A DNA stretch of 56,088 nucleotides from Dehalococcoidia bacterium (GCA_029247135.1 JAQWLS010000072.1:1-56088), one strand, 5' to 3'. Counted from the stretch's first letter, positions 1-56,088 are shown. Program-made: numbers and translations. The notes: generated by a model from the letters alone, not told the origin.

Positions 1-2
1 CT

Positions 3-1055
3 AAGGGCATCGATGTTATACATAAAATCATCAAGGGATTTGATGCAGTGGTCATCAATTTTCGTCCTGGGGTTGCTGAGCGACTGGGGATAGGCTATAA
101 AGAGCTTTCGGCGATTAATCCTAGGCTTATTTATTGCTCGATAACGGGGTTTGGCCCTTCGGGCCCGTGGGCGAACGAGGCGGCAACTGATTATGTTGCT
201 ACTGCTTTTTCTGGTCTAGTGGCGGGTGACGGTAAAACTGATGATGATGGAGTTCCCGTAGGTATGGTTCCATCCGTGGCAGATTACCTAACTGGCCTGG
301 CAAGTGCTGGTGCAATTAGTGCAGCACTCTTTTCCCGTGATAAGACAGGCCTTGGTCAGAAGATTGATGCATCATTATTGAACTCGTCCTTGTCAATCCA
401 GGATGCCTTTGTTATGCGAGAACCTGCTAGCGACTCAGTTTATCGAGATCCAATGATGCAACGAGTTAAGGAATCTTTCGCTAAAGGAATTCCTTATAAG
501 GAAGTTTTAGCAGAGCGAGTGAAGTATCGTCAGCAGTCAGCAGGTCTTCCACGCCTTTATTACTGTGCATATCAGACTTCGGATGGCGCGATTATGCTCG
601 GATGCCTTACTCCAAAAACCCGTGACGCTGCGCGACTTGGACTGCAAATGACTCATGAGCTAACTGACGACGAGAGTTTTGATCCTGATGACCCTAAATA
701 TCAGACTCAAGTGGAAGTATGGAAGTCAGAAATTACTGACCGCGTTAAGCAACAGTCGACTGAGTATTGGTTAGGAGAGCTTAGAGCTGTCGGATGCCCT
801 GTGGCTCCAGTTCAGTTCCCAGAGGAATTAGCTGATCATGAGCAGGTTAGGGCGCTGGGTGTAATGGTTCCATTGGAGCATCCTATAACAGGCCCTCAGG
901 AAGTTGTTGGTCCGATAGTGCAATTTTCAAACACAGAAGCCAGAGTCCAAGGTCCCTCACCATTGATCGGCGAACATACTAACGAAGTATTGCTTGGCGG
1001 AGGATTTAGGGATGACGAGATAGCAGAACTTTCTGCTGCTGGGGTAATTAGGTAG
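3..1055 (+). CDS. CoA-transferase family III (CaiB/BaiF), 5'-truncated
   Basis: The reading frame is open from base 3, so the gene starts upstream of the window; the GTG at 48 is internal, because the residues before it fit the family consensus leading into the VVINFRPGVAERLG segment. Family III CoA-transferases move CoA between carboxylic acids through an Asp-bound acyl intermediate. The catalytic Asp is visible in GQKIDASLL, and the SITGFGPSGPW glycine-rich segment is typical. The C-terminal part (SPLIGEHTNEVLL) is complete. The natural substrate cannot be read from the sequence. It converges with ruvB, leaving only a five-base gap. Confidence 0.9.
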   Translation, partial: KGIDVIHKIIKGFDAVVINFRPGVAERLGIGYKELSAINPRLIYCSITGFGPSGPWANEAATDYVATAFSGLVAGDGKTDDDGVPVGMVPSVADYLTGLASAGAISAALFSRDKTGLGQKIDASLLNSSLSIQDAFVMREPASDSVYRDPMMQRVKESFAKGIPYKEVLAERVKYRQQSAGLPRLYYCAYQTSDGAIMLGCLTPKTRDAARLGLQMTHELTDDESFDPDDPKYQTQVEVWKSEITDRVKQQSTEYWLGELRAVGCPVAPVQFPEELADHEQVRALGVMVPLEHPITGPQEVVGPIVQFSNTEARVQGPSPLIGEHTNEVLLGGGFRDDEIAELSAAGVIR

Positions 1056-1060
1056 ACGGG

Positions 1061-2119
1061 CTAGGAAGACCAGAGACCAACCTGGGGCGTCTCAGATGTT
1101 TTGACTACTTGTGGCGGAATCAGTCCGATGTGCTTATAGCCTGTGTCTGTGAGAATTCTGCCTCGAGGTGAACGAACAATGAGTCCTTCTTTCAATAAAA
1201 ACGGCTCGTAAACATCCATAATCGTATCTGCTTCTTCTGAGATTGCAGCTGCAAGCGTGTCGAGTCCGGCCGGACCGCCATTAAATCTATTAGCAAGAGT
1301 TTTTAATAATTCTCGATCCATTCGATCAAGACCAATCTCATCAATTTCTAGCCGCTCTAGTGCTTCATCAGCCGTTTTTTTATTGATTTTGCCGTCATAT
1401 TTCACTTGTGCATAATCTCTGACACGTCGTAACAGTCTGTTGGCAATTCTTGCAGTTCCTCTTGAGCGCGTAGCTATTTCTGATAAACCTTCCTTATCTA
1501 TCTGACAATTTAAAACCTCGGCAGATCGATTTAGGATCTGAATTAGTGCAGGAGGGTCATAGAATTCCAGTCGAAATGACGAACCAAATCGATCACGAAG
1601 TGGTTGAGATATTAATGAAAATCTGGTAGTCGCTCCAACAAGAGTGAATGGCGCAACTTTTAATCGCACATCTCGGGCTTTTGGACCCTTTCCAAGTATG
1701 ATATCCACCGAATAATCTTCCATCGCAGGGTAGAGTACTTCTTCCACGGCTAGTGACAGGCGATGTATTTCATCGATGAAGAGAATATCACCAGGTTGCA
1801 ATGAGGTTAGTAGAGCAGCAAGATCGCCGGCACGCTCTAGGGCAGGGCCCGAGGTTATACGAATAGATACATTCATTTCAGAAGCCAGAATCATCGCTAG
1901 GGTTGTTTTCCCTAGTCCCGGTGGACCATGAAACAAGACATGATCAAGAGATTCTGATCTTATCTTGGCGGCATCAATAGCTATTTTAAGATTCTCTTTA
2001 ACTCGATCTTGACCGAAGTAGCTAGGGAGTGTTTGGGGTCGTAGAGATTTCTCAGTTCCTAAATCATCATCATTAGCATCTGGGCTGATAGTGGTTTGTC
2101 TAGAGGTGTCAGAGTTAAT
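1061..2119 (-). CDS. ruvB: Holliday junction branch-migration helicase RuvB
   Basis: RuvB is the hexameric AAA+ motor that drives Holliday junction branch migration with RuvA. Visible motifs are the Walker A (GPPGLGKTT), Walker B ([10 protein letters not shown]), sensor 1 region (GATTR), arginine finger region (PLRDRFG) and the C-terminal winged helix with SPRGR. The conserved N-terminal segment ([12 protein letters not shown], then [12 protein letters not shown], then SLDHVLFHG) is in frame upstream of the first TTG at 1936, so that TTG is internal. The frame is open back to a TAG at 2150-2152 but contains no ATG, GTG or TTG there. I place the start at an ATT at 2117-2119, seven bases after AGGGA, giving about 352 residues, the normal size. 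The function is certain; the start is tentative. No ruvA or ruvC lies next to it. Confidence 0.9.
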
Positions 2120-2187
2120 CGGAGTTTCCCTAATGTGGTGATCATGAAACTATCTCTGCGTCAAATTTTAGCACATTTGTTTTACTT

Positions 2188-2532
2188 TCATTTCCATCGA
2201 GGTAAATTTTTCAATTCTTTTTTTAGTGTCAGTTTCAATTTTCCAGTTGATTGGCCTCGTTGATATGCTAGATCCCCAACTGCAAGTGATACGAAATCAC
2301 TTAAGTCTTTGGCCTCGTGAACATATTTCCCGTTTACGTAGCAGGTAGAGCAATGATTTTCTGAACGCGATTTATCCTTTTCGCTGCCGTAATCATCGGG
2401 TCGTCGCATGTCAAATCCGCACGAGTCGCAACCAGCACGCGACCTCCCGTCTTGAAAGCTTTGCATGTATTCACGGCTACCGCCGCCACCTTTTCTTGAA
2501 ATCTTTGCGGCATCATCTGAGTTTTTAGCCAT
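2188..2532 (-). CDS. Small zinc-ribbon protein
   Basis: A 114-residue protein starting at ATG 2532, six bases after a GGAG. It carries CxxC (CDSCGF) near residue 35 and a second CxxC (CSTCYVNGKY) about 24 residues later. The spacing and the DYGSEKD and YVNGKY signatures match the putative zinc ribbon family zf-ribbon_2 (PF12674). The N-terminus is Lys/Ser/Gly-rich and the C-terminus is basic (KLTLKKELKNLPRWK). It probably binds one zinc and may contact nucleic acid or protein, but no function is established. It lies upstream of ruvB on the same strand and could share its transcript. Confidence 0.75.
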   Translation of the reverse strand: MAKNSDDAAKISRKGGGGSREYMQSFQDGRSRAGCDSCGFDMRRPDDYGSEKDKSRSENHCSTCYVNGKYVHEAKDLSDFVSLAVGDLAYQRGQSTGKLKLTLKKELKNLPRWK

Positions 2533-2618
2533 AATCATCTCCAAAAAGTCTACTAACAAAATTTAGCATACTGCGACTATGCTAGAACGAGCGGGTGGTT
2601 GAGTATTTGGTGAAGTAA

Positions 2619-3488
2619 TTGAAAATTGCAAAATCCACGGAACCTATAGGAAAATTTGCAAGCATTGATGTAGGGATTATCGATTCTGGAGTTGGTGGCT
2701 TGTCGGTCGCACAGGAATTGAGGATGTTGGATCCAAATCTTAGGCTTGGATACATAGCTGACACCGCACTTTTCCCTTACGGCGATAAATCGGTCGAGAC
2801 GCTAATTCCACGAATGCGATATTTTGTATCTTTGTTTAATGAAATTGGGACACGGGTAGTAGTAATCGCTTGTAACACGGCGTCATCAGCAAGCTTGAGA
2901 GATCTAAGGCATTATTTTGATGATTCCGTACAAATAGTGGGTATGGAGCCTCCTCTTAAGCCTGCGGCGCAACATTCTATAAATCGCTCGGTTGCAGTTA
3001 TCGCCACCAGTGGAACAGTAACTGGAGATTTGCTTACTGAGCTTAAGGAACGTTTCGCGTCTGATATAGCAGCTCGACTTATTGCCGCGCCGGGACTCGC
3101 TGATTGCGTCGAACGAGGGCAATTAGCTGATGATGAGATTGATGCACTTATTGGACCTATTGTTCAGGAAGTTATTCGACATGATGTTGACAGCGTGGCA
3201 CTTGGATGCAGCCACTATAGCTTTTTGATGAGAAAAATTAGTGATCGATTCCCTGCAAATATAAAGTTTTTTGATGCAGCTCGACCGGTAGCCATGCGAG
3301 CAATACAGTTGTTTGGTGAAATTGACAGGGACGACAAGAATGCGCCTAAGCAACCTGGCCTAGTAAACGTATTTTTGACGGGGAGTGGAAGTTCATTCGA
3401 GCAAACATTAAGCAAACTAGAGGACGCAGGCTGTGTTCTGCCTGAGATAAGAATTCAACTAGATAAATTGAAGGTGCCAAATGTCTAA
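2619..3488 (+). CDS. murI: Glutamate racemase
   Basis: MurI interconverts L- and D-glutamate for peptidoglycan. Visible signatures are the N-terminal IIDSGVGGLSV with the catalytic Asp, YIADTALFPYG, the first catalytic Cys in IACNTASSAS, and the second in LGCSHYSF. Length is 289 residues, typical. The start is TTG at 2619: an in-frame TAA lies immediately upstream and GGTGA sits five bases before it. The end overlaps the pyrF start by eight bases, so the two are probably translationally coupled. With murA at 12.6 kb it implies that this lineage makes peptidoglycan precursors. Confidence 0.92.
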   Translation: MKIAKSTEPIGKFASIDVGIIDSGVGGLSVAQELRMLDPNLRLGYIADTALFPYGDKSVETLIPRMRYFVSLFNEIGTRVVVIACNTASSASLRDLRHYFDDSVQIVGMEPPLKPAAQHSINRSVAVIATSGTVTGDLLTELKERFASDIAARLIAAPGLADCVERGQLADDEIDALIGPIVQEVIRHDVDSVALGCSHYSFLMRKISDRFPANIKFFDAARPVAMRAIQLFGEIDRDDKNAPKQPGLVNVFLTGSGSSFEQTLSKLEDAGCVLPEIRIQLDKLKVPNV

Positions 3489-4338
3489 TTCTGATAATTT
3501 TTTTGAAAAGCAGCGTGCTGCATCGATCCAAAATAGATCGCGATTGTGTGTTGGGCTTGATCCTGACCCGCGGAGATTGCCTGACGGCGTAGATCTGAAA
3601 GATTTTCTTTTTTCTATTGTTGATGCGACCTCAGACCTAGTTGCAAGTTACAAGCCAAATGCTGCTTTTTTTGAAAGAGAAGGAGTGGCTGGATATAGAC
3701 TACTTCAAGAGTTAATTGAAATGATTCCTGAGCATATTCCTGTCATTTTAGATGCGAAGCGTGGTGACATCGGCCATACAGCTGCAGCATATGCAGAGGC
3801 AGTATTTGATTTTATGAAAGCAGATGCGATTACGGTTAATCCTTACCTCGGAACTGACTCTATTAAACCTTTTCTTGATCGCTCAGAAAAGGGTGTTTTT
3901 ATTTTATGTAAAACATCCAACGCGAGTGCTGGTGAGTTTCAGGATTTATTAGTTGGTGACGAAAATATACCGCTTTATCTCCGAGTTGCAGAGCTCGCAA
4001 ATGAGTGGAATGAACATTCAAACGTTGGGCTAGTGGTTGGAGCAACTTATCCAGACGAGGCTGCAAGAATAAGAGCGACAGCTCCGAATCTTCAATTTCT
4101 TGTCCCTGGTGTTGGTGCACAGGCAGGTGACCTTGCGGCTGTGATTGATGCGTCGATTGACGGCAATGGTGAAGGATTTGTTATAAACAGCTCTCGAGGC
4201 ATTTTGTATGCCTGGGAAACTGGTGAGGCTGGCGATCCTGGATGTGCACCTGGTGGTTGGCAAGACGCTGCACGAGAAGCTGCTAATCATGCGCGAATAG
4301 AGATTTTGAATGCTGTGGATTCTCGAAACAATGGGTAG
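3481..4338 (+). CDS. pyrF: Orotidine-5'-phosphate decarboxylase (subfamily 2)
   Basis: This enzyme decarboxylates OMP to UMP, the last step of de novo pyrimidine synthesis. The N-terminal LCVGLDPDP, the YKPNAAFFE segment and the catalytic Asp-Lys array LDAKRGDIGHTA identify the longer subfamily 2 form (285 residues here; subfamily 1 enzymes are about 230). VPGVGAQAG and INSSRGILYA form the phosphate-binding part of the TIM barrel. It begins inside the 3' end of murI. Confidence 0.93.
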   Translation: MSNSDNFFEKQRAASIQNRSRLCVGLDPDPRRLPDGVDLKDFLFSIVDATSDLVASYKPNAAFFEREGVAGYRLLQELIEMIPEHIPVILDAKRGDIGHTAAAYAEAVFDFMKADAITVNPYLGTDSIKPFLDRSEKGVFILCKTSNASAGEFQDLLVGDENIPLYLRVAELANEWNEHSNVGLVVGATYPDEAARIRATAPNLQFLVPGVGAQAGDLAAVIDASIDGNGEGFVINSSRGILYAWETGEAGDPGCAPGGWQDAAREAANHARIEILNAVDSRNNG

Positions 4339-4429
4339 CCTCTTGCTTGCGAAAACACTAATAACTGATATGGCATATTCTTAAACCTGAAATATATTTT
4401 GATGAGCTAATCTTTGTACGGGGAATATT

Positions 4430-4996
4430 TTGGAAGATAAAGAAGTTTGGCTAGAACTGATTATAGATTCAGTGCGAGTAGGCTTGCGACAACAGCGCCC
4501 TGTTGTTGTTTTAAAGGAAAAAAATGGTGAGCGTTATTTAGCGATCTGGATCGGGTCTGATATGGCCCAGTCGATAACATTGGCCCTGCAGGAACAAGAG
4601 ACACCTAGGCCGATGACGCATGATTTGTTCCTGTCGACGGTCACTTCGATGCAGGGTGAAATTTCGGAAGCTCGAATAGTTGATCTGAAGGAAGATGTTT
4701 ACTTCGCCACTGTTCTTATTGAATCTCTTGATGCAGGCCGTGAGATCGTGTCACTGGATGCACGCGCATCTGATGCCCTCGCTCTTGCAATTAGAGCGAA
4801 GGCTCCCATCACGGCTTCAGAGGGTGTCATGGAACGTGCGTCGATAACTTTGCCTGCACATGTGGACTTAGACGATGACGATAGTGCTGAATCTATTAAT
4901 CCGGTAACCGACGAAGAATTAGCTAAACTTACTGCGTTCAGAGACCTCGTTGAGGGACTGAATCTCGATGATCTGGGTGATCTATCGGAATCTTAG
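4430..4996 (+). CDS. Bifunctional nuclease family protein (BFN/DUF151)
   Basis: A 188-residue protein starting at TTG 4430, five bases after GGGGA. It matches the bifunctional nuclease family (PF02577): VLKEKNGERYLAIWIG, the LTHD-like MTHDLF segment, and the SLDARASDALALAIRAKAPI block near residues 103-122. The C-terminus is an acidic tail. Plant members have been reported to have RNase and DNase activity; the role of bacterial members is uncertain. It lies between pyrF and the ATP synthase operon with its own intergenic spaces, so it may be a single transcription unit. Confidence 0.82.
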   Translation: MEDKEVWLELIIDSVRVGLRQQRPVVVLKEKNGERYLAIWIGSDMAQSITLALQEQETPRPMTHDLFLSTVTSMQGEISEARIVDLKEDVYFATVLIESLDAGREIVSLDARASDALALAIRAKAPITASEGVMERASITLPAHVDLDDDDSAESINPVTDEELAKLTAFRDLVEGLNLDDLGDLSES

Positions 4997-5034
4997 AATT
5001 GAAATCAACCAGAATAGGCTGATTTAATATACAG

Positions 5035-5064
5035 TTGTTGCACGCAGGTTTTGTTGGTGATAAT
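5035..5064 (+). promoter_or_regulatory. Possible promoter of the ATP synthase operon
   Basis: TTGTTG at 5035-5040 and GATAAT at 5059-5064 are separated by 18 bases and lie 40 bases before atpZ. They resemble a sigma-70 promoter, and this is the natural place for the operon promoter. The match is weak and TTGCAC at 5039 with shorter spacing is an alternative -35. Confidence 0.25.
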
Positions 5065-5103
5065 TTCATCGCTGATGGAACTTGTCACGTAGAAAGTTAG
5101 ATC

Positions 5104-5352
5104 GTGAATAAGTCACCAGCCTTTAGGCTGATTGGAGTAGGAAGTTCACTCGCATTTTGGATAATTGGGTTTACTCTGGGTGGCCGTTGGCTAGATGGAC
5201 AGATAGACTCAGATCCGGTGCTGACGGTATTGGGGCTCGTGTTGGGACTCATTATTGGAATCACTGATGCGATTCGAAGGTTATTAGACGTTGTGCGTTA
5301 TCAAGAGCGCCGAAATCAGCGGAAAAATGAAGCTAAGCGGGAGGGTCAGTGA
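5104..5352 (+). CDS. AtpZ/AtpI-family F1Fo-ATPase accessory protein
   Basis: An 82-residue protein with two membrane segments (about residues 8-26 and 38-55) separated by GGRWLDGQIDSDP, the hallmark of the AtpZ/AtpI family (ATPase_gene1, PF09527). Members help assemble the c ring or import Mg2+ or Ca2+, and usually head atp operons, as here. The C-terminus is basic and cytoplasmic. The start is GTG with a weak ribosome-binding site. Its stop overlaps the atpB start (GTGA), so the two are coupled. Confidence 0.82.
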   Translation: MNKSPAFRLIGVGSSLAFWIIGFTLGGRWLDGQIDSDPVLTVLGLVLGLIIGITDAIRRLLDVVRYQERRNQRKNEAKREGQ

Positions 5353-6494
5353 AAGTTAAACCAGCTCTAATCGCTCTCGGTGTTATCGCATTTATGGTTT
5401 TGGGTTTTCTCTTTATAAAGACCCCATCGCCGGTGATCGTAGTAGCCCCTGAGAACATTTGGTTTACAGGTATTCCAATTCCCGAATCGCTGGGCACGGG
5501 TGGCGAATTTCGTATAACCAATACGATGTTTACGTCTTGGGTTGTTGTAGTCTTTTTAATAATTGTTGCATTCTTTGTTCGACGCGGTATCGCTCTAGTG
5601 CCTAGAGGATTTGCTGGTGTGGCCGAGGCCGCGGTCATGGGATTTTACGGATTTATTGAACAGGCGGCCGGTCCAGAAAATGCCAGGAAGTTTTTTCCTC
5701 TCGTCGCGACTATATTTTTCTTTGTTCTGGTTTCAAATTATTCTGGTTTATTACCCGTGTTCAATGTTATCGGGCGAGCGGTTGATGAGGATCATGCTGT
5801 TCATGCCAAAACAGTTACAGAACTGAAGCAGGCAGAAATTGCAGGCGTAGGGCTTTCGATTGTACCGCTAAAAGCTAACGATAAAAAACGAGTTGATTCT
5901 CATGGAGATGACCACAGTGAAGTGACTGGTGGCAGTTCGGTGAGTGTGAGTGCTAAGCCGGACACAGTTGTATCCGCGTCGCGTCTTTCAGGCGATGAAG
6001 GGGTGACTTACGGTGCTATCGAACCTGCCTTGCGGTCGGCAATGTCTGATATGAATGCCCCGTTAGCTATTGCAATATATTCGTTTATATTTGTGGAGAT
6101 ATGGGGTCTTCAGGCTCTTGGTATTTCGTATCTTAAGAAATTCTTTGCCTGGGATTTTTATAAAAAAGGTGGCTCAGGGGTAATTGATATTTTTGTCGGT
6201 ATTTTGGAGTTCGTAAGTGAATTGTCACGTATTGTGTCTTTTACTTTCCGCTTGTTTGGAAATATATTCGCCGGTGAAGTTTTGTTACTGATGATGACTT
6301 TTTTGATTCCATTTTTATTAACTGATGTCTTTTATTTACTTGAGTTGTTCGTCGGATTGGTTCAAGCATTTGTCTTCGCCATGCTTACTACAGTATTCGC
6401 TGCAACAGCAGTGACTGCTCATGGTGATCACGACGACGATCATGATGAAGAGCACGGAAGTCAGCCCCGTGTAGAACAGGCTTTGACTGTATAG
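5349..6494 (+). CDS. atpB: ATP synthase subunit a (enlarged)
   Basis: Subunit a forms the proton half-channels of Fo. The essential Arg is R301 in SFTFRLFGN, followed by E310 in FAGEV and Q339 in VQAFVFAML, matching E. coli R210, E219 and Q252 in spacing. GGGAGG precedes the GTG start. At 381 residues it is about 110 longer than the E. coli protein (271). Most of the excess is a hydrophilic stretch at about residues 143-235 containing DEDHAVHAK and SHGDDHSEV, between membrane helices. The C-terminus is a His/Asp-rich tail (about 357-370). No frameshift is seen. Confidence 0.95.
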   Translation: MKVKPALIALGVIAFMVLGFLFIKTPSPVIVVAPENIWFTGIPIPESLGTGGEFRITNTMFTSWVVVVFLIIVAFFVRRGIALVPRGFAGVAEAAVMGFYGFIEQAAGPENARKFFPLVATIFFFVLVSNYSGLLPVFNVIGRAVDEDHAVHAKTVTELKQAEIAGVGLSIVPLKANDKKRVDSHGDDHSEVTGGSSVSVSAKPDTVVSASRLSGDEGVTYGAIEPALRSAMSDMNAPLAIAIYSFIFVEIWGLQALGISYLKKFFAWDFYKKGGSGVIDIFVGILEFVSELSRIVSFTFRLFGNIFAGEVLLLMMTFLIPFLLTDVFYLLELFVGLVQAFVFAMLTTVFAATAVTAHGDHDDDHDEEHGSQPRVEQALTV

Positions 6495-6512
6495 GCTGCA
6501 TAAATAACTAAT

Positions 6513-6549
6513 TTACTAGTTGAACAACTTTTGTTTAACTGGTGAGTAA
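6513..6549 (+). promoter_or_regulatory. Intercistronic hairpin before atpE
   Basis: The inverted repeat pairs 6513-6517 with 6545-6549 (5 bp) and 6518-6525 with 6533-6540 (8 bp, one G-U), with a four-base bulge at 6541-6544 and a seven-base loop. No T tract follows, so a Rho-independent terminator is unlikely. It sits in the longest gap inside the operon, 65 bases before the atpE start. It may stabilise or punctuate the atpE mRNA, whose product is needed in many copies. Confidence 0.45.
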
Positions 6550-6602
6550 GCTGAATAAGGTAAGAAGATTGTCGGTTGCAGAAGTAGCTGACGCAACGGT
6601 AG

Positions 6603-6947
<345 letters not shown>

Positions 6948-6955
6948 GAATAAAT

Positions 6956-6973
6956 CTATTGGTGAGCCGATAG
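6956..6973 (+). promoter_or_regulatory. Hairpin immediately after atpE
   Basis: A seven-pair stem (CTATTGG with CCGATAG, one T-G) and a four-base loop start nine bases after the atpE stop. No T tract follows. With the hairpin at 6513-6549 it brackets the atpE cistron, which fits a processing or stability element. Confidence 0.4.
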
Positions 6974-7041
6974 TCAGGCTGCAGAGAATGCATATTTGAT
7001 TATTTGGCAGTGCTGATTTGTATGGGAAGGAGCCACGGAGA

Positions 7042-7662
7042 ATGACGGAAATCAAATTTGATTTTTTATCGTGGCGTCGGCGAGTTGTTATCGCCGCTGT
7101 CTTAGGCCTCTTTTTTGCTGTCACTCCTCTAGGCGTTTCGGCTGAGAGTGGCGGCATTGGAGCCTTGGGAATCAATGTTCCGGGGCTCGTCGCTCAACTA
7201 GTCAACTTCGGGGTTCTTTTAGTGGTGCTTCGTTTTTTGGCTTGGGGTCCAATTATGAAGATTGTGGACGAGCGTCGAGAGAAGATAGAGGCAGGGCTTA
7301 ATGCTTCTCAGGCTGCATCTGAATCTGCAGAAAAGAGCCAGGAAGAGGCACGAGCTGCGTTAGAGGAAGCACGAGCTGAGGGTAGACAGTTAATCACTCG
7401 AGCTCAGGAGACAGCTGCTCGGTTGAGTGAAGAACTCGAGACACAGGCACGAGCTGATGCTGAACAGATAGTGACGCGCGCGAGAAATGAAATTGAAACA
7501 GAACGGCAGCAGGCCATTAATTCTCTGCGAGCTGAATTTGCTGATTTGACAGTAAATGCGGCTGAGAGAGTGATTGGTCAGTCGCTTGATAAAAATGCTC
7601 ATCAGCGGTTAATAACTGAGTCTCTAATTGGTACTTCTTTTAGTGAATCTCAAGATGATTAA
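7042..7662 (+). CDS. atpF: ATP synthase subunit b
   Basis: Subunit b is the peripheral stalk. I place the start at ATG 7042, downstream of an AAGGAG at 7025, rather than the TTG at 7018. The 206-residue protein has two hydrophobic segments: residues 15-34, signal-peptide-like and ending VSAES, and 47-67, the usual b membrane anchor followed by WGPIMKIVDERREKI. The rest is a long, charged, Ala/Glu/Arg-rich coiled coil. Normal b subunits have only one membrane segment, so the first may be cleaved, as proposed for subunit c here. Confidence 0.9.
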   Translation: MTEIKFDFLSWRRRVVIAAVLGLFFAVTPLGVSAESGGIGALGINVPGLVAQLVNFGVLLVVLRFLAWGPIMKIVDERREKIEAGLNASQAASESAEKSQEEARAALEEARAEGRQLITRAQETAARLSEELETQARADAEQIVTRARNEIETERQQAINSLRAEFADLTVNAAERVIGQSLDKNAHQRLITESLIGTSFSESQDD

Positions 7663-7680
7663 TAAAGGCGGACATAAATA

Positions 7681-8220
7681 ATGTCAGGTACTCGAGACGT
7701 TGCAGGGAGAAGATATGCGGTAGCAGTTCTGGGAATTGCAAAGAGTTCTGGTGAGTTAGATAAGTGGCAAGAAGCCATTGAAAATTTAGATGTGCTCACT
7801 GGTAACCCCTCATATGTTGAAATTCTGCAGGGCGATGGTATGACAGACGATACTTTTCAAAATATTGTCCGAAAGGTAATGCCAGAGATTTCGTCTAACC
7901 AATTAAATTTATTTAGGCTACTTAGGCGCAAGAATCGGCTTGCACTTGGACCATCGATACAGTCCTTTTTTAAGGAACTGTTGGATGATGAACAGAACGT
8001 GGCACGAGCTACTGTCACGAGTGCTGTTCCGTTAGATGAATCGCAGACAGTCGAAATAGCTGAAAAATTATCTACTGCGATGGGTAAGAAAATAATTGTT
8101 GAAGCGAAGTTAGATTCGTCGATTATAGGCGGGCTTGTTATACGAGTTGGTGACCGATTAATTGATGCATCGACTCGAGGGCAATTGGGTTCGTTACGGA
8201 CTCATATTGCGAGATCTTAA
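7681..8220 (+). CDS. atpH: ATP synthase subunit delta
   Basis: The delta subunit joins the F1 alpha subunits to the b stalk. The 179-residue protein has the usual N-terminal helical domain beginning RDVAGRRYAVAVLGIAKSSG and the C-terminal signature SSIIGGLVIRVGDRLIDAS. It lies 18 bases after atpF and 26 before atpA, in the canonical order. Confidence 0.93.
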   Translation: MSGTRDVAGRRYAVAVLGIAKSSGELDKWQEAIENLDVLTGNPSYVEILQGDGMTDDTFQNIVRKVMPEISSNQLNLFRLLRRKNRLALGPSIQSFFKELLDDEQNVARATVTSAVPLDESQTVEIAEKLSTAMGKKIIVEAKLDSSIIGGLVIRVGDRLIDASTRGQLGSLRTHIARS

Positions 8221-8246
8221 GACGAAGAAAAGAATGAGGTGAACTG

Positions 8247-9776
8247 ATGGCTGTTAGATCTGAAGAGATAGCATCAATACTAAGAGAGCAGATAGAGAAT
8301 TTTGACGCCAGCGTTTCTAGTGCCAATGTTGGCACTGTGATAGAAGCTGGTGATGGAATTGCTCGAATTCATGGTCTAGGCGACTGCGTAACATCAGAAC
8401 TTATCGAGTTCGATGTACAGGACAGCGCGGGGCAACCAATTCGTGGGTTGGCTTTGAACCTCGAAGAAGAGACGGTGGGTGCCGTTGTCATGGGAGATGC
8501 GTCCAACATCAAAGAAGGTGCCGAAGTACGAACTACAGGCCAAGTAGCATCTGTGCCTGTTGGTGAAGCGCTAATGGGCAGGGTAGTTAATGCTCTTGGT
8601 GACCCGGTTGATGAACGGGGCCCTTTGGCTACTCAGGAAACATACCCTATGGAGCGAATCGCTCCAGACGTTGTGTCTAGGGTTTCTGTGGACCAGCCTC
8701 TCCAGACTGGGATTAAGGCGATTGACGCCATGATTCCTCTTGGACGTGGTCAGCGCGAATTGATAATCGGAGACCGATCAATTGGAAAAACTGCAATTGC
8801 AATTGATTCAATTATTAACCAAAAAAACAGCGACGTAATATGCATTTATGTATCTATCGGTCAAAAAGAAGCCAAGGTAGCACAGACTGCCGCGATTCTT
8901 GAGGAGAATGGTGCCTTAGACCATACAATTATCGTCTCAGCTGGGGCCTCTGAATCAGCAGCACTTCAGTATCTTGCACCTTATGCCGGTGTTGCGATGT
9001 CTGAGTATTTCGTTGCTAAAGGTAGAGACGTCCTCATTATTTATGATGACTTATCGAAGCATGCTTGGGCCTATCGTGAGGTTTCACTTTTACTCCGTAG
9101 ACCCCCAGGTCGAGAGGCTTATCCTGGTGATATTTTTTATCTTCATTCACGTTTGCTGGAACGTTCAGCTAGAGTGACTGAAGATCACGGAGGAGGATCG
9201 AGTACCGCGCTTCCTATTATTGAAACGCAGGCAGGTGACGTTTCGGCCTATATTCCTACCAACGTAATTTCAATTACGGATGGTCAGATTTTCTTGGAGC
9301 AGGATCGCTTCAATTCTGGTCTGAGACCAGCTTGTAATCCTGGAATATCTGTTTCACGAGTTGGTGGTTCAGCTCTGACAAAAGCAATGAAAAAAGTTGC
9401 CGGTTCACTGCGATTAGATCTCTCTCAATACACCGAACTTCAGGCATTTGCGCAGTTTGGAACGGACGATCTTGATGACGCTACTAAACAGCAACTCGTA
9501 CGTGGTGAACGACTGACGGAGCTACTCAAACAACCACAATATCAGCCTCTTTCACTGGGGCAGCAGGTATCTATTTTGTACGCCGGAGTGTTTGGACATC
9601 TAGATGATGTTCCGTCCGATAAGATTGTTGAATTTGAGGCGGCTTTTCACGAATACATGGGAAGTGGGCATGGTGATCTAATTGCGAGCATCACGAGTTC
9701 TGGTGATTATGATGACAGTGATGAGGAATCTTTAAAACAGGCGATAACTGACTTTAAAGGTACGGTTGCTTACTAG
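8247..9776 (+). CDS. atpA: ATP synthase subunit alpha
   Basis: Non-catalytic nucleotide-binding subunit of F1, 509 residues, normal length. The P-loop at residues 175-182 reads GDRSIGKT instead of the near-universal GDRQTGKT; the Lys-Thr is retained. The arginine-finger motif SVSRVGGSA is intact. A GAGGTGA ribosome-binding site precedes the ATG. The C-terminal domain has the usual [16 protein letters not shown] segment. Confidence 0.97.
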
Positions 9777-9813
9777 TCTTGTAACAAATTAAAGACTGTA
9801 AAAGGAGACGTAA

Positions 9814-10701
9814 ATGGCTGGTGGAATTAGGGCAATAAAGGATCGAATTCGGTCGGTTGCTAATACTTCCAAAGTAACGAGAGCGATGGAGCTTGTTGCT
9901 GCCTCGAAAATGCGCAGAGCGACTGATCGTGCTTTGCAGTCTAGGCCGTATGCAGATCGAATGACTTCTGTACTCGGTGAAATTGCAGATGCATTGGGTT
10001 CTACCCAAGGTGAAAGTGCTCATCCCCTTTTGACTACTAGAACGGTTAATAATGTGGTGTACATCCACATTACCGCCGATCGAGGTTTGGCGGGTGGACT
10101 GAGTGCAAATATGAACCGATCCGGTGCGTCTTTTCTTCTTGAGCATCAGCCTAATGTAGAGAGTATGACAGTTATTCCTCTCGGTAGGAAAGGCAAAGAC
10201 TTTTTCAGTCGAGCAGGAATGGTAATGGAAGATTGGCCAAGTCTCGGTGACTTTCCTGATTTTTCGGATGTGAGACCAATTGCAGCTTCAGTGATAGAGC
10301 AATTTCAGAACGGCGAGATAGATAAAGTATTTGTGGGCTTTTCACGATTCATTAATGCCGCTGTTCAGCGTCCTGAGACAGTTCAAGTTCTTCCAATTGA
10401 AGCACCGGCTGAGGAAGAAGGTGTTGAAAAGACGCTATCCGGTGATATGTTGTTCGAGCCATCGCCGATTGAATTGCTAGATACGTTGTTGCCCCGTTAT
10501 GTTGAGATGCAACTTTACGCAGCGGTATTAGAAGCACGCGCATCCGAACAGTCCGCGCGAATGGTCGCGATGCGTCAGGCAACAGATGCTGCCAATGACA
10601 TGGTTGACAGTCTTACATTGGAATATAACAAGGCCCGGCAAGAGGGTATTACAGGTGAGCTACTCGATATAGTTGGTGGTACGGCGGCGTTAGAGAAATA
10701 A
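9814..10701 (+). CDS. atpG: ATP synthase subunit gamma
   Basis: Central-stalk rotor subunit, 295 residues. The N-terminal helix (GIRAIKDRIRSVANTSKVTRAMELVAASKMRRA), the DRGLAGGLSANMN loop and the C-terminal helix with ASEQSARMVAMRQATDAANDMV are all typical. AAAGGAG lies seven bases before the start. No regulatory cysteine insert of the chloroplast type is present. Confidence 0.96.
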   Translation: MAGGIRAIKDRIRSVANTSKVTRAMELVAASKMRRATDRALQSRPYADRMTSVLGEIADALGSTQGESAHPLLTTRTVNNVVYIHITADRGLAGGLSANMNRSGASFLLEHQPNVESMTVIPLGRKGKDFFSRAGMVMEDWPSLGDFPDFSDVRPIAASVIEQFQNGEIDKVFVGFSRFINAAVQRPETVQVLPIEAPAEEEGVEKTLSGDMLFEPSPIELLDTLLPRYVEMQLYAAVLEARASEQSARMVAMRQATDAANDMVDSLTLEYNKARQEGITGELLDIVGGTAALEK

Positions 10702-10740
10702 GAAGAGAAATTAGGAAAGTTGGAATACTCAGAAGGAATA

Positions 10741-12187
<1,447 letters not shown>

Positions 12188-12232
12188 TACTAACTGGTAT
12201 CAATAAAGCTAATCAAAGTGGAGTAGGAACTT

Positions 12233-12499
12233 ATGGCTCTCTCGGTAAACATTGTGACTGCAGAACAATCTATTCTGGCACAGGACGATGTGCAGAAGAT
12301 TGTGGTGCCTGCTACTGATGGTCAGATTACGATTCTTCCATCTCATGCGTCACTCATGACTAGCTTAGCTGCTGGCAGTATGACTCTGTTCGGGACAAAT
12401 GGCGTGGAGACGATAACCCTTGCAGGCGGTTTTTTACAAGTTGTGAACAATGAGGTAAATATTCTCGCTGATGTGCCTGAAGATGAAGACGAAACATAA
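12233..12499 (+). CDS. atpC: ATP synthase subunit epsilon, N-terminal domain only
   Basis: An 88-residue epsilon subunit; typical bacterial forms have about 130-140. The N-terminal beta-sandwich is complete (VNIVTAEQSILAQDDVQKIVVPATDGQITILPSHASLMTSL cut here into recognised parts: the start, the GQITILPSHA loop and the GGFLQVVNNEVNILAD end). The protein then stops in an acidic tail (PEDEDET). The C-terminal helical hairpin that binds ATP and inhibits rotation is missing. No continuing frame is seen after the stop, so this is not an obvious frameshift. It still should couple gamma to the c ring. Confidence 0.93.
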   Translation: MALSVNIVTAEQSILAQDDVQKIVVPATDGQITILPSHASLMTSLAAGSMTLFGTNGVETITLAGGFLQVVNNEVNILADVPEDEDET

Positions 12500-12517
12500 C
12501 AGATTTCGCATAATCTG
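12500..12517 (+). terminator. Possible hairpin after atpC
   Basis: CAGATT and AATCTG form a six-pair stem with a six-base loop beginning at the last base of the atpC stop region. It is AT-rich and no T run follows, so it is at best a weak or Rho-assisted end signal for the atp operon. Confidence 0.25.
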
Positions 12518-12590
12518 AAGTAAGCTATCATTCGACTGCGGTATTCGATCCTAGATCAAGTTTAGAACCGTGTCTTCTAAGGGGCCCACT

Positions 12591-13865
12591 GTGTCTGACG
12601 CTTATTTAATCACAGGATCCAATGAACTGAAGGGCACTGTGCGGGTAGCAGGATCAAAGAATGCTGCGCTTTATGCGGTGGTTGCAAGTCTGCTGACTTC
12701 TGATGAAGTGATTCTACATAATGTTCCTGATATTGCAGATATAGAAGAACTATCTGACATTCTTCGATCACTTGGCACTCTTGTTCGTCGCGAGAATAAA
12801 TCCCTGATATTACAAAGCAAGACTATTATTTCTACTAAACCACCAGGTGAGCTAGTTCAGAAATTGCGCGCGTCTTTTTTGGTGGTAGGAGCTTTGCTTG
12901 GACGAGTAGGGTCAGCTGAGTGTGCTGCCCCAGGCGGTGATGTAATTGGTTCACGTCCGTTGGATATTCATTTAACTGGATTTAGAGCGCTAGGTGCAGA
13001 GATTGAGCATGACGAGACCAACTGGATCGTGTCCTCGAGTTCTCCGCTATCTGGCGCATCTATCTTTTTTGATTACCCAAGCGTGCTGGCCACGGTGAAT
13101 GTGCTATTAGCTGCAGTTTTGGCCAATGGAGTCACCATAATTGTCAATGCTGCCGCTGAACCAGAAGTTGAAATGGTAGCGAATATGCTAAATCAAATGG
13201 GTGCAAATATTTCAGGTCAGGGTACGGCTCACATAAAGATTTCTGGAGTACACAAACTCCACGGTTGTGACTTCACTATAATTCCGGATCGACTAGAAGC
13301 TGGAACTCTGTTGCTAAGTGCTATTGCCACGAGAGGCGAGGTGCTTATTTCGAATGCAGTGCCTGAGCATTTGAGCAGTCTCACGTCTAAGTTATTAGAA
13401 ATGGGGGCTGAGGTACAGATGGATGTTCAGTCGGATGACGGGGATACAGGAATTCACGTATCAGGTGCTACCAAGCTTCAATCAGTCGCACTTCAGGCGG
13501 TACCCTATCCAGGCTTCGCCACTGACTTGCACCCACCTATGGCCTCTGCGTTGACTCAGGTCACAGGAGTCTCTTTTATTCATGAGCGCGTTTATGACAA
13601 TAGAACCCTGTACGTTAGCGAGCTGAGAAAAATGGGCGCACAAATCACCCTTGGGAGCAGCTCTTCTGTCCTAATTGAAGGACCTTCCCAGTTACGCGGG
13701 ACTCGCGTAAAGGCGCTTGATATTCGGGCTGGCGCAGCGGTAGTTGTTGCGGCGTTAGCTGCCGAAGGCGTCACTACCCTCGAAGATATATTTCACCTTG
13801 ATCGTGGATATGAGAACCTAGCAGGTACCTTATCGAGTATCGGTGGAAAGATTGAACGGGTTTAG
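12591..13865 (+). CDS. murA: UDP-N-acetylglucosamine 1-carboxyvinyltransferase, Asp variant
   Basis: MurA adds enolpyruvate from PEP to UDP-GlcNAc, the first committed step of peptidoglycan synthesis. I choose GTG 12591, six bases after AAGGGG; GTG 12570 is an alternative. The N-terminus has VRVAGSKNAAL with the catalytic Lys. PGFATDLHPPM holds the conserved Asp and ALDIRAGAAVV the conserved Arg. The active-site loop reads PGGDVIGSRPLD: Asp117 (codon 12939-12941) replaces the catalytic Cys (Cys115 in E. coli). Asp-type MurA enzymes of Chlamydia and Mycobacterium are active and not alkylated by fosfomycin. Length is 424 residues. Confidence 0.93.
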   Translation: MSDAYLITGSNELKGTVRVAGSKNAALYAVVASLLTSDEVILHNVPDIADIEELSDILRSLGTLVRRENKSLILQSKTIISTKPPGELVQKLRASFLVVGALLGRVGSAECAAPGGDVIGSRPLDIHLTGFRALGAEIEHDETNWIVSSSSPLSGASIFFDYPSVLATVNVLLAAVLANGVTIIVNAAAEPEVEMVANMLNQMGANISGQGTAHIKISGVHKLHGCDFTIIPDRLEAGTLLLSAIATRGEVLISNAVPEHLSSLTSKLLEMGAEVQMDVQSDDGDTGIHVSGATKLQSVALQAVPYPGFATDLHPPMASALTQVTGVSFIHERVYDNRTLYVSELRKMGAQITLGSSSSVLIEGPSQLRGTRVKALDIRAGAAVVVAALAAEGVTTLEDIFHLDRGYENLAGTLSSIGGKIERV

Positions 13866-13867
13866 AT

Positions 13868-14188
13868 TTATTGAATAGGTGATAATGGGGTAGGCTCTAG
13901 TCGAGTGACATTCACTTTTTCACGGTCCATTAGGTCTGGAATTTGTGGTCCAATTTCATCTTTCCAATAGTCGCTCTCATACACTTCTTTATATAGCCGT
14001 TCTCGCTCCGATTCATTTTCAAATCGTCGCATCCAAATATAGATATTTTCATCCTCTTCGCCTGTGAATGACCCCAGAATAACCATTCCTTTTGATACTT
14101 GAAACGGTATGATTTTATCTTCCATCAAGCGTACCCATTCATCTTTTTTACCATCACGGATGTGGTATTGTCTGAGTTCCCAAAGCAT
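13868..14188 (-). CDS. NIPSNAP family protein
   Basis: A 106-residue protein with the NIPSNAP (PF07978) pattern: it starts LWELRQYHIRDGKKDEWVRL, has IYIWMRRFENESERERLYKEV in the middle, and ends in a short loop. The fold is a ferredoxin-like dimeric alpha/beta barrel; the biochemical role in bacteria is unknown. NIPSNAP genes often sit beside CoA-transferases and other catabolic genes, as here with the large CoA-transferase at 14258. It converges with murA, two bases away. Confidence 0.85.
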   Translation of the reverse strand: MLWELRQYHIRDGKKDEWVRLMEDKIIPFQVSKGMVILGSFTGEEDENIYIWMRRFENESERERLYKEVYESDYWKDEIGPQIPDLMDREKVNVTRLEPTPLSPIQ

Positions 14189-14257
14189 ATTTAGCCCTTT
14201 CGTAGCGAAGTTGTCTAGTTTGTTTGATTATAGGGTTTTCTGATGCACAAGTCCCTG

Positions 14258-16777
14258 TTATGAGAGATCAACTGCGGGTTCACTCCAGACAATTTGCGTT
14301 TTGCGCAATTTAGTAATGGCCTTTTGATTATAGCCAAGTTCTTTCAGGATGCTTGACGTTTGTTCTCCCGCCATTGGTGCAGGTCCTAGAGAGTTTGGGG
14401 TACGTCTGAGTCGAACGACTGGACCATAACGGGTATATGGACCATGTTCACTGTGTTCAACACTTTTCGTATATTCATTGACTTGAACATGTTTATCTCG
14501 AAGCCAAAATTCACCAGGAGTAGAGCCATCAGCCCGCACACAGCCCAGTCCAGCAGTGGCCAATAATAATTCCCAGTTATCAGCGGTATCTGTTAGGAAT
14601 AGATTTTCTAACAACGATTCCAGCGCAGACCTATTTTCAGCACGTGCATCACTTGTTCTAAATCTTCGATCGATTGCTAGTTCCGGACTTTCAATGATGT
14701 TGCAAAATTGGTACCACTCTTTTTCAAGGACTAATCCTAGAAATACCCAGCCCTCACTGCATTTATATAGCCGATAAGTCGCGCCTATTCCCATTAGTTC
14801 GTCGTCTAGCTTCGGGCGATCAGGCTTACCGTCATACCAGATGAAGTCGTCAGCATTTGCCCATGCGTTTGCGCCCATCATATCTACAAATATTTCCTGT
14901 CCTCGCTTAGTTTTCAGTCTGTTGTAGAGTCCCATCATCGCGACGGAGGTAATCACAGCCGTAGTATTTGGATCAGGATTGACCTCGTTTGCTCGGGTGA
15001 GACGTCGAGCGGCCTCTCGAAGATCATCTATATTGTCTGTATTTTCCTGAATATGTCCGGCTTGATAAAAGGCACCACCAAGCGCTGCCCCAGGTATTGG
15101 GTGCGTGGAGGGCCTATGTGAGCTGGGTCCATGACTCCCATATCCGTTCATGGTGACGTAAATAATCTCGGGATTCACCTTAATAGCGTCTTCATATGAT
15201 ATTTCTAATTTTTCTGGCACGCCCGGACGATAATTATGAATTACGATGTCAGCTTTTTCAAGTAATTTTGTAACAATGGCTCGTCCTTCGTCTTGTTTCA
15301 AATCGACGACGATGCTTTCTTTACCTGCATTTGTCTTCATTGCTGAGATACCCCCGCGACCCATACCTCGAAAAGGATCTCCGCCAGGTTGTTCTATTTT
15401 TATCACACGAGCACCAAGGTCAGCAAGATGAGCTGAGGCGAGAGGGCCCGCAATGATAGTTGCAAAATCCAATACCAGTACTCCATCAAGAGCGGGTGAA
15501 CCTGAATGGTCACCGCTGGTAAATGGTAGCCATGGTTGGCGGGGTGATTTTACTTCTTGATCGAATACCTCAAAGGTATGTTGCCCAGGATTAGGGATTA
15601 TGCCATTAATTTCAGCGGGGGTTTTTGTAAAGCGAGCGAGGGGACCAAGCTGTTTCATGGGTGGTCTGTCCTGATCGGTTTCGCCAAACATACCGAGCAC
15701 GGCTTCAGTTACAGACGTGGTTTCCTTAAGTCGCGGTCCTCTCCCGTCTGGGAGTTCAACTACATGTCCATTTTCAGTTAAATCAGGATCAGTGAGAGCT
15801 GATTGCGTTGTTTGCCAAGGATGAGCCACGACTCCGCCATGGTCCGAGAATATTTGCATCCATTCGTCGGTGGTTTTTTCTCGCATACGCAGCAGCATTG
15901 CATTTCGAAATTCTTCTCGGGCTTCTTCCGGCCACTCAAAAGGAGGGCCTTCATAGCGCTCGTCTCCATAAATTTGAAAGAGCTCGGCCGCAACTATGAA
16001 ATTTTCAAAAAGATGTTGAAGTAGATTGCCTAATTGAATCCAGTCACCATCTTTTGTTTGAACTGGGTGATAGTTAATCGTGGGCATAGCAACAGCGGGC
16101 GACGGAAACATATTTAGCATATCCTCCCATGAGTCTGGATCTTTTTCTATTAGACTTTGTAGCGTCAGTCCCGCCAAGTCATAAGGGAGTAAACCTTGTA
16201 ACAGACTTGTTTCGACATATTGCCCAAAGCCAATACGTTCGCGAGCATATAGTGCAGCAAAAATTCCCGTGATCGCAGCTTGCGATGTCGCATGTGATGA
16301 GGCTTGTACCGCCGAGTATGTAGGGCCTTCACGAGGTGCGAGCCCACTGAATGCTTGCATTCGGCCTGCTTTAGCAGCCACTACACCCTCATAGCCTGGA
16401 TAACCTACATATGGACCATAAGGTCCAAATCCAGATATCTGGCAGTAGACTAGGCCGGCATTTCGGCTTGCAAGTACGTCGTAATCGCAACCTAGATCTA
16501 CGGCGGAGTGCGCACGGAAGGAGGTAAGTACGACATCAGTAGTCTCTACTAACCGATACAATCGTTCACGTTCCACTTCGCGTTTCAAATCTAGTTCTAC
16601 GGAGCGTTTACCGCGGAGCCACATGGGGGCATTAATTGCGGTCCTAAAAGGATCGCCGCCCGGCCGTTCAATTTTGATGACGTCGGCACCAAAATCAGTT
16701 AGGGCCATAGTGGCCATACCACCTACGGGGCCAGACGATAAATCAAGGACGCGAAGATGTTTAAGTGGTAATTCCAT
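14258..16777 (-). CDS. Fused double CoA-transferase family III protein
   Basis: The 839-residue protein holds two complete CaiB/BaiF domains. Domain 1 (about 1-400) starts LKHLRVLDLSSGPVGG and has the IKIERPGGDPFR motif. Domain 2 (about 425-825) starts LDGVLVLDFATIIAGP and has IKIEQPGGDPFR and IHNYRPGVPEKL. Single-domain relatives are about 400 residues and work as interlocked dimers, so this could be a covalent pseudo-dimer. The catalytic Asp is present in domain 2 (D632 in FVDMM), but the aligned residue in domain 1 is Glu189 (GQYVETSLL). Substrate unknown. The downstream half is on the same strand as the Gfo/Idh/MocA gene, 46 bases away. Confidence 0.92.
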   Translation of the reverse strand: MELPLKHLRVLDLSSGPVGGMATMALTDFGADVIKIERPGGDPFRTAINAPMWLRGKRSVELDLKREVERERLYRLVETTDVVLTSFRAHSAVDLGCDYDVLASRNAGLVYCQISGFGPYGPYVGYPGYEGVVAAKAGRMQAFSGLAPREGPTYSAVQASSHATSQAAITGIFAALYARERIGFGQYVETSLLQGLLPYDLAGLTLQSLIEKDPDSWEDMLNMFPSPAVAMPTINYHPVQTKDGDWIQLGNLLQHLFENFIVAAELFQIYGDERYEGPPFEWPEEAREEFRNAMLLRMREKTTDEWMQIFSDHGGVVAHPWQTTQSALTDPDLTENGHVVELPDGRGPRLKETTSVTEAVLGMFGETDQDRPPMKQLGPLARFTKTPAEINGIIPNPGQHTFEVFDQEVKSPRQPWLPFTSGDHSGSPALDGVLVLDFATIIAGPLASAHLADLGARVIKIEQPGGDPFRGMGRGGISAMKTNAGKESIVVDLKQDEGRAIVTKLLEKADIVIHNYRPGVPEKLEISYEDAIKVNPEIIYVTMNGYGSHGPSSHRPSTHPIPGAALGGAFYQAGHIQENTDNIDDLREAARRLTRANEVNPDPNTTAVITSVAMMGLYNRLKTKRGQEIFVDMMGANAWANADDFIWYDGKPDRPKLDDELMGIGATYRLYKCSEGWVFLGLVLEKEWYQFCNIIESPELAIDRRFRTSDARAENRSALESLLENLFLTDTADNWELLLATAGLGCVRADGSTPGEFWLRDKHVQVNEYTKSVEHSEHGPYTRYGPVVRLRRTPNSLGPAPMAGEQTSSILKELGYNQKAITKLRKTQIVWSEPAVDLS

Positions 16778-16823
16778 AAACGTAGCCTATCTTGAATAGC
16801 CTCAAAATGCGATCATTTTAGCT

Positions 16824-17924
16824 TCATTGCAGTACTTCTTGTATCTCAACCACTCTTTTTTCTTGAACTGATTTTTCGGCAGCCAGTCCCATGACAACTG
16901 ACCATAGGCCATCATCGGCAGTTACCTGCGGTGGTTGATTATTCATTATTGCCTCAATAAACCCAAGGTGCTCATAATAAGTTGCGCCACCGTGTCCGGA
17001 TGCAATATCTGACTGAATGGGCACATTGATTTTTTTGATTCGACTGGGATTCCGATAGTCGCCGAGTTTCCAGTCGGGCCAGGAGTCTTCTCTTAGACCG
17101 ATTGTTACTGTAGAGGATGGCTGGCGGCATTCTATTTTTCCAGCTTCACCTACAATCTGAATTTCTGTTTGTTCTGTGCTTTGTTCAGCAAACATGCAGA
17201 GATCGAGCATCGCTCGGGCCCCTGAATCGAAGTCAACAATTACAAAGGCATTGTCTAAAATATCTGGAGTTTCACTATCGTAGCTTTCATTTTTATGGTT
17301 GAGCCCAATACTTCCTGATCCGAAGACCGAGACAGGATCGGACTTTAAGATAAATCGCATCAGGTCAAAGAAGTGACAGCATTTTTCAACCAGAGTTCCA
17401 CCGGTGTTCCGATTGAACCGATTCCAGTCACCTATTTTCGGCAGGAAGGGGTGTCGATGCTCACGAATAGATAACATGTGAATTTGCCCGATCGTTCCTA
17501 AATGGGCTTCATTTATAGCGTAGCTGACTGGGGGCGCATATCTATATTCCATACCTGTCCAGACGACGCCTGGATAATTGTGTAACAGATCTGAAATCAT
17601 TTTTGCATCTTTGATTGATGTGGCTAAGGGTTTTTCGATCAAAATATGTTGGTTATTGTGAATCAGTTTCGGAAGCATTTCAGCATGTGTGTGGTTTGGT
17701 GAGGAAATAATCAGAGCATCAATATCGTCTCTCTTGCAGAATTTATCAAAATCGTCGTAGGCTTTTGCAGTTGGTATGAGCTCTGATGCTTGAGTGCGGG
17801 AGGTTTGATCGGGGTCGTAAAAGGCGGCAACTTCAACGTTTGGGATTAGTGAGAGTATTCGAATGTGCTCTCGACCCATTAAGCCCACTCCTACGATTCC
17901 ATACCGAAGGATTCGATCATTCAT
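16824..17924 (-). CDS. Gfo/Idh/MocA family NAD(P)-dependent oxidoreductase
   Basis: A 366-residue protein with an N-terminal Rossmann fold (YGIVGVGLMGREHIRIL, dinucleotide-binding GxGxxG), the family EKP motif in LIEKPLATS near residue 97, and the C-terminal alpha/beta domain. A His in KCCHFFDLMRF is in the place of the conserved catalytic His region. Such enzymes oxidise sugars, inositols or related hydroxyl compounds; the substrate is not deducible. It is upstream of the double CoA-transferase and probably in the same transcript. Confidence 0.9.
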   Translation of the reverse strand: MNDRILRYGIVGVGLMGREHIRILSLIPNVEVAAFYDPDQTSRTQASELIPTAKAYDDFDKFCKRDDIDALIISSPNHTHAEMLPKLIHNNQHILIEKPLATSIKDAKMISDLLHNYPGVVWTGMEYRYAPPVSYAINEAHLGTIGQIHMLSIREHRHPFLPKIGDWNRFNRNTGGTLVEKCCHFFDLMRFILKSDPVSVFGSGSIGLNHKNESYDSETPDILDNAFVIVDFDSGARAMLDLCMFAEQSTEQTEIQIVGEAGKIECRQPSSTVTIGLREDSWPDWKLGDYRNPSRIKKINVPIQSDIASGHGGATYYEHLGFIEAIMNNQPPQVTADDGLWSVVMGLAAEKSVQEKRVVEIQEVLQ

Positions 17925-17958
17925 TTGCTAATCTCCGGTCCTTAGCTTTTGGCTAGTG

Positions 17959-18759
17959 TTAGTGGTTTTTAGGTTGTCGATCTGGCCCCGGAGGGCCAGC
18001 AAAAGCTTGAGCTATTTTTAGATATTCGGAAGCACTTTTACCCTCACTTTTTATTTGAGTATCGTCTAGATGTAATCTTCTTGTGACTACCCGACAAAAT
18101 TCACTTGCAGAGCCGGTAATGCGATTTTTTGCTTCGGGATCACCCCATTCCCATATATCGCCAGACGGTGATATTAATTCAACTCTGATTTCCGTAGTCG
18201 GTACATCAAGACCACGGTTTTGATAGGCAAACCCTCGGGTGATGACTCCAAGATGGGCTACGTGTAACAAACGGTCTGAGTCAACAGGAGTAATTTTTGC
18301 AGCATCAAGCGCATCTAGACCGTGCGACCAACACTCCATTAAGCGAGCAGTCGCGAAAGACCGAACGGACATGGGTGGTCCAGCCCAAGGTAATCGATCC
18401 TTGGCATCAAGTTTTCTGAGTGCGTCGTTCTGTTCTTTTCTAACTCTTCGCCACCAAGCCAATAATTCTGGAATTGATAAATTCCTAGCTTGTCTTTGTC
18501 GATCATTTTGAAGAGTATCTTTGGGAGTATTTGTTTGATCAGAAGGCGCTCTGACCGGCATTTCTTTTTTTGTTGCGACATGTGCGGCAGTTTCGTCGAC
18601 ATCAGCAAGATGAGAGATACAGTCACGTAAAAGCCAGCCATCCGCTGGAGATTTATTTTCCCAAGTGTCTAAGTCTATGTCTGCGAGGGCTCCATCTAGG
18701 TAGTCCTGCTCATCCTTAAGATCGTCCAGTAATTGAGTCATTGCGTCTTTATTTTTCAT
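17959..18759 (-). CDS. TIGR03084-like DinB/maleylpyruvate isomerase-fold protein
   Basis: The protein resembles the TIGR03084 family of the DinB/maleylpyruvate isomerase-N metalloenzyme superfamily: helical N-terminal half with DGWLLRDCISHLADVDETA, and RLMECWSHGLDALDA, whose His residues could form the metal triad. The C-terminal third has EWGDPEAKNRITGSASEFCRVVTRRLH, like the family's C-terminal domain. Thiol-dependent isomerase or transferase chemistry is typical of the superfamily, but no role is proven. The start is uncertain: ATG 18759, ATG 18741 (which matches the family start better) and ATG 18795 are all possible, none with a strong ribosome-binding site. Confidence 0.75.
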   Translation of the reverse strand: MKNKDAMTQLLDDLKDEQDYLDGALADIDLDTWENKSPADGWLLRDCISHLADVDETAAHVATKKEMPVRAPSDQTNTPKDTLQNDRQRQARNLSIPELLAWWRRVRKEQNDALRKLDAKDRLPWAGPPMSVRSFATARLMECWSHGLDALDAAKITPVDSDRLLHVAHLGVITRGFAYQNRGLDVPTTEIRVELISPSGDIWEWGDPEAKNRITGSASEFCRVVTRRLHLDDTQIKSEGKSASEYLKIAQAFAGPPGPDRQPKNH

Positions 18760-18874
18760 GATTCTGAGTTTAGCGCTGAAAGCCATTTTCCACATGCATT
18801 TATTTGCTGACGTACGGAACTTTTTTTGTTACTCTTTTGACGCAATGTATACATGAGGGATTGGTAGGTATTTA

Positions 18875-20047
18875 ATGTCAGATCATCCGATGCGCGGAAG
18901 AACAGCAATATCAGGACTGGGTGAAACCAAATATTACAAGCGTGCGATGGCTCCAGATGGTGAATTCAAGATGTGCTTGGAAGCGATTTTGTTAGCTTGT
19001 GAAGACGCTGGTATTGACCCCAGGGATATTGATGGGTTTTGCTCTTATTCCAACGAACGATCTTCTCCGGATCGGATAGCGGCTGCTCTTGATATTAAAG
19101 AGATGCGCTTATCAAATATGTTTTGGGGTGGCGGTGGCGGTGGCGGTTCAGGTGCACTGGCTAACGCGGTCTCAGCAATTATTTCTGGCCAATGTGAGGT
19201 AGTTGTCGTGTATCGTGCCTTGGCCCAAGGTCAATTTGGGAGATTTGGGCAGGGCGCCGTTGTAAATGAAGTAAATAATGATGGTAAATGGACTGCTCCA
19301 TTTGGATTAATGTCACCTGCTCAATCATTTGCTATGCGTGTCAGAAGATTTATGCACGAAAATGGTGTTCAGCAAGAAGCACTTCGAGCAATTTCTATGG
19401 CGTCTTATCACCATGCCCAGCAAAATCCTCGGGCAGTTATGCATGGCAGGGAACTGACAGAAGAAATTTATGATCAGTCCAGATGGATTGTTGAACCTTT
19501 TCATCTGTTCGATTGCTGCATGGAGAATGATGGTGCGGCTGCAATTATCGTGACGTCGGTGGAGCGTGCCCGAGACTTAAAGCCGACGCCCGCAGTGGTT
19601 TTGGCAGCGGCTCAGGGGTCGACAGCCCGAAATCAGGCTCCAGCTCATAATGCGGACATATATGCCACATCAAATTTTCAGCATGTTGGGAAGCGGTTGT
19701 ACGAGATTGCGGGCCTAACTCCTAACGATGTCGATGTATCTCAGGTTTATGAGAATTTCACAGGCGGAGTTATGATGAGCATCGTTGAGCATGGCCTTTG
19801 CTCAGCTGATGAAGTAAACGACATATTTACCCTTGAGAATTTTAAGTCCACAGGTAAACTGCCTATTAATACAAGTGGAGGAAATCTAGCCGAGTGCTAT
19901 ATGCATGGCTTGGAATTGATTATTGAGGCAGCCCGACAAATTCGCGGGCAGTCTCCCAATCAGGTATCGGATGCCGAGGTGGCTCTAGTTGCGTCTGGCC
20001 CGATGGTGACTCCGGTAAGTAGTTGTATTTTGGGGGTAGATCGATGA
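18875..20047 (+). CDS. SCP2-thiolase-like protein without catalytic Cys
   Basis: A 390-residue thiolase-superfamily protein. Family signatures are DIDGFCSYSNE, DVSQVYENFTGGVMMSIVEHGLC and the C-terminal NTSGGNLAECYMHGLELIIEAARQIRG (conserved GG and HG). Where thiolases carry the acyl-accepting Cys (CASG-type motif) this protein has seven consecutive glycines (residues 85-91). The same loss is seen in lipid-transfer-protein aldolases such as Ltp2, which cleave steroid side-chain CoA esters by retro-aldol chemistry and need a DUF35 partner. A DUF35 gene follows, overlapping by four bases. Retro-aldolase or C-C lyase activity is therefore inferred, substrate unknown. Confidence 0.88.
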   Translation: MSDHPMRGRTAISGLGETKYYKRAMAPDGEFKMCLEAILLACEDAGIDPRDIDGFCSYSNERSSPDRIAAALDIKEMRLSNMFWGGGGGGGSGALANAVSAIISGQCEVVVVYRALAQGQFGRFGQGAVVNEVNNDGKWTAPFGLMSPAQSFAMRVRRFMHENGVQQEALRAISMASYHHAQQNPRAVMHGRELTEEIYDQSRWIVEPFHLFDCCMENDGAAAIIVTSVERARDLKPTPAVVLAAAQGSTARNQAPAHNADIYATSNFQHVGKRLYEIAGLTPNDVDVSQVYENFTGGVMMSIVEHGLCSADEVNDIFTLENFKSTGKLPINTSGGNLAECYMHGLELIIEAARQIRGQSPNQVSDAEVALVASGPMVTPVSSCILGVDR

Positions 20048-20526
20048 CGACAGGTGAACTTTCTCAGTGGCATGCTTCTGAACCAGATAACTATTTACCG
20101 CCTGGGCTCGCGGCTCCGAGGCCTTGGCAAGATGGCTTAGATACCCCTTATTGGGATGCGATTGAACGAAATAGTTTAGTAGTACAATATTGCGATTCTT
20201 GCGACGCTCATCAATGGGGACCGGAATGGATTTGTCACAGATGTCACAAATTTGATCTTGAATATGTGGAGATCGAGCCGAAGGGTAAAATTTATTCTTG
20301 GGAGAGGGTTTGGCATCCGGTGCACCCCGCTCTTCAAGCGAGTTGTCCTTATATGGTTGTGCTAGTTGAACTACCAGGCGCAGATAATGTTCGTATGGTG
20401 GGAAACCTACTCGGTGATCCATTGCGGCCTATAACTATCGGCGAGGAAGTAGAAGCAGTCTTTGAACATCACAAGGACGTTGATCCACCATATACGTTAG
20501 TCCAGTGGAAACGTGTTGGAGATTGA
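20044..20526 (+). CDS. DUF35 OB-fold/zinc-ribbon partner protein
   Basis: A 160-residue protein with an N-terminal helix (PYWDAIERNSLVVQYC), a rubredoxin-like zinc ribbon (CDSCDAHQWGPEWICHRC) and an OB-fold (GKIYSWERVWHPVH, then the PYMVVLVELPG strand). This is the DUF35 / ChsH2-C-terminal arrangement. The ATG start at 20044 overlaps the thiolase stop (ATGA), with a GGGGGT ribosome-binding site. DUF35 proteins bind acyl-CoA and form obligate complexes with thiolase-like partners, so the pair is expected to work as one enzyme. Confidence 0.9.
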   Translation: MTTGELSQWHASEPDNYLPPGLAAPRPWQDGLDTPYWDAIERNSLVVQYCDSCDAHQWGPEWICHRCHKFDLEYVEIEPKGKIYSWERVWHPVHPALQASCPYMVVLVELPGADNVRMVGNLLGDPLRPITIGEEVEAVFEHHKDVDPPYTLVQWKRVGD

Positions 20527-20561
20527 ACTACTCGCGAGTGTTTGGTCGGATGATTTCTTCG

Positions 20562-21248
20562 TTATGTTAGGTACTTAGCTAGAAAAATTGACAGATCAGA
20601 TATTGAATCTTGATTGATTTCGTGTTGCATTGAGTATTCTTTCATTGTTACGTTGGCACCTCGCGTTTCAAGCCTTTTATATGATTCTCGACCACGTTCA
20701 ATGTCGACCATAGGATCGTCAGTACCGTGTTGCACGAGTATCGGAAGGTCTGTTGGTAAACTGTCTATTTGATCTAGATCGTCAGGCAACCACGTTGATA
20801 AGGCAGCAACCGCAGATGTTGTAATTTGATTGCTGAATGCTAGTCGATAGGCTAGCGACCCCCCTTGGCTAAACCCTACCAGTGCTACTTTTTCTTCTTT
20901 CGCAGCGTACTTTCTTAACGCCGCCGGAATAAAAGATTCAAGCACAGAGACCATTTCTTCAATGTCGCCCTCTATTTTTTCGCCGTGCTCATCGCGCTGT
21001 TCCCAGGTAAACATTTGATTGTTCGAAGGGGCTTGGTAACCGGCAGGGACACCAACTGTGTGAGGCGCCTGCGGACAAATTATCAACGCTTTTCCTTCAC
21101 AAAGATGCGGCGCGAGCGGAAGCAAATCTAGACCGTGAGCTCCGTATCCATGCAGCAATATAATAGTAGGAAGATTTAGATCGGAGCTATTTTTGGGGCT
21201 GTAGACTGCGTGGGTTAGCAGGGCTAAATCGTCTTCGTTGTGTACCAT
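20562..21248 (-). CDS. Alpha/beta-hydrolase (carboxylesterase/phospholipase type)
   Basis: A 228-residue cytoplasmic serine hydrolase of the small carboxylesterase (YpfH, PF02230) type. The oxyanion region is LLHGYGAHGLDLLPLAPHL, the nucleophile Ser is in GFSQGGSLAY, the Asp in QHGTDDPMV and the His in MQHEIN. No signal peptide. Probable substrates are short acyl esters or lysophospholipids. Confidence 0.9.
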   Translation of the reverse strand: MVHNEDDLALLTHAVYSPKNSSDLNLPTIILLHGYGAHGLDLLPLAPHLCEGKALIICPQAPHTVGVPAGYQAPSNNQMFTWEQRDEHGEKIEGDIEEMVSVLESFIPAALRKYAAKEEKVALVGFSQGGSLAYRLAFSNQITTSAVAALSTWLPDDLDQIDSLPTDLPILVQHGTDDPMVDIERGRESYKRLETRGANVTMKEYSMQHEINQDSISDLSIFLAKYLT

Positions 21249-21334
21249 AGGACCTCTAATCTCCTAGTTTCTCAAGGTTGGGTTCAACTAGCTGTTGTTT
21301 GATGTTTAAAGTATAGTTAACAAGGGAATTAGCC

Positions 21335-21862
21335 ATGGCAGTTGAGATTACATTATTTAGTCAAGATATCACTTGCGAAAGTTGCATTGAGACTATTAAA
21401 GCGACTACAGATGCCACTGATGGTGCCAAATTTCTAAGTGGAGATGCGGATAGGCGCTCATTTTCACTTTCTCTCGAGCAAGGGCTAATACTCGATACGT
21501 TGCAGATTCGGTTGGGGGAGGCCGGGTACTCTTTAGGATCGGCAGCGCTTGCACCAGTAGCAGGTTCGTCTGGTGCGAAGTACGATCCCAAGCCTGTGAT
21601 TGATGCGACTGATTACGGTGCAGAAATTTCATATACTTGCCCATGTGGCAGTTCTACAGAAACGGTCGAATTTCATCGGGCACTCAAGAGACAGACTATT
21701 CAATCATGTTGTGATCATCATGCAATTGCTGAAGTCACTGCCGCTTGGCGACTTTTGGACGAACTCGGTTCGAATTATCAAATCGAGAGCACCCAAGTTG
21801 AGATGCCATGGGGACAATCGATGGAGTTTGCAATCGCTCGTTTGATCACAAGGTCTTTGTAG
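21335..21862 (+). CDS. Cys/His-rich metal-binding protein beside copper ATPase
   Basis: A 175-residue protein I do not recognise as a named family. The N-terminal part (1-66) looks like a divergent HMA/copper-chaperone fold with TCESC (Cys14, Cys17) in the place of the MxCxxC loop and a DGAKFLSGDADRRSFSL strand. The C-terminal part has CPC (102-104) and CCDHH (125-129), which could form a second metal site, followed by two helices. It starts after AAGGGA. The copper ATPase follows 24 bases later on the same strand, so a role as copper donor, sensor or sequestering protein is a reasonable inference. Confidence 0.7.
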   Translation: MAVEITLFSQDITCESCIETIKATTDATDGAKFLSGDADRRSFSLSLEQGLILDTLQIRLGEAGYSLGSAALAPVAGSSGAKYDPKPVIDATDYGAEISYTCPCGSSTETVEFHRALKRQTIQSCCDHHAIAEVTAAWRLLDELGSNYQIESTQVEMPWGQSMEFAIARLITRSL

Positions 21863-21886
21863 CAGATACATCGACTGGTGAGTGAG

Positions 21887-24253
21887 ATGAATTCAATTAT
21901 CGGAACCGTACTAAGCGGATCTGTTTCTGGGATGACTTGCGCCTCATGCGTTAGAAGAGTGGAGTCAGCACTTTTAGAAATCGAAGGAGTAACCATTGCG
22001 TCTGTAAATCTGGTTACAAATAGCGCCATAATCGAAGTCGAAGAGATTGCAGATAATACTGAGGGCGCACTAACGGCAGCAATTAAGCAGATTGGATACG
22101 AGTTAGAGTTTCCAAGTGGCGAATCGAAGTTTTCATGGCTGGAATCAGTTTTCCGCAGACAAGACAGAGAAATCGCAGTTCTTCGATTTAGGACATTTAT
22201 AGGAGTCCTTACAGCAATACCTGTTCTGCTATTTATGTGCGCTCGTTTTTTTTTCTCGTTTGAAATTGTTGATTCATCTATTCGATTGTTTGATATTGAG
22301 GCTAGTAAGTTTGTGTCGTTTGTCTTAGCGAGCGTTTCGATCAGTTGGATTGCCGCTCCAATTCACACAGCAACGTTACGGTCTCTGAAAAGCAGATCAG
22401 CCGATATGAATACGCTTATAACGCTTGGAATCACCGCAGCGTACATATATAGCGTGGTTGTCTTATTTACGCCTTTCGCGTGGGTATCGATACAGATTTC
22501 GAATCAGGCGCTTTATTTTGATGCAGTCGTCTTAGTAGTGTTTTTCTTATGGTTAGGGCGTTTTCTAGAGGCGAGGGCTCGGCATAATGCGGGGCAGATG
22601 TTACGAAATCTAGCGTCGACTTACCCGGAGACAGCAAATGTAATCGAGACTGATGGATCTGAGTTTCAGATCCCGGCAAAAGCGGTCAGGACGGGTGAAG
22701 TTGTGATTGTTAGGGCAGGTGAAAGAGTGCCTGTTGATGGACAGATTATCGAGGGAGAAACTTCAGCTGATGAATCGATGGTCACTGGTGAGTCTAAGCC
22801 TATCTCAAAGGGGGTTGGTGACTTATTGATCGGTGGGAGCCAGAATATCAATGGCACTGTGAAGGTGAAGGTAACAACCGTTGGCGATGCAAGTGTTTAT
22901 TCAAATATTGCTCAACTTGTCGAGCGTGCTCAAGCATCGAAGGCACCAATTCAGGAACTTGCAGATAGACTCGCGTCGGTTTTTGTGCCAGCGGTCTTGT
23001 GTCTGGCCATTTTTACATTCTTTGGTTGGTGGTTTTTTGGTCCTTCTAATGGATTTACCTTCGCCGTCATTAACTCGGTCACTGTTTTGGTAGTTGCGTG
23101 TCCGTGTGCTCTGGGTCTCGCAACTCCAGCAGCTATCGCGATGTCAGTAGGTCAGGCTGCAAAATCAGGAATATTAATTTCTAATGCTGGGGTTTTTGAA
23201 AATTTAACCAAGACGAAAAAACTATTATTTGATAAAACCGGGACTCTAACCCATGGGACACCTCGCGTAACCCAGATAGCCACTAGTGCGGACTCAACGT
23301 TTAGTGAGGAAGAGCTAATTTTTATGGTGGCAAGCGCTGAGCGAGGATCAAACCATCCACATGCAACCGCAATGTTTGACCTTGCTCGTGACAGAAATAT
23401 TGAACTTGTTTGGCCTCTGACCTTCAGAGCCTTACCAGGAAATGGGATTACTGCCGAGCTCAGCAGGGATGATGAAGAATATAAAGTGGTTATTGGAAAT
23501 AGTGCCTTACTTTTATCGCAAGATATTTCAGTGAGTGGTCTGGATGATATTTTTGAGAAGTCCGTTTCGGATGGCCTAACTCCTGTTTTTCTGGCAGTCA
23601 ATGGATCTGCAGTAGGGATATTTGGGCTAGAAGACTCGATAAGAGTAGATGCCGAATCAGTTATTTATGGTCTCAGACGATTCTCAGTAGTGCCTGTGAT
23701 GGTCTCTGGCGACATTGCTCCGGTCACGAATCTTGTTGCTAAAAAAGTAGGAATTGATTTGACCTTTTCAGAGATTAGTCCGGCAGAAAAGTACCAAATC
23801 GTAGCAGCCGAGCAAGAGAGCCAAACTGGGCTTGTCGCGATGATTGGTGATGGTATTAATGATGCACCAGCACTTGCTCAAGCTGACGTTGGTATATCTA
23901 TGATGAATAGTTCTGACCTTACTCAAAGTAGTGCAGGAGTGAATTTTTTGCGACCAGATTTATCAGGACTTTTGTATTTATTAAAGCTATCTCATGCCAC
24001 GATTCGAGTGATGCGACAGAATCTAGGCTGGGCTTTCATTTATAACTTACTTCTGTTGCCGATTGCGATGGGGGCGGGCTATGTGTTAACTCAATTATTT
24101 GTGGGTGATGTTCAAGTTCCCAAGTTCTTATCGATTGTTTTCTCTGAAAATTGGTTTTTGAATCCAGCTGCAGCTGGCGCGGCTATGGCATTCTCATCAT
24201 TATCAGTTATTTTAAACAGTCTGCGTTTGGGGAGATTACAGGCAGACTCTTAA
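21887..24253 (+). CDS. copA: Cu(I)-translocating P1B-type ATPase
   Basis: A 788-residue copper exporter. One N-terminal HMA domain carries GMTCASC. P-type motifs are TGES (about 300-303), membrane CPC (about 405-407), the phosphorylated Asp449 in DKTGTLTHG, the GSNHPHA nucleotide-domain HP motif and GDGINDAPALAQADVG. The last helices carry YN (WAFIYNLLLLP) and AGAAMAFSSLSVILNSLRL, the Met/Ser-Ser pattern of Cu(I)-type P1B-1 pumps. I choose ATG 21887 with GGTGA upstream; GTG 21878 is an alternative. It removes cytosolic copper or loads cuproproteins such as an aa3 oxidase. Confidence 0.95.
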   Translation: MNSIIGTVLSGSVSGMTCASCVRRVESALLEIEGVTIASVNLVTNSAIIEVEEIADNTEGALTAAIKQIGYELEFPSGESKFSWLESVFRRQDREIAVLRFRTFIGVLTAIPVLLFMCARFFFSFEIVDSSIRLFDIEASKFVSFVLASVSISWIAAPIHTATLRSLKSRSADMNTLITLGITAAYIYSVVVLFTPFAWVSIQISNQALYFDAVVLVVFFLWLGRFLEARARHNAGQMLRNLASTYPETANVIETDGSEFQIPAKAVRTGEVVIVRAGERVPVDGQIIEGETSADESMVTGESKPISKGVGDLLIGGSQNINGTVKVKVTTVGDASVYSNIAQLVERAQASKAPIQELADRLASVFVPAVLCLAIFTFFGWWFFGPSNGFTFAVINSVTVLVVACPCALGLATPAAIAMSVGQAAKSGILISNAGVFENLTKTKKLLFDKTGTLTHGTPRVTQIATSADSTFSEEELIFMVASAERGSNHPHATAMFDLARDRNIELVWPLTFRALPGNGITAELSRDDEEYKVVIGNSALLLSQDISVSGLDDIFEKSVSDGLTPVFLAVNGSAVGIFGLEDSIRVDAESVIYGLRRFSVVPVMVSGDIAPVTNLVAKKVGIDLTFSEISPAEKYQIVAAEQESQTGLVAMIGDGINDAPALAQADVGISMMNSSDLTQSSAGVNFLRPDLSGLLYLLKLSHATIRVMRQNLGWAFIYNLLLLPIAMGAGYVLTQLFVGDVQVPKFLSIVFSENWFLNPAAAGAAMAFSSLSVILNSLRLGRLQADS

Positions 24254-24343
24254 ATATCATTGTAAATATTTCTAGATCACTAAAAAGAATTCGCTGATCG
24301 ATTAGACTGGTGAGACAGTTTTATACTTTTTTGGAGGATTTTT

Positions 24344-25525
24344 ATGGACTTCAATTTTACGACTAAGCAGACGGAATTCCGCAGTACTGTTCATGATTTT
24401 ATAGAAAATAATTGGGTTAAAGGTGCTTGGGCTGCCCGAAGTGAACGTTGGAAAGCAGCTAGGGCGTATGAAAGTTCACTTGCTGATGGCGGCTGGTTAA
24501 CGATGTCATGGCCGGAAGATTATGGCGGCGGCGGTGCTACTTACTGGGAACAAATGATTTTTAATGAAGAGTCAGCATTAGCTAATGCACCCTCCGGCGG
24601 ACAAGGAGCTGACAGAGTAGGTCCGGTGCTTATTATTCATGGCACTGATGCCCAGAAGCAGGAGCATTTGCCCCCAATTGCGCAAGGTGAAGTGATGTGG
24701 TGCCAAGGCTATTCAGAGCCGGGTTCGGGATCTGACCTGGCATCGTTGCAAACTCGAGCGACCCGTGATGGTGATGATTTTATAATTAATGGTCAGAAAA
24801 TATGGACCTCAGGAGCTATGGAAGCTGACTGGGTGCATATTCTTACTCGGACTGACGCGGAGGCGCCCAAGCACAGAGGAATTTCTTACTTCATGCTTAA
24901 GTTGGATACTCCGGGCATCACCATTCGCCCGATTTCACAGCTACATGATGAAGGTGATAGTGATGGACACGGATTCAATGAAACATTTTTTGAAGATGTC
25001 CGAGTGCCCGCGAAAAATATGATTGGCGAAGAAAACAGGGGCTGGTATGTCGCGGCGACCGCTTTAGATTTTGAACGTAGTGGAATCCATCGGATGGCGG
25101 GTGCGATCTCGCCCTATTACCGATTGTTAGAAAATGCCAAGGAGGTGAATTCAAGAGGTCGTGGCAGAAAAATATCGGATCACGCGCCTTCACGGCAGGC
25201 ACTAGCTGAAACTCGTATTGAAATTGAGGTTGCTAGGTATCTTGGATATCGGGTTACGTGGATGCAAGCCTCCAATCTTGTACCCAATCAGGAGTCATCA
25301 ATGTCGAAAATGTTTGGCTCGGAATTGCAACAGAGAACGGCTCGTCGTGGAATCAGCATGTTGGGACTTTATGGCGGGTTGAGACCATCTGATTCGCATG
25401 CTCCACTCAGTGGTGAATTTTGTCAGTATTACATGACTACTGTCTCGCTAACGATTGCGGCTGGTACGAGTGAGATACAGCGCAACATCATTGCAACTCG
25501 TGGACTTGGATTACCGCGGGGTTAG
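24344..25525 (+). CDS. Acyl-CoA dehydrogenase family protein
   Basis: A 393-residue FAD flavoprotein with the usual N-terminal helical, middle beta (MWCQGYSEPGSGSDLASLQTRA, GQKIWTSGA) and C-terminal helical domains. GTSEIQRNI near the end binds FAD and ADP. The Glu that precedes GTSEIQ in medium- and short-chain dehydrogenases (EGTSE) is Ala here (AAGTSE), as in FadE-like groups that place their base elsewhere. A TTGGAGGA ribosome-binding site precedes the ATG. Probable role: desaturation of an acyl-CoA in a degradative pathway. Confidence 0.92.
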   Translation: MDFNFTTKQTEFRSTVHDFIENNWVKGAWAARSERWKAARAYESSLADGGWLTMSWPEDYGGGGATYWEQMIFNEESALANAPSGGQGADRVGPVLIIHGTDAQKQEHLPPIAQGEVMWCQGYSEPGSGSDLASLQTRATRDGDDFIINGQKIWTSGAMEADWVHILTRTDAEAPKHRGISYFMLKLDTPGITIRPISQLHDEGDSDGHGFNETFFEDVRVPAKNMIGEENRGWYVAATALDFERSGIHRMAGAISPYYRLLENAKEVNSRGRGRKISDHAPSRQALAETRIEIEVARYLGYRVTWMQASNLVPNQESSMSKMFGSELQQRTARRGISMLGLYGGLRPSDSHAPLSGEFCQYYMTTVSLTIAAGTSEIQRNIIATRGLGLPRG

Positions 25526-25532
25526 AAAATGT

Positions 25533-25546
25533 ACCTTTTCGAAGGT
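25533..25546 (+). terminator. UUCG-loop hairpin after the acyl-CoA dehydrogenase
   Basis: ACCTT and AAGGT form a five-pair stem closing a TTCG tetraloop seven bases after the stop codon. The next bases are not T-rich, so it is not a classical intrinsic terminator. It may act as an mRNA 3'-end or processing element. Confidence 0.35.
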
Positions 25547-25555
25547 GGTTGAAAT

Positions 25556-25567
25556 GTGTTATAACAC
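25556..25567 (+). promoter_or_regulatory. Perfect 12-bp palindrome upstream of the DUF1800 operon
   Basis: GTGTTATAACAC is its own reverse complement and lies 48 bases before the DUF1800 start. It contains TATAAC, a fair -10 element, though the -35 region is poor. A regulator bound here would cover the promoter of the operon. Confidence 0.4.
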
Positions 25568-25615
25568 TGTAAGTTAACGATTTATTTACTAAAAAAATAT
25601 AGTTGGAGTGACCTG

Positions 25616-27040
25616 ATGACAACCGAGATTTCGATATCTACAGATGAGAGAATCGCCCTTATTGGGCATTTAATGCGCCGAGTTGGTGTGGGTGCCAGTC
25701 GCGACAGACTTGAGTCTCTTTCAGAGAAATCGTATGAGCAGTTGGTAGAAGACCTGCTGAGCCCGAATCTGTATGCTGACCCAGATGTAGATCTATTGGA
25801 CAGATACCTGCCACAATCAGCAAGTCCTGATACTGGCGCTACGTGGGCCGCCCGATGGATGTATAACCTTGCGCAGAGTGATCGCCCATTAATGGAAAAA
25901 ATGGCACTGTTTTGGCATCATGTGTTCGCGACTGCATGGTATAAGGCTGAGAATGGGCCGGCAATAGTGCAACACATGGAGATGTTTAGAGAAGTTGGCC
26001 TTGGTAATATGCGCGATATCTTGTTAGCTCTTTCTAGAGATCCAAACATGATTTTTTGGCTAGATAATTCTGAGAGCAGAGACGGTGCAGTTAACGAAAA
26101 CTACGGTCGGGAACTATTAGAGTTGTTTTCGATGGGTATTGGAACCTATACCGAAACTGACGTCAAAATGGCTGCTAGGGCATTTACTGGATGGACTTTT
26201 AAGCAGCCGATTCCTCTTTACCCGTATGGCGGATATGCGGCAGAATTTATTTATCATCCTGAGCAGCATGATAACTCGGAAAAAGAATTTCTCGGCGAAA
26301 AAGGAAATTTCAATGGAGAAGATATTATCGACATTATAGTGAAGCAGGAGGCATGTGCTCGCTTCATTTCACGGCATTTGTATAATTTTTTCGTCGCTGA
26401 CGAACCGCAAGTACCTGCATGGAGTATTACTCCGCCCCAGGATCAGCAAGCAATTGATGAACTTACAGGCGTATTTTTGGATTCGGATGGTGATTTAACA
26501 GCAGTAATGCGAGTCTTATTGAATGCAAATTGGTTCAAGGATGCACGTTTCAAAAAAATAAAGAGTCCTGCCGAATTTGTGGCTGGTGCGTTGGTACTGT
26601 CGGGCTTGCCAGAAACACCGGACCCTATGTTGGCCTCATTGAACGCTGCGACGACCGCGATGGGGCAGCAATTGCTTAATCCACCTACCGTTGAGGGCTG
26701 GCATACAGGGAAAGAGTGGCTGGACTCTGGAACACTGACTGAAAGAGTAAATTTCGCAGTAAATCAAGTTGCAGAAGCGTCACTTCCTGGGGTGAGTAGT
26801 ATTCTGTCGAAAATTCAGTCGCACGGTGATAATTTATCATCAGAGGAATTGGTAAATTTATGTTTGGATCTCACTGGTCACGTGGAGATTAGTGGTGACA
26901 CCCATGCGGCACTTGTTGATCTTGCGAGTCAAGGAGGACAGCTCCAATTTGATACGGAAGTAAATGTCACAGAGAGTCAAAAGCAGATTATTAGACTTTT
27001 GCAGCTGATTGTATCGGCGCCTGAGTATCAATTCGCCTAA
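25616..27040 (+). CDS. DUF1800 family protein
   Basis: A 474-residue protein matching DUF1800 (PF08811): LMRRVGVGAS near the N-terminus, KMALFWHHVFAT, the NENYGRELLELFSMGIGTYTETDV block, the AARAFTGWTF block, and VEGWHTGKEWL near the C-terminus. The function of the family is unknown; it is almost always paired with DUF1501. Many DUF1800 proteins are exported, but no signal peptide is seen here. A GGAGTGA ribosome-binding site precedes the ATG. DUF1501 follows 27 bases later. Confidence 0.9.
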   Translation: MTTEISISTDERIALIGHLMRRVGVGASRDRLESLSEKSYEQLVEDLLSPNLYADPDVDLLDRYLPQSASPDTGATWAARWMYNLAQSDRPLMEKMALFWHHVFATAWYKAENGPAIVQHMEMFREVGLGNMRDILLALSRDPNMIFWLDNSESRDGAVNENYGRELLELFSMGIGTYTETDVKMAARAFTGWTFKQPIPLYPYGGYAAEFIYHPEQHDNSEKEFLGEKGNFNGEDIIDIIVKQEACARFISRHLYNFFVADEPQVPAWSITPPQDQQAIDELTGVFLDSDGDLTAVMRVLLNANWFKDARFKKIKSPAEFVAGALVLSGLPETPDPMLASLNAATTAMGQQLLNPPTVEGWHTGKEWLDSGTLTERVNFAVNQVAEASLPGVSSILSKIQSHGDNLSSEELVNLCLDLTGHVEISGDTHAALVDLASQGGQLQFDTEVNVTESQKQIIRLLQLIVSAPEYQFA

Positions 27041-27067
27041 TAAGAGTATTTAATAGAGGAGATATCT

Positions 27068-28216
27068 ATGACGACTAAGAAGAAAGATCCAGTTTTAGTT
27101 GTAGTTCAGCTATCAGGTGGCTTGGATTTTATGAATACACTGATTCCGTATACGGATGGTCGTATTTATGACTGGCGACCTACGGTCTCGGTGGCTGCAG
27201 AATCTACTATTTCTCTTGATGATCGGCTGGCATGGCATCCTTCTGCGCAAGCACTGTCTGAGCTCTATAACGCTGGCAACGTGGCAGCTATCCAAGGTGT
27301 TGGCTATGAGAACGCGAGCCGATCTCACTTTCGTGCCATGGATATAATGCATACCTGCGAACCTGAAAAAGTAGCAACCGAAGGCTGGTTGGGTAAAGTC
27401 ACCCGTGAATTAGATCCCAATTCAGAAAATCCATTAACTGCTGTCTCTATTGGGAGAGGTCTACCTAGAGCGTTAGTTGCACCAGGGGTAACGGCAACAT
27501 CCGTGGGCAATCTGGACAAATTTGGGTTAATGACAAAGATTGAGCAAGTAGAGGAGCGAACCGCTAACCTTGATATTTTCAAGCGAATGTATAGCCCAGC
27601 CGTGGGTAACGGATTGGTCAATGACTACCTTGCTCAGACTGGACGCGATATTCTGCGAGGTGCAGATATGTTGGCGGATGTGCCTTCTCGGTATTCAAGT
27701 GATGTGGAGTATGCGAACAATCCCATCGCTCAGGCGCTTCGCGACGTCGCACGGATACATACCGCGGGCATGGGTACCCGAGTGTTTTATACGAACCACG
27801 TGGGGTACGACTATCACTCTCTCGAGAATGAAGTTCACCCGCGCATGTTGACTGAACTAACAGAAGCAATATCTGATTTTATGACTGATATCAGAAATCA
27901 TGACGCATCGGAAGAAGTGACTATCTTAGTCTTTACCGAATTCGGAAGACGGATAATGGATAATGGCTCGGGAACCGATCACGGCACTGGTGGTGGTGCA
28001 TATATCATTGGCGACCACGTATCTGGAGGTTTGTACGCGGAATATCCATCACTTGATCCAAAGGATTGGTTGTATGGTGAAGACTTAACGCACACGATTG
28101 ATTATCGAAGCATATACACCAGTATTCTTGAGCAATGGATGGGCATGGATGCTCAACCAATTGTCGGTGGTACGTATGAGCAAATTAGACCATACAACAC
28201 AACGATGTTGGTTTAG
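27068..28216 (+). CDS. DUF1501 family protein (sulfatase/phosphatase-like fold)
   Basis: A 382-residue DUF1501 protein (PF07394), a branch of the alkaline phosphatase/sulfatase-like fold. Signatures are VVVQLSGGLDFMNTLIPY, the SRSHFRAMDIM segment, VFTEFGRRIMDNGSGTDHGTGGGAYIIGD with its Asp-His-Gly metal-binding-like motif, and the final DYRSIYTSILEQWMG. Family members usually begin with a twin-arginine signal; this one does not, so it is predicted to be cytoplasmic or exported with a partner. It pairs with the upstream DUF1800 gene. Confidence 0.9.
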   Translation: MTTKKKDPVLVVVQLSGGLDFMNTLIPYTDGRIYDWRPTVSVAAESTISLDDRLAWHPSAQALSELYNAGNVAAIQGVGYENASRSHFRAMDIMHTCEPEKVATEGWLGKVTRELDPNSENPLTAVSIGRGLPRALVAPGVTATSVGNLDKFGLMTKIEQVEERTANLDIFKRMYSPAVGNGLVNDYLAQTGRDILRGADMLADVPSRYSSDVEYANNPIAQALRDVARIHTAGMGTRVFYTNHVGYDYHSLENEVHPRMLTELTEAISDFMTDIRNHDASEEVTILVFTEFGRRIMDNGSGTDHGTGGGAYIIGDHVSGGLYAEYPSLDPKDWLYGEDLTHTIDYRSIYTSILEQWMGMDAQPIVGGTYEQIRPYNTTMLV

Positions 28217-28241
28217 ATTACTAAAAAAGCGAGAAAAAGAT

Positions 28242-29261
28242 ATGACTACAGATATAAAGAAGACGGACACCGCTGATTATGAGGTTTTGCTCAGGGCTGG
28301 GTTTCCGTACGAAAAGACATTGGGGATGCGGCGGATAACTTGGTATCCCATTGATATAGAAGTTGGCCCTAATAATGAAGTCTACTGTCTAGGCCGATTC
28401 GATGTGGGGGGCAGTATTAGGACTGTAAGTTGGGATGATAAAGATTTAGGTGGAATTGGTGGCGGCTGGACTTGGCCCGCCGGAATAACCAAGGACCAAG
28501 ATGGTCTTTTATATATATCAGATGAAGGTGCTCATAATATTACGATGCTAAAGACGGATGGTGAAGAGATTGGCCGATGGGGAGAATATGGTTCAGAACC
28601 TGGTCAATTAAATAGGCCATCTCATATGGCATTTGACTCCGATGGAAATATATTGATATCAGACACGCAGAATCACAGGATTCAGAAATTTTCTTCTACT
28701 GGAGAATTCATATCTTCGTTCGGGACTTTTGGTGACCAGCCTGGTCAGTTTAATATGCCTTGGGGTATTTCAGTCACGCCAGAAGATAACATCGTCGTTG
28801 CTGACTGGAGAAATGATCGAATTCAAGTATTCGATTCATCTGGAACTGTCCTCGAGGTTGTAGGTTCATCAGGATCTGGTCCTGGGCAATTGTCTCGCCC
28901 AGCAGGAATATCAGTTGATGCCGACGGAGATATATACGTAGTTGATCGAGGTAATGGTAGGGTTTTGCAATTTGATCGGAACGGCCGACACGTGGAAGAG
29001 TTCATTGGAGACTCAACACTTGGTGAAATGGGACGAATTTACATACTAACTAATTTAAAGGTATTACGACTTCGTGATATGGCTGATCTCGAGCCCACGA
29101 AGAGATTTAAGTCACCGAGTTCGGTTAGAACCCAAGATGGCCGATTGTTTGTAGGCGATTATGGCTGTCACCGAGTTCAGGTATATAAGAAAGAGGCATA
29201 CAGACTAGCTTCAGAAGAAGTTATGGATTTACCCAAAGTGCCAAATTTATTTACGGTCTGA
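28242..29261 (+). CDS. NHL-repeat beta-propeller protein
   Basis: A 339-residue protein. I place the start at ATG 28242 because residues read further upstream lie inside the DUF1501 gene. At least five NHL-type blades are visible, each with a GxFxxPxGIxxDxxGxxYVxDxxNxRIQxF pattern: for example MAFDSDGNILISDTQNHRIQKF, then ISVTPEDNIVVADWRNDRIQVF, then ISVDADGDIYVVDRGNGRVLQF. A final blade ends GDYGCHRVQVYKK. No signal peptide or enzyme motif is seen. NHL propellers bind proteins, RNA or small molecules. The next gene starts four bases after its stop. Confidence 0.87.
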   Translation: MTTDIKKTDTADYEVLLRAGFPYEKTLGMRRITWYPIDIEVGPNNEVYCLGRFDVGGSIRTVSWDDKDLGGIGGGWTWPAGITKDQDGLLYISDEGAHNITMLKTDGEEIGRWGEYGSEPGQLNRPSHMAFDSDGNILISDTQNHRIQKFSSTGEFISSFGTFGDQPGQFNMPWGISVTPEDNIVVADWRNDRIQVFDSSGTVLEVVGSSGSGPGQLSRPAGISVDADGDIYVVDRGNGRVLQFDRNGRHVEEFIGDSTLGEMGRIYILTNLKVLRLRDMADLEPTKRFKSPSSVRTQDGRLFVGDYGCHRVQVYKKEAYRLASEEVMDLPKVPNLFTV

Positions 29262-29265
29262 ATCC

Positions 29266-29604
29266 ATGCCAATAATGATTGGTTTTTCTCAGCACAGGAA
29301 GACGCTGCTTTCGGAAGAGCTAGACCGTGTCAGGAGAGAATTCCCTTCACTAGGCCTCATCAAAGTGTGGTTAGCTGGTGACTTTTCACGGGGCTATGTT
29401 GATTTTGATACGCCATTGGAATTTTTGATTATTAGAGATACCACTGATCCATATCCAAAAAGGGCAGACTTTTTCACAGATCATTTGCGCCCGCAAGTTG
29501 AGACACATTTTCATGTGTACAATCCGGATGAATTTAGTCAGGGCGAGTGTGAGGATCGGTTTGTAGAACTAACACTGAGGGCCGGCGAATTGATCTATGG
29601 TTAG
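29266..29604 (+). CDS. Degenerate MNT-type nucleotidyltransferase-like protein
   Basis: A 112-residue protein with a minimal nucleotidyltransferase layout: helix, then VWLAGDFSRGYVDFDTPLEFLII, which aligns with the GSxARGxxxxxSDIDLLV active-site motif. Here the Ser is Asp (GDFSRG), the first metal-binding Asp is Pro and the second is Glu, so catalysis is doubtful. A HEPN gene follows 11 bases later, and MNT/HEPN pairs are a well-known two-gene arrangement. Alone the match is weak; the neighbour makes it likelier. Alternative start: ATG 29275. Confidence 0.6.
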   Translation: MPIMIGFSQHRKTLLSEELDRVRREFPSLGLIKVWLAGDFSRGYVDFDTPLEFLIIRDTTDPYPKRADFFTDHLRPQVETHFHVYNPDEFSQGECEDRFVELTLRAGELIYG

Positions 29605-29615
29605 GACGTTGATGA

Positions 29616-30062
29616 ATGTCGATTAATTCAAATGAAAGCCTCAACCGACGGCGCAAGAGAGAAGCTGATAGATGGCTTACTCAGTCCGGTCATGATCTTG
29701 ATTCAGCTCGTTTTCTAATGCAGTCTGGAATGTATGCGTTGGTATGTTTTTTATCTCATCAAACCGCTGAGAAGGCTGTCTCAGCATATTTATACGCACG
29801 AGGGGTTGAGATGTTGTGGGGTCATGGCCTAGCTGATTTATGTGAGGACGCAATGGCATTTGAGCCATCTTTTGATTTAATCAAGTCAAGTGCGGTGCAG
29901 CTTGATAAGCATTACTTGGGTGCACGGTATCCTAGTGTTCTTCCAGCAGGGGTGCCCTTTGAATCTTATTCATCTGAAGATGGAGACCGGGCCCTGGTAA
30001 TTGCTCAGGACACATACGACTTCGTTGTTGAGCAGTTGAATCTATTCATGGGCCATGACTAA
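29616..30062 (+). CDS. HEPN-domain protein
   Basis: A 148-residue protein with the HEPN four-helix pattern (PF05168): ADRWLTQSGHDLDSARFLMQSGMYALVCFLSHQTAEKAV (helices 1 and 2), a GHGLADLCEDA turn, and the later LGARYPSVLP segment with YSSEDGDRALVIAQDTYDFV. The RYPS type usually lacks the Rx4-6H RNase motif of HEPN toxins, and none is clear here. Its partner is the MNT-like gene upstream. Possible roles are nucleotide or nucleic-acid binding or a toxin/antitoxin-like pair; none is proven. Confidence 0.85.
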   Translation: MSINSNESLNRRRKREADRWLTQSGHDLDSARFLMQSGMYALVCFLSHQTAEKAVSAYLYARGVEMLWGHGLADLCEDAMAFEPSFDLIKSSAVQLDKHYLGARYPSVLPAGVPFESYSSEDGDRALVIAQDTYDFVVEQLNLFMGHD

Positions 30063-30107
30063 TAAGTTCGCTTGCGGACCAGAGATCAGTATAAGCACTT
30101 AATTCAA

Positions 30108-31280
30108 TTAGTTTTCGCCATCAAGCACGGACGCCGCAATTTGTTCGAGCGCGCGTCCTTCGATTGGGGGGTTAAATAGTCCGCTCCGGACGTCTCGAAA
30201 GTAACGTTCAAGTGGTCGAGATTTTTCAAGTGCCGCGCCTCCAACAATACGAATAGCTAGGTCTGTAATCTGAATTGCGGAATCGATAGAGCTTAGTTTG
30301 GTCATGGATATTTGCGGTAACAGATCAGGTCGGTCTTCTGGGTTAAATTCCCAATCTTCGGCTGATGTGAGTAGCGTATTTTTCGATAATCTGCGGAGTG
30401 ATTCCATTCGGGCTACTTGTTCGCGGACGTGTGGAATTTTAGAAATTGGTGCCGGTGCTCCAGTAGGCTGTCTATTTTTAGCAAAGTCAATTGCATAGTC
30501 ACACGCGGCAGACGCAACTCCTAAATTAGCTGCACTAAGTAGCAGAGGAAACCATGCAGCACCATCGATTCCATCATTGGACGGCGATTTGGGGTTAGCA
30601 CGCTGAATGAAATCATCTGCGTTAACTTTTACATTTTCGAAGACTATGTCATGTGATCCTGTTGCTCGCATAGACATAGAGTCCCAAGTTTCTGTAATGG
30701 ATATCCCATCCATGTCCATTCTCTGGGCGATTCTTGCCGTATCGTTGCTACCGTCTTCAACTGCAGCAAAAGTAATCGCATACGTCAGTTTTGGAGCTAA
30801 TGTTGACCAAGTTTTACGACCATTAAGTAGCCATTTCCCATCTCCATCCGGAATCAATGTGGTTGCTGGACGACCTCCCCCTCTGGGCGATCCCAATTCA
30901 GGTTCTGATGCGATGTTATTTAGCAGTGATCCGTTGGTAAGTACTGACTCGAATAGTTTTTCCCGAAGATGTTCAGGCCATTTTTGTGCAATTGCTTCAG
31001 TTCCGACTGCCATGTGATGCATGCCGACACCGAGTGCCGTTGAGCCATCCCCAGAGGCAATTGCGTATTGAGCTAAGGTGAGATCTGTAAGGCCGTAACC
31101 CGGTCCACCATATGTTTTAGGGACTGCCGACTTGAGATAACCGCTGGTTTTCATCAGTTCAAAATGAGAATGAGGAAAACTGTTAGCCCGGTCATGCTCA
31201 GCAGCGGTTTTACTGATTTCGGCCGAGATTATTTCGGCAAGGTCAAGAAGTTTGGCTTGGTCATCGGTTTTAGGCCACAT
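30108..31280 (-). CDS. Acyl-CoA dehydrogenase-like flavoprotein (DszC/monooxygenase type)
   Basis: A 390-residue flavoprotein with the acyl-CoA dehydrogenase fold: LKSAVPKTYGGPGYGLTDL, then GKWLLNGRKTWSTLAPKLTYA and the SMRATGSHDIVFENVKV strand. The C-terminus (IRIVGGAALEKSRPLERYFRDVRSGLFNPP) resembles the DszC, HpaB-related and SfnB flavin-dependent oxygenase branch rather than typical dehydrogenases, and no EGTxE motif is present. It may oxidise or desaturate a non-CoA or sulfur-containing substrate. Converges with the HEPN gene. Confidence 0.85.
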   Translation of the reverse strand: MWPKTDDQAKLLDLAEIISAEISKTAAEHDRANSFPHSHFELMKTSGYLKSAVPKTYGGPGYGLTDLTLAQYAIASGDGSTALGVGMHHMAVGTEAIAQKWPEHLREKLFESVLTNGSLLNNIASEPELGSPRGGGRPATTLIPDGDGKWLLNGRKTWSTLAPKLTYAITFAAVEDGSNDTARIAQRMDMDGISITETWDSMSMRATGSHDIVFENVKVNADDFIQRANPKSPSNDGIDGAAWFPLLLSAANLGVASAACDYAIDFAKNRQPTGAPAPISKIPHVREQVARMESLRRLSKNTLLTSAEDWEFNPEDRPDLLPQISMTKLSSIDSAIQITDLAIRIVGGAALEKSRPLERYFRDVRSGLFNPPIEGRALEQIAASVLDGEN

Positions 31281-31330
31281 TTTAATAAAAGGACTGGATT
31301 CTTATTGACTAGCTGAATGAACGCAACTGG

Positions 31331-32128
31331 CTAATAATAGATTCCGGTTCCAACCCCTCCTCCGGCAGCGATTACTTCACCTGTCACTGCAACAGAAAGT
31401 GGTGAGGCAAGGAATGCAACAAGCGCGGCTACATCAGAGGAATCAACTAACTTTCGAATACTATTTTGATTCGATAATTCGTTTTCAATTTCGTCACGTG
31501 TCTTCTTTTTTTGCTCCATTTGTTCACGTATGCGTGATTCAGTCGCCTCAGTCCGTGTCAAACCTGGATGGATACAGCTAACTGTGATTCCAGAAGGTCC
31601 AAGCTCATCAGCTAAATTTTTTGTTAGCGCTGCGACAGCTACATTTCGGATGCTGCCCACTGCACTTCCGCTGTTCCGCGCCTGCATTCCAGAAATATTT
31701 ATGATTCTGCCCCAAGTTGATTTTTTCATGAACGGCACCACAATTTGCGCACATCGTAAGTATCCCATGACTTTTGTGTCGACTTGCGGAAGCAAATGCT
31801 CTTCCCAGTCAATTTCACTTAAAATTGGTCGTGGCCCTCCTGGCTCGGCCGCATTGTTGACTAATATGTTGATATCACCGCAGCGGGTAGTTATTTCGCT
31901 GACCATTTGTTTGATAGAAGACAAGTCTCTCGTGTCGCAAACATATCCAGTTACTTGACCGGTATATTTTTCGTCTAGTTCAGTGACAGTAGCATTTAGT
32001 CGATTTTGATCGCGAGCTGCGATCGCAACCTGTACTCCTTCATCAAGGAGTCTTTCAGCAATAGCTTTGCCTATTCCACGACTGCCGCCTGTAACTAGGG
32101 CCACTTTTCCTTTAAGCAGAAGATCCAC
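31331..32128 (-). CDS. SDR family protein with non-canonical active site
   Basis: A 265-residue short-chain dehydrogenase/reductase. The cofactor motif TGGSRGIGKA (14-23) and NNAAEPGG are normal, and CDTRD at the second strand suggests NAD(P) binding. The catalytic Ser (S146 in NISG) is present, but the YxxxK motif is replaced: the aligned residues are Gly158 and Asn162 (GSIRNVAVAALTKNLADELG). Full reductase chemistry by the usual mechanism is therefore doubtful. Operon with the LLM gene upstream (20-base gap). Confidence 0.88.
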   Translation of the reverse strand: MDLLLKGKVALVTGGSRGIGKAIAERLLDEGVQVAIAARDQNRLNATVTELDEKYTGQVTGYVCDTRDLSSIKQMVSEITTRCGDINILVNNAAEPGGPRPILSEIDWEEHLLPQVDTKVMGYLRCAQIVVPFMKKSTWGRIINISGMQARNSGSAVGSIRNVAVAALTKNLADELGPSGITVSCIHPGLTRTEATESRIREQMEQKKKTRDEIENELSNQNSIRKLVDSSDVAALVAFLASPLSVAVTGEVIAAGGGVGTGIYY

Positions 32129-32148
32129 GAGTATGAAACCCTTTCTGG

Positions 32149-33147
32149 TTATCCAACGAGTTCTTTGAAAGCCTCGAATCGTTTATGTGGATCAGCCTCG
32201 TTTACACTAACTCCATGCAGGTCAAATCCAGCCTCGGTAGCTTCTTCTATGTAATCGATACATTCACCAGTAGAACCTGCAACTCCTAGGCTGTTGACTA
32301 TTTCTTCGGGCATGGCTGCAGCTCCAGCCGAGGAGCCACCATCTTCCCATGCACGCCTAACCGCATTCGCCTCGTCGGCATAGCCCATTCGACTGAAGTG
32401 CTCATAGTAAAAGTCTCCCATTCGTGCGATGTAGAAGGCAGCGTTAGCGGCCGTGCCCATTCTTACACGCTCAGGATTATCGGTGACGGTTATACCGCCT
32501 GGGTTTCTCACGTCAATATCAGTTCGTGCTCTACCAGCATTATCGACATATTTGTAAAATTCTGCTAATTGTGGCTCCCACTGTTCCTTTGGAAAGAAAA
32601 TAGGAATCCATCCGTCAGCTATTTCAGCCGTTTGCTGAACTGATTTCGGAGTGACTGAGGCTATATGAATTGGAATGTGGCTACGCACTGGATTGAAACG
32701 AAGTGTAAATCCACGCTCGAGCTTATAAATATTTCCATCGTAGTTGAGAGGTTCACCCGACATAATTATATTAATAATTTCGGTATATTCTTTAATTCTC
32801 GTGAGGGGTTTTTCGAATTTAATGCCGTGAAAATGCTCGATTACTTGTGGTCCTGAAGAACCAAGTCCAATTACCATCCGTCCGTTAGAAAGTTCATCGA
32901 GTGTGGCAAAATGCTGTGCTATTGCGCCAGGCGATCTTGAGAAGTTATTAATAATTCCAGTACCAAGTTTGATATTAGTCGTTTCTCGTGCAATTACTGC
33001 GAGGAGCGTAAGTGCGTCGCGCCCCCAAGCTTCCGCAATATTTAGCTGCTCAATTCCCGCATCATCAGCTATTTTTGCATCTTCTATTACTTTGTCAAGA
33101 TCGAATTCGCCTTGCCAATTCAAGCCAATACTTAGCCTTCGTGCCAT
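32149..33147 (-). CDS. LLM-class flavin/F420-dependent oxidoreductase
   Basis: A 332-residue luciferase-like monooxygenase fold: N-terminal LSIGLNWQGEFDLDKVIEDAKIADDAGIEQLNIAEAWGRDAL, KLGTGIINNFSRSPGAIAQHFATLDELSNGRMVIGLGSSGP and IHIASVTPKSVQQTAEIADGWIP. Such TIM-barrel enzymes use FMNH2 or F420. The terminal part (FDLHGVSVNEADPHKRFEAF) is typical. Substrate unknown. It heads a probable two-gene unit with the SDR. Confidence 0.9.
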   Translation of the reverse strand: MARRLSIGLNWQGEFDLDKVIEDAKIADDAGIEQLNIAEAWGRDALTLLAVIARETTNIKLGTGIINNFSRSPGAIAQHFATLDELSNGRMVIGLGSSGPQVIEHFHGIKFEKPLTRIKEYTEIINIIMSGEPLNYDGNIYKLERGFTLRFNPVRSHIPIHIASVTPKSVQQTAEIADGWIPIFFPKEQWEPQLAEFYKYVDNAGRARTDIDVRNPGGITVTDNPERVRMGTAANAAFYIARMGDFYYEHFSRMGYADEANAVRRAWEDGGSSAGAAAMPEEIVNSLGVAGSTGECIDYIEEATEAGFDLHGVSVNEADPHKRFEAFKELVG

Positions 33148-33229
33148 GTTATATACCCCTCATTTGCTATAGTTAATATCAATATTGTCTTTCAGTATAT
33201 GCGCATCTGGACGATGAATAAATCAACGA

Positions 33230-35371
33230 CTATCTAGAGTTATAAAGCGTGAGATTTTCTTTCGTAAGTTCATTACCAAGTTCTTCTTGAAATGAAGAAA
33301 AGTCTTCTAAATCCCACTCTGCCACAAAAATAATGGACTTGCCTGATTTTCCTGCTCGCCCAGTTCTACCTGTTCGATGAATATATTCTTCCGTGTTTTG
33401 CGGAAAGTCGAAATGAACAACATGGGTGATTTCCGGAATATCAATTCCCCGCGCCGCCACATTTGTGGCAACTAGCAGGTCTAATACGCCCTCACGAAAT
33501 TGTTTCACCACGCGGTCTCGAGTTCTTTGGTCCATATCTCCGTGCAGTGCACCTACTTTAATACCTTCACCGGACAACGCTTTGGCTAGTCGTTCGACCA
33601 TTCTTCTCGTTCGACAGAATACTAGGCTTTTACCTCTGAGCTCTCGTTCAATCAACTCTTTTAACGCAATTATTTTGTCACGTTCAGCCACTTCGACATA
33701 TGTTTGTTGAATACTTACGGCTGCCGAGAGCTCTTTATCTATCGCTAGCGTTTCCGGGTCTTCCATGAATTGCCAAATTAGTCGCTTGATAGTTGTGGGC
33801 ATAGTTGCAGAGAAGAGAGCAGTTTGGCGTGCGCGTGGCGTCTGCGACAGGATTTTTCTAATTGCAGGAAGAAAGCCTATATCTAGCATTTCATCTGCCT
33901 CATCTAATACTGCGAATGAGACTTTCCGCAGGCTTAATGTTCGCCGCTGCAAGTGATCAAGCACGCGTCCAGGTGTTCCTACGACTATGTGTGGATTACC
34001 TTCTAATGCCTGAAAGTCTTTTTTAAGTGCATGCCCACCTAACAAGCCCACTGTTTTCAGATTCCATGGCTTGGCAAGTGTAGATATAACGTCAAGTACC
34101 TGTTGCGCTAGCTCTCGAGTTGGAACTAATACAAGCCCCTGAACTTGATTTTTTCTCTGATCAAGTGTCTCAATCATTGGTGAGGCAAAGGCGATAGTTT
34201 TACCACTGCCTGTTTCGGCTAATCCAACTACGTCCTTTCCTGCTAGTAAAGTGGGTATGGTTGCAGCTTGAATGGGAGTTGGTGTGACAAACTCCATATC
34301 TCTGAATACTTCAAGCGATAAGTCTTGAAGACCTAATTTCCGAAATTCTTCAGGGAGAGTACCGACGTTCTTAAGCACATTCCCTTGCTTTTCTTCTGAA
34401 TTACGAGCATTTTGTGTACGTGGAGATTCTTCAATATTTTTCACAGACTCAGCAGCTTTATCAGATATCTCCATCTGCTCAGATTGCTCGCGATTAGTAG
34501 TGGGTTCATCATTTTGTGAATTATGGGTGCTCTGTATACGTGAAGACTCTTTAATCTCTTTCACAAACTCAGCAGTTTTATCGGATGTATCCGCCTGCTC
34601 AGGTTGTTGGCGATTAGTATCGGCTTCATAGGTCTGAGAATTACTGGTGCCTTGCGTAGGTACCGACTCTTTGAGTTCGTTCGCTAGCTTAGGTTTTTCA
34701 CTGGGTACCTTTGAATGCTCTGCTTGTCGCCGACTCGAGTCTGTTTTCGAACGGTTAAGGTCGCTAGCTTTTTTCTGTTGTGTGGATTTTGATGTTTCAT
34801 CGGAAGGATTAATCCAACCACCAAGAGTTCGTGGACCACTTTCAATAAGCCGGTCAGTCGATTTGTGCCTGCGAGGCCGATGTCGTATTTCTGGTAGTAG
34901 CGTAGAATCGCCTCCAGCATCTTTTGGTCTAAAGGCCAAGTCTTCAGGAAGTGGTGCTTCGAAAGTTCGTTCACGTCTTCGTCGGGTGTAGTGATCTGTT
35001 TCGACTACTCTCCGGCGATTCGAGCCTCCATTAGTCCGTCGCTGTTTGTCAGACGGTCGGTCTGACTTTTGAGTATTATTGCCTGGGCGGGAATTACTTC
35101 CACGCTTGTTTGCCACGGCCGTGGCATTAGATTGTTTCATATTCGAATTTTGTGTCTTTTCTTTTTGTTGAATTTTCTCTGTATGTTTTGAGTTTCCCCG
35201 AGCTTGTGTCTGCTCATCTCTACGATTGGCGGTAGGTCTTTGTGCGCCGGAATGTGAGTTGGTTCGTCGTTTTCTAGATCTCGGCGCAGATCGATCGCCA
35301 GAATTCGACGACGAGGTTTCGTCAGCCTCTTTTTTTATTAGAGACTTGATCCAATTAACGCCACGACTCAC
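33230..35371 (-). CDS. DEAD-box RNA helicase with long disordered N-terminal extension
   Basis: A 713-residue protein. The helicase core (about 335-690) has the Q motif region (FRDMEFVTPTPIQA), motif I AETGSGKT (385-392), motif II DEAD (490-493), SAT (521-523) and the C-terminal HRTGRTGRAG. About 330 N-terminal residues precede it and are low-complexity, Arg/Lys/Ser/Gln-rich and probably disordered, with RRRRERT clusters (about 128-136). Typical bacterial DEAD-box proteins carry basic tails after the core instead. It starts at GTG after GGGAG. Likely role: RNA remodelling, ribosome assembly or cold adaptation. Confidence 0.93.
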   Translation of the reverse strand: MSRGVNWIKSLIKKEADETSSSNSGDRSAPRSRKRRTNSHSGAQRPTANRRDEQTQARGNSKHTEKIQQKEKTQNSNMKQSNATAVANKRGSNSRPGNNTQKSDRPSDKQRRTNGGSNRRRVVETDHYTRRRRERTFEAPLPEDLAFRPKDAGGDSTLLPEIRHRPRRHKSTDRLIESGPRTLGGWINPSDETSKSTQQKKASDLNRSKTDSSRRQAEHSKVPSEKPKLANELKESVPTQGTSNSQTYEADTNRQQPEQADTSDKTAEFVKEIKESSRIQSTHNSQNDEPTTNREQSEQMEISDKAAESVKNIEESPRTQNARNSEEKQGNVLKNVGTLPEEFRKLGLQDLSLEVFRDMEFVTPTPIQAATIPTLLAGKDVVGLAETGSGKTIAFASPMIETLDQRKNQVQGLVLVPTRELAQQVLDVISTLAKPWNLKTVGLLGGHALKKDFQALEGNPHIVVGTPGRVLDHLQRRTLSLRKVSFAVLDEADEMLDIGFLPAIRKILSQTPRARQTALFSATMPTTIKRLIWQFMEDPETLAIDKELSAAVSIQQTYVEVAERDKIIALKELIERELRGKSLVFCRTRRMVERLAKALSGEGIKVGALHGDMDQRTRDRVVKQFREGVLDLLVATNVAARGIDIPEITHVVHFDFPQNTEEYIHRTGRTGRAGKSGKSIIFVAEWDLEDFSSFQEELGNELTKENLTLYNSR
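34391..34675 (-). repeat. In-frame 120-bp tandem repeat within the DEAD-box gene
   Basis: Two full copies of 40 codons (34556-34675 and 34436-34555) and a partial third (to about 34391) encode residues 233-272, 273-312 and 313-327. The repeat consensus has KESxxxQxTxNSQ, TNRxQxEQ and SDKxAExVK. Copies differ at many codons, so the duplication is not recent or is under selection. Confidence 0.8.
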
Positions 35372-35504
35372 CGGTTTACACTCCCGGTTTTCATTTCACT
35401 CATTTATATCCTTGAGCTGGTATTTTGATTCGCACACAAACGTGGACGACGGGAAAACATTAAATAGATCATAGGCGGGATTGGTCTACTCGTCGAGGCG
35501 AAAG

Positions 35505-36281
35505 TTAATTTACAGATCCTGGATTTGGTCCGGGCATGTTGATAACGCTTGCCTTGATGTGTCTTTGTAAGCAGATCCAGGCGATTGTTTGTGCGACGTC
35601 AATTTGATTGGGGTACGCACTTTTCGGTGGCAGATCAATACTTTCCGATAGCATGTTTACTATTAAATCATTCGGAATTCTCCGCACGGGTCCAGGTGCA
35701 ATAGCATTAATGGATATTCCATTCGAAGCTTCTTGTCTGCCTAAGGTTTTCACGAGCCAGTGCCTTCCAGATTTTCCAAGAGCATAGTCGTACGGTCCCT
35801 CTTCGGATGCGACCTGCCAATTATCTGCATCGTATCCTCCTATTATCACAATATTTCCATGTTGCTTTGACCGCATTCCCGGTAATAATTCTTTTGTTAG
35901 AAGTAGGACCGGTGTTATTTCATCATTTAGATTTTTTTCCCAGTGGTCAATGTGTACATCAGTTAGTGCTGTTGGCATCCATTTACCACCTGGGCCGATT
36001 ATGGCAATAGTCGGTGTACCTAGCTTGTTTTGGGCCTCTCGGAACATGCTTTTTACTTCGCTTTCGTTTGTGATGTCAGCTTTGCAGACTACCGCTTTTC
36101 GACCCATTTCAATAATTTCCTCAACTACTTTTTCTGCAGCGTCAGTAGATTGTCGGGTGTTCACAATGACATCCGCCCCTTGGTAGGCAAGTGTGAGTGC
36201 AGTTGCACGTCCGATTCCATTACCAGCTGACCCGGTAACTAGCGCTATTTCACCTTGAAGTGGGAGTTTGTTGATCGGCAT
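35505..36281 (-). CDS. SDR family oxidoreductase
   Basis: A 258-residue SDR: TGSAGNGIGRATALT cofactor loop, ADITNESEV (NADP-type preference uncertain), and YALGKSGRHWLVKTLGRQ as the YxxxK motif. The position of the catalytic Ser is IIGGYDAD, with Gly in place of Ser, which may lower activity. The C-terminus includes INAIAPGPVRRIP. Substrate unknown. It is divergent from the DinB-like gene upstream. Confidence 0.87.
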   Translation of the reverse strand: MPINKLPLQGEIALVTGSAGNGIGRATALTLAYQGADVIVNTRQSTDAAEKVVEEIIEMGRKAVVCKADITNESEVKSMFREAQNKLGTPTIAIIGPGGKWMPTALTDVHIDHWEKNLNDEITPVLLLTKELLPGMRSKQHGNIVIIGGYDADNWQVASEEGPYDYALGKSGRHWLVKTLGRQEASNGISINAIAPGPVRRIPNDLIVNMLSESIDLPPKSAYPNQIDVAQTIAWICLQRHIKASVINMPGPNPGSVN

Positions 36282-36359
36282 GCGGGGGAGGGGGACTTTC
36301 TATTTCTGCTTTGGAGGTAAGATTGCCTAACGTAGATACGGGTACTAAGTTATGAGTAC

Positions 36360-36848
36360 ATGTCCGCACACACTTCTATTCTAGATAACATTTTAGAGCC
36401 ACTTTCTCAATCTCGAGTTGAACTGTTGGCTGCCTTTAAAAGTGTTTCCGATGAGTATTTTAATACGTCTCCAGTTGGAACAGTTCAAAAAGATGTGTTC
36501 GAAGATTGGAGTATCTGTGAGATAGTTTGGTATGTTGGTGCGTTGGATGATGTGAGCAGACTTCGAATAAATGATCTAGCTGCTGGACGAGAGGCGCGGA
36601 CGGGTCAAACTTCACGACGGCCGGAGCATGTAAGTAACGTAAAAGTGATGCTTGTGTGGCTCAATCAGAGCCGAGCTGCACTCCTTTCTTCAATATCACG
36701 AATAGCTAAAAATCAGTTACAGGGCGAGCCGCTACTATTTAAAGAGAATTTATCCCAGTATGAAATAATTCTGGACGAGATTATTGCTACTGAGAATATG
36801 AGCACTAGGCGGGTTTTGGATTTAGTGGAAATGTTTAGAGATGAATAA
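36360..36848 (+). CDS. DinB-like helical protein (tentative)
   Basis: A 162-residue predicted all-helical protein. DWSICEIVWYVGALDDVSRLRI resembles the second helix of DinB-fold proteins, but the His residues that bind metal in DinB or bacillithiol-transferase enzymes are not evident (Trp/Tyr in their place). It may be a metal-free relative or an unrelated helical bundle. The methyltransferase gene follows 15 bases later on the same strand, and the two are probably cotranscribed. Confidence 0.5.
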   Translation: MSAHTSILDNILEPLSQSRVELLAAFKSVSDEYFNTSPVGTVQKDVFEDWSICEIVWYVGALDDVSRLRINDLAAGREARTGQTSRRPEHVSNVKVMLVWLNQSRAALLSSISRIAKNQLQGEPLLFKENLSQYEIILDEIIATENMSTRRVLDLVEMFRDE

Positions 36849-36863
36849 AGTGATTAGAGTATT

Positions 36864-37499
36864 ATGACTGATTCTGAGTCGTTAGCGGCAAATGACAATC
36901 CGTGGAGCGGTCAGGTTGCACAATATAAAGAGGATATTTTCTTTGACTCTACCTTCCATAATCAACAGGTTAGCTTTCGCACCACGTATGGACTGTTCTC
37001 ACCAAAAGCGATTGATGCCGGTACGGGACTACTTATTGAGGCCTTGGACGTTAACTCTGATTACGATTGTTTGGACTTAGGTTGTGGCTATGGGCCGATC
37101 GGGATCGCGCTCGCACGATTAGCGCCAGAGGGCAGAACTTTATTGATCGATAAAGACTATGTAGCTGTCGAATATTCACAACATAATCTTGAGCTGAACG
37201 GAATAGCTAATGCTGATGTGTTGTTATCAAATGGACTCAGTAAAGTATCCGACGACCGCTTATTTGATCTTATTGCGATGAATTTGCCAGCTAAAATTGG
37301 CAACGAGCTAACAACTGTGTTGTTCGCTGATTCTTTTCTTCATCTGAAACCCGGTGGTACCTTGTACGTTGTTAGTTTAGCCGGCATGCGAGGATTTATT
37401 AAGCGTTCGTTAGAGGGAATATTTGGCAACGTAAATAAATTAAAGCAGGGAAAACAACACGCGGTTCACGTCAGTTGTCGTGAAACTCAAACAAAATGA
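36864..37499 (+). CDS. RsmC/RlmG-like class I methyltransferase
   Basis: A 211-residue SAM-dependent methyltransferase of the RsmC-like 'small' type (COG2813). TYGLFSPKAIDAGTGLLIEAL matches the family N-terminal block, and DCLDLGCGYGPIGIALARLAP is the SAM-binding loop. The catalytic NPPxxxGK motif reads NLPAKIGN, so the second Pro is kept but the first Pro and the Lys are not. A base other than the usual guanine N2 target, or loss of activity, is possible. Its last bases are followed by the FabL-like gene. Confidence 0.85.
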   Translation: MTDSESLAANDNPWSGQVAQYKEDIFFDSTFHNQQVSFRTTYGLFSPKAIDAGTGLLIEALDVNSDYDCLDLGCGYGPIGIALARLAPEGRTLLIDKDYVAVEYSQHNLELNGIANADVLLSNGLSKVSDDRLFDLIAMNLPAKIGNELTTVLFADSFLHLKPGGTLYVVSLAGMRGFIKRSLEGIFGNVNKLKQGKQHAVHVSCRETQTK

Positions 37500-37515
37500 A
37501 ACTACACTTAACAGT

Positions 37516-38343
37516 ATGTCAGATATAAACAAGCAAGCACCGAGAGTGCCTGGCGTGGGACGCTATCACGAACTTCGCGAAAAGACTGCTCTAATTTTAG
37601 GAGGCTCACGGGGGATTGGACGGGCAATTTCTGAACGTCTGGCTCTCGAGGGTGTCAACTTAGTAATTAATTATTCGAGATCGGCTGAAGCGGCAGAGGA
37701 CTGTGCTCAAGCGTGCCGCTCTTTGGGAGTGGATGTCCAGCTTATTCAGGGTGATATAGGCGACGAAGAAAGCTTGATGAGAGTGATTAATTTTGCTGAG
37801 AGTCGGTCATCGATTGATATTCTTGTGAATAATGCAGCGCGCGGTCTTGAGAGACCTCGATCTACACTTACTCAAAAGAGCCAACATCTTCATAAAACGA
37901 TGGATGTAAATCTATTTGGACCATGGTTTGCTAGTCAAACTGTGGGAGCGACGATGGCAGAGAATGGGTCTGGAATAATCATCAACTTATTATCCCCGGG
38001 AGCATGGAAGTATATGCCGGGATATAGTGCCGTCGCTACCAGCAAGGCTGCACTTGAGTCACTGACTAAGTATCTCGGTGTTGAATTAGCATCATCGGGT
38101 GTCCGAGTATGTGGTGTCTCATCCGGCTGGGTTGAAGGATCTGATGGAGAGCATTCTTATCGTGATGAGGTAAGTGACCGCGTCAGACCTCATGTACCAT
38201 CGGGCAGAAATGTAGCCCCGGAAGATATAGCAGCCGTTGTTGCTTGGCTTTCGAGTGAGGAAGCTCCAATGTTTAGTGGCCAAGTTTTACATTTTGATGG
38301 CGGTTTTGATTTGGGTTCTTGGCGAAATATCCTCGAAACTTAG
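37516..38343 (+). CDS. FabL-like enoyl-ACP reductase (SDR)
   Basis: A 275-residue SDR with LGGSRGIGRAISERLAL at the N-terminus. The active site is Y-x6-K (Tyr170 and Lys177 in YSAVATSK), the arrangement of enoyl-ACP reductases FabI and FabL rather than the YxxxK of ordinary SDRs. The following KAALESLTKYLGVEL and GRNVAPEDIAAVVAWLSSEEAPMFSGQ match FabL (Bacillus enoyl-ACP reductase III). Role inferred: last step of fatty-acid elongation, or a related enoyl-CoA or enoyl-thioester reduction. I use ATG 37516; GTG 37480 lies inside the previous gene. Confidence 0.82.
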   Translation: MSDINKQAPRVPGVGRYHELREKTALILGGSRGIGRAISERLALEGVNLVINYSRSAEAAEDCAQACRSLGVDVQLIQGDIGDEESLMRVINFAESRSSIDILVNNAARGLERPRSTLTQKSQHLHKTMDVNLFGPWFASQTVGATMAENGSGIIINLLSPGAWKYMPGYSAVATSKAALESLTKYLGVELASSGVRVCGVSSGWVEGSDGEHSYRDEVSDRVRPHVPSGRNVAPEDIAAVVAWLSSEEAPMFSGQVLHFDGGFDLGSWRNILET

Positions 38344-38409
38344 TTGTGCAACGTCCAAGGGGCACTAAATATGTATTGTTATTTGGTGACATTAAATTAG
38401 GAGCGAGCG

Positions 38410-39171
38410 GTGACGTCGAACGATATTAGTGAGTGGTTTGTAATCGGAGTAGATGACACGTCTGATAATTCAGACGAAGTCGATGTAGATACAGCTGATT
38501 TTATGAGTCAACTTGCACTTGAACTAACTAATACTGGCTGGGGACTTGTTGAGGGAATCACTCGGCATCCATTATTTTCTTCACCTAAGATTTCTAACGA
38601 TGGTGCGAATATTTCGTATGCCATAAAGCTGCATACGTCACGTTCAATTTTGGACCTTGAAGATTTCTTGGTCGATATGATTCGTAAAAATTCATGCAAA
38701 GGGTCTGATCCGGGACTTGCAATTCTCTCTCGACATTCAGATATGCCACACGTCTTGGCATTCGGTCGGCGAACTCAGACTGAGATTATGCGACTTGATT
38801 GGGCTCAAACTTTTTCGACAGAATCTAATGTAACTTTGAGAGCTCTCGGAGCAAAACGCAATGGTTCAGTTGGATCTTTGGCTGCTGCAGGATTGCGAGC
38901 GGGAGGAGATGAGCAAGCACGATTTATTGAGATTCCTGGTCTGACTAAATTAAGTGGGAAAATATCGGCAGGTGAGATCAGAGAATTGAGTCAATTGCAG
39001 CAGTTACTTAATGCCGACGACGAGCAAATTGATCGTGACGATATTATTGATCTTGGGGAAGGGATGCCCGCTCTCAAGCCACATCTCGAGTCAGGAGAAC
39101 CACTTGTTCGCTTCCATCAGCATGATGATGATCGTCGACTCTGGCTTCCCGATTTAATCTTTCTTCGATAG
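38410..39171 (+). CDS. DDT-motif protein related to TiaS-type N-terminal domains
   Basis: A 253-residue protein of uncertain function. The N-terminal VIGVDDTSDNSDEVDVDT, VEGITRHPLF, GSDPGLAIL and GSVGSLAAAGLRAGG match a family with the DDTD motif, related to the N-terminal catalytic domain of TiaS (tRNA-Ile2 agmatinylcytidine synthetase). The motif is DDTS here. Archaeal TiaS has an OB-fold and zinc ribbon afterwards; those are absent. The GTG start has AGGAG six bases upstream. I cannot name a substrate; a nucleotide-dependent role is only suggested. Confidence 0.55.
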   Translation: MTSNDISEWFVIGVDDTSDNSDEVDVDTADFMSQLALELTNTGWGLVEGITRHPLFSSPKISNDGANISYAIKLHTSRSILDLEDFLVDMIRKNSCKGSDPGLAILSRHSDMPHVLAFGRRTQTEIMRLDWAQTFSTESNVTLRALGAKRNGSVGSLAAAGLRAGGDEQARFIEIPGLTKLSGKISAGEIRELSQLQQLLNADDEQIDRDDIIDLGEGMPALKPHLESGEPLVRFHQHDDDRRLWLPDLIFLR

Positions 39172-39203
39172 ATATTCGTACTAAGTTTGGCTACTACTAA
39201 AGT

Positions 39204-39968
39204 TTAGAAGCTTCCACCATTTACATATAGGCGTTGGCCCGTAACGTATGCCGCATCTTCTGAACAGAAAAACACGACAGCATCTGCAATATCTTCGGGT
39301 TGGCAGACCCGAGCAAAAGGCGACCCTTCGTCTAGCTCACGGATATTTTCTACGCCTCGTGTAGCTTTAACCAGCCGTTTACCCATGTCAGTTTCTACTA
39401 AACCAGGGCCTACTATATTCACTCGTATCCCATGCACTCTTTCTTCCTTAGCGAGAGTAAAAGCGATAGCCTCTTGTGCAGATTTGGCCATGTTGTAGGG
39501 AGCACCTCGCCCAGAAAGCGATTCAGTGGCAACTGATGAAATCATTATGACATCACCTCGTTCAGCCTCTCGCATCTGGGGCACTAATAAATGACACAGA
39601 TTATGGGTTCCAAATACATGTACTCCGACTACTTTGCGGATTTCTTCGGGGCTTGTGTCGGTGATGAGCGATCCTCTGCTTGCTACGCCCGCATTATTGA
39701 TAAGAATTGATATTTCACCGAGGTCATTAAGGGCTGAATTAACCATTCGTTGGCAATCCTCGAAATCGGCAACGTTACCCTGGTATGCTTTGCCAATTTT
39801 TCCAAGAGCTTGGATTTCTGCAATTGTTTCTTCTGCTGCTTCTTTATCTCGAGTGTAATTTATCGCAACATCTGACCCGGATTGTGCGAGTCCAAGGGCA
39901 ATTGCCTTGCCAATTCCACGGCTACCCCCAGAGACAAATGCAGTACGATTTTCGGTGTTATTTGTCAT
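39204..39968 (-). CDS. SDR family oxidoreductase, FabG-like (paralog 1)
   Basis: A 254-residue SDR with canonical features: VSGGSRGIGKAIALGL cofactor loop, NNAGVASRG, Ser in MISSVATES and YNMAKSAQEA (YxxxK). INYTRDKEA at the second strand suggests NADP. It is adjacent (11 bases) to a second SDR that is clearly a relative in size and pattern: both have VHVFGTHNLCHL/AHAFASHDLCRM and ETDM segments. Probable keto- or hydroxyacyl reductase or dehydrogenase of unknown substrate. Confidence 0.9.
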   Translation of the reverse strand: MTNNTENRTAFVSGGSRGIGKAIALGLAQSGSDVAINYTRDKEAAEETIAEIQALGKIGKAYQGNVADFEDCQRMVNSALNDLGEISILINNAGVASRGSLITDTSPEEIRKVVGVHVFGTHNLCHLLVPQMREAERGDVIMISSVATESLSGRGAPYNMAKSAQEAIAFTLAKEERVHGIRVNIVGPGLVETDMGKRLVKATRGVENIRELDEGSPFARVCQPEDIADAVVFFCSEDAAYVTGQRLYVNGGSF

Positions 39969-39979
39969 TCAAAATATCC

Positions 39980-40747
39980 TTAACTACCAGCTACAGTAAT
40001 TCGCTGGTTTGTAATGTATGAAGCTCTTTCAGAGCATAGAAAGGCGACTGATCCGGCAATATCTTCCGGATATCCAAGGCGGCCGAATGGCGATTCATTG
40101 GCAAGCTCGTTGATGCTGTCTTTAACACGGCCGAGAAACTTGACCATGTCCTCTGCCATATCAGTTTCAATTAGCCCTGGTGCGACGATATTGACATGAA
40201 TATTATTTGCACGTTCTTCTTTTGCCAGAGTATATGCCACTGCTTCCATCGCGGCTTTAGCTGCAGAATAGGTACCGCCAGTAGGTCCAAATGATTGTGC
40301 TGCGATCGATGAGATCATCACTACATCACCTCGAGTTGATTCGCGCATTTGTGGAACAATCATTCGACATAGGTCATGCGAAGCAAATGCGTGGGCAGCC
40401 ATTAGGCGGTAAAAATCATCTGGAGTCGCTGTTGCCACATTCGGTCGACCTACAGCTGTTGCTCCAATACCGGCATTGTTTACCAGAATATCAATATTGC
40501 CTAGCGCGGCTATTGACTCAGTCGCGAGTCTTTCAGCTTCGCTTTGATCGGATACGTCAGCCATAATGATTTCAGCTTTTCGCCCTAACTTAATCACCTC
40601 AGATGCTATCTCTTCGGCAGCCTTTTGATTGCTGTGATAGTTAATAACGACGTCAGCGCCCTCAGATGCCAATCGGTACACAATAGCCCGACCAATTCCC
40701 CGACTACCACCGGTCACTAAGGCTTTGCGCCCGTCTAATTCACCCAT
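39980..40747 (-). CDS. SDR family oxidoreductase, FabG-like (paralog 2)
   Basis: A 255-residue SDR with TGGSRGIGRAIVYRL, NNAGIGATAV, MISSIAAQS and the catalytic YSAAKAAMEA. It is upstream of paralog 1 on the same strand, and the two form a tandem pair, likely from duplication followed by divergence. INYHSNQKA after the second strand fits NADP. The C-terminus is normal (RITVAGS). It is divergent from the small membrane gene at 40831. Confidence 0.9.
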   Translation of the reverse strand: MGELDGRKALVTGGSRGIGRAIVYRLASEGADVVINYHSNQKAAEEIASEVIKLGRKAEIIMADVSDQSEAERLATESIAALGNIDILVNNAGIGATAVGRPNVATATPDDFYRLMAAHAFASHDLCRMIVPQMRESTRGDVVMISSIAAQSFGPTGGTYSAAKAAMEAVAYTLAKEERANNIHVNIVAPGLIETDMAEDMVKFLGRVKDSINELANESPFGRLGYPEDIAGSVAFLCSERASYITNQRITVAGS

Positions 40748-40830
40748 ATTCCACCTCTAGTTCTACACTTGTTCGTAGAGATTTAGTGTAGAGCCAACGT
40801 TAGCGTCGCGGTATACGTGAGGAATTTGAC

Positions 40831-41022
40831 ATGCGCCTGCTGTTTATATTGACTGGAATCCTAGGGCTTTTTTTGCTTTATCTTATGTTTTTTCACCCGA
40901 GCAGGCTAAAAGGCATTCTTCGCTATGTCCGAATTGTTGGTTTTGCCTGGGTCGCAGCAATAATCATCGGGTCCATCATTAGGCTAGTTTGGCCTGAATT
41001 ATATTTAGGACCTCCAGCATAA
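40831..41022 (+). CDS. Small two-helix membrane protein
   Basis: A 63-residue hydrophobic protein with two predicted membrane helices (about 3-21 and 36-52) joined by a basic loop (HPSRLKGILRYVR). I recognise no family. It is followed, in a one-base stop/start overlap (TAATG), by glycerate kinase, which suggests translational coupling. It may be a real small protein because the overlap is tight, but no function can be read. Confidence 0.6.
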   Translation: MRLLFILTGILGLFLLYLMFFHPSRLKGILRYVRIVGFAWVAAIIIGSIIRLVWPELYLGPPA

Positions 41023-42164
41023 TGATGATTCCGAAACGTATTCTTATATGCCCACAAGAATTTAAAGGCTCTTTAACGGCGCGCGAAGTATCAGATGCTA
41101 TTGCTGAGGGTGTAAATTCAGTCATTCCAACAGCTGATTTAATTATTCAACCTCTTGCTGATGGTGGTCCAGGGACAGTGGATATAGTTGGAGAATCTGC
41201 TGCTGGTCGATTTATAACTCGAACAGTTATGGGGCCCTTTGGCGAGTCTGTGGAGGCGAGATACGCAATCATTAAGAACAATACAGGTAGTTCTGCCGTC
41301 ATTGAGCAGGCCTCCGTTACTGCTCTTGCTGGTGTTCCGTCCGAAGAACTCAATCCGACGAAAGCTACGTCTTACGGAGTTGGGCAGATTATTTTAGACG
41401 CAGTTGAACAAGGCGTTGATGAAATAATTTTAGGTGTAGGGGGGACATGCACAAATGATGGTGGTGCCGGCGCAGCTCAGGCATTAGGTCTGGGGCTTCT
41501 GGATCCAGCTGGAGTTGAATTACCTAACCATCCACTACATTTGGTCCGTTTGGAGAAGATCATTCCTTCACCAAATAAAAAATTAAATCAAATTCAGCTT
41601 CGAATAGCAGTTGATGTACTAAATCTGTTGCTGGGACCAACTGGTGCAACTTCTATATTTGGGCCACAGAAAGGCATGCGGGATTGGCAAGCCCCAGCTC
41701 TTGAAGAGGCGTTAGCGATCTTTGCAAACCAAATTAATATTGACTTGAATATCGATATCGCTGAGAGAGATGGAACTGGTGCTGGTGGTGGCCTCCCATG
41801 TGGTCTTATTGCCGCTATCCCAGAAACGACGATCGAGTCAGGGGCATCACTCGTGAGTGATGCGGTCCAACTCGAGGCACAGATGCTAGGGGTAGATTTA
41901 GTTATTACCGGTGAAGGATCTTTAGATTCACAGACAAGTTACGGGAAAGCCGTGTCACATGTGCTGACTCTGGCAAAAGAAGCCAAAATCCCTTGTGTAG
42001 CTATCGCCGGACAAGTTAATGAAATACCGGCGTTTTTGCAAGATGCTCAGGCATTAGTATCACGAACCGCCTCCGACGCGGAGATAGCGGACGCCATGAT
42101 GCATGCAAGCGATCGAGTCGCGATCGCGGCCAAAACTCTTATTAAAAGATATTGTGAACTATAG
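41022..42164 (+). CDS. Glycerate kinase
   Basis: A 380-residue type I glycerate kinase (GarK/GlxK family). N-terminal ILICPQEFKGSLTAREVSDAIAEG and LADGGPGTVDIV, then GVGGTCTNDGGAGAAQALG and, near the C-terminus, VDLVITGEGSLDSQTSYGKAVSHV, are the family blocks. It phosphorylates glycerate to feed glyoxylate or photorespiratory-type carbon into glycolysis; whether 2- or 3-phosphoglycerate is made cannot be told. It overlaps the preceding small gene by one base; a second ATG at 41025 is possible. Confidence 0.93.
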   Translation: MMIPKRILICPQEFKGSLTAREVSDAIAEGVNSVIPTADLIIQPLADGGPGTVDIVGESAAGRFITRTVMGPFGESVEARYAIIKNNTGSSAVIEQASVTALAGVPSEELNPTKATSYGVGQIILDAVEQGVDEIILGVGGTCTNDGGAGAAQALGLGLLDPAGVELPNHPLHLVRLEKIIPSPNKKLNQIQLRIAVDVLNLLLGPTGATSIFGPQKGMRDWQAPALEEALAIFANQINIDLNIDIAERDGTGAGGGLPCGLIAAIPETTIESGASLVSDAVQLEAQMLGVDLVITGEGSLDSQTSYGKAVSHVLTLAKEAKIPCVAIAGQVNEIPAFLQDAQALVSRTASDAEIADAMMHASDRVAIAAKTLIKRYCEL

Positions 42165-42176
42165 ATAATAATTGTG

Positions 42177-43340
42177 TTAGTTGTAGTTCAGATTGCCATC
42201 AATCAATGCTTTTGCAATCACAACGCGCTGAATCTCACTGGTTCCTTCTACAATCATTAGTTGTCTAGCGTCCCGGTAGTGTCGTTCTAATGGATGATCT
42301 TCCATGTAGCCCTGTCCGCCAAGTATTTGAATTGCCTCACTGGCGACTCGATTAGCCATTTCTGTAGCATATGCTTTTGCAATGCTGAGCATGTGCCCAT
42401 CTGCCGGACCAAACTTACCGTCATCCACAAGCTCACAACCTTGGTATACCAATAATCGCGCAGCCTCGATATCGATAGCCATTTCCGCTAGTTTCATTTG
42501 AATTGCTTGAATGTCAGTCAATGCATTGCCAAATGCCCGCCTTTGTCGTGCGTAATCGAGGGCGTACATAAGGGCACCTTCACCCAGCCCAACTCCCCGA
42601 GCCCCAACAACTGGTCTAAGAGAATTCAATGTGGCAAGCGGACCCTTCATGCCCATACCCTCTGTTTCTCCCACCAATCGCTCTCTCGGCACTCGAACAT
42701 TGTCAAAAGTCAGTACGCCGGTGGGTAGACCACGGACACCCATTTTTCTGTCAATCGAGGTAACTTCAAAGCCAGGCATGGTTGTATCAACAACAAATGC
42801 ATTGAGAGATTTGGGATCTGGATAGTCAGTCTTAGCGAAGACGACAACTTGATCGGCCACCGGGCCACCAGATATATATATTTTTTGTCCGTTGATAATA
42901 TAGTCGTCACCGTCACGAACTGCTCTTGCTTGAAGGTTTGCAACATCTGAGCCCGCATCAGGTTCTGTTAGACAGAATGCACCTTTTTTCTGTCCCGTAG
43001 CTACCGGCCCAATATATTCCTTTTGCTGTCTCTCAGTACCAAAAAACTTAATTGTGTGCGTGGATAAGGAGGAGAGCAATAACATAAGACCTGCACTGCA
43101 ATCGTATTTTGCAACTTCTTCAACTGCAATTGCGAGTGCGAGAGTCCCTGCATCAGCCCCACCCGCACTCTCCGGTAATGTGATGCCGAGTAAATCAGCA
43201 TCTCTAAAAGCCTGAAAATAATCCTCAGGATATTCCGCATTTCTATCAACCTCGGCTGCTCTGGGGGCGATGACATCTTTTGCAATGCGTGCCGCATTAT
43301 TTTTTATAAGGGTGTGCGCTTCACTAAGTTGAAAATTCAT
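42177..43340 (-). CDS. Acyl-CoA dehydrogenase
   Basis: A 387-residue FAD enzyme with canonical features: FCLTEPDAGSDVANLQARA, GQKIYISGG, LERHYRDARQLMIVEGTSEIQRVVIAKAL, including the catalytic Glu before GTSE, and the QILGGQGYMEDHP segment. It should perform alpha,beta-desaturation of an acyl-CoA, passing electrons to ETF. RBS is AAGGAA. This is the most typical of the three dehydrogenase-like genes in the window. Confidence 0.95.
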   Translation of the reverse strand: MNFQLSEAHTLIKNNAARIAKDVIAPRAAEVDRNAEYPEDYFQAFRDADLLGITLPESAGGADAGTLALAIAVEEVAKYDCSAGLMLLLSSLSTHTIKFFGTERQQKEYIGPVATGQKKGAFCLTEPDAGSDVANLQARAVRDGDDYIINGQKIYISGGPVADQVVVFAKTDYPDPKSLNAFVVDTTMPGFEVTSIDRKMGVRGLPTGVLTFDNVRVPRERLVGETEGMGMKGPLATLNSLRPVVGARGVGLGEGALMYALDYARQRRAFGNALTDIQAIQMKLAEMAIDIEAARLLVYQGCELVDDGKFGPADGHMLSIAKAYATEMANRVASEAIQILGGQGYMEDHPLERHYRDARQLMIVEGTSEIQRVVIAKALIDGNLNYN

Positions 43341-43373
43341 TTGTTGTTCCTTTTTTGTACATGCGTTTTGGGG

Positions 43374-43383
43374 GACTGCAGTC
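43374..43383 (-). promoter_or_regulatory. 10-bp palindrome upstream of the acyl-CoA dehydrogenase
   Basis: GACTGCAGTC is a perfect palindrome 34 bases before the minus-strand start at 43340, in the gap to nhaA. It could be a regulator site, but a ten-base palindrome can occur by chance. Confidence 0.2.
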
Positions 43384-43411
43384 GATTATTTAAAGTGTTG
43401 AATGTATTGTA

Positions 43412-44842
43412 TTATCTGGATTCTTGAATTTTATCTCCACGGTAGGCAATCTTCAGTATTATGAATCCCAACAATCCAGCGAGTAGCGAGGCTACTATAA
43501 TGCCTATTTTTGCCTGATCTAGCATTTGAGCTGAGTCAGGGAACGATAAATCCGCGATTAGCAAAGATACGGTGAACCCGATACCGCCGAGCAATCCTAC
43601 ACCTATGACAGCTAGGTAATTCATTCCTGTTGGAAGGGTGGCGCCCAAGCGAACCGCCAGCCAGGTGAAGGCCAATATTCCAATTGGTTTGCCAAGTACA
43701 AGGCCAATCCCAACGCCGAGTGTTATTGGAGACACAATTGCATCATTTATGACGTCACTACTAAGCATTACACCGGAGTTGATAAATGCAAATATTGGCA
43801 CGATTCCAAACGCCACGATAGGTTGTAGTGCGTGTTCGAGTCGATCAAGCGGTGAAAGTGCCCGACTAGCTTCCTCATGGAGCTGAATGAGCGCACCGAC
43901 CTCTCCGCTGTGTTCGCTATCCTCTTGCTCTGCAGTTGTTACAGAACCGGCAGACTCTTTATATTTTCCTAGGGCTTGCTCTGCGCCTTCTACAAATCCT
44001 TCTCTCGAGTACCAAGACTGCCAAGGGGTAAGGAGAGCGAATGCAACACCTATTACCGTTGGATGGATACCTGCATCGTGCATTGCGACCCAGCCGAGAA
44101 TGCCCAGAGCAATATAAATGGGCGTATACCAGAGTCCATTTCTTTGAGCTACATAGGCCACTAGTAAAGTGCCTCCAGCCATAACTAGTGGGATGAGATT
44201 CAGTTCTTCGGTATAGAAGATGGCGATTATGAGAATGCCTCCGATGTCATCAACTACTGCCAATGCCAGGAGCATGATCCGCAGTGAGAAAGGGATGCGA
44301 GAACCGGCAAGAGTTAAGACTCCGATCGCGAATGCTATATCTGTGGCAACCGGTATACCCCAGCCATCGAGACCATCACCTCCGGTATTTAACCAGAAGT
44401 ACAGCAGAGCTGGCACCACCATTCCACCTACCGCTGCCACTATTGGGACCATAACGGACTTTGGGTTAGCAAGTTCGCCCGCGACTATTTCGCGCTTTAT
44501 CTCGAGTCCAACTAAAAAGAAAAAGATCACCATTAAAATATCATTCACCCAAAAATGAACCGATTCATTGAGTTCCCAAAATCCAACATCCACATGTATA
44601 TGAGCGTGTAGAAGGTCAAAGTACTGATCGGACCAAGACGAGTTTGCCCACAGCAATGCGAAAACTGCAGCTAGAAAGAGAACGATTGCGCTTGAAGTCT
44701 CGGTTTGTATGAATCGGGTAAGAGGACTGGCAAACTTTTTTAAATTTTCCTGTCGCTGAGCGAGCTCTGGATACCGAGCATGGTGCCAGCTAAGCACATC
44801 GAGTGCTACATCCTGATCCTGTGCTTCTTTCTTTTCACTCAT
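43412..44842 (-). CDS. nhaA: Na+/H+ antiporter NhaA
   Basis: A 476-residue NhaA antiporter. The double-Asp transport site is in LALAVVDDIGGILIIAIFY, and FFFLVGLEIKREIVAGEL and DIAFAIGVLTLAGSR are family hallmarks. About 85 residues longer than E. coli NhaA (388): there is a hydrophilic N-terminal extension of about 45 residues and a charged insert near the middle (about residues 270-320, EQEDSEHSGEVGAL). These may be cytoplasmic regulatory loops. It exports Na+ for protons, which suits a marine organism. Confidence 0.94.
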   Translation of the reverse strand: MSEKKEAQDQDVALDVLSWHHARYPELAQRQENLKKFASPLTRFIQTETSSAIVLFLAAVFALLWANSSWSDQYFDLLHAHIHVDVGFWELNESVHFWVNDILMVIFFFLVGLEIKREIVAGELANPKSVMVPIVAAVGGMVVPALLYFWLNTGGDGLDGWGIPVATDIAFAIGVLTLAGSRIPFSLRIMLLALAVVDDIGGILIIAIFYTEELNLIPLVMAGGTLLVAYVAQRNGLWYTPIYIALGILGWVAMHDAGIHPTVIGVAFALLTPWQSWYSREGFVEGAEQALGKYKESAGSVTTAEQEDSEHSGEVGALIQLHEEASRALSPLDRLEHALQPIVAFGIVPIFAFINSGVMLSSDVINDAIVSPITLGVGIGLVLGKPIGILAFTWLAVRLGATLPTGMNYLAVIGVGLLGGIGFTVSLLIADLSFPDSAQMLDQAKIGIIVASLLAGLLGFIILKIAYRGDKIQESR

Positions 44843-44952
44843 GTACCTATCCCTGCTGTTTTATTATGTAATAGATAGGTTAGTCTCTTACTTCCGAGTG
44901 TTCTATCGATTGAACAGTTTGTTGCTAGTGAGAAACTTACTGCATTCGAGGC

Positions 44953-44958
44953 TAGAAT
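44953..44958 (+). promoter_or_regulatory. Possible -10 element of the tRNA-Arg gene
   Basis: TAGAAT ends 14 bases before the tRNA. No good -35 at 17 bases is visible, so this is only a fair match to a sigma-70 -10 box. Confidence 0.25.
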
Positions 44959-44972
44959 AAATTGGCAGATAT

Positions 44973-45048
44973 GCCCTCGTAGCTCAGGGGACAGAGCAGC
45001 GGACTTCTAATCCGCGGGTCGGGAGTTCGAATCTCTCCGAGGGTACCA
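44973..45048 (+). tRNA. tRNA-Arg (anticodon TCT)
   Basis: A full cloverleaf of 76 bases. Acceptor arms are 44973-44979 and 45038-45044, the D arm GCTC/GAGC, an anticodon stem GCGGA/TCCGC with loop CTTCTAA (anticodon TCT, 45006-45008), and a T arm GGGAG/CTCTC with loop TTCGAAT. The discriminator is A and CCA is encoded. It reads AGA codons. The first acceptor pair is G1-T72, a wobble pair, instead of the usual G-C. Confidence 0.95.
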
Positions 45049-45206
45049 TCTTCCTGTTTCACCCAGATATACCCATAAGGTTCCAATTCGCCCGTGACCT
45101 AATATCTAGCGACCGGAGATTTACGGTTAATTGGAGTCGTATTTGTATATGATTTCAGCTCATCTAATCCAGTATTTGGGCAGGTTAGCTATGCAGTTCA
45201 CGTAAG

Positions 45207-46091
45207 TTAACCCGTAACTAATATGCCTTTGTCTATAAGTTGACGTAGATGAGAAATGTGTGCCGGACCGATACCACAGCAGCCACCGATAACTTGAGCT
45301 CCATTTGCACACCAGTGTAAAACCTGATCTGCGTAACCCTCAGGAGTGAGGTCTTGTAATTCTCTCAAGTGATCGCCGTCACGCTTCCAGTCCTTGGTGA
45401 TCGGCGTAAATGCATTAGCGTATGCGCCAATAAGATGCGTTGTTTTGGCTCTGAGAGTAGTCATAGCATTTTCGACTGCATTAACATCACAGCAGTTTAG
45501 AAGCACTGCCTCGATCGGTATTTTATCTAGTGCTGCCAGCGCATCATCGATAGTCTCTCCACTTCGCAATAACCCATCAGCTTCGTCTCTCAGAGTCCAC
45601 GACACCCATACAGGTTTCCCGAATGCAGACGCCGCCTTTGCCGCGGCGGCTGCTTCCGTAGCACTCGACATGGTCTCGCATAGGAATAAATCCACTCCGG
45701 GAGCTAGGAAATTAGCAATTTCAGTATATTCCTTAGTCATCGAGTTAAATTCTTGTTCGTTCGTTTGATAACTTTCACGTAGAGGAGGTAAGCAGCCTGC
45801 GATTCGGACTTTGGAATTTCCAGCGTGTTCCCGAGCTTCATTAGCCATCTCAACAGCGATCCGTGTCATTTCGTTAATCCTGTGAGCCATGTTCGAGAGC
45901 CCAAGACGATGCTTGGTCAGCGCATAGTTCCAGACAGTAATAACTTCCGCGCCAGCATTTATGAATTCTTCATGAACTTCTTGTACTACTTTTGGTGACT
46001 CAATGAGGGCTTGTCCCGCAGTCTTGGCATCAGGATTCAAGCCTCTTGCGCGAAGTTCTTGCCCCATTCCACCATCAATTAATAAGGTCAT
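45207..46091 (-). CDS. Homocysteine S-methyltransferase family protein
   Basis: A 294-residue protein of the cobalamin-independent homocysteine methyltransferase (PF02574) type: N-terminal LLIDGGMGQELRARGL, the NCC motif (LLNCCDVNAV) and the C-terminal IGGCCGIGPAHI, which together give the zinc Cys ligands. MmuM-like enzymes use S-methylmethionine or SAM, while betaine-homocysteine enzymes use betaine. The donor cannot be decided here. It lies beside the tRNA on the other strand. Confidence 0.9.
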   Translation of the reverse strand: MTLLIDGGMGQELRARGLNPDAKTAGQALIESPKVVQEVHEEFINAGAEVITVWNYALTKHRLGLSNMAHRINEMTRIAVEMANEAREHAGNSKVRIAGCLPPLRESYQTNEQEFNSMTKEYTEIANFLAPGVDLFLCETMSSATEAAAAAKAASAFGKPVWVSWTLRDEADGLLRSGETIDDALAALDKIPIEAVLLNCCDVNAVENAMTTLRAKTTHLIGAYANAFTPITKDWKRDGDHLRELQDLTPEGYADQVLHWCANGAQVIGGCCGIGPAHISHLRQLIDKGILVTG

Positions 46092-47304
46092 ATTTTCTTC
46101 CTAGCTGTGCTCTGTACGTTCCAAGTAGCTTTAATAATCTAAGATTCAAGTATCTCTGAAGACATTACACTCCCGCTATTCTCAGGCTATCGTGTGTTAG
46201 GTTTTTTTATACAAGATAATTCCTCAGCGCAGCCCACAAGTCAGGCTGATTAAATTGTCAATTTGCATAGTCTACGTGGAATCGTGACGCTAGATATTTA
46301 ATTTATGTAAGGCCATCGGTCGATTGGCAATTATATTTAAATGATGGCTAATTATTACAAATTTGGACGCGGATAGTCCTCTGGGATGCATTTTTAAGGC
46401 GAATTGCTATCTAAACTATCAAAAGTCGCTGCTATCGACGTTCTGGTGCGTTTCTGTGAAAAATTATCGCCGATTAGGTAGCAGGACCGGCCAAACTCTA
46501 TTGTCTAAGGATTTTTAAAGTCAATATTGAAGTGAACTTTCACTCCTAGTTTGCAAGCAGTTTGCCAACAATCTAGTGTAAAAAGGCCTGTCATATAGGT
46601 TTGCTATTTGTCTTTTAGCAAACTCGTAAATTTCCCTAACATGAAGGAATTTTTCACTGAGGTTATGGTCTTCTGGCTGAACTCCTGATTGGCTTAAGAT
46701 TTAGGCCGTAGAGATAATAGTACAGTAAAAATATATAATTTAATAGTATAAGAGAACGATCACTGAAATGATCGTTGATATTGTGTTAGTTACCGTCAAA
46801 TAAGCTATTTAATATAGTTTAATACTGGATTTCACTGCTGTTGTCTATGATTTTTAATGGAATTATGTGACTAAAGATACAGTAAAAAGTAAGTAATTAT
46901 TACTAATAGTGCAGCCAATGTTTTTACAGGTTTACTGTGTATAAGTTATCTGTGCGTCTGCTAACGCATGATTTGCTATCTAGTTAACGCACTAGCCTAG
47001 ACGATGTTATGTGGAGTTTTGTGGACTGTTCAATAGTGCCTGATTAAAGAGCATATGGGCAAATTTGAATTGTAAACATTGGGGAGATAACGTAAAGGAG
47101 TACCTGCGATCTATACGTCCGTTGATCCAAAAACAGGGCTATGTGGGTCATTTGTGACCTGATTATCGATACAGCTAAACAAAATTATAGGCCTACTTTA
47201 GAAGAAACTATTAGGTTAGTGACTCATTTATTTGATCAATATATCCAGGGCCACAGGTGTGATTGATTACGGGATATTCTACATGTGAGTTGAGAGGAGC
47301 GAGA
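46092..47304 (+). other. 1.2-kb AT-rich region without a convincing gene
   Basis: No long open frame is present on either strand. Short frames, for example a 41-codon ATG frame at 47141-47266, have no clear ribosome-binding site. The segment holds a stem-loop at 46755-46776, a smaller inverted repeat (GGTCA/TGACC, 47146-47159), and a repeated ACAGTAAAAA at about 46723 and 46876. It may contain an unannotated RNA or regulatory DNA, or be a decayed gene. Confidence 0.4.
46755..46776 (+). promoter_or_regulatory. Perfect 8-bp stem-loop in the gene-free region
   Basis: AACGATCA and TGATCGTT form an 8-pair stem around the six-base loop CTGAAA. No T run follows on either strand, so it is not a clear terminator. 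It could be an operator or part of a small RNA. Confidence 0.35.
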
Positions 47305-47736
47305 ATGTTAGAAAACTACAACCATGAAAGCGAACACTCGGCTGATATTGTTGTGAACTCGGAACCAGAGAAAGCTGCTTTAGAGGCACTCACTTTGTAT
47401 ATGAAGTCCTGGAATAATCGTGACATTGCCGGGATGGACGCGGCATTTCATTTTCCGCACGCGCGAATCGCGAGCGGCCAGATTATGATTTTAGAGAAAG
47501 ATCGGATGCGCTCTAAGGATTTCTTTGAGTCGTTCATTGAGAATACTGGTTGGGATTATAGTCTCTGGGATTATCGGAGAGCGGTTCAAAGTAAGGAAGA
47601 TAAAGTGCATTTTGCGGTTCAATTTACCCGATATCGCAAGGATGGAACTCCAATAGGGCACTACCCATCACTTTGGATTGTTGCATTGATCAATGGGAAA
47701 TGGGGAGTTCAAGCCAGATCAAGCTTTGCGCCTTAG
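47305..47736 (+). CDS. NTF2-like/SnoaL-fold protein
   Basis: A 143-residue protein of the NTF2-like superfamily: ALTLYMKSWNNRDIAGMDAAFHFPHARIASG in the first half, and VHFAVQFTRYRKDGTPIGHYPSLWIVALINGKWGVQAR in the second. I choose ATG 47305, five bases after GAGGAG; TTG 47263 is an upstream alternative. Family members are small isomerases, dehydratases or ligand binders. It is the first of a run of same-strand genes (OYE, SRPBCC, LLM). Confidence 0.8.
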   Translation: MLENYNHESEHSADIVVNSEPEKAALEALTLYMKSWNNRDIAGMDAAFHFPHARIASGQIMILEKDRMRSKDFFESFIENTGWDYSLWDYRRAVQSKEDKVHFAVQFTRYRKDGTPIGHYPSLWIVALINGKWGVQARSSFAP

Positions 47737-47833
47737 ATTGAGATTAGGTGGATAGTTCAGGCTATTTCTAAACCTATCACCGGCGACTGATAACCTAGTA
47801 ATAGCATTTCTCGAATCATCTAAGGAAGAATAT

Positions 47834-48910
47834 ATGAGTCATCTGTTCAATTCACTGGATCTCAATGGCGTCACAGAAATGAAAAATCGATTTATGTTGG
47901 CTCCTCTTACTAATTGTCAGAGTAATGACGATGGGACTATGTCAGAGGAAGAATTTCATTGGTTGACTATGCGTGCGAGGGGCGGATTTGGTCTCACCAT
48001 GACATGTGCGGCTCACGTGCAGGAAATGGGAAGAGGATTTCCTGGTCAGATGGGAATATTTTCGGATCGACACTTACCAGGGTTAACCAGACTTGCAAGT
48101 GAAATCAAGTCACATGACAGTGTTGCGATTGTGCAGTTGCATCACGCTGGGATGCGCTCGCCGAAAGCTCTTATAGGTGAGCGGCCGGTCTGTCCATCTG
48201 ATAACGAGCATGGTGATGCACGTGGCATGACATTGGATGAGGTATATCAACTGAGAGATGATTTTATACAATCAGCGATTCGGGCTGAAAAAGCTGGTTT
48301 TGACGGAGTCGAGCTGCACGGAGCGCATGGCTACATTCTCTGTCAATTCTTGAGTAGTGAAATTAATCAACGGACGGACCAATACGGTGGAGAATTTGCT
48401 AATAGAAGCAGACTTTTAAGAGAAATAATTCAAGGAATTCGTGATTCCTGTTCCGCTACTTTTGTCCTGGGCGTCAGGCTTTCTCCAGAAAGGTTTGGTA
48501 TGCAACTGTCAGAAATTAAAGATTTGGCACAAAACCTGATGAACGAAGGCGATATTGATTTTTTAGATATGTCTTTGTGGGATGTGTTTAAAGAACCGAA
48601 TGAAGAGGAGTTTCAAGGGAAAACTTTGCTAGCTCATTTTGCCGAACTTGAGAGAGGCAATGTCAAGCTCGGTGTTGCCGGAAAAATTACGAATCCGAAC
48701 GAAGCTGAGACAATAATATCGCAAGGAGTTGATTGGATAATGCTTGGCCGAGCAGCGATACTTCATCATAATTTTCCTAACTTGCATCTGGCTGATGCAG
48801 ATTTTATCCCAGTGCAATTGCCGGTAACTAAGAGTCATCTACACAATGAGGGATTATCAAATAAATTTGTTGAGTATATGCGTGGATGGGATGGATTCAT
48901 TAGCGATTAG
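47834..48910 (+). CDS. Old yellow enzyme-type FMN oxidoreductase
   Basis: A 358-residue NADH:flavin oxidoreductase/OYE (PF00724). N-terminal RFMLAPLTNCQSNDDG, QLHHAGMRS, the FDGVELHGAHGYILCQFLS block with the substrate-binding His pair, and NRSRLLREIIQGIR are all canonical. It should reduce activated alkenes with NAD(P)H. AAGGAAG precedes the ATG. Confidence 0.93.
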   Translation: MSHLFNSLDLNGVTEMKNRFMLAPLTNCQSNDDGTMSEEEFHWLTMRARGGFGLTMTCAAHVQEMGRGFPGQMGIFSDRHLPGLTRLASEIKSHDSVAIVQLHHAGMRSPKALIGERPVCPSDNEHGDARGMTLDEVYQLRDDFIQSAIRAEKAGFDGVELHGAHGYILCQFLSSEINQRTDQYGGEFANRSRLLREIIQGIRDSCSATFVLGVRLSPERFGMQLSEIKDLAQNLMNEGDIDFLDMSLWDVFKEPNEEEFQGKTLLAHFAELERGNVKLGVAGKITNPNEAETIISQGVDWIMLGRAAILHHNFPNLHLADADFIPVQLPVTKSHLHNEGLSNKFVEYMRGWDGFISD

Positions 48911-48941
48911 ATAGATCCCTCGCTGGAGTTAAGGAGAAGCT

Positions 48942-49382
48942 ATGTATATTCATGTAACAGTTGATTTACCTGATACACCGGAACAGGTGTGGAACTATCT
49001 TGCGGATGTGCGGTCACATACAGATTGGATGCATGACGCCTTAAGTATCACTCTTACATCGAAAAAAACCGAAGGTGTTGGCACCACCTTTGATTGCCTG
49101 ACGGGGGTCGGTCCAATCAAAACCATAGATAAGATGGAAATTGTGGGTTGGGAAGATAATCGCCTGATGGGCGTAAGACACCAGGGACTGGTGAGCGGCG
49201 AAGGACAATTTAATCTAGAACCAATTCCGGAAGGCACTCGTTTCTCTTGGGTTGAAGACTTGAAGCTCCCTTGGTTATTTGGCGGTCCAATTGGTGAAGT
49301 GTTTGCAAAACCTATATTGCAGGCCATATGGCGGAGGAATCTGCAAGGATTAAAAAGTCAAATCGCCGCGAGAAAAACGTAG
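48942..49382 (+). CDS. SRPBCC-family (polyketide cyclase-like) protein
   Basis: A 146-residue single-domain START/SRPBCC protein: MYIHVTVDLPDTPEQVWNYLADVRSHTDWM then VGTTFDCLTGVGP and the C-terminal helix LQAIWRRNLQGLKSQI. The fold forms a hydrophobic pocket for lipids or polyketides. An AAGGAG ribosome-binding site precedes the ATG. It sits 31 bases after the OYE gene. Confidence 0.87.
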   Translation: MYIHVTVDLPDTPEQVWNYLADVRSHTDWMHDALSITLTSKKTEGVGTTFDCLTGVGPIKTIDKMEIVGWEDNRLMGVRHQGLVSGEGQFNLEPIPEGTRFSWVEDLKLPWLFGGPIGEVFAKPILQAIWRRNLQGLKSQIAARKT

Positions 49383-49465
49383 AATATTTAACTATTTGAA
49401 TATTTGTTGACGCGCTGATCGCGGTATTTGATTGAAATCAATTTCAAAACAGGATTGGAAATTTC

Positions 49466-50371
49466 ATGACGAAGATTGGTATATTGCTCCCTACTCGAGA
49501 GGCCGTTTTTTATGGTGATAAATCAGGTAATCCGAGGCCACTTGTTGATCTAGCGGTTAGAGCTGAAGAGATGGGATTTGATTCGGTCTGGGCTGGAGAT
49601 TCGCTACTCGCTCGGCCGCGGTCAGAGCCATTGGTATTACTCTCTGCGGTAGCTGCAAGGACTAAAAAAGTAGAGCTTGGAACGGCTGTGCTATTACCAG
49701 CTCTTCGCAATGCTGAGCAGCTTGCTCAATCGACAGCTACGCTTGATGCTCTTTCGGGCGGCCGATTCATCCTAGGGATTGGTGGTGGACCAGACACTCT
49801 CGGGGTTCGTACGGATTTTCATCTCACAGAGATGAATTTTGCAAAACGTGCTAGTCAGTCGGTGAAAGTCGCTGAAAGGATTAGATCTCTTTGGCGCGGT
49901 GATGAAGAACAGATGTATCCTCTAACTCATAATTCGGATGGCCCCCCAATTTGGATGGGTGGGGCCGGACCAAGAACCTTGGAGCGCACCGGCCGCCTGT
50001 TTGATGGCTGGTTTCCTCTTGCTACATCACCGGAGACGTTTAGAAGTGGCCTCAGATCGGTCAGGCAGGCCGCTGATGATGCGGGTCGGTCATTCGATTC
50101 AATAACAGCTAGTGCCTATCTTACTGTTGTATTTGGTGAGGCAGATAAAGCTCAGGCTCAATTGGCTGAGCATTCGGAGCTTTATTACGGTGTGCCATAT
50201 GAACAAATTAGTAGGGCTCAGGGATCAATTGCAGGCTCTGTGGAGAAAGTAGTTGATTGGCTTGATGAATTTGTATCCGCGGGTGTTGAGCACCTGTGTA
50301 TTCGCTTTGGCTGTGAAGATATTTCTGGTCAGCTCGATATTCTGGCGAGTGTGCTGCATAAATATAAGTAG
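49466..50371 (+). CDS. LLM-class (F420/FMN) oxidoreductase
   Basis: A 301-residue luciferase-like monooxygenase: KIGILLPTREAV, AEEMGFDSVWAGDSLL, VELGTAVLLPALRN, LSGGRFILGIGGG and PPIWMGGAGPRTLERTGRLFDGWFP match F420- or FMN-dependent LLM enzymes. It is more like F420-type relatives (WMGG-GP block) than the paralog at 32149, but cofactor choice is inference. It ends the run of genes beginning with NTF2. Confidence 0.9.
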   Translation: MTKIGILLPTREAVFYGDKSGNPRPLVDLAVRAEEMGFDSVWAGDSLLARPRSEPLVLLSAVAARTKKVELGTAVLLPALRNAEQLAQSTATLDALSGGRFILGIGGGPDTLGVRTDFHLTEMNFAKRASQSVKVAERIRSLWRGDEEQMYPLTHNSDGPPIWMGGAGPRTLERTGRLFDGWFPLATSPETFRSGLRSVRQAADDAGRSFDSITASAYLTVVFGEADKAQAQLAEHSELYYGVPYEQISRAQGSIAGSVEKVVDWLDEFVSAGVEHLCIRFGCEDISGQLDILASVLHKYK

Positions 50372-50401
50372 AGCGTTTGTTGTCTGATCTAAAGCCTCGT
50401 T

Positions 50402-52099
50402 TTAGTGACTGATAAAAGACGTGTCTAAGTCCGGATTTCTTGCATTTCGCTCGTCTTTTCTCGAACCACCTTCGATTTCCCGATCGTAGACAATCTCACC
50501 GTTAATCACCGTTTGTTCAATCTCTATTTGGTCTATATTGGCCGGATTGATGGCGAGAGGATCATCAGATAAAACAACAAGATCCCCCAGCTTACCAACA
50601 GAAAGGCTCCCCTTAATTTTTTCTTCGAAACCTAAGGCTGCTGCATCGAGAGTCATCGAGCGGAGAGCTGCTTCTGGATCTATCACAAATTCAGGGCCTA
50701 GCTTCTCACCGCCGCGTGTCTGCCGATTCACTGCGACATGTATATTGAATAAAGGATCAACGGGTGTGACCCACCAGTCAGAATGGCAACCGAACAAGAT
50801 GCCACGGTCGAGAGCGCCTTTCAGAGGAGAAATTCTTTCTCCTCTGTTGGGGCCTAGGAAGCGATCTCGGTGTCTGTCTCCCCAATAGTAAACATGTAAA
50901 TTAAAGAAGGATGCTGCGATATCGAGCTCTGCCATGCGATCTAGTTGATCCTCACGTACGGTCTGACAGTGCTCAATTCGAAATCGATGATCTTGGGTTG
51001 GATGCCGCTCTAACGCTCGTCCGTACGCATCTAAAATTGAATCTATAGCCCGATCACCATTCCCATGGGTGCCGACTTGCCAGCCAGCCAGAAGGGCCTG
51101 TTCAGTGACTTCATTGAGAGTCTCTTGACTCCAGATTTGAATACCGGTTTCAGTATCGTGGTCGTGGTAGCCCTCGGTAAGCGCTCCCGAGTGCCCTTGT
51201 AACGATCCATCATGGACTATCTTCAAAATGCCTGCTTTTAACTGTTCAGAACCAAAACCGGTGGCAAGTCCTGTTCGTGCCAACGTAGGTACCGCTTCCA
51301 ACTCACCATATCTTCCGGCTAATCCACCATAACTCGCTGCTAAATAGGTTCGAACAGGGAATTTACCGCTTTTCCCAGCGAGATCGTAAGCTCTAAAGGA
51401 GGTTTCATGATGTCCGCTACCAACATCATGTATTGTTGTAACGCCTGTCTGGACGAGCCGTTTACCAGCCCATTCCAGCCCCGCTACGCACTCGTTAACA
51501 TTAGGCGATCCAGCCAACCGAAGAATAAGCCGTGTAGCTGACTCGTAAAAGACTCCAGTAGGATCCCCATTTTCATTTCTATCAATTACGCCGCCGTCAG
51601 GGTCTGAACTATCAGAAGTAACCCCCGCCATTTTTAGCGCCACACTATTTCCATATGCTAAATGTCCTGATATATGGGTGACTATCACGGGCCGTGTCGT
51701 TGAGACTTCATCAAGATCAAATCGTGTGAGGTGGCGATTGTCCTGGATTAGAGAGTCATCATACGAATGACCTTGGATTACCTCAGAATTTTTGGATTCA
51801 GCAAATTCTCTCATCAGAGTTATCAAGTCGGTAATTGTTCTGCTTGGTGGGGTGCCACAGTTCACGCCAGAATTCATCCGAACACCGGTCATTAGTGGGT
51901 GCGTGTGGGATTCTACAAAACCGGGAACGATAGTTTTCCCAGCAGCATCGATGTGGACTAAATTCGGGATAGCCACAGATTCGATGATTGAATCGTCACC
52001 TATCGCAGCAATTGTGCCATTAAGAATTAATATCGCTGAGGCTCTTGGGATATTCTCATCGAGCGTAATAATATTGGCGTTTTTTATGGCTAAGTGCAC
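50402..52099 (-). CDS. YtcJ-type metal-dependent amidohydrolase
   Basis: A 565-residue amidohydrolase-superfamily protein of the YtcJ/AepA type: VPGFVESHTHPLM (HxH metal site), TTIHDVGSG, the long GWQVGTHGNGDRAIDSILDAYG block, HRFRIEHCQTV, LFGCHSDWWVTPVDP, and a C-terminal composite domain with GKLGDLVVLSDDPLAI. The function is hydrolysis of amide or ester bonds in organics; substrate unknown. No signal peptide is seen. Confidence 0.92.
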   Translation of the reverse strand: MHLAIKNANIITLDENIPRASAILILNGTIAAIGDDSIIESVAIPNLVHIDAAGKTIVPGFVESHTHPLMTGVRMNSGVNCGTPPSRTITDLITLMREFAESKNSEVIQGHSYDDSLIQDNRHLTRFDLDEVSTTRPVIVTHISGHLAYGNSVALKMAGVTSDSSDPDGGVIDRNENGDPTGVFYESATRLILRLAGSPNVNECVAGLEWAGKRLVQTGVTTIHDVGSGHHETSFRAYDLAGKSGKFPVRTYLAASYGGLAGRYGELEAVPTLARTGLATGFGSEQLKAGILKIVHDGSLQGHSGALTEGYHDHDTETGIQIWSQETLNEVTEQALLAGWQVGTHGNGDRAIDSILDAYGRALERHPTQDHRFRIEHCQTVREDQLDRMAELDIAASFFNLHVYYWGDRHRDRFLGPNRGERISPLKGALDRGILFGCHSDWWVTPVDPLFNIHVAVNRQTRGGEKLGPEFVIDPEAALRSMTLDAAALGFEEKIKGSLSVGKLGDLVVLSDDPLAINPANIDQIEIEQTVINGEIVYDREIEGGSRKDERNARNPDLDTSFISH

Positions 52100-52167
52100 G
52101 TTATTCCAATCTTGTTATCAATGAGCTAATTATTGTGTCGGAGTTGGACTGGGAGACCTAATTCTGC

Positions 52168-53013
52168 TTATCGTTCAATGAATTCTATGAGTGTGTCGAA
52201 CGCGTTAAGTCGCACGTAGAGACTTTGATCGTGTTCTACGCTTGCTACCTGAGTGGATAAATTGAGAACTAGATTCTTAATTGCACTCAAATCACTAACA
52301 ATGAAGCGCAATGCTCCGAAAATTGTCGATCGATCACCTATTGAAGTGGCAAGATCGCCATATTTACCGGCATACATGTCAGTTGAGTATACGGTCAGAC
52401 GAGAGTTGATCAGGTTAATATGATACGAGCCCAATCCAGATTGTTGCACCTCACCCTGAGTAAGTTTGGCGTAGTCCTCAGCTGTTCTCTCTGCGTTCTG
52501 ACTCACTATCACCATTTCTTCAGCGTGAACAGTTTGATTGACATGGTCTTGCCATTCTGGCCGCCAGACTAATTCTGGTGTTCCGTGTTCACAGAAATAT
52601 ACGCGCCCCGCTGGGAATACTGCAGACTTCACTGTTACTGTCCTGAACCGAGCATCTTCGACGCTATTTTCTAGTGCAACTGGTCGGCTAAATGCCTTTG
52701 GTGGATCGCCATCCATATTCAGGCTTTGCAGCAGTTTGTAGGTCTCATCGACGTCTTCAGACTTAAACACAAGACCATCAATACCTAGCGGTGTCACCAT
52801 CATATCTGCGCGTTTTTTTTGGTTCTCCTCGGGGACTCCAATCAATTCAAGATAATTGGTATCAAACATCGCAAGGTGATTGACTGATCCCAGGGTGTGA
52901 TAGCCTTTGGGCGTGACTGTGAAACCTAGTTGACCAAAAATTTTTGCGGCTTCATCTATATCGACGCGAACATTTATTACTACGTGGTCGAGTTCAAATT
53001 TTGAATCAGACAT
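52168..53013 (-). CDS. VOC/glyoxalase-like protein
   Basis: A 281-residue protein of the VOC (glyoxalase-like, PF13468) type: FELDHVVINVRVDIDEAAKIFGQLGFTVTPKGYHTLGSVNHLAMFDTNYLELIGVP at the N-terminus, then a second module containing VYFCEHGTPELVWRPEWQDHVNQT. I choose ATG 53013, eight bases after GGAG; the upstream ATG at 53046 is an alternative. Likely a metal-dependent lyase or dioxygenase-like enzyme, substrate unknown. Confidence 0.83.
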   Translation of the reverse strand: MSDSKFELDHVVINVRVDIDEAAKIFGQLGFTVTPKGYHTLGSVNHLAMFDTNYLELIGVPEENQKKRADMMVTPLGIDGLVFKSEDVDETYKLLQSLNMDGDPPKAFSRPVALENSVEDARFRTVTVKSAVFPAGRVYFCEHGTPELVWRPEWQDHVNQTVHAEEMVIVSQNAERTAEDYAKLTQGEVQQSGLGSYHINLINSRLTVYSTDMYAGKYGDLATSIGDRSTIFGALRFIVSDLSAIKNLVLNLSTQVASVEHDQSLYVRLNAFDTLIEFIER

Positions 53014-53077
53014 ATGTAAGTCTCCGTTAGTCTTGGATACTAACATCTAAATTTTAATAGAATTGGAAATATTTAAA

Positions 53078-54334
53078 ATGAATGAAAAAATTCAAGTAGT
53101 GGCTCCTGAGAGCGTTGGATTATCCAGTTCACAGCTGAGTAAGCTCAGTAATTTTTTCCAGAGCGAATATATCGATGCAGGTCGATTGGCGGGCTGTATG
53201 ATAGCGGTTGCTCGCCACGGAAAAGTCGCGCATCTGTCTGTTTTAGGTAAGGCTGATATGGAACAGAATCGGTCGATGCGTGAAGATGATTTATTTCGCA
53301 TCTATTCGATGTCTAAACCAATAACTTCAGTAGCCTTAATGAATCTTTACGAAGATGGATTGTTTCAACTCAGCGATCCCGTCTCAAAATTTATTCCAGA
53401 GTGGAAAAATCTCGAGGTATATGCTGGTGGGAAATATCCTAATTGGGAAACTAAACCCTGCGACAGAGAGATGACAATTTCTGATTTACTCACTCATCAG
53501 AGTGGAATTGCCGCAGGAAGCTTTGGAGCTTCAGGAAATTATCCCGAGATCGAACAAGCCTATCGTGATATTGGTCTAGGTCCTGATTGGTTCCAGACTA
53601 AGGGTCTTACTCTAAAGGATACGATTAACGCTCTAACGAGCGTTCCACTAGCTTTTTCTCCTGGTGACTATTGGAATTACTCGATATCGACTGATATTTG
53701 TGGTTACCTAGTCGAAGTGATCTCAGATCGAAAATTTGACGTGTTTCTTAAGGATGCGATATTTGATCCATTAGGGATGACCGATACCTCGTTTGAGGTA
53801 GATCCCAGTAAGGCTTCTCGTCTCACATCAAATTATACACATGGACTGGACGGCAAACTCGAGCTTTTTGATTCAGCTACAGACAGTGGTTTTTTTGGTC
53901 CTATTAGTTATTTTTCAGGGGCCGGTGGACTGATTTCGACTATGGCTGATTATCTTCGTTTTGCGCAGATGCTTCTGAATAAGGGCGAACTCGAAGGCAC
54001 GAGAATTATATCCCCTAAAACTCTCGACCTGATGACCCAGAATCATTTAACTGCTGGTGGAACAATGCAAGATCGAGAAAAGAAGAAGAGCTTGAGTCTT
54101 CGCTCTCCTGGTCATGGTTTTGGACTTGGGTTTTCGATGGTGCTGGATGTAGCTCAAAGCGAGTCAATTGGCTCAGTAGGTGAATTTAGGTGGGGTGGGG
54201 CCGCAAGTACCGCGTTTTGGATTGATCCTTTGGAAGACTTACTGGTAGTTTTTATGACACAATTGACTCGTGCTACCACTCAAATTCGACCACAACTTAA
54301 GTCACTTATATATCCAGCAATCACAGGTGCCTAG
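53078..54334 (+). CDS. Class C beta-lactamase-like serine hydrolase
   Basis: A 418-residue serine hydrolase (PF00144). The catalytic Ser-Lys is in SMSKPIT (YSMSKPI), the second motif in WNYSISTDI and the third region in GHGFGLGFSMV. No signal peptide is seen, so esterase activity in the cytoplasm is likelier than beta-lactam resistance. ATG 53078 is chosen over the upstream TTG 53063. Confidence 0.9.
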   Translation: MNEKIQVVAPESVGLSSSQLSKLSNFFQSEYIDAGRLAGCMIAVARHGKVAHLSVLGKADMEQNRSMREDDLFRIYSMSKPITSVALMNLYEDGLFQLSDPVSKFIPEWKNLEVYAGGKYPNWETKPCDREMTISDLLTHQSGIAAGSFGASGNYPEIEQAYRDIGLGPDWFQTKGLTLKDTINALTSVPLAFSPGDYWNYSISTDICGYLVEVISDRKFDVFLKDAIFDPLGMTDTSFEVDPSKASRLTSNYTHGLDGKLELFDSATDSGFFGPISYFSGAGGLISTMADYLRFAQMLLNKGELEGTRIISPKTLDLMTQNHLTAGGTMQDREKKKSLSLRSPGHGFGLGFSMVLDVAQSESIGSVGEFRWGGAASTAFWIDPLEDLLVVFMTQLTRATTQIRPQLKSLIYPAITGA

Positions 54335-54423
54335 TTTATAGTTGCATAGGAAACACTATTGTATTCAGGCTCGAGCCGTATACACTCTTGATGTCATATT
54401 GAAATTAATTAGGGGGTGCCGAA

Positions 54424-55488
54424 ATGGCAATAAAAGTATTTAATGGCGGCCGGCAATTGGCCGATCCAAGCATATTCACTGCTGCTGGTATCGAACTTGT
54501 ACAAGTTGCTGTTGGCGCGACTACTGCAAAAGAAGATTATATTGATCTTTTGCAAGATGCTGATGGTGCACTTATTGGTACATTGCCACTTACGGATGCT
54601 GAGGTTCTCGAAGCGTGTCCCAAGCTAAAAATTGTAAGCAGACAGGGAGTCGGCGTTGATTCCATCGATCTAGAAGCAGCAACTCGACTTGGTATTCTTG
54701 CCTGTAACACACCGGGGGTCAACACTTCTGAGGTAGCTGATCATGCGATGGCGCAGTTACTAGCGCTTACCCGACTGATAAGAGAATTTGATGGAGCTGT
54801 AAAGGCTGGGCGTTGGAGTACACAGACACAGGCTGTTCGAGAGCTTGCGCCTGGGTTGAAACGAATCGCGGGCAGCACGGTTGGAATAGTCGGTTTTGGA
54901 GCCATTGGACGAGCCTTCGCGACTCGAATCCGAGGCTTTGGCCCATTTCGTGTGATCGCCTATGACCCATATGTTTCACAGACTTCGGGTGATTTGTATG
55001 GTGTAGAGCTTGTGGATCTTGATGAACTTTTGAGAGTATCTGATTTTGTGACAATACACGCGCCTTCGACGTCTGAGACTAAGCACATGTTTAGTTCTGA
55101 CGCTTTCAAATCTATGAAGGAGTCTGCGATTCTTATTAATTGTGCACGTGGCCCGTTGGTGGATCCTGCAGCGCTGCATGTTGCTCTGACAGATGGTCAA
55201 ATTTTTGCGGCCGCGTTGGACGTTACAGAAGTCGAGCCAATTGATGCTGAAGATCCACTTCTTGGTTTGGATAACTTAATTATTACTCCGCATGTGGCGG
55301 CTGGATCGGCAGTTTCATCTTCGGAGGGCGTCCGAAAGCAGGCTGAAAACGTTCTACGTGTGTTGAGCGGTGAGGCCCCGCATGGGTTGGCAAATCCTGA
55401 GGTTATTAAAGTTATCGCTTTAATGCGAGGTTCTAACCCCGGTAGATGGGAAAATATCCCTGATTTTTCGACAGCGTTAGCTCTCTGA
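54424..55488 (+). CDS. D-isomer-specific 2-hydroxyacid dehydrogenase
   Basis: A 354-residue dehydrogenase. The Rossmann motif is VGIVGFGAIGRAFA, with the family signatures VSRQGVGVDSIDL, NCARGPLVD (Arg), DVTEVEP (Glu) and LIITPHVAAGS (His), giving the Arg-Glu-His triad. The C-terminus is extended by about 20 residues. It resembles 3-phosphoglycerate dehydrogenase and related 2-hydroxyacid enzymes; the substrate is uncertain. GGGGGT lies before the ATG. Confidence 0.92.
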   Translation: MAIKVFNGGRQLADPSIFTAAGIELVQVAVGATTAKEDYIDLLQDADGALIGTLPLTDAEVLEACPKLKIVSRQGVGVDSIDLEAATRLGILACNTPGVNTSEVADHAMAQLLALTRLIREFDGAVKAGRWSTQTQAVRELAPGLKRIAGSTVGIVGFGAIGRAFATRIRGFGPFRVIAYDPYVSQTSGDLYGVELVDLDELLRVSDFVTIHAPSTSETKHMFSSDAFKSMKESAILINCARGPLVDPAALHVALTDGQIFAAALDVTEVEPIDAEDPLLGLDNLIITPHVAAGSAVSSSEGVRKQAENVLRVLSGEAPHGLANPEVIKVIALMRGSNPGRWENIPDFSTALAL

Positions 55489-55559
55489 ACTTCTGGATTA
55501 AGCGATATAAGATTGATTGGATACACTGGCTAACTTGATACGGGTCTAGTCTTAGATGC

Positions 55560-56088
55560 ATGGAATCAATCTCGCGAGTTAATAAATCGGTTAGAGCCCT
55601 TAGGTACTTTCAGATATATCTCTGGGGGATACTCCTATTTACGGTAGCCGTCATTATCAGTGGTGATATAGTTCAGGCGACAGAGTCCGGCGCTGGCTGT
55701 GGTGATAGCTGGCCGAAATGTGATGGGACATTGATTCCAGCCTTTGCTGACGTACATGTTGCAATCGAATTCATACATCGAATGCTAACCAGTGTCCTTA
55801 GCTTCGGGTACCTTGGCTTGTTGATTGGTGGTTACCTTTTATTTGGGAGGAGACACCCCGTCTGGCGCAGCATTCTTTTCTCTACGACTATTTTGCTAGT
55901 TGAAATCCTTTTGGGTGCATCGCTCGTTTTATTTGGTTGGGTGGAAGATAATGCGACTTGGGGACGAGTTATTGCAGATAGCTTTCATGTGGTAAATACA
56001 TTGGTACTACTGGGATCTCTAGTACTAATTATTTTTTTAAGCAGATCTGACGTTGGAATTCTTGTAACTAAACCGAATCCGAAGCGAC
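55560..56088 (+). CDS. ctaA: Heme A synthase (CtaA/Cox15), 3'-truncated
   Basis: The frame is open from ATG 55560 to the end of the window (176 codons). Membrane helices, then GAGCGDSWPKCDG with the paired Cys of the family, EFIHRML (heme-ligand His) and a second SFHVVNTLVLL (His) are visible. The enzyme converts heme O to heme A for aa3-type cytochrome oxidase. The truncated end lacks the C-terminal helices. No strong ribosome-binding site is seen. It implies an aerobic respiratory chain. Confidence 0.88.
   Translation, partial: MESISRVNKSVRALRYFQIYLWGILLFTVAVIISGDIVQATESGAGCGDSWPKCDGTLIPAFADVHVAIEFIHRMLTSVLSFGYLGLLIGGYLLFGRRHPVWRSILFSTTILLVEILLGASLVLFGWVEDNATWGRVIADSFHVVNTLVLLGSLVLIIFLSRSDVGILVTKPNPKR

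Follow-up and report, generated by a model that had tools for sequence, protein, structure and literature searches.

A DUF1800-DUF1501-NHL gene triad and its coinherited pseudo-MNT/HEPN pair in SAR202-type bacteria

Introduction

What brings two little-characterised protein families, a beta-propeller and a toxin-antitoxin-like pair together in one run of genes? The question is raised by a locus in a 56,088-nucleotide stretch of DNA from a Dehalococcoidia bacterium (the whole of this stretch is called the window below), in which genes for a DUF1800 protein, a DUF1501 protein, an NHL-repeat beta-propeller, a minimal nucleotidyltransferase (MNT) and a HEPN protein follow one another. The DUF1800-DUF1501 pair (COG5267-COG4102) is known from beside bacterial chitin synthases, where DUF1501 is Tat-exported (PMC5122149), and PF05168 HEPN pairs have been classed as HEPN/MNT class II (PMC7641770). 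An original prediction for the window correctly named the first two genes as a known pair, and suggested an operon that might encode a cytoplasmic complex in which the propeller joins a phosphatase-like enzyme to a nucleotide- or RNA-binding pair.

Results

Layout of the locus

The five open reading frames all lie on the plus strand and are separated by gaps of 27, 25, 4 and 11 nt, their coordinates matching the prediction exactly (Table 1). Adjacent PF08811 and PF07394 genes constitute the DUF1800-DUF1501 pair, while a HEPN gene of the PF05168 type adjoins the MNT gene, as in class II HEPN/MNT modules. The set is flanked by acyl-CoA dehydrogenases, and the window's assembly (1.6 Mb, 72% complete), probably that of a SAR202-type Dehalococcoidia to judge by how the closest loci are named, contains one DUF1800 gene. 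The window MNT gave no match to Pfam and was identified through relatives of about 31% identity which keep the canonical motif and match PF01909/PF18765; profile comparison also gave it a marginal hit to 1WOT, a minimal nucleotidyltransferase of solved structure. The HEPN protein has PDB relatives 1WOL, 1UFB and 1O3U. For the propeller the nearest named family is ScyF, below cut-off; its relation to ScyF or TRIM71 reflects repeat scores and is not used here as functional evidence.

Table 1. Positions of the features in the window, with the evidence for each.
Feature	Position	Strand	Evidence and remarks
DUF1800 protein, 474 aa	25616..27040	+	Pfam E 3e-99; core member, predicted cytosolic clade
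DUF1501 protein, 382 aa	27068..28216	+	Pfam E 2e-20; core member, no export signal
NHL-repeat beta-propeller, 339 aa	28242..29261	+	Pfam NHL E 2e-37; core member, predicted cytosolic
Degenerate minimal nucleotidyltransferase (pseudo-MNT), 112 aa	29266..29604	+	Alignment of 53 operonic MNTs with canonical relatives L093/L094
HEPN protein, 148 aa, PF05168 type	29616..30062	+	Pfam E 4e-22; PDB relatives; motif scan
Hairpin and 12-bp palindrome	25533..25567	.	Upstream of DUF1800; without conservation or sign of function

The locus had also been credited with a palindrome of its own, and both a hairpin (25533-25546) and a perfect 12-bp palindrome (25556-25567) are indeed present. As a conserved element, the palindrome did not stand up: the window holds 21 perfect palindromes of at least 12 bp where mononucleotide shuffling gives 15, and the palindrome in question is kept only in a near-identical locus (L043) and not in the congeners L044 and L045. 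With a count near chance and no conservation, the hairpin and palindrome do not constitute operator evidence, and a role as operator or promoter was rejected.

DUF1800, DUF1501 and NHL form the core unit

In a sample of 294 genomes of the class, 43 genomes hold 96 loci of the DUF1501 clade to which the window protein belongs. At 86 of these 96 loci an NHL gene is encoded in the same orientation no more than 2.5 kb away, versus none of nine loci of the exported type, which is more distantly related. Of the ten clade loci without one, three or more (in G626, G647 and G586) start about 200 nt or less from a contig end. Among the 111 strong NHL matches in this sample, 24 are not beside DUF1501. 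The complete DUF1800-DUF1501-NHL-MNT-HEPN order is shared by all three congeners and recurs in additional genera of their family, elsewhere in the class in other families, and in a different class of Chloroflexota (G108, together with G260, which is without DUF1800 at a contig end). The predicted operon is thus conserved across SAR202/Dehalococcoidia and into a second class.

A DUF1501 profile scan of named genomes returned 80 loci, nearly all of them triads and a few cut by contig ends, with representatives in Candidatus Poribacteria, Caldilineaceae, a record labelled Entotheonella and Candidatus Lucifugimonas marina (L120, CP046147.1), a cultured species which carries a plain triad as well as a five-gene copy. 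Across 107 loci, NHL stands beside DUF1501 in all but one, which is cut by a contig end. Three gene orders occur, the variants being 1800-NHL-1501 in six loci and 1501-1800-NHL in one (L193). Triads are often present in several copies per genome in marine SAR202-type bacteria, and also in some sponge-associated bacteria; DUF1501 genes number up to 10 per genome by Pfam count, with up to six clade loci in the class sample, and all 16 paralogue loci fetched (L191-L206, one being the L140 locus again) are triads. That the linkage survives reordering argues for function and against passive inheritance. The gene association is solid and far beyond chance, a conclusion in which we have high confidence, and the core unit is the triad, with NHL as a near-obligate third partner. 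MNT-HEPN is near 46 of the 107 loci (inverted in four) and absent from the neighbourhood of 60, the contig-end case making up the remainder. Because triads without the pair are so common, the propeller is an obligate partner of DUF1800/DUF1501 and not, as had been proposed, a bridge from DUF1501 to MNT/HEPN.

Neighbour clustering for a conserved sixth partner gave lineage-specific flanks only. Genes near triads encode GH88, 2-hydroxyacid dehydrogenase, GMC oxidoreductase, sulfatase, aldo-keto reductase, aldehyde dehydrogenase, enolase-superfamily and FMN-dependent dehydrogenase proteins; SAR202 genomes are rich in such catabolic genes, so these neighbours lend weak support to a catabolic role of the triad. 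A mobile or phage origin was considered and set aside, the matches consisting of a single unannotated 6.9-kb phage record with 30% identity to DUF1501 and plasmid HEPN proteins at 39% or below. So was membership of a known anti-phage defence system, PADLOC returning nothing at the window locus beyond a weak NHL/PD-T4-6 propeller match (E 7e-4). Two apparent gene rearrangements were also discarded: an 'insertion' in the DUF1800 gene of L048 is a run of N at a scaffold gap, and an apparent HEPN-DUF1800 join in L053, situated where a 3.7-kb contig ends, was regarded as unreliable.

The MNT-HEPN pair is a later addition

Of the 38 strong HEPN matches in the class sample, 37 fall within 5 kb of a clade DUF1501, versus 0 of 36 weaker ones; the one strong match that does not (in G213, at locus L094) is accompanied by a canonical MNT that is intact. 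One DUF1501-linked HEPN is found in 37 of the 43 genomes, many of them with several triads, while the other six have triads but no strong HEPN. In a tree of DUF1501, all occurrences of the pair fall in a single clade of 60 rows, and its presence and absence need four state changes. Where a queried triad was without MNT-HEPN, the pair was often at another triad of the same genome (G455, G456, G457); one pair in G452 (L188) has no DUF1501 nearby, so the linkage, though strong, is not absolute. The pair is inverted in one clade and lies 0.3-5 kb upstream of the triad in two loci, and cotranscription with the triad is therefore not constant. Across 41 loci, the distance matrices of the five proteins correlate with one another at r of 0.79-0.95, values inflated by shared species history, against a permutation maximum of 0.21; between MNT-HEPN and the triad proteins r is 0.79-0.92, to which shared species history likewise contributes. 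MNT-HEPN is a later, lineage-specific, coinherited addition to the triad. The prediction had tied its fate to finding both the propeller and the MNT/HEPN pair in relatives that keep DUF1800/DUF1501: the propeller is there, whereas MNT/HEPN is absent from the basal relatives.

A DUF1501 clade predicted to be cytosolic

Exported DUF1501 relatives from the same bacterial family bear a twin-arginine extension (RRTFIKRG and similar). An RRxPhi motif occurs in the N-terminal extension of all 19 exported proteins versus one of 94 in the clade, and this lone case looks like a spurious upstream reading. Neither DUF1800 nor DUF1501 of the window has a visible signal peptide, as originally noted. The absent Tat signal supports a cytosolic location for this DUF1501 clade and its partners, in agreement with the predicted cytoplasmic setting. 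The chitin-synthase-linked pair is composed of the same two adjacent Pfam families, but its DUF1501 has the Tat signal, whereas the present clade lacks one and is coupled to NHL; its identity to the exported pairs found within that bacterial family is only about 30-35%. In the exported pairs DUF1800 is without a signal of its own and so may ride out with DUF1501 by Tat hitchhiking, which would imply that the two bind each other.

Predicted chemistry of DUF1501 and DUF1800

No solved structure or assayed member was found for either family. The DUF1501 model (pLDDT 84.9) gave 85 PDB matches at E<=0.001 in a fold search (best probability 1.0, E 9e-7), including carrageenan sulfatases, arylsulfatases and LtaS, with TM-scores of only about 0.35-0.45. 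Residues D20, S86, H87, H250, D304 and H305 are invariant in 95 of 95 clade sequences (the window included) and in 19 of 19 exported ones; D248 is found in all 93 resolved letters of the clade (two are unresolved) and again in 19 of 19 exported sequences, such that the putative active-site residues of the two groups are the same. We regard D20, D248, H250, D304 and H305 as putative metal ligands and S86 as a candidate nucleophile, roles assigned from sequence order and secondary structure as opposed to geometry. Within the alkaline-phosphatase superfamily the nucleophile normally follows the second strand; S86 stands at the start of the helix that follows this strand in the model and would thus occupy the usual position. 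Fold, putative ligands and candidate nucleophile together are those of this superfamily, and we infer that DUF1501 is a predicted alkaline-phosphatase/sulfatase-superfamily hydrolase, which bears out its description as phosphatase-like. The D / S / DxH / DH pattern is common to sulfatases, LtaS and other enzymes of the superfamily, from which DUF1501 differs in its low TM-scores, in its predicted cytosolic location with partner proteins and in having no general FGly signature. Indeed, an FGly sulfatase was rejected: the C/S-x-P-x-R nucleophile motif is present, as C97-x-P-x-R, in only 17 of 96 clade proteins, the window has CEPEK, and C97 lies at the C-terminus of the helix beginning after S86.

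The DUF1800 model (AF2, 63 sequences; pLDDT 90.8) is mostly alpha-helical and returned 0 PDB matches at E<=0.001. Over the 63 sequences H18, H101, D150, N160-E161-N162, R165-E166, E169, E180, D182, D219 and K223 are invariant; so many invariant polar residues suggest an active site, and DUF1800 probably has one of its own.

Motifs of the MNT and HEPN proteins

MntA binds Mg-ATP through the GSX10DXD motif and a third Asp, the three Asp residues being D39, D41 and D71; the D39E/D41E change (DxD to ExE) is by itself enough to stop adenylylation (PMC7641770). The window MNT has GD for GS, TPLE for SDxD and H81 for the third Asp. Among 53 operonic MNTs, S39 is kept in one, D50 in three, D52 in 16 and D81 in none, while the motif is intact in the canonical relatives L093 and L094. 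The operonic proteins have thus parted from both HepT/MntA and the PF01909 partner of class II pairs, and on this alignment the MNT is a pseudo-MNT that has lost its nucleotidyltransferase active site. Other positions (R66, H73, P76) are invariant in the 53 MNTs, H73 and P76 belonging to a clade-specific HLRP motif.

In the HEPN protein a motif scan found no RX4-6H or RX4HXY around the conserved LDK..RYP helix; such R..H matches as occur are strays in the N-terminal helix or the far C-terminus. H70 of a WGH motif is conserved in 38 of 51 sequences (G, D, S, N or E replacing it in the other 13), K98 in 50 and R104 in all 51. HEPN-T proteins without RX4-6H (AF0298-type HEPN) have been suggested to use another conserved His (PMC3710099); given this proposal and the retention of H70, we do not call the HEPN dead. 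The MNT and HEPN genes overlap or abut (median -8 nt), and as in HepT/MntA (type VII) and class II HEPN/MNT (PF05168/PF01909) systems an MNT is followed directly by a PF05168 HEPN. Unlike HepT/MntA, the pair has lost GSX10DXD, is without RX4HXY, has a fixed genomic partner and occurs as one copy per genome. The loss of the MNT motif and the missing RX4-6H mean that this is not an ordinary HepT/MntA toxin-antitoxin, and leave the proposed nucleotide or RNA binding unproven.

Discussion

We tentatively favour, at a little under an even chance, a hydrolase complex located in the cytosol, with MNT-HEPN as a domesticated accessory that is itself non-catalytic. DUF1501 would be the metal-dependent phospho- or sulfo-ester hydrolase of the unit, DUF1800 its obligate partner, probably with an active site of its own, and the propeller the third obligate component, offering a docking or substrate-binding surface. 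The class II HEPN/MNT pair would have been domesticated in one paralogue per genome, where, with an MNT that no longer transfers nucleotides, it may act as a regulatory or assembly sub-complex. In its most specific form, namely a novel cytosolic complex present as paralogues in SAR202 and Poribacteria, with the hydrolase and a new-fold DUF1800 carried on the NHL propeller and the toxin-antitoxin-like pair as regulatory subunit, the idea is rather doubtful. That the unit helps to break down organic matter carrying sulfate or phosphate groups is a guess.

Might MNT-HEPN instead be an ordinary toxin-antitoxin passenger behind a catabolic operon? The tight spacing of the two genes, the inverted or upstream positions at some loci and the class II assignment of PF05168 pairs (PMC7641770) would all fit, but the pair keeps to one copy per genome and one site across a deep clade, lies beside DUF1501 as other HEPN genes do not, is coinherited with the triad and has lost GSX10DXD in nearly all 53 MNT copies. 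Toxin-antitoxin modules are usually mobile and retain their active sites, and we consider a passenger quite unlikely. The strict conservation of the HLRP residues, K98 and R104, and the alternative His site of AF0298-type HEPN (PMC3710099), could also reflect an unconventional activity, the HEPN working through H70 and the altered MNT serving as a nucleotide-binding sensor. Since H70 is replaced in a number of HEPN proteins and all three MntA Mg-binding Asp positions are mostly lost, we think this improbable.

An old operon held by the shared regulation of unrelated enzymes, in which no complex exists, would be in keeping with the catabolic flanking genes, and operons can persist without complexes, which counts against our favoured reading. 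NHL and DUF1800, however, have remained next to DUF1501 even where the gene order differs and paralogues have multiplied, although the rest of the neighbourhood varies, and shared regulation by itself seems an unlikely explanation. A related pattern has been described in SAR202. COG4102 is DUF1501, COG5267 is DUF1800, and COG3391 is a family of beta-propellers to which the NHL protein may belong. In the part of the SAR202 pangenome study drawn on here, the three appear together as uncharacterised expanded families in a COG correlation matrix (PMC6946804). This expansion is probably the triad seen at COG level; the same part of that study describes no gene neighbourhood, cytosolic clade or MNT-HEPN, and the open-access literature (most subscription papers lying outside this scope) yielded no description of the triad neighbourhood, the cytosolic clade or the pseudo-MNT-HEPN.

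The triad gives the large DUF1501 and DUF1800 families a near-obligate third partner, and a cytosolic form of these proteins would make co-expression possible without export. SAR202 are abundant deep-ocean bacteria, and the triad occurs in multiple copies in several SAR202 genomes as well as in Poribacteria. If the proposed complex is real, the pseudo-MNT/HEPN would exemplify how a toxin-antitoxin-like pair can be drawn into a metabolic complex, an idea made testable by the five-gene copy and plain triad of the cultured Candidatus Lucifugimonas marina.

Operonic and stand-alone MNT–HEPN pairs

The MNT–HEPN pair of the operon is likely to be derived from a canonical class II pair of the kind encoded at three loci (L093, L094 and L190; see table). 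A further pair without a triad (DUF1800, DUF1501 and NHL genes) nearby, at L188:6410-7136, resembles the pseudo-MNT type (NPLYPG..TPLK), and its genome carries triads at other sites. At two loci the MNT–HEPN pair lies on the same strand as the triad and upstream of it rather than downstream, at a distance of ~4.9 kb (L187:6999-16425) or ~0.4 kb (L153:4392-9172). In genome G019, where a contig of 3.7 kb ends, fragments of HEPN and DUF1800 run into one another (L053:3041-3658), probably through an assembly join or a deletion.

MNT–HEPN pairs away from triads, and another gene of the window
Feature	Motif or extension	Attached triad	Coordinates
Canonical class II MNT–HEPN pair	GS..SDxD intact	none	L093:3379-4102
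Canonical class II MNT–HEPN pair	GS..SDxD intact	none	L094:7492-8227
Canonical class II MNT–HEPN pair	GS..SDxD intact	none	L190:6110-6827
DEAD-box helicase	low-complexity N-terminal extension, ~350 residues		window 33230-35371

DUF1501 paralogues and Cys97

DUF1501 genes are strongly expanded in genomes G443-G462, where Pfam counts reach 10 in a single genome; every paralogue locus examined (L191-L206) is a triad with an NHL gene, the gene order being shuffled among them. Cys97 of DUF1501 (codon at window 27356-27358), within a CEP motif, is near-universal in the cytosolic clade and is replaced by Ala or Gly in the exported relatives. It is possibly a clade-specific functional residue.
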